DNA of 64,000 nt from Cololabis saira (lineage: Eukaryota; Chordata; Actinopteri; Beloniformes; Belonidae): NCBI RefSeq assembly GCF_033807715.1, contig NC_084587.1, positions 12,544,942 to 12,608,941 on the forward strand, given 5' to 3'. Within the stretch, counting starts at the first letter, position 1; every line of letters begins with the position of its first letter. Below, piece by piece: positions 1 to 64,000 of this stretch. Position numbers and translations under genes: made by a program. Below the pieces are notes generated by a model. The model was not told the origin of the DNA, did no database searches, and saw only the letters and a program-made list of their open reading frames with translations.

Positions 1-73
1 TCATCTTGTCACAAGTACAGTACATGCAGCTTACTCAGTGCTGAGTCATGCAAAGAGCTCTTCCAACTAATTC

Positions 74-769
74 TTATGAGCAGAGAAGTTTACTATAGCC
101 TATGCAGAAGTGCTCCTTAAAGAGCTGAGTCTTTAGCTTGCTCTTAAAAGTAAGTACAGATCTTGTAGATCGCACAGAGTGTAGTAGGTCATTCCACCAT
201 CGGGGAACAATGGAGGAGAAGAGTCTGGCTACTGATTTCACGCCACGTTGTGGTGGAAGCACCAGGTGTTTTTCACTGGCTGAGCGGAGCTGCCACCAGA
301 GTGTATCTCTGGATGAAGGACTGAAGGTAGGCAGGAGCCGTTTGGGTGATTGTTTGGTAAGCCAAAAGCAGAGCTTTGAACTTGATGCGCGCTGCAACTA
401 GATGCCAGTGCAGAGAGATTAGCAGCAAAGTGACATGAGCTTTCTTGGGTTGGTTGAAGACCAGACCTGCTACTGCACTCTGAATCATCTGCAGAAGTTT
501 AACTGAGCACACAGGAAGGCCGAACAACAAGGAATTACAGTAGTCAATGCGTGACATGACCAGAGCCTGAACCAAGAGCTGTGTCCTATGTTCTGTCAGG
601 TAGGGTCTGATTTTCCTGATGTTGTAAAGAGCGAATTGACAAGCCCGGGAAACCAAGGCAATATGGTCATTAAAGGTCAGCTGGCTGTCTAATATGACAC
701 CAAGATTCCTAGCAGAAGACGTGGGCACAAGTGTGGTGGAATCCAGCTGCACGCTTATCTGAAGTGGTG
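74..769 (-). pseudogene. L2-type LINE reverse transcriptase, C-terminal part (broken)
   Basis: Read on the minus strand, this encodes the thumb and C-terminal region of a fish L2-clade non-LTR retrotransposon polyprotein. The hallmark blocks appear in order: NLGVILD, then NIRKIRPYL, SRIDYCNSLL, LHWHLVAARIKFK, TAPAYLQ and, after a frameshift near 300-400, a W-W-N-D block (PRWWNDLL) followed by LKTQLFKEHF. These are the conserved 3' blocks of fish L2 proteins. The intact protein would reverse-transcribe the element's own RNA at a nicked chromosomal target. This copy is dead: it is frameshifted, its palm with the catalytic ADD box is absent, and the rest of the reverse transcriptase lies beyond 3,610 on the far side of a DNA transposon. 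The 3' end of the element seems to run to or past the window edge. Clade assignment is from motif recognition only. Confidence 0.82.
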
Positions 770-1303
770 TACAGTAATCCCTCGCTATAACGCGGTTCAC
801 CTTTCACGGTCTCGCTGCTTCAAGGATTTGCATTGTGCATTTTCTTCTGCATGCTGATTGGATAAACATTCTCCCCGCTACAGTTCTCACAGTTAATCGA
901 GGGTGGCATGTTGGTTTATAAGAATCTTTTTGCCCAAAAGAAAACAACTACCCATAACTATGTTCTTCTCTCGCAAAAACACACCTGCACCATGGGCTTT
1001 AGAGGAAAAAGACGCAACAGAGGGGAGTAAAGTCAGGATGCAGCAGCTCAGTCAGAAGAGCGGTATACAATAATTACATCATTGTTTGAAAAGTCGTGAA
1101 ACAACTGACAACATCATCGGACCATGCGGGTGCGGTGTACTTATTGTATTTTTTTCCATTATCGTTTTTCACTTTGACCCGTTCAAATCCAATTACTCGT
1201 GTTGCGGTGGGGCGGTGCTGATCTCCGCAATTTGAAGCCTTGTATACATAGCTGCCCCTGACCAAATTGGGGGCCTAAGTGAAATGTTATTTGGAGGCCC
1301 CCC

Positions 1304-2081
1304 TGTTGTGTAGTCATAATGAAAGAAGGCTAGCAGGCAAGCTACTTCAGAAACAGTGTTTACTTTACAGAGTCAGGAGAACAACTGCAGCGTGTATCCA
1401 GAATACATGAGTTACATGGAGTGACACTGCCACCTACGGGCAGGATATTTGTATGCAGGCAGACACGTATATACCACATATCCCTCTTACTATACATAAA
1501 TACATCTTCACACTGAATATCATACAATACACAATATCAAGTTGCAAAAAAACACCTCGCAGCACACGAAGCACAGACGTCACAGGACTTGCATGTGGGT
1601 GATGGGGGGTGGGCAAGTCGGGGGGGGGGGGGTCCCGGCACAGTTCATCCAAGTGAGCGCCACGAACACGTGGTGCTCGAACTCAAAACGTCCTTGTCAG
1701 GGGGGCTGATAAGAGGGGGTTGGGCCAGGAAGGAGATTGGATATGGGGAGAGGGGGGTGTGTCAGTGTGTATGTGAGAGTCTGTGACGCGATAAGTCCGA
1801 GAACCTTTCGCCCAGAGAGCAGCCAAGCGTTCTTGATGTTATCGGGCAGCGGTACAGTTCTGGGAGGTAGATCCGCAGGTGTTTATGGGAGAGGGGGAGG
1901 GTTAGGTTGGGTGCAGAGCGTCATGTTTACATTCCTCCAGGGAGATTGTGACGAAGAGGCTTGCCAGCCGCTCCATCAAGGCCAAATCTAATCAACAATT
2001 TGCAGGCAGCTCAGTAATTTTCCGTCTGCTTTCCAGTCTTCTGGTTCCTCAATAAACTCCGATCAGACGAATTTGTGATCA
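1304..2081 (-). mobile_element. Putative Gypsy 3' LTR
   Basis: On the minus strand this 778-bp block starts with TGATCACAAATT directly at the stop codon of the membrane-protein ORF, after a G-rich stretch (GGCGGGGAC) that could serve as polypurine tract. It ends in CTACACAACA, so it has the TG...CA form of an LTR. Its position downstream of retroviral-type pol fragments fits. It contains a G12-13 run near 1,620-1,632 and no long ORF. No second LTR copy is present in the window to confirm the boundaries, so these are inferred. Confidence 0.5.
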
Positions 2082-2549
2082 GTCCCCGCCAAGCCGGGTG
2101 CCCAGCTTCTCCAAGGTGTTCTCCATCTTGTTAAAGAGCTCAAAGACCCCTGCTAGCCTACGATTCTGTTCAAGAATCGCATCCAGCTTGCGGCCCTGCC
2201 CACCCAACGTTACAGTCTGAGTGCGGAGCCCCGTGCTCAATCCTTCAGCAGCTTCGGGCAGCTCAGAGAGGGCCAGAACGGCCCCCGCAGCCTTCCGCGA
2301 TTGTCGATAGGCCAGGAAGATCCCCACTCCAATTAGAAGAAATCCTGCTATCATAAATCCAATTATGAAGGCGTCCTCAATATCCTCGACAGATACAATT
2401 TTAAGGCACATCGGCCGCCAGTTCTTGTACGCGTCCATCGTGTAACCAGCAAAAAATGTCCCGTCGGGGCAAGAGGGCTCCCCAACCCCCTGGCTTCTCA
2501 TTGCAAACATTTGGTCAATGGTACTGAGGGACCAGTTAATCAATTCCAT
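2079..2549 (-). CDS. Small single-pass membrane protein encoded by Gypsy-type retrotransposon (env position)
   Basis: An open frame of 156 codons starts at the methionine at 2,549 (MELINWSLST); a longer upstream reading is open but looks non-coding. The protein has a short N-terminal part with three cysteines (about residues 27-48), a strongly hydrophobic segment at about residues 60-80 (FIIGFMIAGFLLIGVGIFLA), a basic stop-transfer YRQSRK, then an Ala/Leu/Glu-rich tail of about 70 residues that could form a coiled coil (DAILEQNRRLAGVFELFNKM). It has no signal peptide. It lies between the integrase C-terminus and the LTR, which is where some Gypsy elements carry an envelope-like gene, but it is far shorter than an envelope and shows no fusion peptide. 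It is uninterrupted although the rest of the element is wrecked. I recognise it only as an accessory ORF associated with fish Gypsy elements; its function is unknown. Confidence 0.55.
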   Translation of the reverse strand: MELINWSLSTIDQMFAMRSQGVGEPSCPDGTFFAGYTMDAYKNWRPMCLKIVSVEDIEDAFIIGFMIAGFLLIGVGIFLAYRQSRKAAGAVLALSELPEAAEGLSTGLRTQTVTLGGQGRKLDAILEQNRRLAGVFELFNKMENTLEKLGTRLGGD

Positions 2550-2804
2550 GATTGTAGAGTTTCGGAGGAGTGAAAAGGAGAGACTCTGAAGACGAGACAG
2601 GACAAAAGCAGCAGCAGGGCAGATAAGGAGGGAGAGAGCAGAAAAAGCGTCCGCCTTCACTGAGAGCCGGAAGAAGAGTATAGTATAGTATATAGTTCTT
2701 ATACTAGATAGTATATAGTATAAGAATAGACCTTTGTTCAAATTGGACACAAATAACAGTCCACAATTCACATCACATTTTGCCCTCTTTTAAAAAGACA
2801 GGAT

Positions 2805-3194
2805 TCAGGTGGCAAAATCTTCCAGCCAAGCAGGCGGCGGAATCTGCCTGCGGCTCTGCTGGGGCCTAGGAGGTGGTTGAGCAGGCGGGGGTGTCTGAGG
2901 AGCCACATAAACATCCTCAGGCCGTACACAGGTACTGGTTGTGTGCACCTCAGGGACGGGGAAACTTGCAGGGGACAGGTGCAGGGCATTCCATACTTTA
3001 CCATCAGAAAGTTTGTAGGTCGCTGGGCCTTTCTGAGCAACAACACAGAGGGGCTGTGTGAACTTGGTGTGTCCTTTCTTTATGATTCCTGGCTTCCTGA
3101 TCCGAACATAGGAACCACACTGAAACTTTGGAGACTGTGCACTATGACCTTCATCCACATAGCGCCTCACTTTGGCTTGTTGCAAGAGGTCCAT
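2805..3194 (-). pseudogene. Gypsy integrase C-terminal domain fragment
   Basis: The minus-strand frame encodes the last part of a Gypsy pol polyprotein: a basic linker (QQAKVRRYVDEGH), then an SH3-like integrase C-terminal barrel with F-x-x-G-x-x-VR-x-RKP, KGHTKFTQPL, a GPATYKLSDG turn and KVWNALHLSP, followed by a proline-rich tail ending WLEDFAT. Such domains bind DNA during strand transfer. The zinc-binding HHCC and DDE core domains that should precede it are missing, because the protease fragment begins only about 20 bp away. This is therefore an internally deleted element. The membrane-protein ORF follows after about 255 bp. Confidence 0.72.
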
Positions 3195-3212
3195 GCCTAG
3201 AATGGGTGTACC

Positions 3213-3440
3213 TCATGGGACAATATGAATGTACTGGGACGTGCATTTTGCCATGTATGTCACTGTCAGTTCCAGACAACCTATCACGGGTATAGGCTTC
3301 TTCGTGTATGTAGTCAGTGTTTTTCTGGGTTTCAGGAGTGGGGTGTGGCTGAAGTAACTATTGTACATGTGCTCTGGGAGAATAGAGGAAGCTGACCTGG
3401 TATCCACCAGCAGATTAGCAGTAATTGTAGGGCCACCTGA
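3213..3440 (-). pseudogene. Gypsy retropepsin (aspartic protease) fragment
   Basis: The translation contains a retropepsin active-site loop in the form LLVDTRSASSILPE, where the family motif is D-T-G-S-A; the glycine is replaced by arginine here, which should inactivate the enzyme. A downstream block with PIPVIGCLELTV matches the flap-to-strand region of fish Gypsy proteases. In a working element this domain cuts the Gag-Pol polyprotein. The fragment is joined almost directly to the integrase C-terminus, so reverse transcriptase, RNase H and the integrase core have been deleted. Confidence 0.68.
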
Positions 3441-3609
3441 AGCTTCCTCCGTTGGAAGATGAGACCCTACGCACAGTCCGTGTTCTGCGTTTAGGGAGGG
3501 GCAGCACTGCTTGTATAATAATTGTAAAAAAAAATAAAGCTTACTACTTCACGGATTTCACAGGTTCTTTTTGGAACGTAACCACCGCGAAAAACGAGGG
3601 ATTACTGTA

Positions 3610-4770
3610 TAGTGAAAAGAGAAGAGGGCCAAGCACCGATCCCTGTGGCATCCCTGTTGCTAACTGATGCGATCTGGACACTCTTCCTTGCCGTGATACT
3701 CTGAAGGATCTTCTTGTGAAGTAAGACATGCACCACAAGAGGACAGATCCTGAAAAGCCAAGCTTTGAGAGTGTGGAGAAGAGGATGTGGTGGTTAACTG
3801 TGTCAAAGGCAGCAGACAGGTCAAGCAATATGAGGACTGAGGATAGACCAGCAGATCTGGCAGCCCCTAGTGACTCAGTAACTGACGGAAGAGCAGTTTC
3901 AGTTGAGTGGCCCTGCCTAAAGCCAGACTGATGTGGATCATACAGGCAGTTGTCGCGAAGGAACTGTGAGACCTGACTGAAGACAGCTTGTTCAAGAATT
4001 TTAGATATGAATGGGAGCAGTGAGACTGGTCGGTTGTTTTTAACCTGGGCAGGGTTGAGTGAGGGTTTTTTCAGCAGTTGGGAGACTCGAGCTTGTTTGA
4101 AGGCAGAGTGAAAGACACCAGATTTAAGGGAGGAGTTAATAATGTGGGTTATTGCAGGTTTGATGGTACTGTAGGTAAAATGCTCTGCAGTAGAAGTTTA
4201 GAGACTTCATCCTCATTTAGATATTGGAAGGAGCAGAGAGAGGCACTAGTACCAGGTTGGAGCGGGCAGAGATGGTCAGGCTCAGAGAATCGATTACTGA
4301 TAATAGTAACCTTTTCATTAAAGTAGGAAGCAAACCTTTCTGCAGACAAGCCAGTGGGTGTTTGAGCAGGTAGTGGAGAGAGAAGAGAGTTAAACGTCAA
4401 CATTTGTTGGGTGTTGGAGCATTTTGGATTTTGTTCTGGTAAAAGGCTATCTTGGCCGCCTTTAAGCTGGATGTGAAAAATGAGTACCAAACACTCTTTG
4501 GATTTGGGCCACTTTTTTTCCTGCTGCCCTAAGTCCAGCTCTGTGGTCCCTCAGAACCTCTGTGAGCCATGGACTGAGAGGTTTCTGTCCAGCTGGTTTT
4601 GACACCAGAGGACAGAGTTTATCCAGAGAGGAGGCGAGTGAAGAGCAGTGTTACTGTACCCTCATTAACAGAGTGGAAAAGTCGGAGAGAGAAGGGAGGG
4701 TAGAGCAGACCTCATCAGACAGCTGTGTGTGGCTGAGAGATTGTACGTTTCTGCGGTAGGAAACCATCTT
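3610..4770 (-). pseudogene. L2-type LINE, endonuclease-RT linker and RT fingers/palm (broken)
   Basis: This is the upstream half of the LINE interrupted at 772-3,607. On the minus strand it carries the linker (PWLTEVLRDHRAG followed by a Lys/Trp-rich AGKKWPKSKE block near 4,500-4,560), a linker helix (LSAERFASYFNEKV near 4,340) and reverse transcriptase motifs: LDLSAAFDTVNH (motif A with its catalytic Asp, near 3,820) and MPQGSVLGPLLFSLY (motif B, ending at the transposon junction). About 80-90 residues, including the catalytic ADD box, are missing between this part and the downstream part at 74-769. Several frameshifts break the frame. The 5' side is cut by a SINE near 4,800. Confidence 0.8.
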
Positions 4771-4804
4771 TGGAGTCGGGTGAGTGACATGAGGATGGAA
4801 ATTG

Positions 4805-5065
4805 ATTTTTTTTTTTAATATATATTTTTATCCCCGATTCTTTTCCAATTTTTACCACCCAGTGCTCCTAGATAAGTCTGCCAACCCCGGGAGGGCCCTG
4901 CACTGAGCTCAGGTCTCCTCCTTAACCTGAGGAGTGAGCAGGCCGCTTCTTTTCACCAGACAGGCTGGGGTTTTTCTGGCCGGACGTAGCGTGTGGAAGG
5001 ATTGCGTTATTCCGGCCAGATCCTCCCCACCCCATCTGGTGCCCCGGTTGGCCAGAGGGGGTATG
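4805..5065 (-). mobile_element. tRNA-headed SINE, 3' portion
   Basis: This is the reverse complement of the 3' part of the SINE at 33,243-33,757. Shared landmarks are the T/A-rich tail with ATCCCCGATTC, CACCCAGTGCTCCTA, CAACCCCGGGAGG, GTGAGCAGGCCGCTTCTTTT, and the GGCCGGACGTAGCGTGTGGAAGGAT block. The tRNA-like head is missing, consistent with 5' truncation. A third partial copy lies at 60,262-60,455. Confidence 0.75.
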
Positions 5066-5340
5066 TATCAGTTATTCTTCTGACTGATCAGCGTTTCAGT
5101 TCCTGTGTTCTGGCTTCCAGATCTGCTTCACGATCATACCAACTGTTTTCTGGTATTCTCTCTCCTGCCACTCTGAGCGTTACCACAATCCTGAGGACTG
5201 AACTCTGATCTGCATCTTACTCTGCTCTATTGCCTGCAGTGAGGTTGCTTTTATTAAAGACTTACTCAACACTCCGCCACACTGCCTTGTCAGATGGACA
5301 AGAGACTTGGGGGATCATTTTCTGGCATGATTGGGGCCAC

Positions 5341-5356
5341 ACCCACAAACACACAC

Positions 5357-5388
<32 letters not shown>

Positions 5389-5391
5389 TTT
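5341..5391. repeat. (CA)n/(CATA)n microsatellite
   Basis: About 50 bp of ACAC and ATACAC units. Nothing coding is seen around it between 5,070 and 5,750. Confidence 0.9.
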
Positions 5392-5751
5392 TATGCACCT
5401 AGAAAACAATCACTGTTACGTGAAATAGATGTGATGAAACCCAGCTATCACACTGTACTGCTAACAGGTCTGGTTTGAATCAAAACTCAGACATTTTTAT
5501 CACACTGTCTGTAAAATTAAAGCACTGGTGCAGAAGCCAGAATCTGTATGTATGTTTGGAGGGACAAAGATTTGAACTGTTGTGAACCTCAACAAGTCTG
5601 AAGCAAATCACACATTCTACCATTGGTTTGCATTCATTTTCAAGTGATTGGGGGAAGTTTGTAGAATGTGTATTTCATAACTGAATTATTACTTGCAGAT
5701 GGTAACTGTAACCTCCCATACTTAACTAGACATCATGTTGCACTGAGTACA

Positions 5752-5965
5752 GGGTGGCTGTGGAGTAGGCTAGTGGGTAGAGTCAATTGCCCTCCAACTG
5801 GAGGCCTGCCAGATCAATCCCAACCCTTGTCATGTGCCAAAGTGTCTCTGGGCAAACCCATTATTGCCCCAGTGATTCATGCTGGGGAGGGTTGTGTCAG
5901 GAAGGGCATCCGACATTAAAAACCTATGCCAAATCAATATATAACAAAAAAAGATCCACTGTGGT
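5752..5965 (+). mobile_element. SINE-like repeat with tRNA-like head (diverged)
   Basis: The 5' part has a tRNA-like promoter layout: TAGTGGGTAGAG resembles a pol III A box, and about 40 bp later AGATCAATCCC is a decayed B box. The 3' part contains the landmark GGAAGGGCATCCGACATTAAAA, CCTATGCCAAATC and GATCCACTGTGGTGAACC, a body that recurs in many fish genomes. It is a fossil, not a functional tRNA gene, because no cloverleaf can be drawn. Family name not assigned. Confidence 0.6.
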
Positions 5966-6224
5966 GAACCTAGGGAATAAATATTAAAATTCTAGGGGAA
6001 AGTATCTAGTGTCAAAAGAACATTAAATGTTTTGTGCTTTTTATTTAGTTTTTTTTTAGAAAGAAAATGTAAGAATGGGAGCTTTTAATGAAAGTATGGA
6101 TTTTAAAATATGTTAGAAGAAATGTAGGTTATTACATCTCCACCAAATAGTGGCTATCTGAGCAATTTCAAAAAAGGTTCATGTCGTTTCTGAAAGACCA
6201 ACTGCATCAGAACAAGCTCTATAA

Positions 6225-6264
6225 GATAATAATAATGTCAATAATGCTAATAATCATAATAATG

Positions 6265-6296
<32 letters not shown>

Positions 6297-6299
6297 TAA
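6225..6299. repeat. (TAA)n microsatellite abutting a repeat-family head
   Basis: An imperfect ATA/ATC-type tract becomes a pure TAA run at 6,262-6,296 and ends directly at the TTAAAGCTGCAAGCAGCG head of the next element. The short poly-Ile frames here are translations of this tract, not genes. Confidence 0.9.
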
Positions 6300-7340
6300 A
6301 GCTGCAAGCAGCGATGAACGGGCCCTCTCACCCTTGTGCACGTTCAAGCGTGCTGCAGTGGAAGCATTTGTATGACTTTCATGTAGATTCAGGCCTGGAC
6401 ATTTAGTGGATGACACCAGCCACGACTCTCTATATCCAACCATTCAAAAGTTATGGAATCAGATGAAGGGGTGGGGCTTATTTGCACCAATTATGTTCAA
6501 GGACTCAAAACCATGTCCGATGACACCACCCACATGTCTTTATCACAACCCGTTCAAAAGTTATGGCAGAGAATAGGGACTATCAAATATCGACCAATCA
6601 GAAGAAAAGGCAGGGCTAATTTGCACCAATAATGATCAAGGACTCAAAACTGATTCCGATGACACCACCCACGAGTCTTTATGACAAATGGCAGAAAGTA
6701 GGAACTATCAAAATATGGACCAATCAGATGAAGGGGGGGGGGGGCACGCTTTTTGGGGTCTATCGTCGCCACAGTAACGCTTTTGCCTGAGAAAAGTAAT
6801 GCCCATCGTCGCAGGATGGAGATGCACATTTTGATGTATAACACACCTGGGTGCACGATACGGTTCGGGCCGCATTAACGGCCAAAGAAATGGCATAAAT
6901 TGCGGAGAAATCACACAATTAATTCAAAATTTGAACGATGTCTCTACAATTACAAGTTCAGCCGAGCAATAAGCGTCCAAATTTTTGCCTTTTGTCATCT
7001 AGCGTTGTCACGGTAACACTTTTGACCCATCGAGGCACGATGGAGACGCATCTAACGATGCATGCCATGCATTGGTGCACGTTCAGGCGGCTTTGGTTGT
7101 GTTTGAGTTGGTTCTGTCTGAGGTGGTTCTGGTTGTGTTTGGGGTGGTTAATGGTGCTTCCGGGGTTATTAATGAACCACATCCCCTGCTTTGCAGGAGG
7201 TTTGGTTCTGGTTGTGTTTGGGGTGGTTCTGGCCCTGTCTGAGGTGGTTCTGGATGTATTCAGGGTGTTCAATGAACCAAAAGACTTCGCAGGGGCTGTT
7301 TTGCGACTTCAACTTTGGGCCATTTTGCGATCTGTCTGAA
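6296..7340 (+). mobile_element. 'GCAAGCAGCG' repeat family, copy 1 (unclassified)
   Basis: The block begins TTAAAGCTGCAAGCAGCG, then GATGAACGGGCCCTC and CCTTGTGCACGTTCA. It includes repeated CCATTCAAAAGTTATGG and GATGACACCACCCAC sub-blocks and the CCAATCAGATGAAGGGG segment. The later part (6,760-6,935) is the reverse complement of the piece at 32,800-33,000. The end (7,080-7,290) is a G/T-rich minisatellite built from GGTGGTTCTGGTTGTGTTTG-like units, with a short foldback (CCCCTGCTTTGCAGGAGG near 7,180). It has no coding capacity. Other copies are at 58,567-58,890, 32,565-33,242 and, as short heads, in both arms of the foldback at 16.8-25 kb. The superfamily could not be decided from the sequence. 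Confidence 0.65.
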
Positions 7341-8836
7341 GAGCAGCAAATGCCAGTTCCAACAAAGACAAAGAGAACATTCACTCCAGTATTACAAAAT
7401 CTTCAGCCAACTCTCGTGACACTTAAAATATTATTTAACCTGTGTAATTTTATAATTTCCAAAGACGTAATTAAAAAGAAAAGTTTTCTTACACAAGAAA
7501 ATAATTAGCAGCAAAGACCATGCTCTTCGCTGCTGAGGACAAGGCCATAACAATACTTCCTCGATATTTTTGTCTCTTACTTCCAAACATCTTTTATTTC
7601 TGATGTTAGTATATTACATTTTTTATTTAATTACTGGTGTCTTACTTATGACCAGACACTATTTATACAAAATAATTGGTTTTCTCTATTAATTATAGGT
7701 GGTCATTATAAATTCACCAGCATGCCAAGGCAAATTACTCTCTTTATGGGACTGAAGAATTAGCAAAAATTTGCATCTTTGCGATCAAAGGGCTTGCATA
7801 ACCTTTTTGTTGTAAATGGTGCAGGGTTGCAAGTTTAGACACTTCATCTGGCCTATCAGTGAACAGTGTTGTCTTATGGTTAGCCAGATCCGTAGCAGGC
7901 TTTGACAGCGAAAATAACTTTTGTTTGCTTCTCAGTAGACTTACATTTTTCCCCTTAACTCTATAATCCAATTATATATTAGGTTTTATTTTTCTGTAGC
8001 TGATGTGCTGTCTGTTTTATTCAGGCCATGTCTGAGCTTCAACGGAGGGGATGTATCTGTTTGTCACCTGCATGCTCATCAAGTTTCCAGAAAACTCAGA
8101 CATAGAGTAAGCCCTGTTATTAACTCACATACCCACCAGATTCAGTGTAGGCAAATAAAAAAAATGTTTCTGATTTGTACCACAAAATTTCTGGAATGTT
8201 ACTTTGAGAACATTTGCAGCAGTGTTGCCAACATTCCGTGGTTGCAAACATTTGCAACATTGCATTGTTGCATACAGTTTTACTGCCCGTGTCTGATGTA
8301 TTTTATTGCCCACTGGGAAATGAGCTGTGGGTAAAGTGTAATTCATGTCAAATTTAATTCATAAGCAAGACATGCTGTAGGTGGTACTCATTTACTGAAC
8401 AGATTTCATAATTGTGCAGTGAGAGAGTAAATGTCCTGCTCAAGGACAATCTGACAGCACAAGTGACTGCAGTTTTGACCTTCTCCCTACCCATTATGGG
8501 AGTGTCGCTCAAAATACTGGGCCAACCTGCCGATTAACTGATGCACTTCACAGCTTTATCAAGAGCTGTATAGGCCTTTGATGCAATAGAATGATAGTGA
8601 TTTGTTATCTTCTCGCTCTATATAGCATAAGTCCATGTCTTAGTTTATCATGCACCCTGATCCATCACAGTCACCTTTATCTTTTTTTATTGTTCAGAGG
8701 ACATATTTCTACTGAGTTAGGGGTATAACAAGTCAGCATAGAGCCCCAATGCAAGATGGTCAATGAAGGCTCTGCCTACTGATATTTAGCTTACTATTCA
8801 CTCTACATATTTCACACACTGATAAAGCACACATGC
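7341..8836. other. No gene recognised
   Basis: AT-rich sequence with short open frames only. A 75-codon minus frame at 7,744-7,971 (reading ...KLFSLSKPATDL...) looks protein-like in composition but matches no family I know and has no supporting neighbours. Confidence 0.5.
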
Positions 8837-8844
8837 CCATAGTG

Positions 8845-9075
8845 CAGTGGTCTTCAACCCTGGTTCTCGGGACCCCCTGTCCTGCATGTTTTACTGTAGA
8901 TGTTGCCCTGCATCATCACACCTGATTCAAATTAATGGTCGTCATCAGCTTGTCATCCAGATCTGCACAAGTCTGTTAATGACACAGTCTCTTGTATCGT
9001 GATGTGCAGGGAAGCAGGGAAACATGTAAAACATGCAAGACAGTGGGTCCTGAGGACCAGGGTTGAAGACCACTG
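8845..9075. mobile_element. hAT MITE, 231 bp, with 8-bp target duplication
   Basis: The terminal inverted repeat CAGTGGTCTTCAACCCTGGT begins at 8,845 and its complement ends at 9,075. An exact 8-bp duplication CCATAGTG flanks it (8,837-8,844 and 9,076-9,083), the hAT signature. It has no ORF. A second copy is at 35,659-35,874. Confidence 0.9.
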
Positions 9076-9425
9076 CCATAGTGGGTTTATATGCTTTAAA
9101 TATGATCTATTCTCACAATGAAACCAGAATAAATGAAAGTAACTTACATTCCAATGTAACATTAGCAGATTAGGTAACTAGAAAACCTTTATCTTGGGCT
9201 TCTTTGTAGAACCAGCTACCAGTTAGTATACAGGTCATAGACACCCTCTCTGCTTTGAGACTGGGCTCGAAACTTTCCTGTTTGGTAGAGTTGGTATTCA
9301 GGGGTGGCTCACGTACCCTGAACCATCTCTTTGGTCATACTGGTTTAGATCAAGACTACGGCTTGACTTCCCATGACACACGGGGCTCTTTGCTCTTATT
9401 GTGTATATATATATGTACTCTTACT

Positions 9426-9962
9426 GGCCAATTTATTAGTCACACCTGTACAACTGCTCGTTAACGCAAATTTCGAATCAGCCAATCACCAGGCAGCAAC
9501 TCAATGTATTTAGGCATGTAGACATGGTCAACACAATCTGCTGCATCAGAATGGGGAAGAAAGGTGATTTAAGTGAATTTGAACGTGGTATGGTTGTTGG
9601 TGCCAGACAGGCTGATCTGAGTATTTAGGAAACTGCTGATCTACTGGGATTTTCATGCTTAACCATCTCTAGGGTTTACAGAGAAAAGAAAAGAGAAAAT
9701 ATCCAGTGAGCAGCAGTTCTGTGGGAGGAAATGCCTTGTTGATGCCAGAGGTCAGACTGGTTCGAGCTCATAGAAAGGCAACAGTAACTCAAATAACCAC
9801 TTGTTACAACCAACGTATGCAGAAGAGCATCTGTGAACGCACATGTCGACCCTTTAGGCGGATGGGCTACAGGAGCAGAAGACCACACCGGGTGCCACTC
9901 CTGTCAGCTAAGAACAGGAAACGGAGGAATTCGCACAGGCTCGCACAAATCTTTTTTTCAGC
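9426..9962 (+). pseudogene. Tc1-like transposase, N-terminal part only (Tdr1-like)
   Basis: The 5' untranslated part is followed by a start at 9,551 reading MGKKGDLSEFERGMVVGARQ, the N-terminus of fish Tc1 transposases, with its paired-like helix-turn-helix DNA-binding region (TADLLGFS, ISRVYREK). A stop (tag) interrupts it at codon 26, and a second stop and frameshift follow near 9,706. The frame then continues through RKATVTQITTCYN, GYRSRRPHRVPLLSAKNRK and stops matching at about 9,960. The catalytic DD34E domain is absent. Full-length proteins have about 340 residues; about 130 are represented. The right inverted repeat was not found, so this is a truncated fossil. Confidence 0.88.
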
Positions 9963-10158
9963 AGGTGTGGACACATTCTTCTTACAAAACTACAACAGTA
10001 ATTGTCCTCCATTTCCCAAATGATTCAAAAGTGCAAATTAAATGGAAGGATGATATAACACATTGTGAAAAAATTCCTCGCTCCAAACATTTCAAGTCTT
10101 TCTGAAAAATATTTTCTTCGTTCTTGTGAATGTTAAATAAAAAGGTTTACACATTTAA

Positions 10159-10468
10159 AGGAGCCTGAGGCAAGAATAAGAAATGTGACTCATTAGCGCC
10201 ACGACGACCGTCGGGGGTACTGCAGCCAACAGCGAAGCCGGCACGGGAGAACGCGCATGCAGCGTCATGTGACGTCACATCCGCAGGACAGCACGGGAAA
10301 TTCGGGCCCAGAATTGCAGCGCATTTTGCAGCACACAGCCTGTTCAAGGCAACGGAGAGATACGCTAGAGGGCTCATTCTTTTTGGTTTGGAACGCTTCA
10401 TCTGACATTATTACTAGAAAACTTAAAACGTATACGCATTTTTTTCATAAATCCTGCCTCAAGCTCCT
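10159..10468. mobile_element. TTAA MITE, copy 1
   Basis: The ends AGGAGCCTGAGGC (10,159) and the complement GCCTCAAGCTCCT (ending 10,468) are inverted repeats, flanked by TTAA on both sides (10,155-10,158 and 10,469-10,472). TTAA duplication is typical of piggyBac and Kolobok superfamilies; I cannot choose between them. It is non-coding. The sister copy at 27,392-27,731 lies in the opposite orientation and sits inside an L2 reverse transcriptase. Confidence 0.8.
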
Positions 10469-10473
10469 TTAAG

Positions 10474-10572
10474 ATTAAATTATTCACTGCATTTAATATT
10501 AAATTATTCACTGCATTAAAGAAGGTCGATGTAAGTCGCTTTGGATAAAAGAGTCTGCTAAATGACTATGAT
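10474..10572 (+). repeat. Duplicated 30-bp AT-rich unit and L2/SINE 3' tail
   Basis: ATTAAATTATTCACTGCAT occurs twice in tandem (10,474 and 10,500 region). It is followed by TGTAAGTCGCTTTGGATAAA and AGAGTCTGCTAAATGA, the widely shared 3' tail of fish L2 LINEs and of SINEs that borrow it. A weaker version (GTAAGTCGCTTTGGACCATT) is at 35,357. Confidence 0.65.
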
Positions 10573-10574
10573 AC

Positions 10575-10919
10575 ATTAGAAAGTTGGCTGGGGCACCGAA
10601 GAAGCTAAATGGAAGTGTCACAAATTGGGACAATCCGTACGAAGAGAAGAACCCTTTTCTTCACTGGAGACAAGTGGATCCACCATTAGCCCTCTGTCAA
10701 ATCCAGTGTTGTGATAAAATGAACTGTGCCGAACCGGTCCAGGAGTTTGTCGACCATGGGAAAGGTATCACAAATTTTGTGAAACCTTATTTACCTTCCT
10801 GTAATCCACACAGACGGGAATAGGTTCTTCTTGCTCACAAGAATGATGGGGCTACAACAAGCACTGTAGGATTTTTCAATACACCCATCTTCAACATGTT
10901 TACCATTTACATTTGGACG
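10575..10919 (-). pseudogene. Gypsy reverse transcriptase fragment (broken)
   Basis: The minus strand encodes Ty3/Gypsy reverse transcriptase motifs in order: EDGCIEKSYSACCSPIILVSKKN (first motif, near 10,870), VCVDYRKVNKVS (near 10,810), then after a frameshift a piece with KLLDRFGTAHF and ITTLDLTEG (motif A with catalytic Asp, near 10,720-10,690), then LSPVKK and finally FFGAPAN. The full domain synthesises cDNA from the element's RNA. Stop codons and frameshifts are present, and the YIDD half is missing. The 5' continuation lies beyond the hAT element at 11,904-11,990, so the fragment was split by that insertion. Confidence 0.75.
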
Positions 10920-10927
10920 GTTTCTCT

Positions 10928-11903
10928 TAGGGATGCCCCGATACCATTTTTTTCACACCGAGTACGAGTACGAGTATTTTAATTTGTGTACTCGCCGATA
11001 CAGAGTACCGATCCGTTACTTCTACCACAAAAATAACTAGGCTAAAAATTAAATGAAAAATGCAATGAATTGGAAGACAGGTTGGATTTGCAACAGAAAT
11101 TCAATTTTAAACAAAACTCAGCCAGCGGGGCTTTCCTCCGCGCTTTAGTCTCATCGCAGGAACATCAACTGCGCATGTGCGGTGCTTCACCTGAAGCCGT
11201 CCATGTGAAACAGCATTAAAAAATCAAATAGGATTTAAAAAACAGGCTAAATGAAATGATGTTACACACTCTTGTACAGTAGGTGGCGGTATGCACCTTA
11301 AAGTTGGTTGCGATCCGCCAATAAAACAGAGAAGAAGAAGAAGAACATAAACAATCCCATTGTTACAGACCGGTTATATAGAGTGATACCCATGAGTGAG
11401 ACTGGCAGCGCCGTTTCAGGCAAGATAGCGAAAATTAATGTAAGCGGGACGTCAGCAGGGTGGACATATTTCAAAATAAGGGATGACGACAGAAGCAAGG
11501 CAGACTGCGGGCTGTTGACGCGGCTAACCGGCTAACGCGACTAACCAGAATGTAACGATGGGATTGTTTATGTTGTACTGTGAGTTACGTGGAGTGTTTA
11601 ATAAAGTTCCCTGTGAGTAAGGGTAATACTCAACCGTCCAGTTTGTATAATTAAGTAAGATAAAACAAACTGAAACATGGAACAGCTGGCTGAGCAGCGG
11701 CAGCTCGGCGGCTGCTGCTCAGCCAGGCTGCAGACTGACCCGGGGAGCCACGGGGCGGCTCAACATCTCCCCCTAGCGGCGCTAACCAGTAACTACAAGT
11801 ATCGGTGCGTGGTATCGGAGAATTTTTTTGAGTACGAGTATGAGTATATGAGGGCAGTATCGGCCCCGATACCGATACCAGTATCGGTATCGGGGCATCC
11901 CTA
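10928..11903. mobile_element. hAT non-autonomous element, 976 bp
   Basis: The termini TAGGGATGCCCCGATACC (10,928) and GGTATCGGGGCATCCCTA-type (ending 11,903) are inverted repeats. An exact 8-bp duplication GTTTCTCT flanks it (10,920-10,927; 11,904-11,911). The ends carry subterminal arrays of GAGTACGAGTA and GATACCGATACC, as is usual for transposase-binding regions. The interior contains GGTGGCGGTATGCACC and a GAA run; I see no transposase. It lies inside a Gypsy reverse transcriptase relic. Confidence 0.9.
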
Positions 11904-11911
11904 GTTTCTCT

Positions 11912-11992
11912 TTTGTGTTTCGGAGGTTTGTAAGGCCGTAAACACACCGTCACGCTCAGGAGAGTCTCTACATTTGGTTTGTAGATGAAGAT
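11912..11992 (-). pseudogene. Gypsy reverse transcriptase fragment, upstream piece
   Basis: This short minus-strand stretch continues the Gypsy region across the hAT insertion (reading ...TKCRDSPERDGV..LQTSET). It is weak on its own and is supported mainly by its position. Confidence 0.4.
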
Positions 11993-12885
11993 GTTTATAG
12001 CAGACAGCAGAAGAGGTTATAGGTTAGAGAGGAAGACTTCAGCCTTTTAGAGACAAGACAAGCCATCCCCAATCCAAAACACACAAATAAGATTGTTTTA
12101 TGTTGTTGTTTGTTTTCTCAATGAGTCATCAAAGCTGTAAAACAAAATTGACAGTTCTACTTTATCTAAAGCAAGCCTGTTTGCACTTCATTTTCTATCT
12201 GTCAAGCTTGACATGTGCGTTGAGAAGTGTGACAAAACCCTGACTCTCCTTTCCCTGAGTGTCTGCTACAAATGATTTAATCTGTTTTTTTTTTTCATGG
12301 CTGGTAAAAAGGAAACATGTTGGTGCTGGTCCAAGGGATAACTTGAATTTTTACTTTTTTAAACAAATAGAGATATAGAAATTCAAAATGTGCAGTTTGA
12401 TAAATGACTACAACAGATCACTCCAAAAGTGATTCAATTTCTATTGGCACCCTCTACTGCCCACATTTAAATGTAGGGATTTAAAGGAATTTAAAGCTGA
12501 AATAAACATATTTATAGCTTGATATAATACTACTACTACTACTACTAATAATAATATTAAGTCATTAACGGGTTATAAATACTTTTCTGACAATTATTAA
12601 TAATAGAAATAAATGATCAAAATGAATAAATAAAAACGGGGCACCACCTGAATATCAGGAATTAATAACTTAACAGCACAATCAGTTTCAAAATAACAGA
12701 CATTGTATGCATGTCAGCCTGTCACCACTGGTGACTCACCAGGGGTGGTGCTAGAGAATAATAGAGAGGGAATGAGTCCAAGCACAGGCCTTTGCAACAA
12801 CAAATGTTAGAAATCTGCAAAATAATAACCACAAATGATTTTCTCATTCAAATGAATCAGAATTTATTTACACACAAGTATTAAA
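11993..12885. other. No gene recognised
   Basis: AT-rich sequence with an ACT/AAT run near 12,530-12,555. No feature could be supported. Confidence 0.5.
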
Positions 12886-12888
12886 CAT

Positions 12889-12959
<71 letters not shown>

Positions 12960-12962
12960 GTA
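12889..12962. repeat. (TG)n microsatellite
   Basis: About 36 TG units with a single CG interruption near the end. Confidence 0.95.
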
Positions 12963-13251
12963 TAACACATTTTTAAGTTGATCAGTTTGTAAACTTTGTA
13001 ATTAAAATTAATGATTAAAGACGATATAACCTTGTGTGATTTTCAGAACCAAATGCAATGGTTTGTTAAATTCCATTTATCAATGGAAAAACTGTTTCAA
13101 GTCATTGTGAGTTTAGAAACAAGGTTATAGACATTTGAATATTTTATTTTGAGACCATAGTTAGTTGTTTAATATCTGTCAACATCTTTGGTTTTTGTAA
13201 GGTCACCTATAAGTGTTCAATAAGTATAATTTAATCTGAATGAAGTTTAAT

Positions 13252-13600
13252 TAAAGGGGACATATTATGAAAAACACGTTTTTTCTTGTTTTAACATATA
13301 TAAAGTGGTCTCCCCTCACCCTGCCAGCACAGGGGAGACAAAATACCATGAATTTCTGCAAGGTCTGTGACCCCCGCCTTACAGAATCCCCCAGTGTCAC
13401 GTGATCATTTTTGAGCCGATGAGAATCTGCGCCTAGGGTGACGTCACCTGAGGCGCAGAGGTTCGGCCTCCGCTGCTGAAACCTGAAGCTGCTGGTGGAG
13501 AGAGATGGTCAGGAGGTGATTGGACTGATTGGACGAAATATATGGCTGGAGAAAAAGAGAAGCCCTATAAGTCAAGTTGTACCATTTATGGAGAAAAGTT
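13252..13600. repeat. Dispersed-repeat-like segment ('GGGGACATATTATGAAAAAC')
   Basis: It starts AAAGGGGACATATTATGAAA, the head of a non-coding repeat that is common in fish. It continues through a GC-rich core with CACGTGATC and GACGTCACC. The right end is unclear and no duplication was found, so the class is unassigned. Confidence 0.45.
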
Positions 13601-13669
13601 CTAATATCTCTATGAAGAGAGTATCATAAATATTATGTTGTATGTGTTTTTTGTATTTTTATACATATC

Positions 13670-13790
13670 CAATGTATGGGTACAATTTCACCCACAATGG
13701 GCAAGTAACCATACATGGTAACTTCAGTGTTAGATACAATGTTACTCGCAATGGGCAAGGAACCATATATGGTAACTTCTTTGACCTTGA
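13670..13790. repeat. Two-copy short tandem duplication
   Basis: A unit of about 64 bp with CACAATGGGCAAGTAACCAT, ATGGTAACTTC is repeated once (CGCAATGGGCAAGGAACCAT). It is non-coding. Confidence 0.6.
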
Positions 13791-14119
13791 TTTGCATCAA
13801 GAATAAAAAAAAAACAAAAACAAAAAAATGAAAAATACTCTGGTAGTAGCCCCCAATAACACTGTAGGGTTGAAATTGTACATTTCCAAGTATTTCAATG
13901 AGTGCCCTATAAAGAGTTATTGCATGCTGTTAACAAAACTTCACAACTCAGAGTTAGTTTTTCGTGTGTGTTTTTCCATCATGGTAAAGATCCCTTTGTC
14001 AAGAATCTATAACTTTAGACAACTGATCATTTAATTATTATTAATTGGTGTCCAACTCTCATGAGGAAGATGGTTTTTATGTGTCATAATTATTATTGCA
14101 GGAGAGGGAGCATGAACCT

Positions 14120-14925
14120 GTGATTGCAAGACAGAGCGAAAGAGCGGTGCAAGATCCAACCTGGTATTGATGATTATATCGGTGTCTTTTTCAATCAATT
14201 TTGTGCCACAGCTGATACTTACTCAGTGAGTAACATGGAGAAAGCCAAACTGACGGCACTAAGACTCCACGCAAAGTTCTCCGGGACAATCATCCAGTTC
14301 AGAGGTTTGTGACATTCTGATTTCAATCAATGAGAAGCTTTACAGATTGGATATTGGTACTCATTGAGTCACTTAAAAGAATTTCAACAGCTGCATGAAA
14401 GCCTGGAATTCAGCCAACAAATAGCAATACTCACTAAAGAAAATGTCTCTCTTCATGACTGTGTCACATCGATGTCATCTCAGCTCGCAATTGTCATGAA
14501 ATAAAACAAAGACATTAAATAAATTATTCTTCTTAATTTGCAATTGTGCAGTGTGATGACCATATGATATTTTCTGGAATTCCCAAACAAACGACAGATG
14601 ACAACCCTGAACAGATGATTCAAGTTTTTGTGAAGAATCAGCTGAAAATCCCCATGGACATGATCAAAGACACCACGTTCCAGAGTTCATCGCATGAAAC
14701 TCACAAACTCGGAAAACAAATGGCAATGACCAATTGTGGCTAAACACTTTAAACAGAAACAGCTTGTACAATGCCAAGGTAAAAACCTGAAAGGAACCAA
14801 CTACAGCGTGAACAACCAATTTCCTTACGAGATCCTGAACAGACGAAAAGTTATTTTCCAGATCAGAAGACATTACATGAAAGAAGGACAAAAGGCAGTA
14901 GTTAGAATCAGAATCAGCTTTATTG
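14120..14925 (+). pseudogene. L1/Tx1-type LINE ORF1 relic
   Basis: The pieces resemble the ORF1 RNA-binding chaperone of L1/Tx1 LINEs (transposase_22 family). A coiled-coil-like segment (LHESLEFSQQIAILTKENVSL region, 14,380-14,500) is followed by the RRM-like region: HMIFSGIPKQ, NPEQMIQVFV, then after a frameshift near 14,730 the C-terminal domain with AKHFKQKQLVQ, LKGTNYSVNNQFPYEIL, RRKVIFQIRRH. In life the trimeric protein coats the LINE RNA. The frame is broken by stops and at least one frameshift, and there is no ORF2 downstream. Directly after it, AGAATCAGAATCAGCTTTAT begins the short LINE/SINE tail. Confidence 0.72.
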
Positions 14926-14965
14926 GCCAAGTTAGAACATGTCAGACAGGGAATTTGACTCCGGT
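14908..14965 (+). repeat. LINE/SINE 3'-end type fragment
   Basis: GAATCAGAATCAGCTTTATT followed by GGCCAAGT is a frequent dispersed motif in fish, usually at the end of a retroposed element. It abuts the ORF1 relic. Confidence 0.45.
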
Positions 14966-15051
14966 TAACACCGTTGGCAACCATTCTTCACGGTGCCATC
15001 TTGGAGAAAGGATGACACTGGGATGGAGGAGGAAAAAAGGCATCTTCACAC

Positions 15052-15092
15052 TGTGTATAAATACAATCAATCAATGATTGTATTTATACACA
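15052..15092. other. Perfect 18-bp hairpin
   Basis: TGTGTATAAATACAATCA, a 5-bp loop, and the exact complement TGATTGTATTTATACACA. It is AT-rich and has no terminator-like T tract. Its role is unknown; it may be the remnant end of a MITE. Confidence 0.85.
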
Positions 15093-15748
15093 ACCATGGC
15101 ATCACTCATGCCTCATAAGTGATGCCATCAGGACGGATGAATACACTGAAGCGAAGATTCAATGAAATATATTGGTCTTCCCTGTCTTCGCTGTTTTTTA
15201 TACGTTCAAAATATATTAAATGAACTATAAATCTGGATTCTATTGGAATTACGTTGATTAATTAAATTACAATAATTTGGACTGAAATAGACTATAATTG
15301 GAACGAATTAGAATAAGGTGCAGTGACTTTGCCGTGAATAGGTTGTGTAATGAAGCTCTTGGTAGTTTAGGAAAAGTAGTCAACGATATGGGGTGTCTAG
15401 TCAGGACACGGGAGGCAGGAATAAACTTTAAACGGTTTATTGTGGCTTTATGGCATAGAACAGATGCACAGGCAACTTCACTCTGTGTGGTTCAAAATGA
15501 AAGAATAAAGGAAATCAATATTATGGTACCAAATAGACTATAGACTCTACTGTTACACAATTTAAATAGTGCAAATAATTACTAATGATAATTTACGACA
15601 GGAATAATGATTAAAGGCTAAATAAAAGGGACAGATAAAGGAAATAATCGTTCAATGCAAACTAGTGGTAAATTATCACATAAATAGCTGTTAGACTTAT
15701 AACAACACCGTATAATCACTAACAGTCCCGAAATGTCTTAGCTATAAA
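15093..15748. other. No gene recognised
   Basis: AT-rich sequence. An 81-codon frame (15,298-15,543) has no motif I recognise. Confidence 0.45.
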
Positions 15749-15751
15749 CAA

Positions 15752-16554
15752 TTAAGCCTTGTGCTGTCTTCGGGTCAAGGGAGGGTGAAAGGAGAAAATA
15801 AGGAAGGAAGGAAAGAAGGGAGAAAAGAAGGAAGGAAGGGATTAAGGAAAGAAGGAAGGAAGGAAGGAAGGAAGGAAGGAAGGAAGGAAGGAAGGAAGGA
15901 AGGAAGGAAGGAAGGAAGGAAGGAAAGAAGGAAGGAAGGGAGAAAACAAGGTAAGAAGGAAAGAAGGGAGAAAAGAGGAAGGGAAGAAGGAAGGAGAGAG
16001 CAGGAGGAAGGAAGCAAGGAAGGAAGGAAGGAAAGAAGGAAGAAAGGAAGTAAGGAAGGAAGGAAAAAAATAAGGAAGGCATGGAGGAAAGAAGGAAGGA
16101 AGGGAGGAAAGAAGGAAGGAAGGAAAAAAGGAAGGGAGGAAAGAAGGAAGGAAGGAAGGAAGGAAGGAAGGAAGGAAGGAAGGAAGGAAGGAAGGAAGGA
16201 AGGAAGGAAGGAAGGAAGGAAGGAAGGAAGGAAGGAAGGAAGGAAGGAAGGAAAGAAGGAAGGAAGGAAGGAAGGGAAAAAAGAATGAAGGAAGGAAAGA
16301 AGGAAGGAAGGACAGAAGGAAGGAAGGAAGGAAGGAAGGAAGGAAGGAAGGAAGGAAGGAAGGAAGGAAGGAAGGGAAGAAGGAAGGGAGAAAAGAAGGA
16401 ATGAAGGGAAAAAAGAAGGAAGGAAGGGAGGAAAGAAGGAAGAAAAGAAAGAAGGAAAGGAGTAAAGAAGGAAGGGAAGAAGGGACGAGAGAGGAGGAGA
16501 AAAGGAGGATAGAAGAATTGGGTCATTTTGACCCAAATACAACACAAGGGTTAA
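15752..16554. mobile_element. MITE whose interior is a GGAA/GAAG microsatellite
   Basis: The outer ends are inverted repeats: TTAAGCCTTGTGCTGT at 15,752 and, at the right, ACAACACAAGGGTTAA ending at 16,554, with GGGTCAA on the left and TTGACCC on the right inside them. The pattern and TTAA ends fit a fish MITE family (Kolobok/piggyBac-like TTAA duplication, inference). From about 15,780 to 16,510 the interior is almost pure GGAA/GAAG repeat with AAA and GGG interruptions. The long frames here (FLPS- or GRKE-repeat proteins) are artefacts of the repeat. Confidence 0.72.
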
Positions 16555-16828
16555 ACACTTACTTGTGGTCATGGACACACAAACAGAGAAAAACCAACTC
16601 AACTATATGACTGTCTAACTGTTTCAGTCTGTCTGATGCTTCTTCTGAAATCCAGCAAAGGCGGAGCAGATAGCGGACAAGCCCAGACTTGTTGTGGGCA
16701 AAGGGCAGCAGAGGTAAGAGAGAGAGAGCAGGCCATATACAGAGGGAAAGTGGGGTGTAACAGGTTAACTCCTAGAGCCTTTTGCACAGGTTGTTTACTG
16801 TGTGTTGATTTGATTCATCATAGCAACA
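16555..16828. other. Unassigned spacer
   Basis: No family is recognised. It ends at the target duplication CATATTT (16,829-16,835) of the foldback. Confidence 0.5.
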
Positions 16829-17064
16829 CATATTTCAACCCAGTCTCACACAAAAACGTACCCTGCCTACGTTGGTCCAAAGTGCAAAAACGTAGAGGGG
16901 CTACAATATTAGCCCTTGAAATGTATAACTGTTACGTTTTTTTAGCCCTTAAAACGTATAACTGTTACATTTTTCTGCCGATTCGTTTTGCGCCCAAGTC
17001 ACGTGACTTTTAAGATTCTGGCCGTGATACCAACAAACACGGTGGACATGTTTCATTTTTGAGT

Positions 17065-18743
17065 GAAGAAAATCAATATTTTGAGTTAGTTTCTGCATAG
17101 AAATGCGTTTTGATTACATTTCTAGCAATACATATTTCACTTTCATAATATTCACTCAGTAAATGTATATAATCTCTTGCTTGCTCGTGGTTGCAAGGTT
17201 TTTTCAGATCTCGTCAGAATAATGTAAATCTGGAACGTTTTAAAAACGTGAAATGGTTACATTTTTGGTTGCTGTACACGCTGTGAAGAAAATCAATATT
17301 TTGAGTTAGTTTCTGCATAGAAATGCGTTTTGATTACATTTCTAGCAATACATATTTCACTTTCATAATATTCACTCAGTAAATGTATATAATCTCTTGC
17401 TTGCTCGTGGTTGCAAGGTTTTTTCAGATCTCGTCAGAATAATGTAAATCTGGAACGTTTTAAAAACGTGAAATGGTTACATTTTTGGTTGCTGTACACG
17501 CTGTGAAGAAAATCAATATTTTGAGTTAGTTTCTGCATAGCATTTTGATTACATTTCTAGCAATACATATTTCACTTGCATAATATTCACTCAGTAAATG
17601 TATATAATCTCTTGCTTGCTCGTGGTTGCAAGGTTTTTTCAGATCTCGTCAGAATAATGTAAATCTGGAACGTTTTAAAAACGTGAAATGGTTACATTTT
17701 TGGTTGCTGTACACGCTGTGAAGAAAATCAATATTTTGAGTTAGTTTCTGCATAGCATTTTGATTACATTTCTAGCAATACATATTTCACTTTCATAATA
17801 TTCACTCAGTAAATGTATATAATCTCTTGCTTGCTCGTGGTTGCAAGGTTTTTTCAGATCTCGTCAGAATAATGTAAATCTGGAACGTTTTAAAAACGTG
17901 AAATGGTTACATTTTTGGTTGCTGTACACGCTGTGAAGAAAATCAATATTTTGAGTTAGTTTCTGCATAGAAATGCGTTTTGATTACATTTCTAGCAATA
18001 CATATTTCACTTTCATAATATTCACTCAGTAAATGTATATAATCTATTGCTTGCTCGTGGTTGCAAGGTTTTTTCAGATCTCGTCAGAATAATGTAAATC
18101 TGGAACGTTTTAAAAACGTGAAATGGTTACATTTTTGGTTGCTGTACACGCTGTGAAGAAAATCAATATTTTGAGTTAGTTTCTGCATAGCATTTTGATT
18201 ACATTTCTAGCAATACATATTTCACTTTCATAATATTCACTCAGTAAATGTATATAATCTCTTGCTTGCTCGTGGTTGCAAGGTTTTTTCAGATCTCGTC
18301 AGAATAATGTAAAACTGGAACGTTTTAAAAACGTGAAATGGTTACATTTTTGGTTGCTGTACACGCTGTGAAGAAAATCAATATTTTGAGTTAGTTTCTG
18401 CATAGAAATGCGTTTTGATTACATTTCTAGCAATACATATTTCACTTTCATAATATTCACTCAGTAAATGTATATAATCTCTTGCTTGCTCGTGGTTGCA
18501 AGGTTTTTTCAGATCTCGTCAGAATAATGTAAAACTGGAACGTTTTAATAACGTGAAATGGTTACATTTTTGGTTGCTGGACATGCTGTGGAAAAAATCA
18601 ATATTTTGAGTTAGTTTCTGCATAGAAATGCGTTTTGATTACATTTCTAGCAATACATATTTCACTTTCATAATATTCACTCAATAAATGTACATAATCT
18701 CTTGCTTGCTCTGGTTGCAAGGTTTTTCAGATCTCGTCAGAAT
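17065..18743 (+). repeat. Left-arm tandem array, 8 units of 215-220 bp
   Basis: Units start at about 17,065, 17,285, 17,505, 17,720, 17,935, 18,155, 18,370 and 18,590 (GAAGAAAATCAATATTTTGA). Three of them (from 17,505, 17,720 and 18,155) are 5 bp shorter (CATAGCATTTT instead of CATAGAAATGCGTTTT). Each unit carries ACGTTTTAAAAACGT followed by GTTACATTTTT, a motif also seen in the terminal module. The last unit is truncated and joins the second terminal-module copy at 18,744. Confidence 0.92.
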
Positions 18744-18858
18744 ACCCTGGCTACGTTGGTCCAAATGCAAAAACGTAGAGGGGTTACAATATTAGCCCTT
18801 GAAATGTATAACTGTTACATTTTTCTAGCCCTTGAAATGTATAACTGTTACATTTAAG
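18744..18858 (+). repeat. Internal copy of the terminal module (left arm)
   Basis: CCCTGGCTACGTTGGTCCAA through the two GTATAACTGTTACATTT blocks repeats 16,860-16,980. The 220-bp array is thus bracketed by two direct copies of the terminal module. The mirror copy in the right arm is about 23,213-23,330. Confidence 0.85.
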
Positions 18859-19168
18859 GAAAAATAAAATTGCTGCCATTTCTTTGATTCTCGGTCTAAA
18901 TTGCAATATTTTAAGATAGTTTCGCCATGAAAAGCAGATTTTATCATATTCATAGCAAGAAATATATTTTGGTTATTTTACCCTCATTTAATGGAACTTA
19001 TTGACGGAAATGTATGAACCATGTGCTTGTTTTACTTCCTTTGAGTAATAAAACCACCAATTTTCTTGCATGGCCCCGTTATTAAAATATATGCCAGGCC
19101 CAGTGCTTAATATCTAAAGTGGGAGGTCCCGGAGCGCAGACGATGAGTGGCTCCGGTGCGAGAGAAAA

Positions 19169-19169
<1 letters not shown>

Positions 19170-19206
<37 letters not shown>
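19170..19206. repeat. (CA)n tract in left arm
   Basis: An A run and about 17 CA units. The mirror (TG)n tract at 22,840-22,901 is nearly twice as long. Confidence 0.9.
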
Positions 19207-19207
<1 letters not shown>

Positions 19208-19528
19208 TTGAACTGTCCGTTTTGACGTTAACGGCGATTTTCACAATGATATCTGCAACATTTCTTAAGGCAGAAACACCACTGTATCATTGTTAATTAC
19301 ACAACATTAGTAGTTAATTTCCTGCAAACCAATTTTCATGTTTTTCCCTTCGATTGTGAGAAAAAAAAGAGTTGTTTCACGCTGAGAGCATCATGCCAGC
19401 CAATCAGAATCCTGGAAAAAACATCAACAAATGACACGTGTAACTTCCAGGCTGATTTATGGTTCCGCGTTACACCAACGCAGAGCCTACGGCGGAAGTG
19501 ATACTAGTAGCTGATTGGCCGATATGTG

Positions 19529-19562
<34 letters not shown>

Positions 19563-19655
19563 CCACCATCATCATCATCATCATCATCACCATCATCATC
19601 ATCATCGCTACCACCATCATCATCATCACCATCACCATCATCATCATCATCATCA
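19529..19655. repeat. (ATC)n tract in left arm
   Basis: Imperfect ATC trinucleotides, about 126 bp. The poly-His, poly-Ile and poly-Asp frames here are artefacts. The tract ends at a reverse-oriented GCAAGCAGCG head (AAGCTGCAAGCAGCGATGAA on the minus strand, 19,682-19,705). Confidence 0.92.
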
Positions 19656-19879
19656 GTCAAGTCAAATTGCACGTGCGAGGTCCCGTTCATCGCTGCTTGC
19701 AGCTTTAATTTATATATAACTATTTTAACATTTCTAAACACAAAAACACGAAAGTGTCCTTGATAATTCAATAATACAATAGGTTCATGTTAAGGACATC
19801 CGTTTTAATTAGTTCTCCTCCGATTATGAGATGTTATTAATGCTCAGTAGACACAGGACGTTTGTTATGTATTGTTATG

Positions 19880-20620
19880 AGGCCTATTTCGTGTCTATTT
19901 TTGAACAGTTCACTAATGCTTTGAGCTAGGAAGCTGAAATTCTAGACTCTGTATCAAGAGGTGACTTTCATCCACTGTGTGGATTTTCAGATCTGTGTGA
20001 CCTTCGGAAGTGTCAAAGGTCACCCCGTCTGTTGCTTTTCGGCCTGCTAAGACTATTTCGTGTCTTTTTTTGCATAGTTCACTAACGCTTTGAGCTAGGA
20101 AGCTGAAATTCTAGACTCTGTATCAGGACGTGACTTTCATCCACTGTGCGAATTTTCAGATCTCTGTGACCTTCGGAAGTGTCAAAGGTCACCCCGTCTG
20201 TTGCTTTTCGGCCTGCTAAGACTATTTCGTGTCTTTTTTTGCATAGTTCACTAACGCTTTGAGCTAGGAAGCTGAAATTCTAGACTCTGTATCAGGAGGT
20301 GACTTTCATCCACTGTGCGAATTTTCAGATCTCTGTGACCTTCGGAAGTGTCAAAGGTCAGCGCGTCTGTTGCTTTTCGGCCTGCTAAGATTATTTTGTG
20401 TCTTTTTTTGCATAGTTCACTAACGCTTTGAGCTAGGAAGCTGAAATTCTAGACTCTGTATCAGGAGGTGACTCTCATCCACTGTGCCGAGGTCCAGACC
20501 CGTGCAACCTTCGGAAGTGCCAAAGGTCACCGTGTGTGGTGCCTTTTTCGTGCCTTTTTTGTGTGTTTTTTGAATAATTCACTAACGCTTTGAGCTGGGA
20601 GGCTGATTTTTGACTATGTT
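19880..20620 (+). repeat. Left-arm inner tandem array, 5 units of 169 bp
   Basis: The landmark TTGAGCTAGGAAGCTGAAAT occurs at 19,921, 20,090, 20,259 and 20,428, with a diverged fifth at 20,590. Units contain TGACCTTCGGAAGTGTCAAA. The mirror array is at about 21,371-22,110, and one decayed partial unit lies in the central spacer (about 21,029-21,082). Confidence 0.9.
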
Positions 20621-20908
20621 GCAATGCAGAAGGCCCTTTGCTAGGATCTTTTGGTCTTGTGGCTGTACGACTTCCACAGAGCTAGTTGGCATTGCAGAGG
20701 GTTTACAGAGTTGAGACTTGGTAAGCCCAATTTAAGCCCCATATGGAGGCCACAGGTCAAGTTTTACTTGGTTTGGTCAAATATTGTGGCAACGGTGTCC
20801 GTTCGAATGTTGGAAAAGGTGACGTTTCAAAGCCCCGCCCATCGAAAAGTACAGGTCTGATCTGCACCAAACTAACGTCTGTCTGATCAGGGGATGCCCC
20901 CGAACAAC

Positions 20909-21084
20909 ATATAAAAAATTCTGATTTCTATGACTTCTGCAACAGTGTTTCCTCTAAAACGTTCTGGCTGGTTAGGAGGGTGTAGAAACCTCTAGCTCTG
21001 AGAGACTCCTGACTAATGGAACAGGGCCTATTTTGTGTCTTTTTTTGCATAGTTCACTAACGCCTTTAGCTAGGAGTCTGAATT
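20909..21084. other. Central spacer (loop) of the foldback
   Basis: About 176 bp without inverted counterpart, between ATGCCCCCGAACAA (ending 20,908) and its complement (from 21,085). It has no ORF and includes a partial 169-bp-array unit (GCATAGTTCACTAACGCCTT). Confidence 0.8.
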
Positions 21085-22322
21085 TGTTCGGGGGCATCCC
21101 CTGATCAGACAGACGTTAGTTTGGTGCAGATCAGACCTGTACTTTTCGATGGGCGGGGCTTTGAAACGTCACCTTTTCCAACATTCGAACGGACACCGTT
21201 GCCACAATATTTGACCAAACCAAGTAAAACTTGACCTGTGGCCTCCATATGGGGCTTAAATTGGGCTTACCAAGTCTCAACTCTGTAAACCCTCTGCAAT
21301 GCCAACTAGCTCTGTGGAAGTCGTACAGCCACAAGACCAAAAGATCCTAGCAAAGGGCCTTCTGCATTGCAACATAGTCAAAAATCAGCCTCCCAGCTCA
21401 AAGCGTTAGTGAATTATTCAAAAAACACACGAAAAAGGCACCACACACGGTGACCTTTGGCACTTCCGAAGGTTGCACGGGTCTGGACCTCGGCACAGTG
21501 GATGAGAGTCACCTCCTGATACAGAGTCTAGAATTTCAGCTTCCTAGCTCAAAGCGTTAGTGAACTATGCAAAAAAAGACACAAAATAATCTTAGCAGGC
21601 CGAAAAGCAACAGACGCGCTGACCTTTGACACTTCCGAAGGTCACAGAGATCTGAAAATTCGCACAGTGGATGAAAGTCACCTCCTGATACAGAGTCTAG
21701 AATTTCAGCTTCCTAGCTCAAAGCGTTAGTGAACTATGCAAAAAAAGACACGAAATAGTCTTAGCAGGCCGAAAAGCAACAGACGGGGTGACCTTTGACA
21801 CTTCCGAAGGTCACAGAGATCTGAAAATTCGCACAGTGGATGAAAGTCACGTCCTGATACAGAGTCTAGAATTTCAGCTTCCTAGCTCAAAGCGTTAGTG
21901 AACTATGCAAAAAAAGACACGAAATAGTCTTAGCAGGCCGAAAAGCAACAGACGGGGTGACCTTTGACACTTCCGAAGGTCACACAGATCTGAAAATCCA
22001 CACAGTGGATGAAAGTCACCTCTTGATACAGAGTCTAGAATTTCAGCTTCCTAGCTCAAAGCATTAGTGAACTGTTCAAAAATAGACACGAAATAGGCCT
22101 CATAACAATACATAACAAACCTCCTGTGTCTACTGAGCATTAATAACATCTCATAATCGAAGGAGAACTAATTAAAACGGATGTCCTTAACATGAACCTA
22201 TTGTATTATTGAATTATCAAGGACACTTTCGTGTTTTTGTGTTTAGAAATGTTAAAATAGTTATATATAAATTAAAGCTGCAAGCAGCGATGAACGGGAC
22301 CTCGCACGTGCAATTTGACTTG

Positions 22323-22423
22323 ACTGATGATGATGATGATGATGGTGATGGTGATGATGATGATGGTGGTAGCGATGATGATGATGATGGTGATGATGAT
22401 GATGATGATGATGATGATGGTGG

Positions 22424-22514
<91 letters not shown>
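22323..22514. repeat. (GAT)n tract in right arm
   Basis: The mirror of the left (ATC)n tract, about 65 bp longer, with the longest uninterrupted GAT run in its distal half. It is preceded by the GCAAGCAGCG head (22,273-22,300). Confidence 0.92.
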
Positions 22515-22836
22515 CACATATCGGCCAATCAGCTACTAGTATCACTTCCGCCGTAGGCTCTGCGTTGGTGTAACGCGGAACCATAAATCAGCCTGGAAGT
22601 TACACGTGTCATTTGTTGATGTTTTTTCCAGGATTCTGATTGGCTGGCATGATGCTCTCAGCGTGAAACAACTCTTTTTTTTCTCACAATCGAAGGGAAA
22701 AACATGAAAATTGGTTTGCAGGAAATTAACCCACTAATGTTGTGTAATTAACAATGATACAGTGGTGTTTCTGCCTTAAGAAATGTTGCAGATATCATTG
22801 TGAAAATCGCCGTTAACGTCAAAACGGACAGTTCAA

Positions 22837-22839
<3 letters not shown>

Positions 22840-22901
<62 letters not shown>
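22840..22901. repeat. (TG)n tract in right arm
   Basis: About 31 TG units; counterpart of the left (CA)n. Confidence 0.92.
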
Positions 22902-22905
<4 letters not shown>

Positions 22906-23330
22906 TTCTCTCGCACCGGAGCCACTCATCGTCTGCGCTCCGGGACCTCCCACTTTAGAAATTAAGCACTGGGCCTGGCATATATTTTAATAACGGGGCC
23001 ATGCAAGAGAATTGGTGGTTTTATTACTCAAAGGAAGTAAAACAAGCACATGGTTCATACATTTCCGTCAATAAGTTCCATTAAATGAGGGTAAAATAAC
23101 CAAAATATATTTCTTGCTATGAATATGATAAAATCTGCTTTTCATGGCGAAACTATCTTAAAATATTGCAATTTAGACCGAGAATCAAAGAAATGGCAGC
23201 AATTTTATTTTTCCTTAAATGTAACAGTTATACATTTCAAGGGCTAGAAAAATGTAACAGTTATACATTTCAAGGGCTAATATTGTAACCCCTCTACGTT
23301 TTTGCATTTGGACCAACGTAGCCAGGGTAT

Positions 23331-24800
23331 TCTGACGAGATCTGAAAAACCTTGCAACCAGAGCAAGCAAGAGATTATGTACATTTATTGAGTGAATATT
23401 ATGAAAGTGAAATATGTATTGCTAGAAATGTAATCAAAACGCATTTCTATGCAGAAACTAACTCAAAATATTGATTTTTTCCACAGCGTGTCCAGCAACC
23501 AAAAATGTAACCATTTCACGTTATTAAAACGTTCCAGTTTTACATTATTCTGACGAGATCTGAAAAAACCTTGCAACCACGAGCAAGCAAGAGATTATAT
23601 ACATTTACTGAGTGAATATTATGAAAGTGAAATATGTATTGCTAGAAATGTAATCAAAACGCATTTCTATGCAGAAACTAACTCAAAATATTGATTTTCT
23701 TCACAGCGTGTACAGCAACCAAAAATGTAACCATTTCACGTTTTTAAAACGTTCCAGATTTACATTATTCTGACGAGATCTGAAAAAACCTTGCAACCAC
23801 GAGCAAGCAAGAGATTATATACATTTACTGAGTGAATATTATGAAAGTGAAATATGTATTGCTAGAAATGTAATCAAAATGCTATGCAGAAACTAACTCA
23901 AAATATTGATTTTCTTCACAGCGTGTACAGCAACCAAAAATGTAACCATTTCACGTTTTTAAAACGTTCCAGATTTACATTATTCTGACGAGATCTGAAA
24001 AAACCTTGCAACCACGAGCAAGCAAGAGATTATATACATTTACTGAGTGAATATTATGAAAGTGAAATATGTATTGCTAGAAATGTAATCAAAACGCATT
24101 TCTATGCAGAAACTAACTCAAAATATTGATTTTCTTCACAGCGTGTACAGCAACCAAAAATGTAACCATTTCACGTTTTTAAAACGTTCCAGATTTACAT
24201 TATTCTGACGAGATCTGAAAAAACCTTGCAACCACGAGCAAGCAAGAGATTATATACATTTACTGAGTGAATATTATGAAAGTGAAATATGTATTGCTAG
24301 AAATGTAATCAAAACGCATTTCTATGCAGAAACTAACTCAAAATATTGATTTTCTTCACAGCGTGTACAGCAACCAAAAATGTAACCATTTCACGTTTTT
24401 AAAACGTTCCAGATTTACATTATTCTGACGAGATCTGAAAAAACCTTGCAACCACGAGCAAGCAAGAGATTATATACATTTACTGAGTGAATATTATGAA
24501 AGTGAAATATGTATTGCTAGAAATGTAATCAAAACGCATTTCTATGCAGAAACTAACTCAAAATATTGATTTTCTTCACAGCGTGTACAGCAACCAAAAA
24601 TGTAACCATTTCACGTTTTTAAAACGTTCCAGATTTACATTATTCTGACGAGATCTGAAAAAACCTTGCAACCACGAGCAAGCAAGAGATTATATACATT
24701 TACTGAGTGAATATTATGAAAGTGAAATATGTATTGCTAGAAATGTAATCAAAACGCATTTCTATGCAGAAACTAACTCAAAATATTGATTTTCTTCACT
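23331..24800 (-). repeat. Right-arm tandem array, 7 units of 215-220 bp
   Basis: Reverse complement of the left array, with the TTGATTTTCTTCAC landmark near 23,470, 23,691, 23,906, 24,127, 24,347, 24,567 and 24,787. Only one unit (about 23,880) carries the 5-bp-short variant. One unit fewer than the left arm explains most of the arm-length difference. Confidence 0.9.
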
Positions 24801-25033
24801 CAAAAATGAAAAATGTCCACCGTGTTTGTTGGTATCACGGCCAGAATCTTAAAAGTCACGTGACTTGGGCGCAAAACGAATCGGCAGAAAAATGTAACAG
24901 TTATACGTTTTAAGGGCTAAAAAAACGTAACAGTTATACATTTCAAGGGCTAATATTGTAGCCCCTCTACGTTTTTGCACTTTGGACCAACGTAGGCAGG
25001 GTACGTTTTTGTGTGAGACTGGGTTGCATATTT

Positions 25034-25732
<699 letters not shown>

Positions 25733-26440
25733 GTATATGTCAATATAAATGTGTGCTAATTTCACCTTTGAGCATCTCTGTAAGACTTTGTGAGTGACTA
25801 CAAATCACAACATTTATTTTTGTTTACAAATGAACTAAAATGAAAGCAGTCTAATAAAGTCAATAAGAGAAGCTACTTTTATCACAATTTTTATGGCTTT
25901 GATGATTTGGAGACTGCTGTCTTTGGATATCTTGAATTATGTTCCATTTCACTGATGAAGTGTTTCAGTTGTAATTTAGCTAAACATACTTTTTAAAGGT
26001 TTGTTTTATCATGTCTTTAACCTTACCTTTATACACTTTGATTTATTTCATATAATGGAAAGGGAGATTTAAAAAAAAAAATTTTTTTAATCTTTTCTGT
26101 AGCAACTCCTAATTATGCTTATCATTATCCCACAGCCATTTCATCATGATTCACTGACATAATTGTATAAAGATGTACACTGTAGTTATTAAAATGGGTA
26201 GATTATCATGGACGTATGACACAGTTTAGAGGCCAGGTAAAGGTTTTTGTCGTTTGTTTTTCTTTTGTCAGACTGTAAGACTACAGTAACTGGTTGTTCA
26301 TATTGCAGGGACTGCTGCTAATTGGCTTACTTTTGTCACTAAGACCAATCATTAGGCATTTGTTTCGATCGTAAGATTAGACCCCATTACTTTCCCAGAA
26401 CTGAAAACTTGTTTTTAACACCTGCAAGGCAGTGTAAATG
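25733..26440. other. No gene recognised
   Basis: AT-rich DNA with an A10/T8 run at about 26,071-26,089. Nothing supportable. Confidence 0.5.
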
Positions 26441-27387
26441 CAAGGGGTGCTATTTATTTTTTATTTAACCTTTATTTAACCAGGAATAGTCTCTTTGAGA
26501 TTAAAATCGTTTTGCAAAGCAAAGCAAAGCACAATTATAAGAGTTTTAGACAGAAATACAGACTAACATATAAGAATTAATTTAACAATAAGAGAATAAG
26601 AACACACCACAGAACAAATATATCAAATATCAAAATTATTCGATATGTAATTGTCAGCAGTCAACAATATCAGGGATCAGTCAGGAGCAATATACAGTAC
26701 ATTAGTCAATCTAGAATATAATTTAAAACATCTACATTCAGAGTCACCTGACTCCAAATCATTTAAATTTGGGATTCAGGTAACTTTGCAGTAGATTCCA
26801 AGCAGAGGGTGCCACATACTTAAATACCTTTTTTCCCATTTCAGTACAGGCTTTTGGAACAGATAATAAGTAAAAGTCCCAGGAACGAAAATGAAAATAC
26901 TTGTATCCATACTTTTTTGATGGATATAGTTTTGCAGATAAGTCCTAGAATCGTCTTATAAATAACAATATGCCAGTCTACAGGTGGACAAAGCTGACCA
27001 GCCAACCCCAGCATGCAACAAGCAATGATGTGTGAGGGCTTTAAAGTAGGAAAGTCAGTGCTCCATGATAGATATGATCCAGCATTTGTAAGCTTTTTGA
27101 AGATCAATTCATGTGAAAAACATCCCCATAATCCAGTATAGACATGAATGTTGCCTCTTTTTGGCTTCAACGAAAGGCAAGACTTGATTCTGATGTAAAA
27201 GCCCAATTTTAATTTCAGTTCTTTTTTTTACATTTTTTATTTATTGTTGAATGTGAGTCATAAAAGAAAGAGAATCGTCAATAAAAAATCCAATATTTCT
27301 ATTGTGATACAGACTTAATCTTATGGACCTGAAAAGTTTTAATGGATTTGGGGTAGACACTGAGTAGTATATCACTGTGTCATCAGC
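26441..27387 (-). pseudogene. L2-type LINE, RT palm to 3' end (broken)
   Basis: The minus strand starts at the MITE junction with the catalytic box in the form ADDTVIYYSVSTP. It then carries the connection/thumb region in damaged frames (a NIGFFIDDSLSF block near 27,270 and KLTNAGSYLSW near 27,080) and ends in the 3' untranslated part whose tail reads TTTAACCTTTATTTAACCAG on the plus strand (26,463). The two catalytic aspartates of the palm are still present, but stops and frameshifts abound. It continues from the piece at 27,736-28,134. Confidence 0.72.
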
Positions 27388-27391
27388 TTAA

Positions 27392-27731
27392 AGGAGCTTG
27401 AGGCCGGATTGTGGCAGGATTTATGAAAAAAATCCGTATACATTTTAAGTTTTCTAGTAATAATGTCAGATGAAGCGTTCCAAACCCAAAAGAATGAGCC
27501 CTCTAGTGTATCTCTCCTTTGCCTTGAACAGGCTGTGTGCTGCAAAATGTGCTGCAATTCGGTCCCGAATTTCCCGCGCTGGGCTGCGGATGTGATGTCA
27601 CATGACGCTGCATGTGCGTTCTCCCCGTTCTCCCATGCCGGCTTCACTGTTGGCTGCAGTACCCCCAACGGCCGTCGTGGTGAAGGGTGGCGCTAGAGAG
27701 TCTCATTTCTTAAAAGGAGCCTCAAGCTCCT
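27392..27731. mobile_element. TTAA MITE, copy 2
   Basis: AGGAGCTTGAGGCCGGATT at 27,392 and CCTCAAGCTCCT ending 27,731 are the inverted ends; TTAA flanks at 27,388-27,391 and 27,732-27,735. The interior is the reverse complement of the copy at 10,159-10,468. It interrupts an L2 reverse transcriptase directly before the ADD box, so it is younger than that LINE. Confidence 0.85.
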
Positions 27732-27735
27732 TTAA

Positions 27736-28134
27736 AAGTGAAAATTGGTGTTGGAAACATTTTGACCAAAACTATTAATGTACAGTATAAGGTAGATAGA
27801 AGTGGTCCTAAATCCAATCTCGGGGGCATGCATTTGGATGCACTAAGTGAGCTTGAAATGAAACCTGCCTGAATGCAATGAGACCTGCATGACAGATAAT
27901 TTTTGAACCAAACAGACAGCTTTCTTTTTTTTTTTGATAGCATTGATAAGTCTTTGTTTCAGAATAGTATGGACCACAGTATCAAAAGCCTCCGATAAGT
28001 CAATAAAAGGGGCTTTAAAATATTGTTTATTATCTAAACATTCAATAAAATCATTTACTACTTTTATGGCAGCTGTGTTTGTGCTGTGCTTTTTCCTAAA
28101 ACCAAATTGAGGGTCAGATAAAATTTGGAGATTG
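27736..28134 (-). pseudogene. L2-type LINE, RT fingers and palm start (broken)
   Basis: The frame reads LSDPQFGFRKKHSTNTAA, then FIDLSEAFDTVVHTIL (motif A, catalytic Asp present), IKKKKKAVCLVQK, then a decayed motif B (CMPPRLDLGPLLSTLY where the family has G-x-PQGS-x-LGPLL). The ADD box lies beyond the MITE. Upstream, at 28,135, the reading frame runs without a stop into a Harbinger Myb-like protein (see findings). Confidence 0.78.
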
Positions 28135-28815
28135 GCCTGTGCGCGGTGGCGCGGTGCAGGACACGCCGTGCCGGGAACCTCCTCGTCACCCACCGCTTCC
28201 AACTGTAGACTGACTGATGACATAAATAAGTGCCGGGCCATTCTCCTCTTGGCCTCCACCTTCAAATCACACCACTTCTTTTTTATTTCTGCCACAGATC
28301 TGTCCGTGGTACTCACGGCGTTTAGTGCAGCAACGACGTGCTGCCACTCACTCGCTTTCTTTTTGTTAGTGATGTCACTACTGTGACCACCAAATAATGT
28401 CGTTTTCCTGGCCTCCACCTCATCCACAACATCTCGATCTCCGTGAAATTTAGTGGCACGGTGACCTGGCTCGACACATGTCTCATTCATCCTGACGCAC
28501 AGCAGAAACAGACTGCAGGCAAGCGCTGCGCATGCTCAGCAGGCTCATTTATATGCAAATTATATATGCAAAGTCATCAAGTATTTTGCATTGACCATTC
28601 AAGGTATAAAGTGGGCGTGTAGAGGGTGGAATATGAGGCAAATTCACGTGCGTAACCTTCCAGCTGGACTGTGATTTATAAAGAGAACATTGCGTGCAGA
28701 TGTGCGTGGACACGGTTTTATAAATCAGGATTTTTTTGTGTGCACGCCATTTTCGGCTTTTGAGCGCAAGTACACTTTTAGTATGAATCCTACGCACACT
28801 TTTATAAATGAGGCC
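28135..28815 (-). mobile_element. PIF/Harbinger fragment with Myb-like ORF, truncated
   Basis: The outer terminus GGGGCCTCATTTATAAA (minus strand, about 28,799-28,815) is of Harbinger/ISL2EU type. From a start at 28,490 the minus strand encodes a Myb/SANT-like DNA-binding protein of the kind that accompanies Harbinger transposases (NAIF1-like): VVDEVEARKTTLFGGHSSDI, KKASEWQHVVAALN, and AEIKKKWCDLKVEAKRRM, a trihelix in order. Such proteins recruit the transposase to the transposon ends. The fragment ends abruptly at about 28,135, where L2 sequence resumes; the other terminus and the transposase are absent. Confidence 0.7.
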
Positions 28816-29590
28816 CCTGGATATTTTCTTGATGAGTTCTTTATGTATCTCAGAGACTGTGATTGGCCTAAAGTGCAAATATTGATTAGACATAAGATGG
28901 TTGTCAGAGCAAACAGTGGGTGAATGTTCAAGTGAAATGTTGTGAGAATCAAACAAGGCACCAGATGCAATGAAATGTTTGTTAAAACAACCTAGCATTT
29001 CAGCTTTATCAGAGATTTTATGTGAATCCTTAACAATAGATGGAGAAAGCTCTGTCATTTTCTGTCCCAGCTAGGGATTTAATGGTCCTCCGAAATTGCA
29101 ATGGATTGTTAAGATTGTTTGAGATTTCAGTGAGGAAAAAAACAGATTTGGCTTTCCTAATTGCAAATGTGTATGCATTACGCAATCACATGAAAACCAG
29201 TCAGTTAGAGTGAAAATTTGTTTTTCCGGCTTCTGAAATGCTGATGAAGTAAGTTTCATAGCTCTAGGGCGAACCAAGGATTATTTCTGCGTTTAACTCT
29301 ATATTTTCTGAGAGGTGCATGCTTATCGACAATTTTGATAAAACCATGATAAAAGAATTTCCAGGTATTTTCAACGTCTGCAAATAAGATCCCAGTTTCT
29401 CCCAGTTAAAGTAAAACAGGTTATGAACAAACCCTTGTTCTGAGAAGTTTTTCATGTCACGCCTTATAAGTGGCTTGATTTGGGGAATTTTGGTGTTTCT
29501 ATCTGTAGCAACAACACAGTGGTCACTGTCATTAGCAAATACAGAAGCAATTGCTTAATTATAAGGAATATTTATTGACATTAAGTCAAT
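28816..29590 (-). pseudogene. L2-type LINE, endonuclease C-terminus and linker (broken)
   Basis: On the minus strand the end of an AP-type endonuclease is visible: a SDHCVVVATD block (29,525, the conserved S-D-H), IKPLIRRDMKNFSEQ, and the linker ENTWKFFYHGF, IVDKHAPLRKYRVK (29,310), then LGCFNKHFIASG (28,985) and FRPITVSEIHKEL (28,860), all typical of fish L2. The N-terminal endonuclease is missing because Rex1 3' sequence begins at about 29,592. The piece is separated from its RT by the Harbinger fragment. Confidence 0.75.
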
Positions 29591-29591
29591 T

Positions 29592-29784
29592 ATAAGATAA
29601 GATAAGAAACCCTTTATTTGTCCCACAATGGGGAAATTGCAGTTTGCAACAACATACAGAAAGGGCAAAATAAGAAATAAGAGCCAGGAGTAGATTATGA
29701 AAGATAAGTAATGAAATAAATTAGCATTGCACAGACTGGTGTTAAACTGGTGTTTTGAAGTTTTTACACCTTATTGTGTAATAC
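29592..29784 (-). mobile_element. Rex1-type LINE, 3' untranslated end
   Basis: The minus-strand end reads ...CCCATTGTGGGACAAATAAAG followed by GGTTTCTTATCTTATCTTAT, a Rex1-like 3' tail with short repeats. It continues the Rex1 coding piece at 30,210-30,815 across the solo LTR. Confidence 0.65.
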
Positions 29785-29789
29785 TATTG

Positions 29790-30204
29790 TGTTACGGCCG
29801 GTAGAGAACCCAAAAGCAGCCCACAGAGCACAAAGTGGTAGTAGTCTGGTTCACTTTATTTCCCAACAGGGGCGAAGAGCAGGCAAGGAATGCAGGACCA
29901 GGATGAGGCAGGAATCAGTGTCAGGTTCGGAAGACAAGGTCAGGCACGGGAGAGCAGGAGACAAGGCAGAGTCCAGGAACAGGCAGGGTCGGCTACAGGA
30001 GGTCAGGGCAGAGAACGCTGGAGAGTCTTGCACGGCAAAGAAACAATCTAGCAGTGGACAAAGAGGAGAGTGGTGCTTACATACCTTAGAGTAGAGTTGG
30101 TGACTGGAGTGACGAGGTGGGCGTGGCTGGCAGATGGGGTGAGCAGGAGAGAGGGGAGTGGAAAACCACTGAAGGCAGTTCTGAGCGGAGGACTGACCAT
30201 GACA
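29790..30204 (-). mobile_element. Solo LTR, 415 bp, 5-bp target duplication
   Basis: On the minus strand it begins TGTCATGGTCAGTCC and ends GGCCGTAACA, and AATAAAGTGAACC near 29,853 fits a polyadenylation signal in the R region. TATTG is duplicated on both sides (29,785-29,789; 30,205-30,209). No internal retrotransposon sequence remains, so it arose by LTR-LTR recombination. It is inserted in a Rex1 element at the end of the coding region. The 5-bp duplication fits Gypsy or BEL (inference). Confidence 0.8.
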
Positions 30205-30209
30205 TATTG

Positions 30210-30815
30210 CTCATATTCAGAGTTTTTGTTATGGAGTCTTACAACAGTAGGAAGGAAATATCTTCTATCTCTTTCCTTCACACATCGAGGCTGAAACAGT
30301 CTTTAGCCAGAACTCTCCTGTTAACCACCTCCCTCACTGAGTCTAGCGCAGAGCTGGACTTCCTGATGATCTTATCCAGCTTCTTCCTCCCCTCTCTGTG
30401 ATGCCATTGTTCCAGCAGACCACTCTGCACAGAATAGCTGATGCCACTATAGTCATAGAAAAGTCTTAAGGGAGTGCCCCTTTCACTCCAAAAGACTTCA
30501 GTCCCCTCGGAAGGTAGAGCCTGCTCTGTCCTTTCCTGTAGAGTGCATTAGTGTGGTGAGTCCAGTCCAGTTTGATGTTGAGGTGAACACCTAGGTCCTT
30601 ATAAATGTCCACTTGCTCAATGTCCATTTTGTGGATGTTCACTGGGGAGGGGATGGCAGAACAGCGTCTGCAAAAATCCACCATCATCTCCTTGGTTTTC
30701 CTCCGTGTTGATCAGGAGGTGGTTTCGCTGACACCAGTCCACAGAGTTCTCCTTCAGTTCTCCGTCAGTTCTCTGTACTCTGCGTCTTTATTGTCTCTGA
30801 AGAGGCTTACAATCG
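30210..30815 (-). pseudogene. Rex1-type reverse transcriptase, C-terminal part (broken)
   Basis: Minus-strand blocks follow the Rex1 order: SAIVSLFRDNKDAEYRELTE (just after the ADD-like box, 30,815-30,750), VDWCQ, IEQVDIYKDLGVHLN, KLDWTHHTNALYRKGQSRLY, then after frameshifts the SGLLEQWH and LDKIIRKSSSALDSVREVVN, RRVLAKDCFS and finally a RRYFLPTVVRLHNKNS end. These are the 3' blocks of the Rex1 (babar) LINE of teleosts. Several frameshifts. The solo LTR interrupts it immediately after the last conserved block. Confidence 0.82.
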
Positions 30816-30884
30816 CAGAGTCAGTCAAAATCATTTACATTATAACCATCAATGTTAATATCCTTGTTCACAACGGATTTGACT

Positions 30885-31135
30885 TGACCAGGCTACGATG
30901 ACCGGGAAAAGGGGGACGGTCCGGCTGCCAGTGATGCTGCATTCAACGTCTCCGAGAGACACAAGGAGAGAGAGAGGAAAAGGGAGCCGCTCAAAGCTGA
31001 ATCACCAGTGGAGCGTAAAAAAATCAGCAATCTGTGAGCAGCGACCAGAACCACGAGTTCCACAACCACCAGGATGCCGCCGACAACCTCCAAGGCATCT
31101 CAAAGTATGAGGCTTGTGTCTGGGCAGAGTTAGTT
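30885..31135 (+). other. Coding-like remnant, frameshifted, unrecognised
   Basis: One frame reads GYDDREKGDGPAASDAAFN, ERHKERERKREPLKAESP, VERKK and hits an A7 run at 31,016; inserting one base there opens a continuation ending ...GISKYEACVWAELV and a stop at about 31,137. The composition looks like protein but I recognise no family, and other frames are also open here. It could be a transposon gene end or a decayed exon. Confidence 0.25.
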
Positions 31136-31610
31136 TAAAATGATTAGCACTGAGTGTGTTTGCTGTTGTTTTGTTTGCTTATCACTGTGTAACGCGCCGA
31201 CGGTCTCTCAGGCGGACCAATGGTTGTTACGTTTGTATTATTATATTGTTACATTTGTATTATTATATTGTGCAAGTGGACCTGTATAACCTGTTACCTC
31301 ACTACCAAAGCATTTCGTGCTCCTATTTCCCTGTCAAAAGCTTAAATCGAGTCTGGTAGATTTTGCTACAAACACTGGCTCCTGAGTGGGAAACAGCAGA
31401 ACGTTAAAGATAACGGTGGTAAGGGATTGGGCCAGTTTCCTTCCCTCCTTATTAACCCACACGGACAAGTTAGTATCCCAGCCAGGTATCCAATACTTTC
31501 AGTCACCACCGGGTGGAGGAAACCTCCCCCCGCAGTTTTGAAAAGCGCGCGTCCGCTATCTCTCTTCGAGGTCTTATGTAATGTTGTTTGTCATTTTCCT
31601 TTTGGTCTAA

Positions 31611-32089
31611 AGGCTCAGTTATGGTTCTGCGTCACACCAACGCAGAGCACACGCCGCAGCCGTGACGCCGTGCTGAACCCTTCAGACTTCTCCGTCTCTC
31701 CATTTGGTCGCGGTGCAGTACCCCCCGCGGCCACTAGTTAGCGATCTTTTTCTGAATGGTTTATCCGACTTTTTCCGGTCACAGTAAATCAAAGAAATAA
31801 GGACAACTATTGTGCAAAAAACAAAAACAAAAAAAATCACACATAAACGAAGAAAAGAGCCCTGGAAGTTCACTACTGATTCAAACCGGAAACCGGAAAT
31901 GCTTCGCTTTCAAACGAACCAATCACAGCCCTCTCGGTCTGCGTGTGTACGGCGTCTCCTCGACGCGTAGTTACAATTTTCGGGAGGTGCACGTCAGTGA
32001 CGGCGCAGGTGACGGCGTGTCCTCTGCGTCGATCCAAACCACACGCCGTAGGCACGGCGCCATTTTGACGCAGAAGCATAACTGAGCCT
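31611..32089. mobile_element. Harbinger-type MITE, copy 1
   Basis: The termini AGGCTCAGTTATGGTTCTGC (31,611) and GCAGAAGCATAACTGAGCCT (ending 32,089) are inverted repeats. TAA is duplicated (31,608-31,610; 32,090-32,092), a 3-bp signature of PIF/Harbinger. The interior is CpG-rich near both ends with repeated ACGC and has no transposase. It shares its core (AAGGACAACTATTGTGCAAA, AACCAATCACAGCCCTCTC) with the copy at 47,726-48,180. Confidence 0.8.
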
Positions 32090-32151
32090 TAAGTAACGTG
32101 ACGTTGTCTCCTATTTTCCTTTTGGCGCACATTACGTGACGTTGTCCTGAC

Positions 32152-32184
32152 ACACACAGACACACACACACACACACACACACG
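32152..32184. repeat. (CA)n microsatellite
   Basis: About 16 CA units. Confidence 0.9.
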
Positions 32185-32564
32185 TAGATGATCTGAAGTT
32201 TGTTTTTAATGTTTAGTTATTTGTTATCTATGTGTGGTTTAAGCGTTAGAATTTATCCCAACTGTTGTTTCATTATCTTTCAACACTTGTCTAAATACAT
32301 TCTGATTCATTTGAATGAGATAAGTTGTTTGTGTTTAATATTATACATATTTGTCATTTGTCTTTTTTTTTTATTATTTTGCGTTGGATCAATGTAGCAA
32401 TAAAATTGTTCATGCCATACAGCTCCTCAACCATCAGTTACGTGTTTCACATTCAGAGTTCAGGTAAAAGTGGCAGTCAATCAGCAAAAATGTCAGTTTG
32501 CTAGATAAAATATATTAATTCCTGATAAAATAACTTATGCTCATGTATGCATGTGAATGTACAA
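32185..32564. other. No gene recognised
   Basis: AT-rich sequence, nothing supportable. Confidence 0.5.
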
Positions 32565-33242
32565 TGTGCATTGAGGCTTCTTGCTTTGGGAATCCCGGTC
32601 TGTGATTGGACCGTGCCTCGGTGTTGCCGCTGCTCATTTGCATAAAGTTGAGATACTCTCAACTTCAAATTCACGCACTGGAGGCCTCCGACGCCTCTTG
32701 CAGTGAGCTTTCATTGAAAATGAATGGCAGTCGAATGAATGGCCGTCGAATGAATGGCCGAAACCAAACAGGAAGTCAGCCATTTTGAATTAATCGTGTA
32801 ATTTTGGCGCAATTTATGCCATTCCTTCGACTGCTTCTTCGCCCGAACCGCAACATGCACCCAGGTGTGTTAGACATCAAAATGTGCGTCTACATCTTGC
32901 GACAATGGGCATTACTTTTCTCAGTGAAAAGCGTTACCGTGGCGACGATAGACGCCAAAAAGCGCAACCCCCCTTCATTTCATTGGTCCATACAGATAAA
33001 AAATCATGCCTAAAGCCCCACAATACGGTTTGACATACATGCACGAAAATCGGTACACACCTGTATCATGTTGCAACTTAAAGAAAAGTCTCTTCGCGCC
33101 ATGGCCGAAGGCAAAGAAGAAGTTGGCCATTTTAAATTAATCGTGTAATTTTGGCGCAATTTATGCCATTCCTTCGGCAGTTAATGTGGCCCCAACCGTA
33201 ACGTGCACCCAGGTGTGTTATACATCAAAATGTCCGTCTAGA
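32565..33242 (-). mobile_element. 'GCAAGCAGCG' family, internal part (reverse), with inner duplication
   Basis: The region 32,795-32,990 is the reverse complement of 6,740-6,935 (AATTTTGGCGCAATTTATGC; GCACCCAGGTGTGTTA; CAAAATGTGCGTCTA). The block with GGCGCAATTTATGCCATTCC is repeated at 33,125-33,240, so two copies lie head to tail. A three-fold GAATGAATGGCCGTCGAAT-like repeat occurs at 32,720-32,765. The head (GCAAGCAGCG) is absent. Confidence 0.6.
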
Positions 33243-33757
33243 TCCTGCGACGAGGGGGCACGGTGGCGCAGCCGTCTCACAGCAAGAAGGTCCTGGGTTC
33301 AATCCCCGCCGGGGATGCTGTGGGCGCTGAAGTGCGTGTTAGTTCCCCCATGACTTCGGTGCCCACACCCTGGGTGGGGTTGGCGAAAGGACCTTTCTGT
33401 GTGGAGTTTGCATGTTTTCCCCGTGTTCCCTTGGTAGCTTATGTGAGCTACCCTCACAAAAACATGCACACAGTCCTGGGCTATACATGTCCCCCTCTGG
33501 CCAACCGGGGCGCCAGATGGGGTGGGGAGGATCTGATCCTTCCACACGCTACGTCCGGCCAGAGAAACCCCACCCTCCCTGGTGAAAAGATGCGGCCTGC
33601 TCACTCCTCAGGATAAGGAGGAGACCTGAGCTCAGTGCAGGGCGCTCCCGGGGTTGGTAGAGGATGGCAATGCCCAGGACTGTCACTTAGGTAGAGCACT
33701 GGGTTATGAAAATGGGGAAAAAAATCGGGGATAAAAATATATATATAAAAAAAAAAA
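33243..33757 (+). mobile_element. tRNA-headed SINE, longest copy in the window
   Basis: The head has pol III promoter-like boxes: TGGCGCAGCCGTC (A-box position) and GGGTTCAATCCCC (B box). The body includes CTTTCTGTGTGGAGTTTGCA (shared with the ATCC-tailed repeats at 36 and 39 kb), GGCCAACCGGGGCGCCAGAT and CTCCCGGGGTTGG. It ends in an A/T-rich tail with a TATATA and A11 run. Truncated reverse copies lie at 4,805-5,065 and 60,262-60,455. The tRNA likeness is confined to the head; this is not a tRNA gene. Confidence 0.8.
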
Positions 33758-33959
33758 GAAGATTTCCCAGCACAGGGCCTCCTCAGCGCATTTCCTCCAG
33801 TGCCTCTGATTCTTACCCACATTGCACTGCGTGCAGACCTTAGCCACAGCGTCCTCCTGGTGGGTCCCAAGCAGTCAACAAGGTTTTGGTTTCCCATGCT
33901 CTACAGCCTCCTAGTGGCGGAGCCCTGGCAGTTCCGTGGAGCGCAGCCCTCTTATCCCA

Positions 33960-34880
33960 GTTGGGGGGGGGGGGGTATGGCACCCATCCCTGGGCTGCCT
34001 TGAGGCCTGTGAAGATGTCCTGGGGGTGGGAGGTGTGAAAAGGTCGTGGTGAATGTCGGCAGTGGTGGGGGTGACGGGAGTGGTGTGGGGCTGGAGGTGG
34101 CAGTAGAGGGTCCGCTGGGGCTGGAGGGGTTGGAGTTGAATCTATTGAACAACAAGTTCAACTCGTTCGCATGTCGTTCATCCCCCTCAGCTGTGCCCTC
34201 ACTTCTCGTCTGGAAGCCGGTGATCTCTCTCATTCCACTCCAGATGTCCCTGGTGTTGTTATCCTCCAGCTTGCGTTCCAGTTTTCTTCTGTAATTATCC
34301 TTGCACTCCCTGATGCTGCTTTTGAGCTCTGTCTGTATCCCCTGTGATGATGATGAAGGCCCCGGGGTGTGGTGTCTGTAATCCAGCAGTCACAGCGTGG
34401 ACGGTGTCACACGCTGCTTCTGAGTTTCCAGACGGAGGAATAAAAACAGTGATGGGGATAACACTGGTAAACGCCCTCGGCAAATAATAAGGACGTAGTT
34501 CGACGGCAAAGAGCTTGATGTCCTGTCCCAACGAGCTCGATGGCTGCATATCCGCTCTTTAACAGTAACATGCCCGGAGTGACACCACCTGTTGTACACC
34601 GCAAGGCCACCTCCTTTCTTCTTGCCGATCGCGGTGTGACTCTGTTGGCTCGAACTGTCTGGAAGCCAGGCATGTTGACGTTAGAGTCCGGTATCTGCTC
34701 TTGGAGTCACGATTCCGTGAAACACATTATACTGGATTCTCTGTACTCCCTCTGTGTCCTGGCGAGCGCTTCCAGTTCGTCCACTTTATTCGCCAGTGAC
34801 CTCACGTTTCCAGTGATGACTGCAGGGATGTAAGACTTAAAATTTCTCTTCCTCATCCTCCGTTTCAGCCCTGCTCTATT
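33960..34880 (-). pseudogene. Rex1-type LINE, AP endonuclease and linker (broken)
   Basis: The minus strand starts with PAVITGNVRSLANKVDELEA and CFTESWLQ (the endonuclease N-terminal Asn and Glu motifs, 34,830-34,700), then VNMPGFQTVRANR, GGLAVY-like blocks, LRPYYLPR, FTSVIPITVFIPPSG and FIIITGD (the conserved G-D of GDFN, 34,350). The linker MREITGFQTRSEG, HANELNLLFNRFNS and a Pro-rich stretch ends at 33,960. In life this endonuclease nicks target DNA to prime reverse transcription. Multiple frameshifts are present; the reverse transcriptase does not follow (unassigned sequence and a SINE do). It may belong to the same insertion as the Rex1 piece at 29,592-30,815. Confidence 0.78.
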
Positions 34881-35095
34881 AGGTATTTAGACCTAAATGT
34901 TGCCCACTTGTTATTGGATCTCTCAGGGCGCATACTAATGTCAAATCTGAATGGGCCCACTTTCATGCAAGAGGGTTTTACATGATACTGCTAGTCCTTT
35001 ATTTTGTGACATGTCGGCTCAAAACAGACATATTACTAGAGACCCAAATACACAGGTTGAAATTGACAGGTTTTTCCCCCACTACCTACCTTCCA
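34881..35095. other. Unassigned spacer
   Basis: No motif recognised. Confidence 0.4.
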
Positions 35096-35208
35096 TTGTT
35101 TATGTAGTAATTGCTTGGGGGTTATGTTCTGGGTCTCTGGGAAGCACCTTGAGACAATTTGTATTGTAATAGACCCTATATAAATAAAGTTGAATTGAAT
35201 TGAATTAA
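35096..35208 (+). mobile_element. LINE/SINE 3' tail
   Basis: GGGAAGCACCTTGAGACAAT, then AGACCCTATATAAATAAAGT and a (TTGAA)n run is the familiar 3' terminus of a fish LINE with pentanucleotide tail; only the last about 110 bp are recognisable. Confidence 0.6.
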
Positions 35209-35658
35209 TGTTTTATTCCACAAAGAGTTGGTACAGTGCCAATTTAATGATAGTAAAAAGTTTTTCAAGAGGCACTAGTCACCATTCAATGGTGCAGTTA
35301 GCCTCATAGTTAAACTGTTCATTTGTAAGTTAATGTAAGTTTTATGGATTTCCCTGTAAGTCGCTTTGGACCATTAACTGCTAAGTACTGTGTTATAAAC
35401 AATGGCAGTCGCTAATGTAATATATGCTCAGAGATTCTTGAGTTTTAAAGATTGTGCTTGTATTTAAAATGCTGACAGTTTTGTCATTCTGATTGGAATC
35501 GACTTTGACTCAACATGGATTTTTCTCTGATGACTGACTTGGGGGAGGACTCGAGACTGGACTCGAGACTGGACTTCGTTTGACTACAACACTACTAAGA
35601 AGTATTCAAAAACATACTCTTTTCAGTAATTCATACAGAAGTGCCCATCTGTATAGGG

Positions 35659-35874
35659 CAGGGGTCTTCAACCCTGGTCCTAGGGACCCCCTGTCCTGCA
35701 TGTTTTAGATGTTGCCTTGCATCATCACACCTGATTCTAATTAATGGTCGTCATCAGCTTGTCATCCAGGTCTGCACAAGTCTGTTAATGACACAGTCAT
35801 TTGTATCAGGGTGTGCTGAAGCAGTGAACATCTAAAACATGCAGGGTCCTGGGGACCAGCGTTGAAGACCACTG
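35659..35874. mobile_element. hAT MITE, copy 2 of the 8,845 family
   Basis: CAGGGGTCTTCAACCCTGGT ... AGCGTTGAAGACCACTG, same interior as 8,845-9,075 (TTAATGGTCGTCATCAGCTT). The expected 8-bp duplication is not preserved, so it is older or damaged at one end. Confidence 0.85.
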
Positions 35875-35952
35875 GACACCATTGTAACACATTCAATTAA
35901 TGAACAAATGTAAAATAAACAGATCCAGATTGTCCCCCATTTTTATTTTATC

Positions 35953-36245
35953 ATCCATCCATCCATCCATCCATTATCTATACCCGCTTTATCCTTTGCA
36001 GGGTCACGGGGGTCTGCTGGAGTCTATCCCAGCTAATTTCAGGCGAAAGGCAGGGGTTACACCCTGGACAGGTCGCCAGTCCATCGCAGGGCCACATATA
36101 AACAGACAACCAGACACACTCACACTCACACCTACGGGCAATTTAGAATCATCAATTAACCTAGCATGCATGTTTTTTGGACTGTGGGAGGAAACCGGAG
36201 TACCCGGAGGAAACCCACGCAAACACGGAGAGGACATGCAAACTC
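35953..36245 (-). mobile_element. ATCC-tailed tRNA-headed repeat, 5'-truncated
   Basis: In plus orientation: (ATCC)n, TTATCTATACCCGCTTTATC, CCAGTCCATCGCAGGGCCAC, CTACGGGCAATTTAGAATCA, GTACCCGGAGGAAACCCACG, ending before the tRNA-like head. It is the same family as 38,795-39,175, which keeps the head. Confidence 0.75.
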
Positions 36246-37008
36246 ATATCATTTAGCATTTAAACAGAGTGGTTCTCTTTGAGGGTAACTTGAACAATCA
36301 AGTAATAATTGTGCAACTATTAACTAGTAAAATAGTTTACTATTATCTAGTAAAAAATAGTGTAAATTTAAACATAAATTTGAATTAAATAAAAACAGCA
36401 ACTCAACTTAAAATACCTGGCAGGCATGTAAACAAATAAGCAAATAAAAGTATAACAGTTTCAAAAAGTAAGGCCGCTGACTTGTATCTGCTGCAAGTCT
36501 GAAATGAGAAAAACTCAGGAAAACACACAACAGGCACACAAGCCTTTGAAATCTGCAAGAGAGAAAACAAACAAACAGAAACGGGAACAGGCAGAGACAC
36601 AAACAGCAACCATTTCAGGTCTCTAAAACTGGGCTACTGCGATTATCCGTCCCAAAACTGTGGGGTGAGTATTTAGGTGAGTGAGCAGGTGTGTATGTCT
36701 GTGTAACTGTGTGTGTGCAAAGTGAAAACAAGGCTTTACCTGAACTGCCACTACAGTGGAGGAGGGAGGGCACAACCGCGCCTCCCGAGAGACCAGAAGT
36801 CGACAATTTTCTCATGGTGCTGAGAAAATGTGCCACGTAAAGGAAAGGAATAAGGCCATTTTGAAATTGATAGCTAGAATTGTTCTTTGTTGATTTTTTT
36901 TTCTAAACTGCAGTCAATATACTGGTCTTGCAACTGAGGAGACCAGTTGCTGGAGGTTTAGAGAGGAATAGTCTTTTTATAACATTAAAGGTGTTACGTC
37001 TTCCTTGT
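36246..37008. other. No gene recognised
   Basis: Short open frames only; no motif. Confidence 0.45.
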
Positions 37009-37540
37009 CTAATTTTATTTTTAACTGGTGAAAGGTCTGGACTGCAAGAAGGCCAGTTCATGACCTGGACTTTCCCACACCACAGATATAGATTTTAAAT
37101 TGAGTGCAGAAAACAAGCTACATGGTTTCTCTCCTCCTTAGACTAGAGTTTAGAGGATGCAACGTTCATGGTTTCCAAATAGTTTCACATTTTGATTAGT
37201 CTAGCCACAGGACCAAGTCAGTCATGTCGCCAATTAACTTGATAGGTTGCAAGATGTTCCTCTTGGCATTTCATTTTAGTGCCACTTATTTTTCCGGGCT
37301 TTTGTTGCCCATGTTCCAACTTTTTTGAGATGTTCTGCTGCAGCTACCAAGTTCAAAATGAATTTTAATGAAATGGTAAAAAGTCTCACTTTCAACATTT
37401 TATATTTTTTCTATATCCTATTGTGAGTATTGTGAAGTGAATGAGATTTGCTAATCATTGCATTCCATTTTTATTTATATTTTAAACATCATCTCAACAT
37501 TTTGCATTGGGCTTTTTAAATGAATAAAAAGTAAATCAGT
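37009..37540. mobile_element. Decayed Tc1/mariner-like DNA transposon remnant
   Basis: Fragments recall a common fish Tc/mariner-type element in antisense: GGTCTGGACTGCAAGAAGGC, GATTAGTCTAGCCACAGGAC, CCAACTTTTTTGAGATG, and TGAGATTTGCTAATCATTGC followed by ATTCCATTTTTATTTA. The sequence is too diverged for a readable transposase. Recognition is by memory of the family, so class is tentative. Confidence 0.45.
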
Positions 37541-38530
37541 ATTAAAATAAATTTTTAGATTATTTAACTGATGTGCCAAGACATTAAAAAACAGACTGAA
37601 GTATTGTAACTAATGTTGTCAGCATCACCTAAGGAAAAAAAGAAAGAGATCCCCCTAAATGTGCTTTTTTTCTTCCACAACCCTTCATATCACTGCATTT
37701 ATGTCTCTACTCTCTTACTTTGTGAAAAGCTATAGATAAATGGTGACTTACATCGAGACAAAAAAGAAAGGCTGCCAGTTAGCTTCTACGTAATTATATA
37801 TAAAGAGCTTTTTCTAGGAAACAGCGTCTGATAAAGGAAAGCTCATGTGTCGTGATGGAAACAGTCATATCTGATGAGTAGCAGCTATTGCCTATTTTTT
37901 CCAATTGCAAGAATCACAACTTTAAAGTTCCAGTCATGGCTCTGACCTTTTAATCTGTAGAGGCCATTAAGGTCTTACTGCATAAAGACCCTCATTATAC
38001 TGCAAGCAGTTTTTGTATTTTATGGCTCATTATATCACAGAAACTTTCTTACAGAATGGTAGTTTTAGATGTTCAGGATTGCTTAATCCACTAAGATAAC
38101 ACTGAACATTCAAGCAGCACTGAAATAATGACTCTTGGCTAATGTATTCTCAGGGTTTTTCTCTTTTTTCTGAAGTGAACGATAACATGGGTTTTATTGC
38201 TTTGTAAGATATAAATATTGGTAATTTTTCTAGTTTTTCTCTTTCTTCTCTGTCCATTTTCAATGTCGCCCAGTACTTCCTCGCAGGAAGCCGTTGGATT
38301 ATTTCCCTATGATAATTTAAAGGATAGTCCTCATAAGGATCCTCACAGAGATATTGTTCTAAATATGGAAGAAATACAATTTATAAGAATGTCCTACTTC
38401 TGTTGTACAGACTGACGGTAGATGCAATAAATGACCAGCTGCAGTGTTCCTTTTTGCATTATAGGTGAAGGCCACTTCAGGAACTGCTTAGGTGTCCTAG
38501 TGTGTAATGCAGGGGGTGGAAGGGGTTGTC
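37541..38530. other. No gene recognised
   Basis: AT-rich sequence; possibly unique DNA. No exon-like frame could be supported. Confidence 0.45.
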
Positions 38531-38534
38531 CATG

Positions 38535-39412
38535 ATAGATGTTTACTTGGCCGACATCCTCCTCTCATTCACCTTCTCTGTGAAATCCAGAGAGCAGTCC
38601 AGGACAGAGCCGACCTGTCTGAACAGTTTGTTTCGTCTTTTCCTCTCTCCGCCTTTGTGCTGCTACTGTTCTAGCAGACCACTGCATAAAGGATAACAGA
38701 AGCTAACATAGTTCATAAAAGGTTCTGAGCAGTGATCTGCACACACCAAAGCACCTCAGTCTTCCCAGAAGCTGGCAATGACTCTGGCCCTCTACATCCA
38801 TCCATCCATTATCTATACCCACTTTATCCTTTGCAGGGTCACAGGGGTCTGCTGGAGCCTTTCCCAGCTCATTTTCAAGCGAGAGGCAGGGGTTACACCC
38901 TGGACAGGTCGCCAGTCAGAAAGGGCCACATACATACAAACAACCAGACATACTCACACTCACAGCTACGGGCAATTTAGAAGCACCAATTAACCTACTA
39001 CGCATGTTTTTGGACTGTGGGAAGACGCCGGAGTACCCGGAGGGAACCCACGCAAGCACAGGGAGAACATGCAAACTCCACACAGAAAGACCCCTGCTGG
39101 GCCAGGGAGTTGAACCGGGAACCTTCTTGCTGTGAGGCAACAGTGCTAACCACCAAGCCACCATGCTGCCTCCTTCCTGTACAGGTATCTGTATTGTGTG
39201 ACCAGTCCATTTTATCATTGAGGTAAACACCCATGAATTTGTACTGCTCCCCAATCTCAGTGTCCAAATCCTGGATGTTTACTGCAGTGTGTGGTGGTTT
39301 CTTGCTAAATTTGATCATCACCTACTTTGTCTCGCTGGCCTGTACTCCACATCGTTCCCCTGAGATACATGCCTAACAATGGCTGTATCATCGGAAAACC
39401 TTTGGAGGTGGC
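38535..39412 (-). pseudogene. Rex1-type LINE fragment, split by an ATCC-tailed repeat
   Basis: The minus strand reads [20 protein letters not shown] (39,400; an ADD-like box as S-D-D), MIKFSKKPPHTAVNIQ (39,320), GEQYKFMGVYLNDKMDWSHN (39,240), then is broken at 39,175 by the repeat, and continues beyond 38,790 with decayed C-terminal blocks (LEQ, DC, NE near 38,540-38,700). The first palm half is absent; the fragment meets an L2 piece of opposite strand at about 39,412. Confidence 0.7.
38795..39175 (-). mobile_element. ATCC-tailed tRNA-headed repeat, with head
   Basis: In minus orientation it begins with a tRNA-like head (GTGGTTAGCACTGTTGCC, GGTTCAACTCCC as B box), has CTTTCTGTGTGGAGTTTGCA and GTTCTCCCTGTGC in the body, GGCGACCTGTCCAGGGTGTA, and ends (ATGG)n. 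Inserted in Rex1 sequence. Confidence 0.8.
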
Positions 39413-39905
39413 AGAGTGTTGTGTCTGAAGTCCCATGTGGGTGCACGGGTGTCACACTGGGTGTCCCCCAGGGGTCAGTATTGGGTCTGCTTCTTTTCAC
39501 CATCTACCTCCTGCCCTTGGGCTCAATCCTCCATCACCATGGGGTCCATTTCCACTGCTACGCAGATGACACACAGATTTATATCTCCTCCAAACCCACT
39601 GCTACTATTCCTCCCACTTCCCTAACCAACTGTCTGGATGAAATCAATACCTGGATGAGCAAAAATTTTCTAAAACTCAATGGCAACAAAACTGATGCTC
39701 GGTTCCAATCCACCCTCACCAAGTCACAACTCTCTCCTGCTCCACCCATCATCATCGACGGCTTCCCGGTACCTTCTCCTCCCAAGTCAAGAGCCTTGGC
39801 ACTATCCTGGACAGCACCCTCTCATTTGCACCTCATATTTACAACATCACCCGGACTGCATTTTTCCACCACCGCAACATCTCCAGACTCCTAAGACTGC
39901 AGCTC
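39413..39905 (+). pseudogene. L2-type reverse transcriptase fragment (plus strand)
   Basis: The plus frame contains [20 protein letters not shown] (motif B region), [14 protein letters not shown] (catalytic Y-A-D-D), [16 protein letters not shown] and, after frameshifts near 39,700 and 39,790, FPVP and a [16 protein letters not shown] stretch. These are fish L2 palm-thumb blocks. The upstream fingers are missing at the junction with antisense Rex1 sequence, and the frame decays after about 39,790. Confidence 0.85.
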
Positions 39906-39939
39906 TGCATTCTGGCCTGGACCCTGAATTGTGAGGGGG

Positions 39940-40150
39940 ATTGTCTAATAAAATCAGCCAAATTTCTATTAATAAGAGCTGCACCGTCCCGGGTGGGATG
40001 AATGCTGTCTCTTCTAATCAGACCAGGCTTTCCTCAAAATGTGTTCTTGTTGTCAATAAAGGTCACGTTGTTCTTCAACTACGCTGTCTTTCAAGTGCAT
40101 TGGAAGACATTTTGGCACAAGAGTGGGTGCCATCATCTGATTTTTGTTTT
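39940..40150 (-). pseudogene. SGNH/esterase-like C-terminal fragment (LINE ORF1 type)
   Basis: The minus strand reads NVTFIDNKNTF, a stop, then [20 protein letters not shown] and INRNLADFI. The D-x-I-H-P block is the catalytic Asp-His motif at the end of SGNH-type hydrolases, and this version resembles the esterase module found in ORF1 proteins of some fish CR1/L2-type LINEs. The Ser and Gly/Asn blocks are not seen. One in-frame stop shows it is dead. Confidence 0.55.
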
Positions 40151-40629
40151 TATTTCATTTTACCATACTTTTACCTACTATTACCCCATGCTACTTAAAG
40201 CCCCAATAAAAGATACACACAAACAATGGACATTTCTAATTAATCTAGATGTTGTTACTAATTTTAGAGCAATATACCCGATAATGAAGGAGCAGAAACT
40301 GCAATTTATGAGTACTATACTTGCTACTCACATAGTTTAAACCCTGCTATGCTACACATTTAAGAGATCTATACAAAAAAAAAGCAAACTATGACAGGAA
40401 CATTGGCCGATTTAAATGACCGACATGGGTTCTTCACAAATCACACCACACAGTTTATTTGTAACAATGAAAGAACTTCCTTATGTGAGCTTCTGCCAGG
40501 CATAGATAGTAAAGGTTTGTACTACAGTATAATTTATACTGTTTTGAAATTACTTATGTGTTGTATTGATCAAATTGAAAATGAACCAATATTTTCCATA
40601 AAATGGGAAAATGTTACAGTTGCAATATC

Positions 40630-40745
40630 TGATATGTTGTTTATGCTTGATTGTGTCTAAAATACGGATTTATAAGATTTGCAGATTTGGTTTATTTGCA
40701 TTTCATACAGCCTCCCAATTATAACTGCACTGAATTGGATTTGTC
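40630..40745. mobile_element. Short remnant of the same Tc1/mariner-like family as 37,009-37,540
   Basis: GATATGTTGTTTATGCTTGA, ATTTATAAGATTTGCAGATT and CATACAGCCTCCCAA resemble the end of that family. Weak on its own. Confidence 0.35.
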
Positions 40746-42100
40746 CTTAATTGGATTGTATTGACGTTTTATTCCCTGTAAAGTTTTGTGCCCTAATAAC
40801 CATTACCTGTAAACATATTTTTTTCTCACTCAAAATCTTTGAGTCACCTCATTTTGGACCTGAATTAAAGTTGACACTCCTTATCATCTAACAACAGGCC
40901 CTAGGGTTGTTTTAATTCTGTAATGTTCCTTTAATATGAATAAAACAATACAAAACTGTTATCAAATTTAAAATGAGATGAGTGTTTACTATGTTGATGG
41001 GAGAAGTGGTCACGTTGGATACTGCAGTTGTTGTAGATTAGGTATCTTTGATCTTCCGAGTTCTGATCCGAGCTGTGCTCTTCTGAGCTATATCACAGTT
41101 CATTGTGTAATTCTATGCAAATCTTTGCAAACACTTTTAATTTTTTTTAAAGTAATTCCTGATTAAATTTGATACAAAAAGTAAATGGGGTGATATATTT
41201 TAGAATATCGACATTAACTCTGAAAGATACATGTAATAGAGTAGCTTCTGTATAGGTGTTTATACTGTTAAGGAATACGGTGATCGTGATTATTGTATGT
41301 ATGTATGCAGTGTTTTGTTTATTTCTATTTTGGATTCTATGTCCCACGGAAGGTGCACATTCTGCTGGGATGTGATTTTTAGAGATCTTTACTTATCTAT
41401 ACAGGAATTGTTATTTGAAACTGCCTTAATTGTATGGCTGATTAGTTCATGGAAAACATCTGGCTTGGGTTGCAACAATGCTCTGATTTGCCCATTACTA
41501 CCAGACCTGGGGTCAGTAGACTTTATAAGGAGGATATGGTTCAGTAAGGGAGAGGCTGCCTCAGTACCTCTTGACTATGTGGCAATTTGTTGTTAGTTTT
41601 TTCTTAAGTTTTTGTGGCCTGGAACACATTCAAACTTTTCTTTCATCTACAAGTCTGCTTCCTGTCACATCTTTCATTTCAAGGTATTTTATCTGAGAAA
41701 CGGCCGTTATACAATCCTCACTGGGTAACAATACATGACAGAAACTAATTTAAAAGATGACTTGAAAATCTTAGTCTCTTTGAGTAAATCTTGCATTCAT
41801 TTACTTTTAGTGTCATGAAAATACTTTAATAGTAAATATCTAGATTTATCAGTGCAGCAAATTTTGTACAATCAAATGAAACAAACAAAATAAAATTACA
41901 ACTGGAGGAAAAAACAAATTTTATGTAAATTAAATAAAAAGCTTAGAGGTAAATTAAAGCAACATTGTGTGGCGTTACCATAGTCACTCTCACACGCCCT
42001 TGGCTACCTCTGCGTAGGCAGAGAAGAAGAGCTGCATACAGATTTCTGTGTAACGTCATCACAGAGGTGCGTGGGCAGCTAGGGGGCAGAAAACAGTGCC
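40746..42100. other. No gene recognised
   Basis: AT-rich. A 99-codon frame (41,297-41,596) shows no motif. Confidence 0.45.
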
Positions 42101-42109
42101 CATTCCAGT

Positions 42110-42397
42110 ATGTTTAACAGAGCCAAGCTCCTAAGCAGAGATGACAAGGCTGTTAACCATACCAGCTGCAAAAGGATAAGTGGAAGTTGTTTAATATTTC
42201 TAGGAGATAACAGCACTTTGGCAAAAGTAGAAGAAGATTTTGGATCCAGGCAAGTAAAGGTGTGCAATGAAGTACCAAGAATCCCGAATGTGCCAGAAAT
42301 ATCTGTAGTGCACACTACTGTTCAAAAATGCATAATTCTGGCACAAGACTTTATTCGTGGTACAGACATTGAGAGGATGCTGTCAAATTACCTCTTA

Positions 42398-42400
<3 letters not shown>
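42110..42400 (+). other. Open frame of unknown nature before a CA repeat
   Basis: A frame starting at 42,110 (MFNRAKLLSRDDKAVNHTSC...) stays open into the CA tract. It contains ISVVHTTVQKCIILAQDFIR, which looks protein-like, but no family was recognised and there is no Kozak or splice support. It could be chance or a decayed transposon gene. Confidence 0.2.

Positions 42401-42435
<35 letters not shown>
42401..42435. repeat. (CA)n microsatellite
   Basis: About 16 CA units after TATA. Confidence 0.92.
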
Positions 42436-42438
<3 letters not shown>

Positions 42439-42494
42439 AAACGTATGGAGAAAAAAAAACAAAAAAAAACCAGCCGATATTTAGAGGCAGTTCA

Positions 42495-42775
42495 TGGAAA
42501 AGTAAGTACACCCTATAATTCATTGGCTTTATTTTCAATAATATTAAGTAATTGTTTTCTGTATGGCATCATCAATCTCTCACATTGTTGAGGAGGAATT
42601 GTGGCCCACCCTTCCAACTTCATTTGGTTCAGTGAAATTGTGAATGAGGATTTAGCTATTCATATGTTTTAAGTTCCTGCCACAGTCGAGTTGACGTCTG
42701 AACCTTGCCATGTTGACTTCCTTTTTCAGCGAGTCTTGTACATTTGTGTGTTTGGTATCATGTGGTATCATCACC
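42495..42775 (-). pseudogene. Tc1/mariner transposase, C-terminal part
   Basis: The minus strand reads MKLEGWATIPPQQCERLMMP and YRKQLLNIIENKANEL then a stop; IPPQQCERL..YRK is the C-terminal signature of a fish Tc1-like transposase. The outer end AGTAAGTACACCCTAT lies at 42,501. The rest is cut by the Rex3 insertion, and the N-terminal part lies at 45,080-45,340. Confidence 0.72.
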
Positions 42776-42896
42776 CCATCCTGGCTGAGCTGTAGCTGCT
42801 GAACAGATTTTAATTTTTAATCTAGAAAATGTTGGTGTAAAGGGATGTTTTGTGCCTAAACATTCAAAAACAATCCATCCATCCATCGTCCGCCGC

Positions 42897-43634
42897 TTAT
42901 CCATTCCCGGGTCGCGGGGGCAGCAGCCTCAGCAGGGATGCCCAGACTTCCCTCACCCCAGACACTTCCCACAGCTCTTCCGGGGGGAGTCCGAGGTGTT
43001 CCCAGGCACGCCGAGAGACATAGTCTCTCCAGCATGTCCTGGGTCTTCCCCGGGGTCTCCTCCCGGTGGGACATGCCTGGAACACCTCCCTAGGGAGGTG
43101 TCCAGGAGGCATCCGATACAGATGCCCAAGCCACCTCAGCTGACTCCTCTCAATGTGAAGGAGTAGCGGCTCGACTCCGAGCTCCTCCCGGGTGACCGAA
43201 CTCCTCACCCTATCTCTAAGGGAGCGTGCAGCCACCCTGCGGAGGAAACTCATCTCGGCCGCTTGTATCTGCAATCTTGTCCTTTCGGTCACTACCCAAA
43301 GCTCATGACCATAGGTGAAGGTAGGTGCGTAGATTGACCGGTAAATAGAGAGCTTCGCCTTTCGTCTCAGCTCCTTCTTCACCACGACGGTCCGGTACAT
43401 CGACCGCATAACTGCGGACGCTTCACCGATCAGTCTGTCAATCTCACGCTCCATCGTTCCCTCACTCGTGAACAAGATCCCGAGATACTTGAACTCCTCC
43501 ACCTGAGGCAGGACTTCTCCACCCACCCGGAGAAGGCACGCCACCCTTTCCCGGTGGAGAACCATGGCCTCGGTCTTGGAGGTGCTGATTCTCATCCCTG
43601 CCGCATCGCACTCGGCCACAAACCGCCCCAGCAC
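42897..43634 (-). pseudogene. Rex3 RT thumb and C-terminal domain
   Basis: An open frame of 245 codons carries RISTSKTEAMVLHRERV, EEFKYLGILFTSEG, MYRTVVVKKELRRKAKLSIY, TYGHELWVVTERTRLQIQAA, EMSFLRRVAARSLRDRVRSS, RWLGHLYRMPPGHLP, and the terminal LLRLLPPRPG. This is the connection/thumb and C-terminal region of Rex3, in the usual order and free of stops. It follows the FADD box in the neighbouring frame, so a frameshift separates them. Confidence 0.9.
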
Positions 43635-43830
43635 ATGCTGAGGTCCCGGTCCGATGAAGCCAACAGGACAACGTCATCCGCAAAAAGCAGAGACAAAATC
43701 CTGTGGTTCCCAAACCGGATCCCCTCCGGCCCCTGGCTGCGCCTAGAAATCCTGTCCATAAAAATTATGAACAGGACCGGTGACAAAGGGCAGCCCTGCC
43801 GGAGTCCAACATGCACCGGGAACAAGTCTG
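43592..43830 (-). pseudogene. Rex3 RT palm (motifs B and C)
   Basis: HVGLRQGCPLSPVLFIIFMD (motif B) and LSLLFADDVVLLASSDRDL (motif C with the two catalytic aspartates). Motif A, which should precede it, is missing because the sequence jumps from the linker (ending near 43,883) to motif B within about 60 bp. Confidence 0.9.
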
Positions 43831-43882
43831 ACTTACTGCCGGCAATGCGAACCAGACTCCTGAGGGGCCCCGGACTCCATAA

Positions 43883-44329
43883 TCACCGAGCACCCCCCAC
43901 AGAATGGCACGAGGGACACCGCCCGACGATATCCCCAGTCGAGGTCAACAGCTCCCCACCCACACCATAAACGGTGCCGGCAGAGTACTGCTTCCCCCTT
44001 CTGAGGCGCCGAACGGTCCTCCAGAATTTCCTCGAGGCCGACCGAAAGTCTTCCTCCATGGCCTCCCCAAACTCCTCCCAGACCCGGGTTTTTGCCTCCA
44101 GGACCGCCCGAGCCGTGGCTCGCTTGGCCTGCTGGTACCTATCTACTGCGTCAGGAGTCCCACAGGCCAACATAGCCCGAAAGGACTCCTTCAGTCTGAC
44201 GGCATCCTGTACTTCCGGTGTCCACCACCGGGTTCTAGGATTACCGCCACGACAGGCACCAGAGACCTTGCAACCACAACTTCGCCGCGTCGACAATGGA
44301 GGCAGAGAACATGGTCCACTCGGACTCAA
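43883..44329 (-). pseudogene. Rex3 endonuclease-RT linker
   Basis: TRWWTPEVQDAVRLKESFRA, LACGTPDAVDRYQQAKRATA, EEFGEAMEEDFRSASRKFWR, TVRRLRRGKQ then LLTSTGDIVGR. This linker is typical of Rex3/RTE proteins. The frame ends by stop after the deletion breakpoint. Confidence 0.88.
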
Positions 44330-44987
44330 TGTCCCCCGCCTCCCCCGGGATCCGAGAGAAGCTCTCTCGGAGGTGGGAGTTGAAGATGTCCCTGACAGAG
44401 GGCTCGGCCAGACGTTCCCAACAGACCCTCACAATCCGTTTGGATCTGCCCGGTCTGTCCAGCCTTCTCCTCCGCCAGCGCATCCAACTCACCACCAGGT
44501 GGTGATCAGTTGACAGCTCAGCCCCTCTCTTCACCCGAATGTCCAAGACATGCGGCCGAAGGTCAGATGAAACGACAACAAAGTCGATCATTGACCTCCG
44601 GCCTAGGGTGTCCTGGTGCCACGTGCACAGATGGACACCCTTATGCCTGAACATGGTGTTCGTTATGGACAAACTGTGACTAGCACAGAAGTCCAACAAC
44701 AAAACACCGCTCGGGTTCAGATCGGGGAGGCCGTTCCTCCCAATCACGCCTCTCCAGGTATCACTGTCATTGCCCACGTGAGCGTTGAAGTCCCCCAGTA
44801 GAACAATGGAGTCCCCAGTTGGAGCACTATCCAGTACCCCTCCCAGGGACTCCAAGAAGGCCGGGTACTCCGCACTGCTGTTCGGCCCGTAGGCACAAAC
44901 AACAGTGAGGGACCTTTTCCCGACCGGAAGGCGCAGGGAAGCGACCCTCTCGTTCACCGAGGTGAACTCCAAAAGAACTTCAAAAAC
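44241..44987 (-). pseudogene. Rex3 AP endonuclease, C-terminal two thirds
   Basis: [41 protein letters not shown] (catalytic D and N), [36 protein letters not shown] and [18 protein letters not shown] (catalytic D-H). These residues complete the endonuclease active site. The N-terminal third (with the first Asn and Glu) is absent, typical of 5' truncation during insertion. Confidence 0.9.
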
Positions 44988-45079
44988 GATGTTCTATTAA
45001 ACTGTTCCTGGGGCTCGTTTAAAAAAAAAAAAAAAACTTTTTTCCCATTTTTGCTCTCATAAACCTCAGTTTTTGCCAT

Positions 45080-45340
45080 AAGTGATATCTGTACAGTATG
45101 AAATGTAGTACTTAGGTGTTTGCAATTTCTCTAAGCATTACATTATCTGATCTTTGGGCAAACTTGCCAATCTTCACAGAAGTACATTTTTCATGACCTT
45201 TCTTGAATGTGTTTCATTTGTGAATAAAGTTTCTTGCTTTTGAATGATGTGGCCCTAATTGTTTGTAAACTACCTTATCAACCTTTCCCAAACAGTTGCA
45301 CCAACAATTACTTATCTAAGAGCACTTGATCTAATGGTCT
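45080..45340 (-). pseudogene. Tc1/mariner transposase, N-terminal DNA-binding part
   Basis: The minus strand encodes, after a frameshift, VYKQLGPHHSKARNFIHK, a stop, then NTFKKGHEKCTS and KFAQRSDNVMLREIAN, matching the paired-like HTH and linker of fish Tc1-like transposases. The C-terminal part is at 42,495-42,775; the 2.1-kb Rex3 lies between. Confidence 0.75.
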
Positions 45341-45344
45341 TCTG

Positions 45345-47720
45345 TTCTGATCTTTCATCTTGAAAAATAACTTCTGGCTCTCTATTCTAATTTTAATACA
45401 ACCCATCTTTTCTTCATCTCCACCTCCAGGAGGCCTAAAGCAATTTTCTAAACTCTCCTGATTCAGAATTTGGACTCTTTCCTCTGGGAAGTTCCATCAG
45501 AGCCTAACTGTAAGACGACTGATTTTTTTTTCATTGATCTCTACTTATTAAACACTTGGCTTAATGACGCCTAATGACAATTGTATATCAGGCATATCTA
45601 TTAACTCACCTGCAAATGTCTGACCATTTACTTTCAGGAAAAAGCACTTCTCTTAAGAAAACAGTATAACTTTATGGTAGAAAATGTAATCCTTAAAATA
45701 AAATTGCAGTTAAATCAACCCAAGGTCTATTATTAGATGGCATTGAACAAAGTTAAGAATACCATTTTAATTTCTTAAAGCTATTGATAAATCCATTATG
45801 CTTTTAAATGTATATTCAGTTTGAACTCAAAACTAATTTTGAAATCGCATTATTTTGCTCCTCCATTGAAAGTTTACAATTACCATCTGGTAACAGACCT
45901 AGGGTTGATTTAACACATTAAATATTTATTTAAATAATGAAGATCCTCTGAGTAACAACTAAGAATATTGCTTCTCTCCACTTGAGGGGAAATACAATTT
46001 TATTCAGTGTTTTGATCAGATTTAATCAGTAACAACTCATGAAAAAAGTCAGATTATGATCATGATTGATCATGATTAATGATTTTGAACTAATGACTAC
46101 TTCAAGATTCACTAAAATGTTATATCTCATATTTTCCATAAGGACTAATCATTATATCCCAGAATGAACTGGACTGGGGGACATTTGGGAAGTACTGGTA
46201 CTTAAGAATAAAACATTAATTATTCGCCAGTTCCTTGTTTGATCTTCTTTCAAAATGCAAAATTATGTGTGATTTATTTCAAAGTTTCACCCTGGTGAGA
46301 TTTGTATTCAACACTGCAAACCTGGGTAGCCTCAGAAAATATGAACTATTTCTTGAGTGTTCTACTGAGCCACAGTCACGATCAGACTGTTAATGAGGCT
46401 CATGCTGCAAATATATGATAAAAGGTCTGTACAACTCCTATCTTGTTCAATAACTGCTTGATTTTTATTTATTTATTATTTTCTTAGGTGCCCACGCAAA
46501 CAAACAGGTCTCCTACAACCACTTCAAACAAGGACAGTGTGTCTTGGCCAGAGAGAGAGAAATGCTTGCAGCATTATGGGTTTCACAGAAATATGTCTCC
46601 TATCTTTCCATTTTTTCTCATTTATCAATTTATTCATTTTATGTAGTTCTGTCTTTTTGTCTAACATAATGGCTCTCTCTCTCTCTTTGTCCTTTTCCAT
46701 CTATACCTTTCATTTCCATTTCATTGGCAGTGTTTCTTCTGCTCTCCTGTTCATGGTCTCTTGTTGCCATAACAACCAATGAATCCCGTGCCCTTCAAAA
46801 CAATTAGCATTCAACACTGTCCCTCCTGTGAACGGTAACCACATCCAACCATCCCAGGAGCTCATAGGTTCAATGTAGATGTGATTGTAGAAAACAGTGG
46901 CTTATAAGGCAGTATCGCCCAACTAGTCGTGTCTCTAGGTGACTTAGGTGCTATGTAGGGTGCCACCCACTTGTAGCAGGTTTGATCTGTCTTGACAGGT
47001 ACTGTTGCATAACTCTAGACATTAGGCAGCTTCATTAACATCAGACGGAAGAGAAAAAATCTGTTAAGCATCTCCCATTGAAAATCACTAACTGACGGAG
47101 AAGAGACATAAAAATGAAGCTGTCAGTGGAAACGCATATACAGCAAATAATAAATCAGTGTTTCCCTGTACTGGTTGTCAGGACCTACTGCTTTGCGTGG
47201 CTTAATGTTTCCGTGCTACAACACACCGGATTCAAATGAATGGATCTCCTCATGAAATTGTTAAAAAAAAAAAAAAAAAAAAAGCACAAAATAAAGTTAA
47301 TGTCCTGCACCTAGGACTATTTAATAAATTTTTCTACTCTGCTGTTTTAATGACCATCATATTTCTTTAGTTTTTTATTCTTGGAAATAATGCTATGAGT
47401 AATCTAGTGAATTTACAATGATTTGTACTGTAGTAAAAAAAATATATAATTGTATGTGAATTTTAACAGCCCTTTCGTTTACTATTTTACATGTATTTTT
47501 AAAGTATAAGGCTCAATTTCCCCACCCTAATGAAGGCACAAAGACAGAAAATGACAGGGTGGTCGTGTAATCACATGGGGTTAGCTGGCCTGGGCATTTC
47601 CGGTCTCACCTCAAAACTTTTAATGAAGAAGAGTTTATTAACACAGATTTCAGAAAATTAGTTAGCTAGAGGACATTTTACAGCAAAAGGGAGGATTTTT
47701 GAAAATAATAAATAAATACA
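45345..47720. other. No gene recognised
   Basis: AT-rich DNA with an A21 run near 47,263-47,283. No feature is supportable. Confidence 0.45.
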
Positions 47721-47725
47721 AGTGT

Positions 47726-48180
47726 TAAGGCTGGATTATGGTACTGCGTTAAATTGACGCCAAGCGTGCGCCGCAATGAGCACCCCACGGCGCACCTCTC
47801 AAAAATTGTAACTACGCGTCAAGAGGTCGCAGACCAACGCAGACTGAGAGGGCTGTGATTGGTTTGCTTGGTAGCAACGCATTTCCGGTTCCGGTTCGTA
47901 AAGCAGTCGTGAACTTTCAGCGCTCTTGTCTTCATGTGTGTGTGATTTTTTTTTTTTTTTTGTTTTGTTTTTTTGCACAATAGTTGTCCTTATCACTTTG
48001 ATTCACTGTTACCGGAAAAGTTGGATAAACCATTCAGGAAAAGAACACACACCCCTAGCGCTCTGGGGGGGGGGGGGTACTGCACCGCGGCGAAATGGAG
48101 TGACAGAGTCCGGAGGGTTCACGATGGCGTCACAGCAGCGGCATGTGCTCTGCGTTGGTTTAACCATAATCCAGGCTTTA
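47726..48180. mobile_element. Harbinger-type MITE, copy 2 (opposite orientation)
   Basis: The ends AAGGCTGGATTATGGTACTG (47,726) and AACCATAATCCAGGCTTTA (to 48,180) are imperfect inverted repeats. The core shares GCACAATAGTTGTCCTTATC, AGAGGGCTGTGATTGG and the CCGGTTCCGGTT element with 31,611-32,089 in reverse. A G13 run lies at 48,065-48,077. The 3-bp duplication is unclear because another MITE abuts at 48,183. Confidence 0.7.
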
Positions 48181-48182
48181 GT

Positions 48183-48830
48183 TAGGGCTGCCACTAACGA
48201 TTATTTTCTTGTCGATTTAATCTATCCATTATTTTTTTAGATTAATATTATGACCCCCCCCCCCCCCCTTTTTGATACATCTTTCTGATAAATACCAACA
48301 AATAACACATTTTACCATTCTCACAATTTTTTCACAATTTACTTAAAATAAATTTCATAAATAAAATAAAAGCAAAGCTGCAAGTCTAAATGGTTTTCCA
48401 TCACAAGTGTTAATCACTGCACATGTAGTTACTTTTTTAATCTTAAATGATCCTTTACAAGGTGATGGGACAAAAAGGGGTGTATATTTGCTAACTTTTA
48501 TATTGACAGACAGCACAAACATGACATTAATAAAAATCAATATTGTTTCGTTTTAAGTGCTCAAAAAAGACCCAAATAGGCTGGAACACTTTGAAGCAGG
48601 TAAGCTGTATCAACGTTTTATTTTTTTACACCAGAAAAAATATCAAGCCACGACTTACATGTGAAAACTATAAAATAACAAACTACATTTAGTGCAAATT
48701 ATGGGTTTACTGTCACAATTTATGAATTTATTTATTAGGTAAATGTTTGTTTGTTTGTTTATTGGTTTAAAATATACAAAGACAATGCACATTAATAAAC
48801 ATTTTCGATTAATTCGATGTTGCAGTTCTA
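48183..48830. mobile_element. hAT-type MITE, 648 bp, imperfect 8-bp duplication
   Basis: TAGGGCTGCCACTAACGAT begins the left end and ATTCGATGTTGCAGTTCTA closes the right. The flanks GCTTTAGT (48,175-48,182) and GTGTTAGT (48,831-48,838) match at six of eight positions. A C15 run at about 48,256-48,270 and a CAAAAAGG region are internal. No ORF. Confidence 0.65.
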
Positions 48831-48838
48831 GTGTTAGT

Positions 48839-51090
48839 GGATTTAGTTGCAGTTTCAGATCAGACGTATGAAGACCTGGAAGACTGTGATGAAGCTGAAT
48901 CTGACCGCAGGAGGTGCAGCGTCATGAACAAAGTTAGCTGAAAGATGATAGATAAATAGAATGGATGTACATTTCACAAAAAAATCGCAGTCAAATACCC
49001 CGGATTGATTTTTCAGATGTTTTTTAGTGACTATCAATGGTCAGCTGACAAGCAAACAAACATCAAGAGACCAAGATGGTTACCATATGCACTCAGATTT
49101 GGCTTTGTTGCACTCTCCCAGGTCTACATACTTTTGCTATGCAGCTGCAACAAATCAGCCAATTCTTGTTTTTCTTTCCACAAACATATAATCCCATTTG
49201 CTGTCAAATTTATTTTAAATTTTCTGAAAGTCTTGTTGATGAGTAGACTGATCTTTAACTCTTTTTCTTTTGTTCAGTTTTTGAGGTGAGACCACACATG
49301 CCAAGGTCTGCTAACCTGTCCGCCCCCTCTGTCTTTGCACCCAAGCAGCATCAGCAGGAGAGGTCCCTTTCAATGAAATGTCTGCTAGAGATGAAACTAT
49401 AATTTTACGGGGAGAAAGGAATTACAAGAGTGCTTCAAATTTGAACATATGTATATTTCAGAAAGCAAATCTAAGCAAAGCAAATGCTGAACATCTAAAG
49501 TGGTCTAATATTTACATAGTTTTTTTAAAATATAAACCTCCTCTGCTTTGCTTCTCCATGTTTCTATGTCTTTTAATTATATCAGTCCATTAGCTGCATC
49601 AGTTTGTTAATTTTATATTACACTGTTTATTACAATTCATTAAAAACCATGTTGGATTTTATGGAGCACCAGAGAGGAGCTTTGCCTCCATGAGCTTTGA
49701 CTGGTATTGTATTGTCAGTAAACTCACAACATTTGCCAAGCCTAACGGCAAGTTTCATAAAAGGTCCTTGGCCGCTGGCCTAATAAAGACTCTCCTAATG
49801 ACTGCGTGTCTGTGTTGGAAGTCTGATGCTAGATGGATCACTGCTCAGAGTTCTTTCTCTCAGCTTGTAAATACAAATTGCAATGTTCAGAATGATGGTT
49901 TCTAATTGCTTTAATCCACCCCCTTTTCTGGTAAGATCTAAAGAAAGCCCTAATCACCTATATTAACAGATCTTGCTTATAATTGAGATGCATGGGACAG
50001 ACCAGAGCCTCGGGGAACACGTTTATTATCAGTGAAGTCACTTCATGGCCACACATACAAACACTGTTCCAATAGATGAATATCAGTATTCCTGGCTTTC
50101 CTGTTGTATCTCATTTAAAAATCATTAATCTGAGTTATCTTTAACTTAATCAATTGAATTATATTGGCAACTAATTGAATTAAATCTTTAGGGGATGTGA
50201 ATTATTTTGGTAACTTCTCTCAAAGAGAATTGACTGGTCTTTTTTCTCTCTCTCTCTCTCTTTCTGGCTCATCAACAGTTTCATAGTTTATTAGATTTTT
50301 TTTTAATATTAAAAATTAAAGGGAAGGTGTGAACCTTTTTTTAAAAGAAAATCTAATTACCCTTTGAATTTTTTTTTTTTTCCAGCTCTGAGGGTCTCCC
50401 ATTCTGTAGGCGTGGGGGTCAAATCAGTTGTGGAGCTACTTGTTTTGTCTCTTGCTCAGTTTGTGGATAACTGATTAAAATGACACATTTAAACAAATAT
50501 ACACAATAACTGTAACAAATGTCATAACGACACAAGATATGCCAATTTACTGCCACTCCCAAGTGGCTAAAATGTTGGATTTTTTTTGCTCAGTGTAAGA
50601 GTTTTTGCAGAGTTTTTGCTGATTGACACCCAGCTCTGACTGGGTGAGCATTTGAAACTATGAAAATTATCGCGAGCCTCAGGTGGCTGAATAACCTTGT
50701 CATCTGCCAGACAAATCAGTGGATATTTTATGCCGCATTGCCAACAATATGATTGACACTGATACAAAAGAAGTTGTATTCTTCAGATACATTCAGCCTT
50801 GCAAGATTTTGCTTTGTAACACTGTTTCTCTGGTAGGCATCTGATCTTGGTGTTGTGGCTTCTGAAATCAGAACCTGATAATAAGGCATTGTTAAAATAT
50901 TAGAGATAGTAACTGCATCAATCAAGGATATCTGCAGCTCTAACTGCCAACCAAAAATGAACATAATGCTAGAGCGGGACTGTTCACCATTTCACAAGGC
51001 CACACAGAGAAATAGCCATGTATGCTCACATGGTCTATTGAGAATCACCATTAAGCCTAAAATACTTGTTTTTTGGAGTTCAGAAGGAAG
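48839..51090. other. No gene recognised
   Basis: AT-rich sequence with short frames only and a (CT)n tract near 50,245-50,262. Confidence 0.45.
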
Positions 51091-51092
51091 TA

Positions 51093-51190
51093 TCCAGAGA
51101 AAGGACGGTGAGAACATGCGGCCCAGTCCAACCTTGATATAAAGTGGGAAGCTTCTTGCTGTGAGGCAACAGTACAAACTATCACACTAT
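51093..51190 (-). repeat. Scrap of the tRNA-headed ATCC repeat
   Basis: GAGAACATGCGGCCCAGTCC and AGCTTCTTGCTGTGAGGCAA, CAGTAC recall the head region of the repeat at 39.1 kb (CTTCTTGCTGTGAGGCAACA). Strongly diverged. Confidence 0.45.
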
Positions 51191-53605
51191 TGTTTTATTC
51201 ATGTGCAGCATTATATGCAGCTTTTAAATAGCTTCCCAGAAGGGTTTGGTTAAGTAAGACCTATTGCACATCAACAATATCACTGTTGCCCTTGGTAAAA
51301 ATGGGGATGAAAGGCTTAAAACTTTTTTTTCCTTCTGCAGTTGAATACCTACATTCACAATGGAGATTAAATGTTAAATATGTTAGCTGGGAGAAATAGA
51401 GCCTGAGTTTGTCATCAGGCATTTGTGGATTATGAAAAGACTGCATGAAGTCAACATGACTTTACACATCAGTTGTGCAAAAGTATGAAGAAAATTAAAA
51501 AAAAGTTAAGATAATTTTGTAGGGCACAAGAAGCAATTTGGAAAAATCCATCAGTGCAACGTGCTATGTTTTACTGATATTCATCCTGGGACAGGGGAAA
51601 AAAACAAAGACAAAAACCAACTGAAAGATTAGTTGACTACCAATACAACAATCATTTCCAGCTAATTTCCAAATACCTATTGAAGCACTTAAAATATTAC
51701 CAGTCAAAGCAGCTATCTAAACTTTTAAAATAAAGTTTTTGTTTGAGTACAAAAATGTCATTTTAAAAAGTGATATGACACTTGATGGCTTCTCATTGAC
51801 ATTTCAAACTCTATGGGTCTAGGTTTCCACAACTTTTGACAGTCAACACCTGCGTATCACCTTTTTAGCCTGTGTGAGACAGATGGGAATAGAAGACATC
51901 ATCGTCATATACCCATTAGAAAGAATAAATGCTCTGACAGAACTTGTTCTCAGAGGAAACGAGGGGAGTGCCTCAAGCCTTCTATCAGCTCTGGAGATCT
52001 GTTCAGCTGCACTGCACACATTGTTTTCAATCGAGTTAGCAGTTCAGAATAGATTCAATCAATTAATGTGACATTGTTGCAGGCTGGCAGTCAAATGGAA
52101 ACATTAAATCATCTTTCCAAGTGTTCTAGCACCACTGCACCCCTGCAGAGAGCGACCATTTGCTTGCAGTGAGTGATGTGGATTAATGCCCCCAAACATC
52201 CTAATTGCCTAATGAACCTTTTTCAAACAGTAGAACAGTTTTGAGTAACAGAAGCCTTGAAGATGCACCCAAAGTCAAAGTCAAAGCAGCCATGTAAAAA
52301 ATAGTCACTCAACTAAGAAGTATTAGCTGCCACTTTTTTCATATGCACTCTTCAAACAAATGAATATGCTATGATTGACACCAAAACAGAGGAAAAAAAT
52401 AATGCATTGTGTAGAACATCTCATTGTACTGTGAATGCCACACCATCCCAAAAGTAAGGATTATCTTGACGATGGTGATACGTCTTGTGCTTTTTAAAAT
52501 ATAATAAGCTGTGGGAGGTTCTTCTGCGCCATGTATCACACAATATATTTCCTTGGGATAAAAGATTAGTCTTACTTTTAAGATTTAATCTGTTTTTTAA
52601 ACTTTGGAGGCATCCTTTCCTCTATGGAAAGTGCTTTTGCTGAGCTTTTGAGGCTTAAGTCTTGAATGTTTTTCCCAAAGTATTGTTCACACACAACTGC
52701 GTCCACATCTGTGTAGGATGAGATTGTGCACAGGTCATTTAACCAATGCATACCTAACACAATAAACGTACAGTCTTTGTTATAATATGTTGCTATAGAT
52801 CAGACAATCTGAATGCACATGTCAGCACTGCAGCATTATGTTATGGGGCTGATTCTCCTCAGCCGGGCACTTGTCAAGATAGATGGGAAAATGAATATGT
52901 CAAAATTCCAAGGGATTGTTGCACAAAACCTTCTGTCCTCTTTCAAAAAGCAAAAAAATCACACACCGAAATGATCCAAGACTTGGTTTTAGAAAAGGAA
53001 AAGCAAAGTCCTGGAATCACAGTCCCATTGAAAACTAATGACTTAAAAAGAGACAACCACAAGGGATTCCCTCACAGTATGAAGCAATAGTTTTTTTAGC
53101 AGAGAAGAATGTGATAAAAGTCCCTTGTCTAGATGTGTCAAGTTAACGGAGACTTGATGCTGTAATATGGCAAAATGTGAAACATGTCTGAAGACTGGAC
53201 AACTCTGAGCTGCAAAAAAATCATGAAGTTATGTGTTATAGCACTTCGTTTCAATGTGCTAGGGAATTTATGTGATCACATAATTAATCTGATGTACTGT
53301 AATCCCAGATAGAAAGCCTTGAGTACAGGTGTAAATGCAGCCCGGATGCATTTGAAGAGTCATGCAACTGATCACTCAAACAAGTTAATAGGTGGTCTGG
53401 ATCAAATGTGGGCCATAATCTTTTAGTACTTTAGACATAATGGTCATCATTCATGAAATCACCATAAAAACTTCAGTAGATTTGCAGATAAACCACCTAT
53501 CTAAGAAAAACCTGCTCTGAATTCACCAACACTTGACATAACTATCATCATGTGAGCATCATATAAGGAGATGTAAAGGTGCATCATTTTGCAGATTTTG
53601 TACCT
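51191..53605. other. No gene recognised
   Basis: AT-rich DNA. A minus frame of 60 codons at 52,578-52,760 (MLGMHWLNDLCTISS...) is open but matches nothing I know. Confidence 0.45.
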
Positions 53606-53613
53606 GTAACATG

Positions 53614-54328
53614 TGTGACAGGTGGGACACTAGGACCTGGGAGCCACCTACCTAGACTTATGCAGAGCGGTAACCTGAGCCTGTATAAACTCCTATAAAA
53701 GAGAGAGGAGCGGAGCTATATATATATTTTTTTTAAAGAGCGTAGCTATATCGTTTGTTCTCGTTTGGTCCGTTTGCGTCAGTGCGTGTGTGCAGCACCT
53801 GTGTGTGTCTAGATTAAAGTGCCAACACTGTTACTGGTGCTGTTGGGCCATAATTGGCTACAGATTCCACATACACCTTAGCAGTAGAAACAGGTACGAC
53901 TCATGCATTGGCATGCAACCACACTCAGTATGATTCTGCATTATATTGTTAATTTAAGAATTAATATTATTTTGTTGTCTTACTGTGTCAGACTGGACCT
54001 GGATTTCTGCAAGGATCCTGAGCCTTACTCCTACTTGCTGGGCAAGTAAATGCTGTAGGCCCAAGAGGTAGGGTGTTAGGCTGGCCAGTATATATGATAA
54101 TGGACAATTATAAGTATTATAAGTATTCAGTGTCTAATTGGTCTGTGTATATTGCAGGCTGGACTGGTGACGCAGCGGTCAGCATGCAGCCATTGCCCCT
54201 TTCCTCAGTTTTATTTTTATACAGTTTTATTTTAAGCGTTGCTACTCTCGTGGTCTCAAACAGTTTACAAGGAAAAGTCATTTAATTTTGGTGTACCTCG
54301 TACATGGTGACCGGTGGCGCTGGTCACA
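53614..54328 (+). mobile_element. Putative solo LTR, 715 bp
   Basis: It begins TGTGACAGGTGGGACAC and ends GGCGCTGGTCACA; the outer 4 bp CATG is repeated on both sides (53,610-53,613 and 54,329-54,332). A promoter-like TATAAAAGAGAG lies at about 53,694. There is no internal retrotransposon. The boundaries rest on a 4-bp duplication only, so this is tentative. Confidence 0.5.
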
Positions 54329-54799
54329 CATGCATATATGTCTCTCTGCAAAAAGTGCAAGCGCACATTTGTCACACAGGAACAAGCCCCTATATGTCCT
54401 GGGCCACATTTTTTACAAAATTTAAATGGAAGAATGGAGATGGTAGAACATTAATAGAACCATGACGTGAGTAGAATCTGAGGGAGAGCAATACTCAAAA
54501 ATTCAGTGGGAGAAGGTATTAGTGGGGTTAAAAAAACAGACATATGAGTCTAGTATTAGTTGTAATGGGTAAACTATGGCCCGGTTTCACAGACACGGCT
54601 TATATCAAGCCAGGAGTAGGCCTAAGTCAGACTAGTAAAGCTAGGTCATTTAAGTGGCTTGCATGAGCGTGGCTTATATTTGTCTTAGTTAGTCCCAGAC
54701 TGTGGAGTCCTGGAGTAAGCTTAAATGAGAACGCCTCATTAGCCTAAGTGGGAGCACAGTCTGTTAGCCTAATGGTGTTCATGAAAACCTGGAACGGAA

Positions 54800-55193
54800 T
54801 TGAGGACAGTTTTGCTGGAGGGAATTTTGACACCAAACATGGTTGAAGCTAAAAGAACACACTCAAAGAACTATACTATGTATGAAAAAAAAACTCTACT
54901 TAAACAAATTTTGGGAAATCATGCTGTTATTGAAAGTAAAGGGCATAGTGCTGCTGTTGAACATAAAACGAACAATGCTTGGGCTGCCATTTGCAGTGAA
55001 TTCAATGCAAATGAAAATGTATGACTGTGCACCCTCCACATCTGGCATGGCATCCCAGAGAAAAGATGCTGCCAAAACCTTCCAGCAGAGACCAAAAAGG
55101 ATGTCAATGCATGAAAAGTTAGCCTTAGAAGTTCATGAGCAGAAAATGAAATATCTGAAAGAAGAGCATGACATGAAAATGAGAATTCTATAG
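54800..55193 (+). pseudogene. Harbinger Myb/SANT-like protein
   Basis: The trihelix-like start AKRTHSKNYTMYEKKTLLKQ, ILGNHAVIESKGHS, NNAWAAICSEFNANENV resembles the Myb-like DNA-binding partner that brings Harbinger transposase to the transposon ends. After a frameshift at about 55,020 the other frame gives APSTSGMASQRKDAAKT and the charged coiled-coil-like tail HEKLALEVHEQKMKYLKEEH. The third helix (LK..W.N.K) is missing, so there is also a small deletion. Ends about 150 bp before the 3' end of the transposase gene. Confidence 0.75.
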
Positions 55194-55343
55194 GTCGAAT
55201 TGGATATGAAATTAGAAGAGAGAGTTGTTCAAAGAAAGATGCATGAGATAGCTATGTAATGTAATGAAATACACTTGACAAGAGTTTGAGTATTGTAGTC
55301 ACCACAACCTAAATTTTAGGACAGCCTTGGTTGAGTTTCTCAT

Positions 55344-56385
55344 TTAATTTTTCAGCACACTATTGCACTGCAATGTGAAAGCAGCTCTGAGTGCAAGTCC
55401 TCGTTGGACTGGCATGGGCACATCTGAATCATTCTGGTCTTCCATTGGAGGGTCAGGACAATTATACTGCTTTAGGTAGTTGTGCAGAACAGTTGTAGCA
55501 ATGATCACCTTGCAGCATCTTCTTGGCTCAAAACGAAGTGTATTGCATAAACACTGGAATTGATTTTTCCACACTCCAAACATACGCTTGATCATCCCTC
55601 TAGTGCGAATATGAGCTCTGTTATATCTTTGCTGCTCAGTTGTTGTGGGATGTGGCCAAGGCGTGAATAAATAGGAACTCTGAGCATATCCACTGTCACC
55701 AAGTAGTATTCCACTATGTTGCCCTCTCTCAAACTGAGCACACAATGAAGAGTTGTGAAAAATCCTTGAGTCATGTGTTGCTCCCTTCAAACGGGCAACA
55801 ATGTTTGAAAATTCTAAATTGGGAGTGCATACAGCCTGAACATTGATGGAAAACCAGTTCTTACGGTTCCTGTGCTCCTCAGCATCAGGAGTTGATGGAC
55901 ACTTGATTTCAACATGACATCCATCGATAAAGCCAATCACTCCTGGGAAGTTCCATAGTCCATATTCCATATTCGTAGAATCGCGATTTATAGTTGGCTT
56001 GCTCAGCAGCATCAGGGAACTTAATGTACAGATTTCTCAGTTCACAAATGGCACTGCAGACATTGTGAACTATTCTACACGCTGTTGCTTTGCTGACACC
56101 ACACAAATCACCAGTTTCACGATGAAAGGTTCCAGATCCCAAGAATCTCAAAGTGATCAGAACTTGGAGAGAACTGGGTACAGGCCTTCCTCTTTGAGAC
56201 ATGGAGGAAAGTCTAGGCTCAAGCAAAGTAATTATCTCCAGTACATCTTCTTTGTACATACGAAAGCGGTCTCGGAAAGTTATTTCATCAAACTGATTCA
56301 ATGGATGACTCCTATCCACAAGTATTTGTTTGGCTGGCCTCCGTAGCGAATATTGGTCTTCATTTAGATATTCCAAATACTCCAT
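55344..56385 (-). pseudogene. Harbinger transposase (HARBI1-like, DDE_Tnp_4), frameshifted
   Basis: About 347 codons, the family length, in two overlapping frames (shift at about 55,910-56,010). The N-terminal part has FRDRFRMYKEDVLEIITLLE, GRPVPSSLQVLITLRFLGSG and the HTH-like VSKATACRIVHNVCSAI. The catalytic part has GVIGFIDGCHVEIKCPS (first Asp), ARLKGATHDSRIFHNSSL (second Asp), GDSGYAQSSYLFTPWP, and YNRAHIRTRGMIKRMFGVWK, where the third acidic residue (Glu in the family, in the form V-I-E-R-x-F-G) is Lys. The enzyme cuts and pastes the element. The frameshift and Glu-to-Lys change each would abolish activity. Confidence 0.88.
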
Positions 56386-56649
56386 GCTCCCAAACCATCT
56401 GTGCTCCCTTTCACAAACAGGACTAAACTGAAGTTAAACCTGCCTCTTTGCAGGATTAATATAAACTTAAATTTAGTCCTAGAGTAGCTCTAATCCACCC
56501 TCTTGCAATTGGCTTTGTTTAATCCAGAACAGACTAAATCTATGACTATTTTAAGATATGTCTGTGCAAGTGACTTAAAGTTAAGCCAGCTCAAACAGCA
56601 TTTTAGTCTGAGACTAGGCTTAAGCCTTGTCTGTGAAACCGGGCCTATG

Positions 56650-58560
56650 TGTGGATGGCTTCATCTGTTCCAAAGACAAACATTGAAAAAAATCCTCTCT
56701 AGATAAATATTCTCCAGCCAAAAAGTTACTCTTCTAAACATCCAGAAATGGGCTTCTAGAGAGTATCACAGCCCTATCAGATTTCTTCAGAAAAAGAGGG
56801 TCTTACAGAAGCCTCTCATCATGGCTGACATCCATGCTTAAGAGAGATGTTAGGTCCGTCTCCTTGTATCCACTGACCCTCTCCATCTTAACAGCAGCTC
56901 TGATGTTCACTTGAAGGTTATTCCACAGTCAGGGATTGCAATTGTACAAAGCCCTGCAGATTGTTGACGACCTTTCAAATGTTTTTGCACAGATAGAAGT
57001 CCAATACACTCGGAGCAGAAACTGTGACACGAAATACAAGATTTAAATACATCAGTCGGGTGGAGGGGGAAGCCTGTCTAAGCTTTGCGTGCTAAAGTGT
57101 CACCTCTAAGTCCTATTTTCTGCAAGCACTGGGACTAAATGAAGGGATGCTAATCATTGATCAAATTACATTTTTAACAGCATTTCATGCTGCAACATTT
57201 GATAGTAGTTGCTCTGATGCTATCCTTGGAAGATTTATTTTGATGTGATATATGGTCTACTGGATTTTATATTTGTCATGTCTGAGCAGCTTTCCTCCCA
57301 GATTCAAACAGAAAGGATCAAAGGATTGCAGCCACCCTGCCACTGTATCTCTTTAGCATCTTTAACAAGTATCCCATGACAGCGACTTGACCAGATATTT
57401 TGTTATAACCAATATTCCAGAAAGAACAGATAAAGACATGGTGGTTTGAACCCTATTTTTTATTTTTTTTTTAAATCACTGTGCCTGTTGTTTGAGCTTT
57501 AACTGAGCATTGTGTCTTCAACTTTGGCACTCTCATAATAAAGAATTGCAACATCAGCATGAACTCCTACACAAAATAAATTACTTTTGAAATACTTGCT
57601 GTGTGATCAGAAACGAAAAAAGCGAATGACAACAGTAAGAAGAAACACTAGTTAGAAATCCCACTGAATTGTTACAGCTACTTGCACATTCCTTTTTTTG
57701 AGAAAAGGGGAACAAGGGTTCAGAATCAATAAATCAAAGAGGATCTTTGTCTCCAATCTCACAAAAGACTTTTGCTTTTGTCCAAATCTTCCAGACTTAG
57801 AAGTGTCACGATCCCTAGTTAGAAATCCTAACATGACAATGTCTCTGTGGCATATGCTGTCTCGCTTAGACAAGGATACAGATGACAATGTATTGTAGAA
57901 GTATGTCCTTTAATCTATAAGATGCCTTATCTAGATTTAGTATACATCAAGGCGGTGTTAGTTAAAGTTACATATGACTGTCTTCTTACCTCTGATAACT
58001 TTCTTTTCTTTGTGTTTTGTCCTTAAGCATGAAAGGAAAGGTGGAAGCTCCTCAACCAATTTTCTTCCGCCTCCCCAGGAGTCACTGAAGCAGTTTCAGA
58101 GTTTAATGTGGAGGAGAAAAGTCTCCAGGAGCAGCCCTCTAGTGTCCACGCTTACCAGCCCTCCATTGTCTGACCTCCTGGTAGCCAAGGATGCACCACA
58201 TCCCATCTCCAAGAGGGTCAGTGATCCACCTCAGCCAGTCTACATTCCCTGCAACCTGACAATCCTTAAAAAAAAAATCAAAATGTATTGTTAATCTTAA
58301 TCTCCAATCTAATCTGTTCCATTTGCTTTTCATTTGTTTTTTTCCACTTTAGGTTTTCTGTTTCTCTAACAAGTTCCGTTTTTTTTGTTTTCAAAGTGCT
58401 ATATAAATACAGTTGACTTTATTAATGTTCAAATTCAACCTACAACGTTTGGCTATCATGTCCAATTCTGCCCAAACTGATAATTCGGAAAGCATTTGTT
58501 ACAAAAGGCAAATTTCAGGTTCCATGTTAGTCGAGATTGATTTCTTTGCAGCAAAATACC
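56650..58560. other. No gene recognised
   Basis: TAGTTAGAAATCC occurs twice as a direct repeat (57,650 and 57,818), with about 155 bp between; no further structure. Nothing coding. Confidence 0.45.
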
Positions 58561-58566
58561 AATAAT

Positions 58567-58890
58567 AATTAAAGGTGCAAGCAGCGATAAAAGGGCCCTC
58601 GCACCCTTGTGCATGTTCAGGCGTGCTGCAGTGGAAGCTTGTATGACTTGCATGAAGATTCTTCAGGCCTGGACATCTAGCGGGTGACCAGCCACGACTC
58701 TCTATGTCAAACCATTCAAAAGTTATTGCAGAGAATAGGAACTATCACATATCAACCAATCAGATAAAGGGGCGGGGCTAATTCATGCCAATGAAGGTCA
58801 AGTACTCAATACCGAGTCTGATGACACCACCCACATGTCTTTATCACAACCCGTTCAAAAGTTATGGCAGAGAATAGGGACTATCAAAGT
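58567..58890 (+). mobile_element. 'GCAAGCAGCG' repeat family, copy 4
   Basis: It begins TTAAAGGTGCAAGCAGCG after AATAATAAT, then GGGCCCTCGCACCCTTGTGC, CCATTCAAAAGTTATTG, CCAATCAGATAAAGGGG and GATGACACCACCCAC, matching 6,296-6,600 in order. Confidence 0.8.
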
Positions 58891-58894
58891 TTAA

Positions 58895-59210
58895 AGCCAC
58901 ATCTAGTCAGACCTTTACTATAAATACCTTGGAAAAAAAATCTTTATTTTATTAAATAAGTAGAAGATCATTGAGAAGATCAAAATGGTTGTTAAAGAAG
59001 CAGAATGTTAAAAGAAGGATGCTGACATTTACACACTGAAGATGTTTAGAATTACCACAATTGTAAGAGTTCCTTGAATAATTCATCAGCGAGGACAGCA
59101 GGATTAAATTTGAACATGCATTTCCAAGATTTTGTCCAAAATAATTTGTTAAATTGATTTTTAAGGAATATTCTCGAAGTTGACACCACACAGGACCCCC
59201 TGGTATGCAG
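58895..59210. other. No gene recognised
   Basis: AT-rich, no motif. Confidence 0.4.
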
Positions 59211-59212
59211 TG

Positions 59213-59300
59213 TTGTGCTAGTTACTGAAAAATAGTAACTAGTTACCTTTACTAGTTACTTCATTAAAAATTAACTCAGTTACTTGGACCAAAAAGTCAC
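59213..59300. repeat. hAT-end-like scrap
   Basis: CAGTGTTGTGCTAGTTACTG with AGTAACTAGTTACC and further GTTAC motifs resembles the subterminal region of a frequent vertebrate hAT family. The second end was not found. Confidence 0.4.
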
Positions 59301-60052
59301 TTTAGTTCTATTAAGGCTTGTTTTCTCAGTTCAGTACTCTGTTTATTAAAACATTGATAGTTTAAAATAAGACCAGAACAGAGGAGCATACTCTGTTTAA
59401 TATATAAGAAAAAATGCAATCCAATGGAAACATTTTGCCAAAGGATACTGTGTATAGAAGTAACGTCCTGCCATCCCTTTTGCTTTTGCTTTCCCAGCTT
59501 TATTAGCATATTTTATTAAAGAGACAGCACTGTATTTAGTCAACCTTATCACTAGGTGCTGTTTTCTCTCGTTTCTGACTAGAGTCTGATTTCTCTGATC
59601 TTTGAGATGATGAGGCCATTAACTGGTTCTGACAGAGTGCCCTTTTTCTGTGTGAAAGAACTGCCATCGATTTTAGGACTGTAACCTAATATCTACATTT
59701 TGGAATTTTTTTCCCCTGTAAACCATTTCCTGAAGTGGTTATTCACAGCATATTCCAGCTGTTCTGCAGCAGTGGAAGTTAATTAAGCCTTGCATGCTGA
59801 TGCCATCAATTCCTACTGGTATCCCAACTGTTATTCCTGTCATTATGGTGGGAAAAAAGGGCATTAACAACGGAAAAAAGACAAACTATCATGAAAAGCG
59901 CATTTTGTTCTTCAGAAATTGCAAAGAAAGCTAATGTGTCAGGGAGAGTAACAGTTGTAGTTGCATACTCCACCAAAAGCCACTTGGAAACTGGATGAAA
60001 CTCTCACAGGAAGATTTCTTGCCAACCCAGAGCCAAGAGAAGCATGTTTGGC

Positions 60053-60612
<560 letters not shown>

Positions 60613-60689
<77 letters not shown>

Positions 60690-60690
60690 C
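60613..60690. repeat. (TA)n(CA)n microsatellite
   Basis: TA to about 60,665, then about 12 CA units and a T run. Confidence 0.93.
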
Positions 60691-62266
60691 TTTTTTTAAC
60701 AATCAAGGACACAGCAGAACAAATTACAAACAGCAACAAGACAAGTCTAAAAATAGTGTGTCTGTTCCTGCTAATATGGCGCCTTGCGGACAGAAAACAA
60801 CTCTTCAGAAAATGTATGGCTGACATGAAAGAGGGTTTGGGTTCTGGTACTTACAATCTATTCTCATCTCACACCTGAGCTTCAAAACACCTTGCACAAT
60901 CTGTTAATACCCTTTAAAAAAACAAAAAACAAACAAACAAATAGTTTACTTGTAAACCTGACATTCAAGCTGCACTTGCGTTGTGGTCGAACTAGATGAA
61001 AAATAATTGTGGAGTGAAAATGGTGACTAGGAGACCAAACTAACAAACGGCGACAGAGAAATGAACTGTAGCCACAACACACGTCCACCCACAATGCACC
61101 AAAACACTGTAGGAGGGAGACGCACTGCAGATTTATAACACAAACAACCGTAGGCTTATGATAATAATTAAGGCCCTTGAAAAAGAATCCCTGTGACTAA
61201 ACATATCTTGTACTTTAAGTGTGGCTCAGGCATATACATAGAGAGGTAGCTGAAGCAGACGGAGCAGATATCTGCACCTCATCAGTACAACATCAACAGC
61301 TCTACCAAACGGGAAACGGATGCACAAGACTGGAAGGACCCCGGCGACCGAGGCCAATTCGGAGGAGGCAGTTGCAGTGGAGAATCTGCATGCTAAAATA
61401 CACCCCAGAGGGGCCTTCCTCAAGGGCAGTGGCAGAACGGAAAATATTTACATATACTTTAAAAGTACATTTGTGAGCATAATAAAGTATAGTCATATTA
61501 ACCCTGTAGACACAAAAATACCAGTTTTTAATACCAAATAAATAATTGTATACTTGTCACTGAAACCATCAAATGCCAATTAATATGACTTATCCAAAGT
61601 TAGTGGTTTTAAAATGGGCACATAATCATCTACAGGAAGTCTGCAGCACACAGTGAACTCAACTTTGTAAGCGGCGAGAAGACCTAAAAAATTCTGCACA
61701 TCTTTTGTCGCGTACAGAAGATTAGAGACTGCAAACCTGCCAACTTGGTTGGCTGCGTCTAGCTGCTGATGCACGAGTTGTTATGCCACAGGCAAAACAA
61801 CAGCTCACCCCCTTGCACTACAGTGTGTGTGTTGCAGGTCAGTTATCTGCTTTGTTTCATGTCACCAGCTCCGAGGACATACTTACTTGCTCTTTGTAAT
61901 TTGTTATTAAAATTAGACCGGCTGTGCATGAGTGACTCCTGCAACGCCACAGACTTTCCTGATCTGTTGTTGGAATGGCCGTAGGTGGTTACATGAACAA
62001 GGAGGCTTGAGGCAGAGGTAGGTGCACACCAACCAGGTGTTTATTAATCCGCAATAAAAATCTTCCCTTAACATCTTTGCACACTGAGATTCACAAAGAC
62101 GGTCTCAACAGCAGCTCAACCTGCTGTTACCTGTCAGACCTTTTATGGTCAACCATTATGTCATCCCTCAGCCATACCATGCAGCAGGCTAAATTGATAT
62201 TCACAAAACATGAAGAAAATAAAAATATTCAAATATACAACCAGCATATTTAATCAACAATTTACT
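60691..62266. other. No gene recognised
   Basis: Short frames on both strands (for example minus 61,580-61,774, AAYKVEFTVCCRLPVDDYVP) are unassigned. No RNA gene seen. Confidence 0.4.
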
Positions 62267-62274
62267 ATAATAAT

Positions 62275-63321
62275 TAGGGGTGTAACAATATATCGTGCCA
62301 CGAAATTTCGCGATACAAAAACGTCACGATACGTGTCGTGGAGGTGACAACCTGTATCGCGATATTGGGTTATTAATATTAATCTATTGTGTTGACTAGA
62401 AACGCGCATACGACCGCGACCGCGCGGGCCAAAATCTTACTCTGCTCAGAAGAAACTAGTCCCGTTTTGCGGTCCTGTTTTGAGCTCTGAACCTTTACTT
62501 ATTTAAGGCTGGTGTAGAGTTAAGCCTTACCTTATTAAATTAAACCTTTTTGGGGTCGTGAGTAGGATAAACACGGGGACAACTTCTGCGTGAGTTTGCG
62601 TGTACTTCAATGTCCGCTCAACAGCGTAGGAATTCAGAACATCAACACAGCACCTAGTGCTGTATCACTCCGCCCAATCTAAAACATACTAACAACTGAT
62701 ATACTGACTAGTGTCATTATAGTCCCTGATTTACAGAATATAAAGAATATATTTATAAAATAATGAACCCTGAATTACCAAAATAACCTTCTGAACTGAA
62801 ATAAATATCCTCTTACACTTATAAGGTGAGCATGAATCAATCTTTTTTATGATGTAAAATTGTATCTATTTATTTACTTTTATTTATTTATTTAATTTTA
62901 GTTGTTACATTTCTGGAAAAGAAAAAAGTCAAATCATACATGAGAGAAACTATTCAGTTTGTGTCTAAATATTTGTACTTGTATGAAACTGAAGATGCAT
63001 AATGCAAACCTGACATTTACTTTTAGTTCAGTTTGTGGAAAATGGTTGGCCTGGCTTTCTCTTTAAAACTTAAACAGTTATAAAGCATTACAAACTGGAA
63101 CAATAGGCAAACGCACAGCATTGTTTTGTATTATGTGTCTTTATGTCTTTGTCTTTATGTCTTTGTCTTTATGTGTCTATAAAAGACAATTTTTTCCAGT
63201 CATATATTCCTCTATCAAGATTGTTAAAAAATACTGCTATAATATCGTATTGTATCGTTATCGTGACCTCAATATCGTGTATCGTACCGTATCGTGAGAT
63301 TAGTGTATCGTTACACCCCTA
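62275..63321. mobile_element. hAT non-autonomous element, 1,047 bp
   Basis: TAGGGGTGTAACAATATATCG at the left and CGTTACACCCCTA at the right are inverted ends. ATAATAAT is duplicated exactly (62,267-62,274; 63,322-63,329). Subterminal TATCGTG/CACGATA arrays at both ends look like transposase-binding repeats. No ORF. The duplicated target is itself a simple repeat, so the duplication is a little less conclusive than in other hAT copies. Confidence 0.85.
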
Positions 63322-63329
63322 ATAATAAT

Positions 63330-64000
63330 ACTAAAAGAATTCAGCATATTAACATTTAAATCTAGCCACGTTAGGGACCCATTAACACATTACCAAACCT
63401 GCTCAATCAACAGGTGGTACATCCTGGTGTTCAGATCTTCTAAGGACGATTTAAACTTTAACACCACAGAAAGAAGACCACACAAGAAGTAAGAAATGGA
63501 CATAGCATCCCAAACAATTACACATTTGAAATATGAGCTCAAAATTAAATTATTAAAACAATCATCCTCAGCATGTGCTTCTTTTAAAGGAAAGGCCTAT
63601 CCAGCTGACAGGCAGATACCACAGTACACATGTCAAAATAACAATAAAATCCATCCACTCGGTGTAATCTCTACCTCATGAGTCTTCAATTACAAATACA
63701 TATGAAGTGTCTCCCATGCATGAAATGAAAACCTTCATTATATCTAGAGAAAGGAAAAAAAATCAATGCGACTTACAATTTTGTTAGTGTGAGAGTATAC
63801 CATTGCTGTTATTGGTGAAATGTCATCTGAAGCGAAACAGTGAAGCAAAATGTATACTTCCATATTTGCTGACCTTGTTAAAGACATGAAACTCCTTAGT
63901 GAAGACCAAGTAATTCATATTCTGTCAGAAAAAGAGTGCCAAGAATCTTCTTATTAAAACTGCCCTGTAAATCCAGCATAGACGAGTTCTGGCCTTATTA
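63330..64000. other. No gene recognised
   Basis: AT-rich end of the window; nothing supportable. Confidence 0.5.

Follow-up and report, generated by a model that had tools for sequence, protein, structure and literature searches.

The window, a stretch of 64,000 nucleotides from contig NC_084587.1 of Cololabis saira, contains an inverted-repeat element of 8,191 bp (16,836-25,026) with the 7-bp sequence CATATTT directly outside both ends. Its long inverted arms, internal tandem repeats and short loop place it in the foldback structural class. The features of the element are as follows.

16829..16835, no strand: target-site duplication CATATTT, left copy, 7 bp
16836..20907, + strand: left arm, 4,072 bp, starting CAACCCAGTCTCACACAAAAACGT
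17063..18744, + strand: 220-bp tandem array, 7.7 copies
18743..18855, + strand: direct repeat of the end region (16,859-16,972) inside the arm, about 94% identity
19884..20531, + strand: 169-bp tandem array, 3.8 copies
20651..20860, + strand: 69-codon open frame without Pfam match, probably not a gene
20908..21083, no strand: central spacer, 176 bp, axis about 20,995
21084..25026, - strand: right arm, 3,943 bp
21131..21340, - strand: 69-codon frame, mirror copy, identical to the left one
21449..22096, - strand: 169-bp tandem array of the right arm, 3.8 copies
23217..23329, - strand: right-arm internal copy of the end region
23328..24799, - strand: 220-bp tandem array of the right arm, 6.7 copies
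25027..25033, no strand: target-site duplication CATATTT, right copy, 7 bp

Structure of the window element

The termini are exact and inverted at 16,836 and 25,026, read CAACCC...GGGTTG (that is, 5'-CA..TG-3'), and first differ from each other at base 215. A global alignment of the two arms gave 3,836 matches and 15 mismatches over 3,851 aligned bases, with 5 gap events, the largest of which span 210 bp, close to the length of one 220-bp unit, and 63 bp within an (ATC)n stretch; in addition to the 220-bp and 169-bp units, the arms contain (ATC)n and (AC)n. An earlier sequence-only reading had described exact inverted termini, the CATATTT duplication, the 176-bp spacer, arms of about 4 kb with scattered base changes and repeat-number changes, and identical 69-codon frames mirrored about an axis near 20,995, and this description was confirmed. 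The left 69-codon frame had no Pfam match at E 0.1, and a coding role for the mirrored frames was therefore dropped; a tRNA scan found none. All full 220-bp units contain GTTACATTTTT, a candidate transposase-binding motif. The motif GTTAC[A/G]TTTTT, which was chosen by eye, is present in the end region and in every full 220-bp unit, is mirrored between the arms, and has 10 copies in one arm, 9 in the other and none in the remaining 55.8 kb of the window.

A young family of same-ended copies

The 24-bp terminus was found 830 times (429 + 401) with at most two mismatches in the host genome (1.146 Gb), and a reversed control pattern was found 0 times, so the terminus is multicopy far beyond chance. 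Of the exact matches, 100 were listed, and 90 of these make up 45 pairs that face inward and span 1.96-29.9 kb (median 9.6 kb). An exact 7-bp target duplication flanks 32 of the 34 head-to-head pairs tested, on many chromosomes and at varied targets. Paralogous empty sites carry a single copy of the target: at one locus (L027) GATGAAG stands once in each of the four related sequences shown, and the nearest of these has 97.4% identity over 700 bp; at another (L028) the best empty sites deviate from the target by one base. The window element is thus confirmed as a real transposon, and hundreds of young copies share its ends. The earlier proposal of a DNA transposon of foldback form that makes a 7-bp duplication is upheld by these multicopy, dispersed insertions and their empty sites; that its host is a vertebrate holds as well, and the suggestion that the element is possibly undescribed agrees with our literature search, in which no published description was found, one listing being dominated by unrelated teleost papers. 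A search for the letters of the terminus added little, the matches mostly being judged unrelated from the listing.

The anatomy of 15 elements was read out, comprising the window copy and 14 of the 18 places fetched at length; L019, L021, L022 and L026 were left out because the far end was unreached or a gap was present. These 15 elements form one young family: the innermost block is still present in both arms of eight of them, six have lost sequence from the inner part of the arms and one is a 2-kb remnant. Mean divergence is 0.52% between the two arms of an element (10 elements) and 0.69% between arms taken from different elements (263 comparisons); both means are over arm pairs in which more than 800 bases could be compared and exclude a second terminal-like copy inside L014. 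Of 20 arms, 8 have their own partner arm as the closest relative. This comparison indicates that the family as a whole expanded in a recent burst, arm-to-arm exchange contributing in part at most. The near-identity of the arms had been ascribed to recent insertion or ongoing gene conversion between them; on this comparison such conversion is not needed to explain it and is rejected as its chief cause.

A KDZ transposase gene between the same ends

The largest listed pair (C12:17,367,692-17,397,548, 29.9 kb) has the same ends and its own 7-bp duplication, CCTCAGC, and contains an exon matching Pfam PF18758 (KDZ, the Kyakuja-Dileera-Zisupton transposase) at 1.4e-16. The transposase, which had been called unseen, therefore has a strong candidate in a gene lying between the same ends, and this copy is the one of that kind found. 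The KDZ match covers essentially a single exon, a second frame falling under the cut-off. Two possible further KDZ exons had no match in Pfam, and a search of PDB sequences with the matched exon returned a single hit at E 0.62, which is not meaningful. The copy is known from one 10-kb piece and short probes. In its left arm, 4 of 4 probes lying 3.8-5.3 kb inward are 220-bp array, and a piece 5.8 kb into the same arm (L081) is not array. Its right array starts about 3.7 kb from the right end, as placed by an exact match of 18 bases where the piece read comes to its edge. At both inner sides lies a 155-bp inner inverted repeat (97%), the sequence of which also occurs in a 19.1-kb pair on C13 that has no KDZ match and no target duplication; 79 bp of this repeat lie 2.5 kb upstream of a KDZ relic on C11, at the same distance as on C12. 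An array-like match adjoining the C11 relic spans 17 bases only, and none of 20 120-base probes, placed by the C12 spacing, met an array at five other KDZ loci (C18, C5, C11, C7 and C9). On C1-C13, 1 of 11 KDZ matches falls inside listed pairs, which cover about 0.07% of these chromosomes, and this match is the best KDZ match of the genome and the only KDZ copy found with CAACCC ends. The interior of the foldback copies (single-copy blocks, 169-bp array and spacer) is absent from the pieces of the 29.9-kb copy that were read, except for a stretch of 43-50 bp. This short stretch also occurs elsewhere.

Origin, alternatives and relation to known elements

We consider it likely, from these sequence comparisons, that the window element derives from a KDZ transposon as a non-autonomous foldback, moved by the KDZ-superfamily transposase of larger elements with the same ends. 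Such a transposase would be supplied by elements with arms of 220-bp arrays, of which the 29.9-kb copy is the one found, would bind both ends through the repeated, mirrored motif and would move the element by cut-and-paste. In the foldback copies, other interior DNA, inverted and duplicated between the arrays, would take the place of the KDZ gene, and the mirror structure would then decay through internal deletions, mostly in one arm, probably at repair or replication of the palindrome. With somewhat more reserve, we favor an independent origin of the foldback form, in a vertebrate KDZ (Kyakuja-like) lineage whose multi-kilobase arms of 220-bp arrays would serve as transposase landing pads with many sites and which would recently have given rise to some 400 largely palindromic derivatives, perhaps still mobile.

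It is unlikely that the family is a foldback of Galileo type whose movement depends on a P-superfamily (THAP9-like) transposase, with the KDZ gene of the 29.9-kb copy as a later nested insertion. Galileo is described as a P-superfamily foldback with 7-bp duplications, the length found here, and long, internally repetitive terminal inverted repeats (TIRs) (PMC3573991, PMC3688188), and P-type transposases are numerous in the host genome (52 PF21787 matches from 77 scored candidates), three of them probably young, since they have identical scores and 285-codon frames. However, among the pairs formed by the 100 exact ends listed, none contains any of the 30 P-type matches on C1-C13; two fish P families are described as making 8-bp duplications, the terminus CAACC mismatches the P-superfamily consensus YARNG as given in PMC2820524, and the inner inverted repeat, together with its recurrence at the C11 KDZ relic, speaks against nesting.

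A foldback of another superfamily with duplications of about 7 bp, either a MULE or a hAT, seems more doubtful still. When frames of at least 110 codons were collected from 19 copies or partial copies, eight of the longer ones, run against Pfam, gave one reverse transcriptase (L018) and seven without match. MULEs usually duplicate 8-10 bp, whereas the duplication is exactly 7 bp at nearly all pairs tested here. Most foldbacks nevertheless appear to be Mutator elements according to PMC4079207, and fungal hAT families with 7-bp duplications are described (PMC12730594). Long palindromes with tandem arrays assemble poorly, and L019, a related locus, has a run of N, but a satellite, a segmental inverted duplication or an assembly artefact, none of them mobile, is extremely improbable given the sharp identical ends, the 7-bp duplications on many chromosomes and the paralogous empty sites.

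Within the KDZ group, the available text on fungal Kyakuja elements (PMC12730594) describes 7-bp duplications, CA..TG termini and a KDZ transposase, all as in the window family, but also TET/JBP genes and a lack of TIRs, with no mention of foldback forms; because the window family has long TIRs (arms of about 4 kb), it was not assigned to Kyakuja. Zisupton, first described from fish, shares the KDZ transposase and the kind of host, but Zisupton proper is rejected by its reported 8-bp duplications (PMC12730594), and Dada is rejected because it is described as inserting into multicopy small RNA genes and having no TIRs (PMC3706591), in contrast to the varied targets and long TIRs seen here. The foldbacks met in the literature, as far as its available text goes, are from insects, nematodes and rice, with transposases of Mutator or P type, and none tied to KDZ was found in the literature searched. 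If the KDZ link is true, arms of repeated binding sites would arise repeatedly, whatever the transposase, and the hundreds of young copies would be a natural set of substrates for KDZ. With palindromes of several kilobases at some hundreds of places, this genome is also likely to be prone to inversions and deletions and to form double-stranded RNA from them.

Among foldbacks, FB of Drosophila makes a longer target duplication and resides in a different host. Its likeness to the window family is one of overall form, a variable loop between long inverted arms (PMC4022104). The likeness of Galileo of Drosophila, as described in PMC3573991 and PMC3688188, goes further: its tandem repeats hold transposase-binding sites, its repeat number is unequal between the arms of one copy, its arms extend into inner sequence and the first copies found were TIRs only. 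Galileo differs in its P-type transposase and in its arms, the longest of which, in D. mojavensis, are quoted at about 1.26 kb, whereas the window family has arms of about 4 kb, ends starting CAACCC and a KDZ gene between such ends. Tetris, a non-autonomous foldback of Drosophila virilis whose autonomous partner was not found in PMC4079207, likewise has tandem repeats of about 220 bp in long inverted arms; the shared repeat length is probably a coincidence.

Anatomy and genomic family of the foldback element

The element occupies window positions 16,836-25,026 (8,191 bp), and its termini are exact inverted copies that start CAACCCAGTCTCACACAAAAACGT, with CATATTT (7 bp) abutting both outer ends and the first mismatch between the two ends at base 215. 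A left arm of 4,072 bp and a right arm of 3,943 bp enclose a 176-bp spacer, so that the exact inverted ends, target duplication and long arms described in the sequence-only reading are confirmed. Aligned over 3,851 bases, the arms show 15 substitutions and five gaps, the largest corresponding to about one 220-bp unit and to (ATC)n length. Each arm starts, at its outer side, with an end region that contains 33-bp repeats; next come the 220-bp tandem array, another copy of the end region, (AC)n and (ATC)n runs, the array of 169-bp units and, innermost, a block of single-copy sequence. An open-frame scan found no long gene in the element. A stretch of 43-50 bp at about 19452-19501 and its mirror, also seen at 31611-31656, is shared by the two arms, by other elements and by L059, a sequence fetched from the host genome; being mirrored, it is either older than the arm duplication or was copied from arm to arm. 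Outside the element, a 684-bp AAGG-rich tandem array (15800-16483) stops about 350 bp short of it.

Far from being single-copy, the 24-base terminus (at most two mismatches) had 429 forward and 401 reverse matches in the 1.146-Gb genome, and its reversed control pattern had none. Among the first 100 matches listed, all exact, 90 formed 45 inward-facing pairs of 1,959-29,857 bp (median 9,565), and an exact 7-bp target duplication flanked 32 of 34 pairs tested, none being found at C6:36.82M (chromosome and megabase position; a 2-kb pair) or C13:24.94M (a 19-kb pair). Because two copies, L027 and L028, were inserted in other repeats, their empty sites could be read, as paralogous rather than orthologous sites. 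All four related sequences shown for L027 carry a single GATGAAG, around which the two closest (97.4% and 87.9%) align without gaps, and the best related sites for L028 carry one target copy with one base changed. The family is multicopy, with discrete ends, 7-bp duplications and, for these two copies, paralogous empty sites; the foldback reading is correct. Related empty copies of the repeats hit by L027 and L028 also lie in the window at 6410-6898, 32814-32992 and 58687-58877.

On C13, a single right end comes after two left-type ends spaced 4 kb apart, an arrangement that may reflect nesting or rearrangement of a copy:
C13:3280129 (+), left-type end
C13:3284181 (+), left-type end
C13:3291792 (-), right end

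A variant terminus, CAACCCAGTCTCACAGGAAAACGTGGTACA, recurs within the arms of some copies, preceded by a nearly fixed sequence:
L014: 1616 and 2301
L018: 2567 and 7299
L021: 3842
L027: 3524 and 7031
L038: 2979 (one base different)
L050: 74

A primer published for a butterflyfish microsatellite locus, Lun05, includes CAACCCAGTCTCACA, identical to the outermost 15 bases of the terminus (PMC3298945); it may stem from a related element of that fish or be a chance match.

A candidate KDZ transposase

The sequence-only reading had proposed movement by an unseen transposase and a search for full-length relatives; one such relative was found, and the gene between its ends makes a Kyakuja-Dileera-Zisupton (KDZ) enzyme the probable mover. 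This largest listed pair, a 29.9-kb copy (C12:17,367,692-17,397,548), is flanked on both sides by CCTCAGC, and an exon in its middle matches the KDZ transposase family PF18758 (E 1.4e-16). A second frame matches PF18758 weakly, below the cut-off, frames farther along resemble later exons by eye, and two short frames upstream of the exon had no Pfam match. The DNA of the later-exon-like frames recurs at many other loci (about 68-82%), and the high-copy repeats downstream of the gene show that other elements have invaded this copy. A protein search with the exon gave 133 relatives; among the 120 listed, the named ones are from fishes (up to 91% identity along a portion of the exon), and the three nearest reach 91-93%. 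These relatives point to a teleost host.

The arms of this copy link the gene to the family. In its left arm the 220-bp array was present at four of four probes 3.8-5.3 kb in and absent from a probe at 5.8 kb. On the other side, an exact match of 18 bases, at the margin of the stretch that was read, puts the beginning of the array about 3.7 kb inward of the right terminus. Immediately internal to this right array lies a sequence with an inverted copy (155 bp, 97%) directly upstream of the KDZ gene, so that the gene sits within an inner inverted repeat. The same inner repeat occurs at two places in the 19.1-kb C13 pair, in which no KDZ match was found. A KDZ relic on C11 has 79 bp of it (92%) at 2.5 kb upstream, the spacing seen on C12, and farther outward 17 bases match the 220-bp unit. 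This recurrence suggests that gene, inner repeat and array arms belong together; when the C12 spacing was used to position 20 short probes at five further KDZ loci, none hit the array. Genome-wide, PF18758 gave 17 matches at fewer loci, the best in the 29.9-kb copy; one of the 11 matches on C1-C13 falls in a listed pair, and these pairs make up about 0.07% of C1-C13 (one chromosome length approximated).

In architecture the element resembles Galileo and Tetris of Drosophila, whose transposase is described as P-type or unknown. P-type transposases are abundant in the host genome, and none of their 30 matches on C1-C13 falls in a listed pair. The KDZ assignment is also consistent with the target sites: fungal Kyakuja is reported to have 7-bp duplications, CA..TG ends and no terminal inverted repeats (TIRs), and Zisupton and one Dileera family 8-bp duplications (PMC12730594). 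The element shares its duplication length and its ends with fungal Kyakuja but differs in having TIRs, and we file it in the KDZ superfamily, not in the Kyakuja clade. Among the papers searched, a single one mentions both Zisupton and foldback elements, and it names Zisupton just in the title of a reference.

Under this assignment, the element would move by cut and paste, with a KDZ transposase acting in trans. A motif chosen by eye, GTTAC[A/G]TTTTT, is present in the end region and in every complete 220-bp unit of the window copy. The left arm has 10 occurrences and the right arm nine in mirror orientation, and no other part of the window contains it. Galileo tandem repeats hold transposase-binding sites (PMC3688188), and by analogy this motif may be a candidate binding site.

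Three P-type frames of 285 codons have identical scores (C8:40.64M, C15:26.12M and C22:36.28M), probably marking a young P family. Identical profile scores likewise suggest a second, probably young KDZ family at C3:54.27M, C17:30.38M, C12:26.92M and C7:42.73M, half of whose match recurs at C12:4.01M; its loci on C3, C12 and C7 lie outside every CAACCC pair listed on C1-C13.

Age and decay of the mirror

The near-identity of the arms had been ascribed to recent insertion or to ongoing arm-to-arm conversion. We compared single-copy arm parts, using arm pairs with more than 800 comparable bases: own-arm divergence averages 0.52% (10 elements) and divergence between arms of different elements 0.69% (263 comparisons), and the nearest arm is the own partner for eight of 20 arms. 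Within one copy the two arms are only slightly closer to each other than arms taken from separate copies are, which favours a recent spread of the family and weakens the case for conversion; some arm-to-arm exchange may occur, but none is required.

Among 15 elements read out, the innermost arm block is kept on both sides in eight, including the window copy and L024, which lost other parts of one arm; six (L014, L015, L018, L025, L027 and L028) have deletions in the inner arm region, mostly affecting a single arm, and one is a 2-kb copy with outer parts only. The spacer is wholly or partly present in five of the six inner-deleted copies and lost in L025. Short stubs of the deleted arm persist past the spacer in L014 (about 67 bp) and L028 (about 31 bp), indicating that in at least these two a complete foldback preceded the deletion, and we infer the same for the others. 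The 220-bp unit count ranges from 0 to 14 per arm, often unequally within one copy, and L018 contains a nested reverse-transcriptase frame.

Other elements in the window

27846-28535 (-), one frame with a Myb/SANT-like domain (2.5e-14) that continues into a weak, sub-threshold reverse-transcriptase match
42900-44993 (-), probable non-LTR retrotransposon relic, endonuclease match at 44244-44993 (8.4e-9)
55347-56036 (-), DDE_Tnp_4 open frame (3.2e-31)

The DDE_Tnp_4 match is to a Harbinger-like transposase, and the adjoining frame (55912-56433, -) had no match. The frame at 27846-28535 is perhaps two elements joined.
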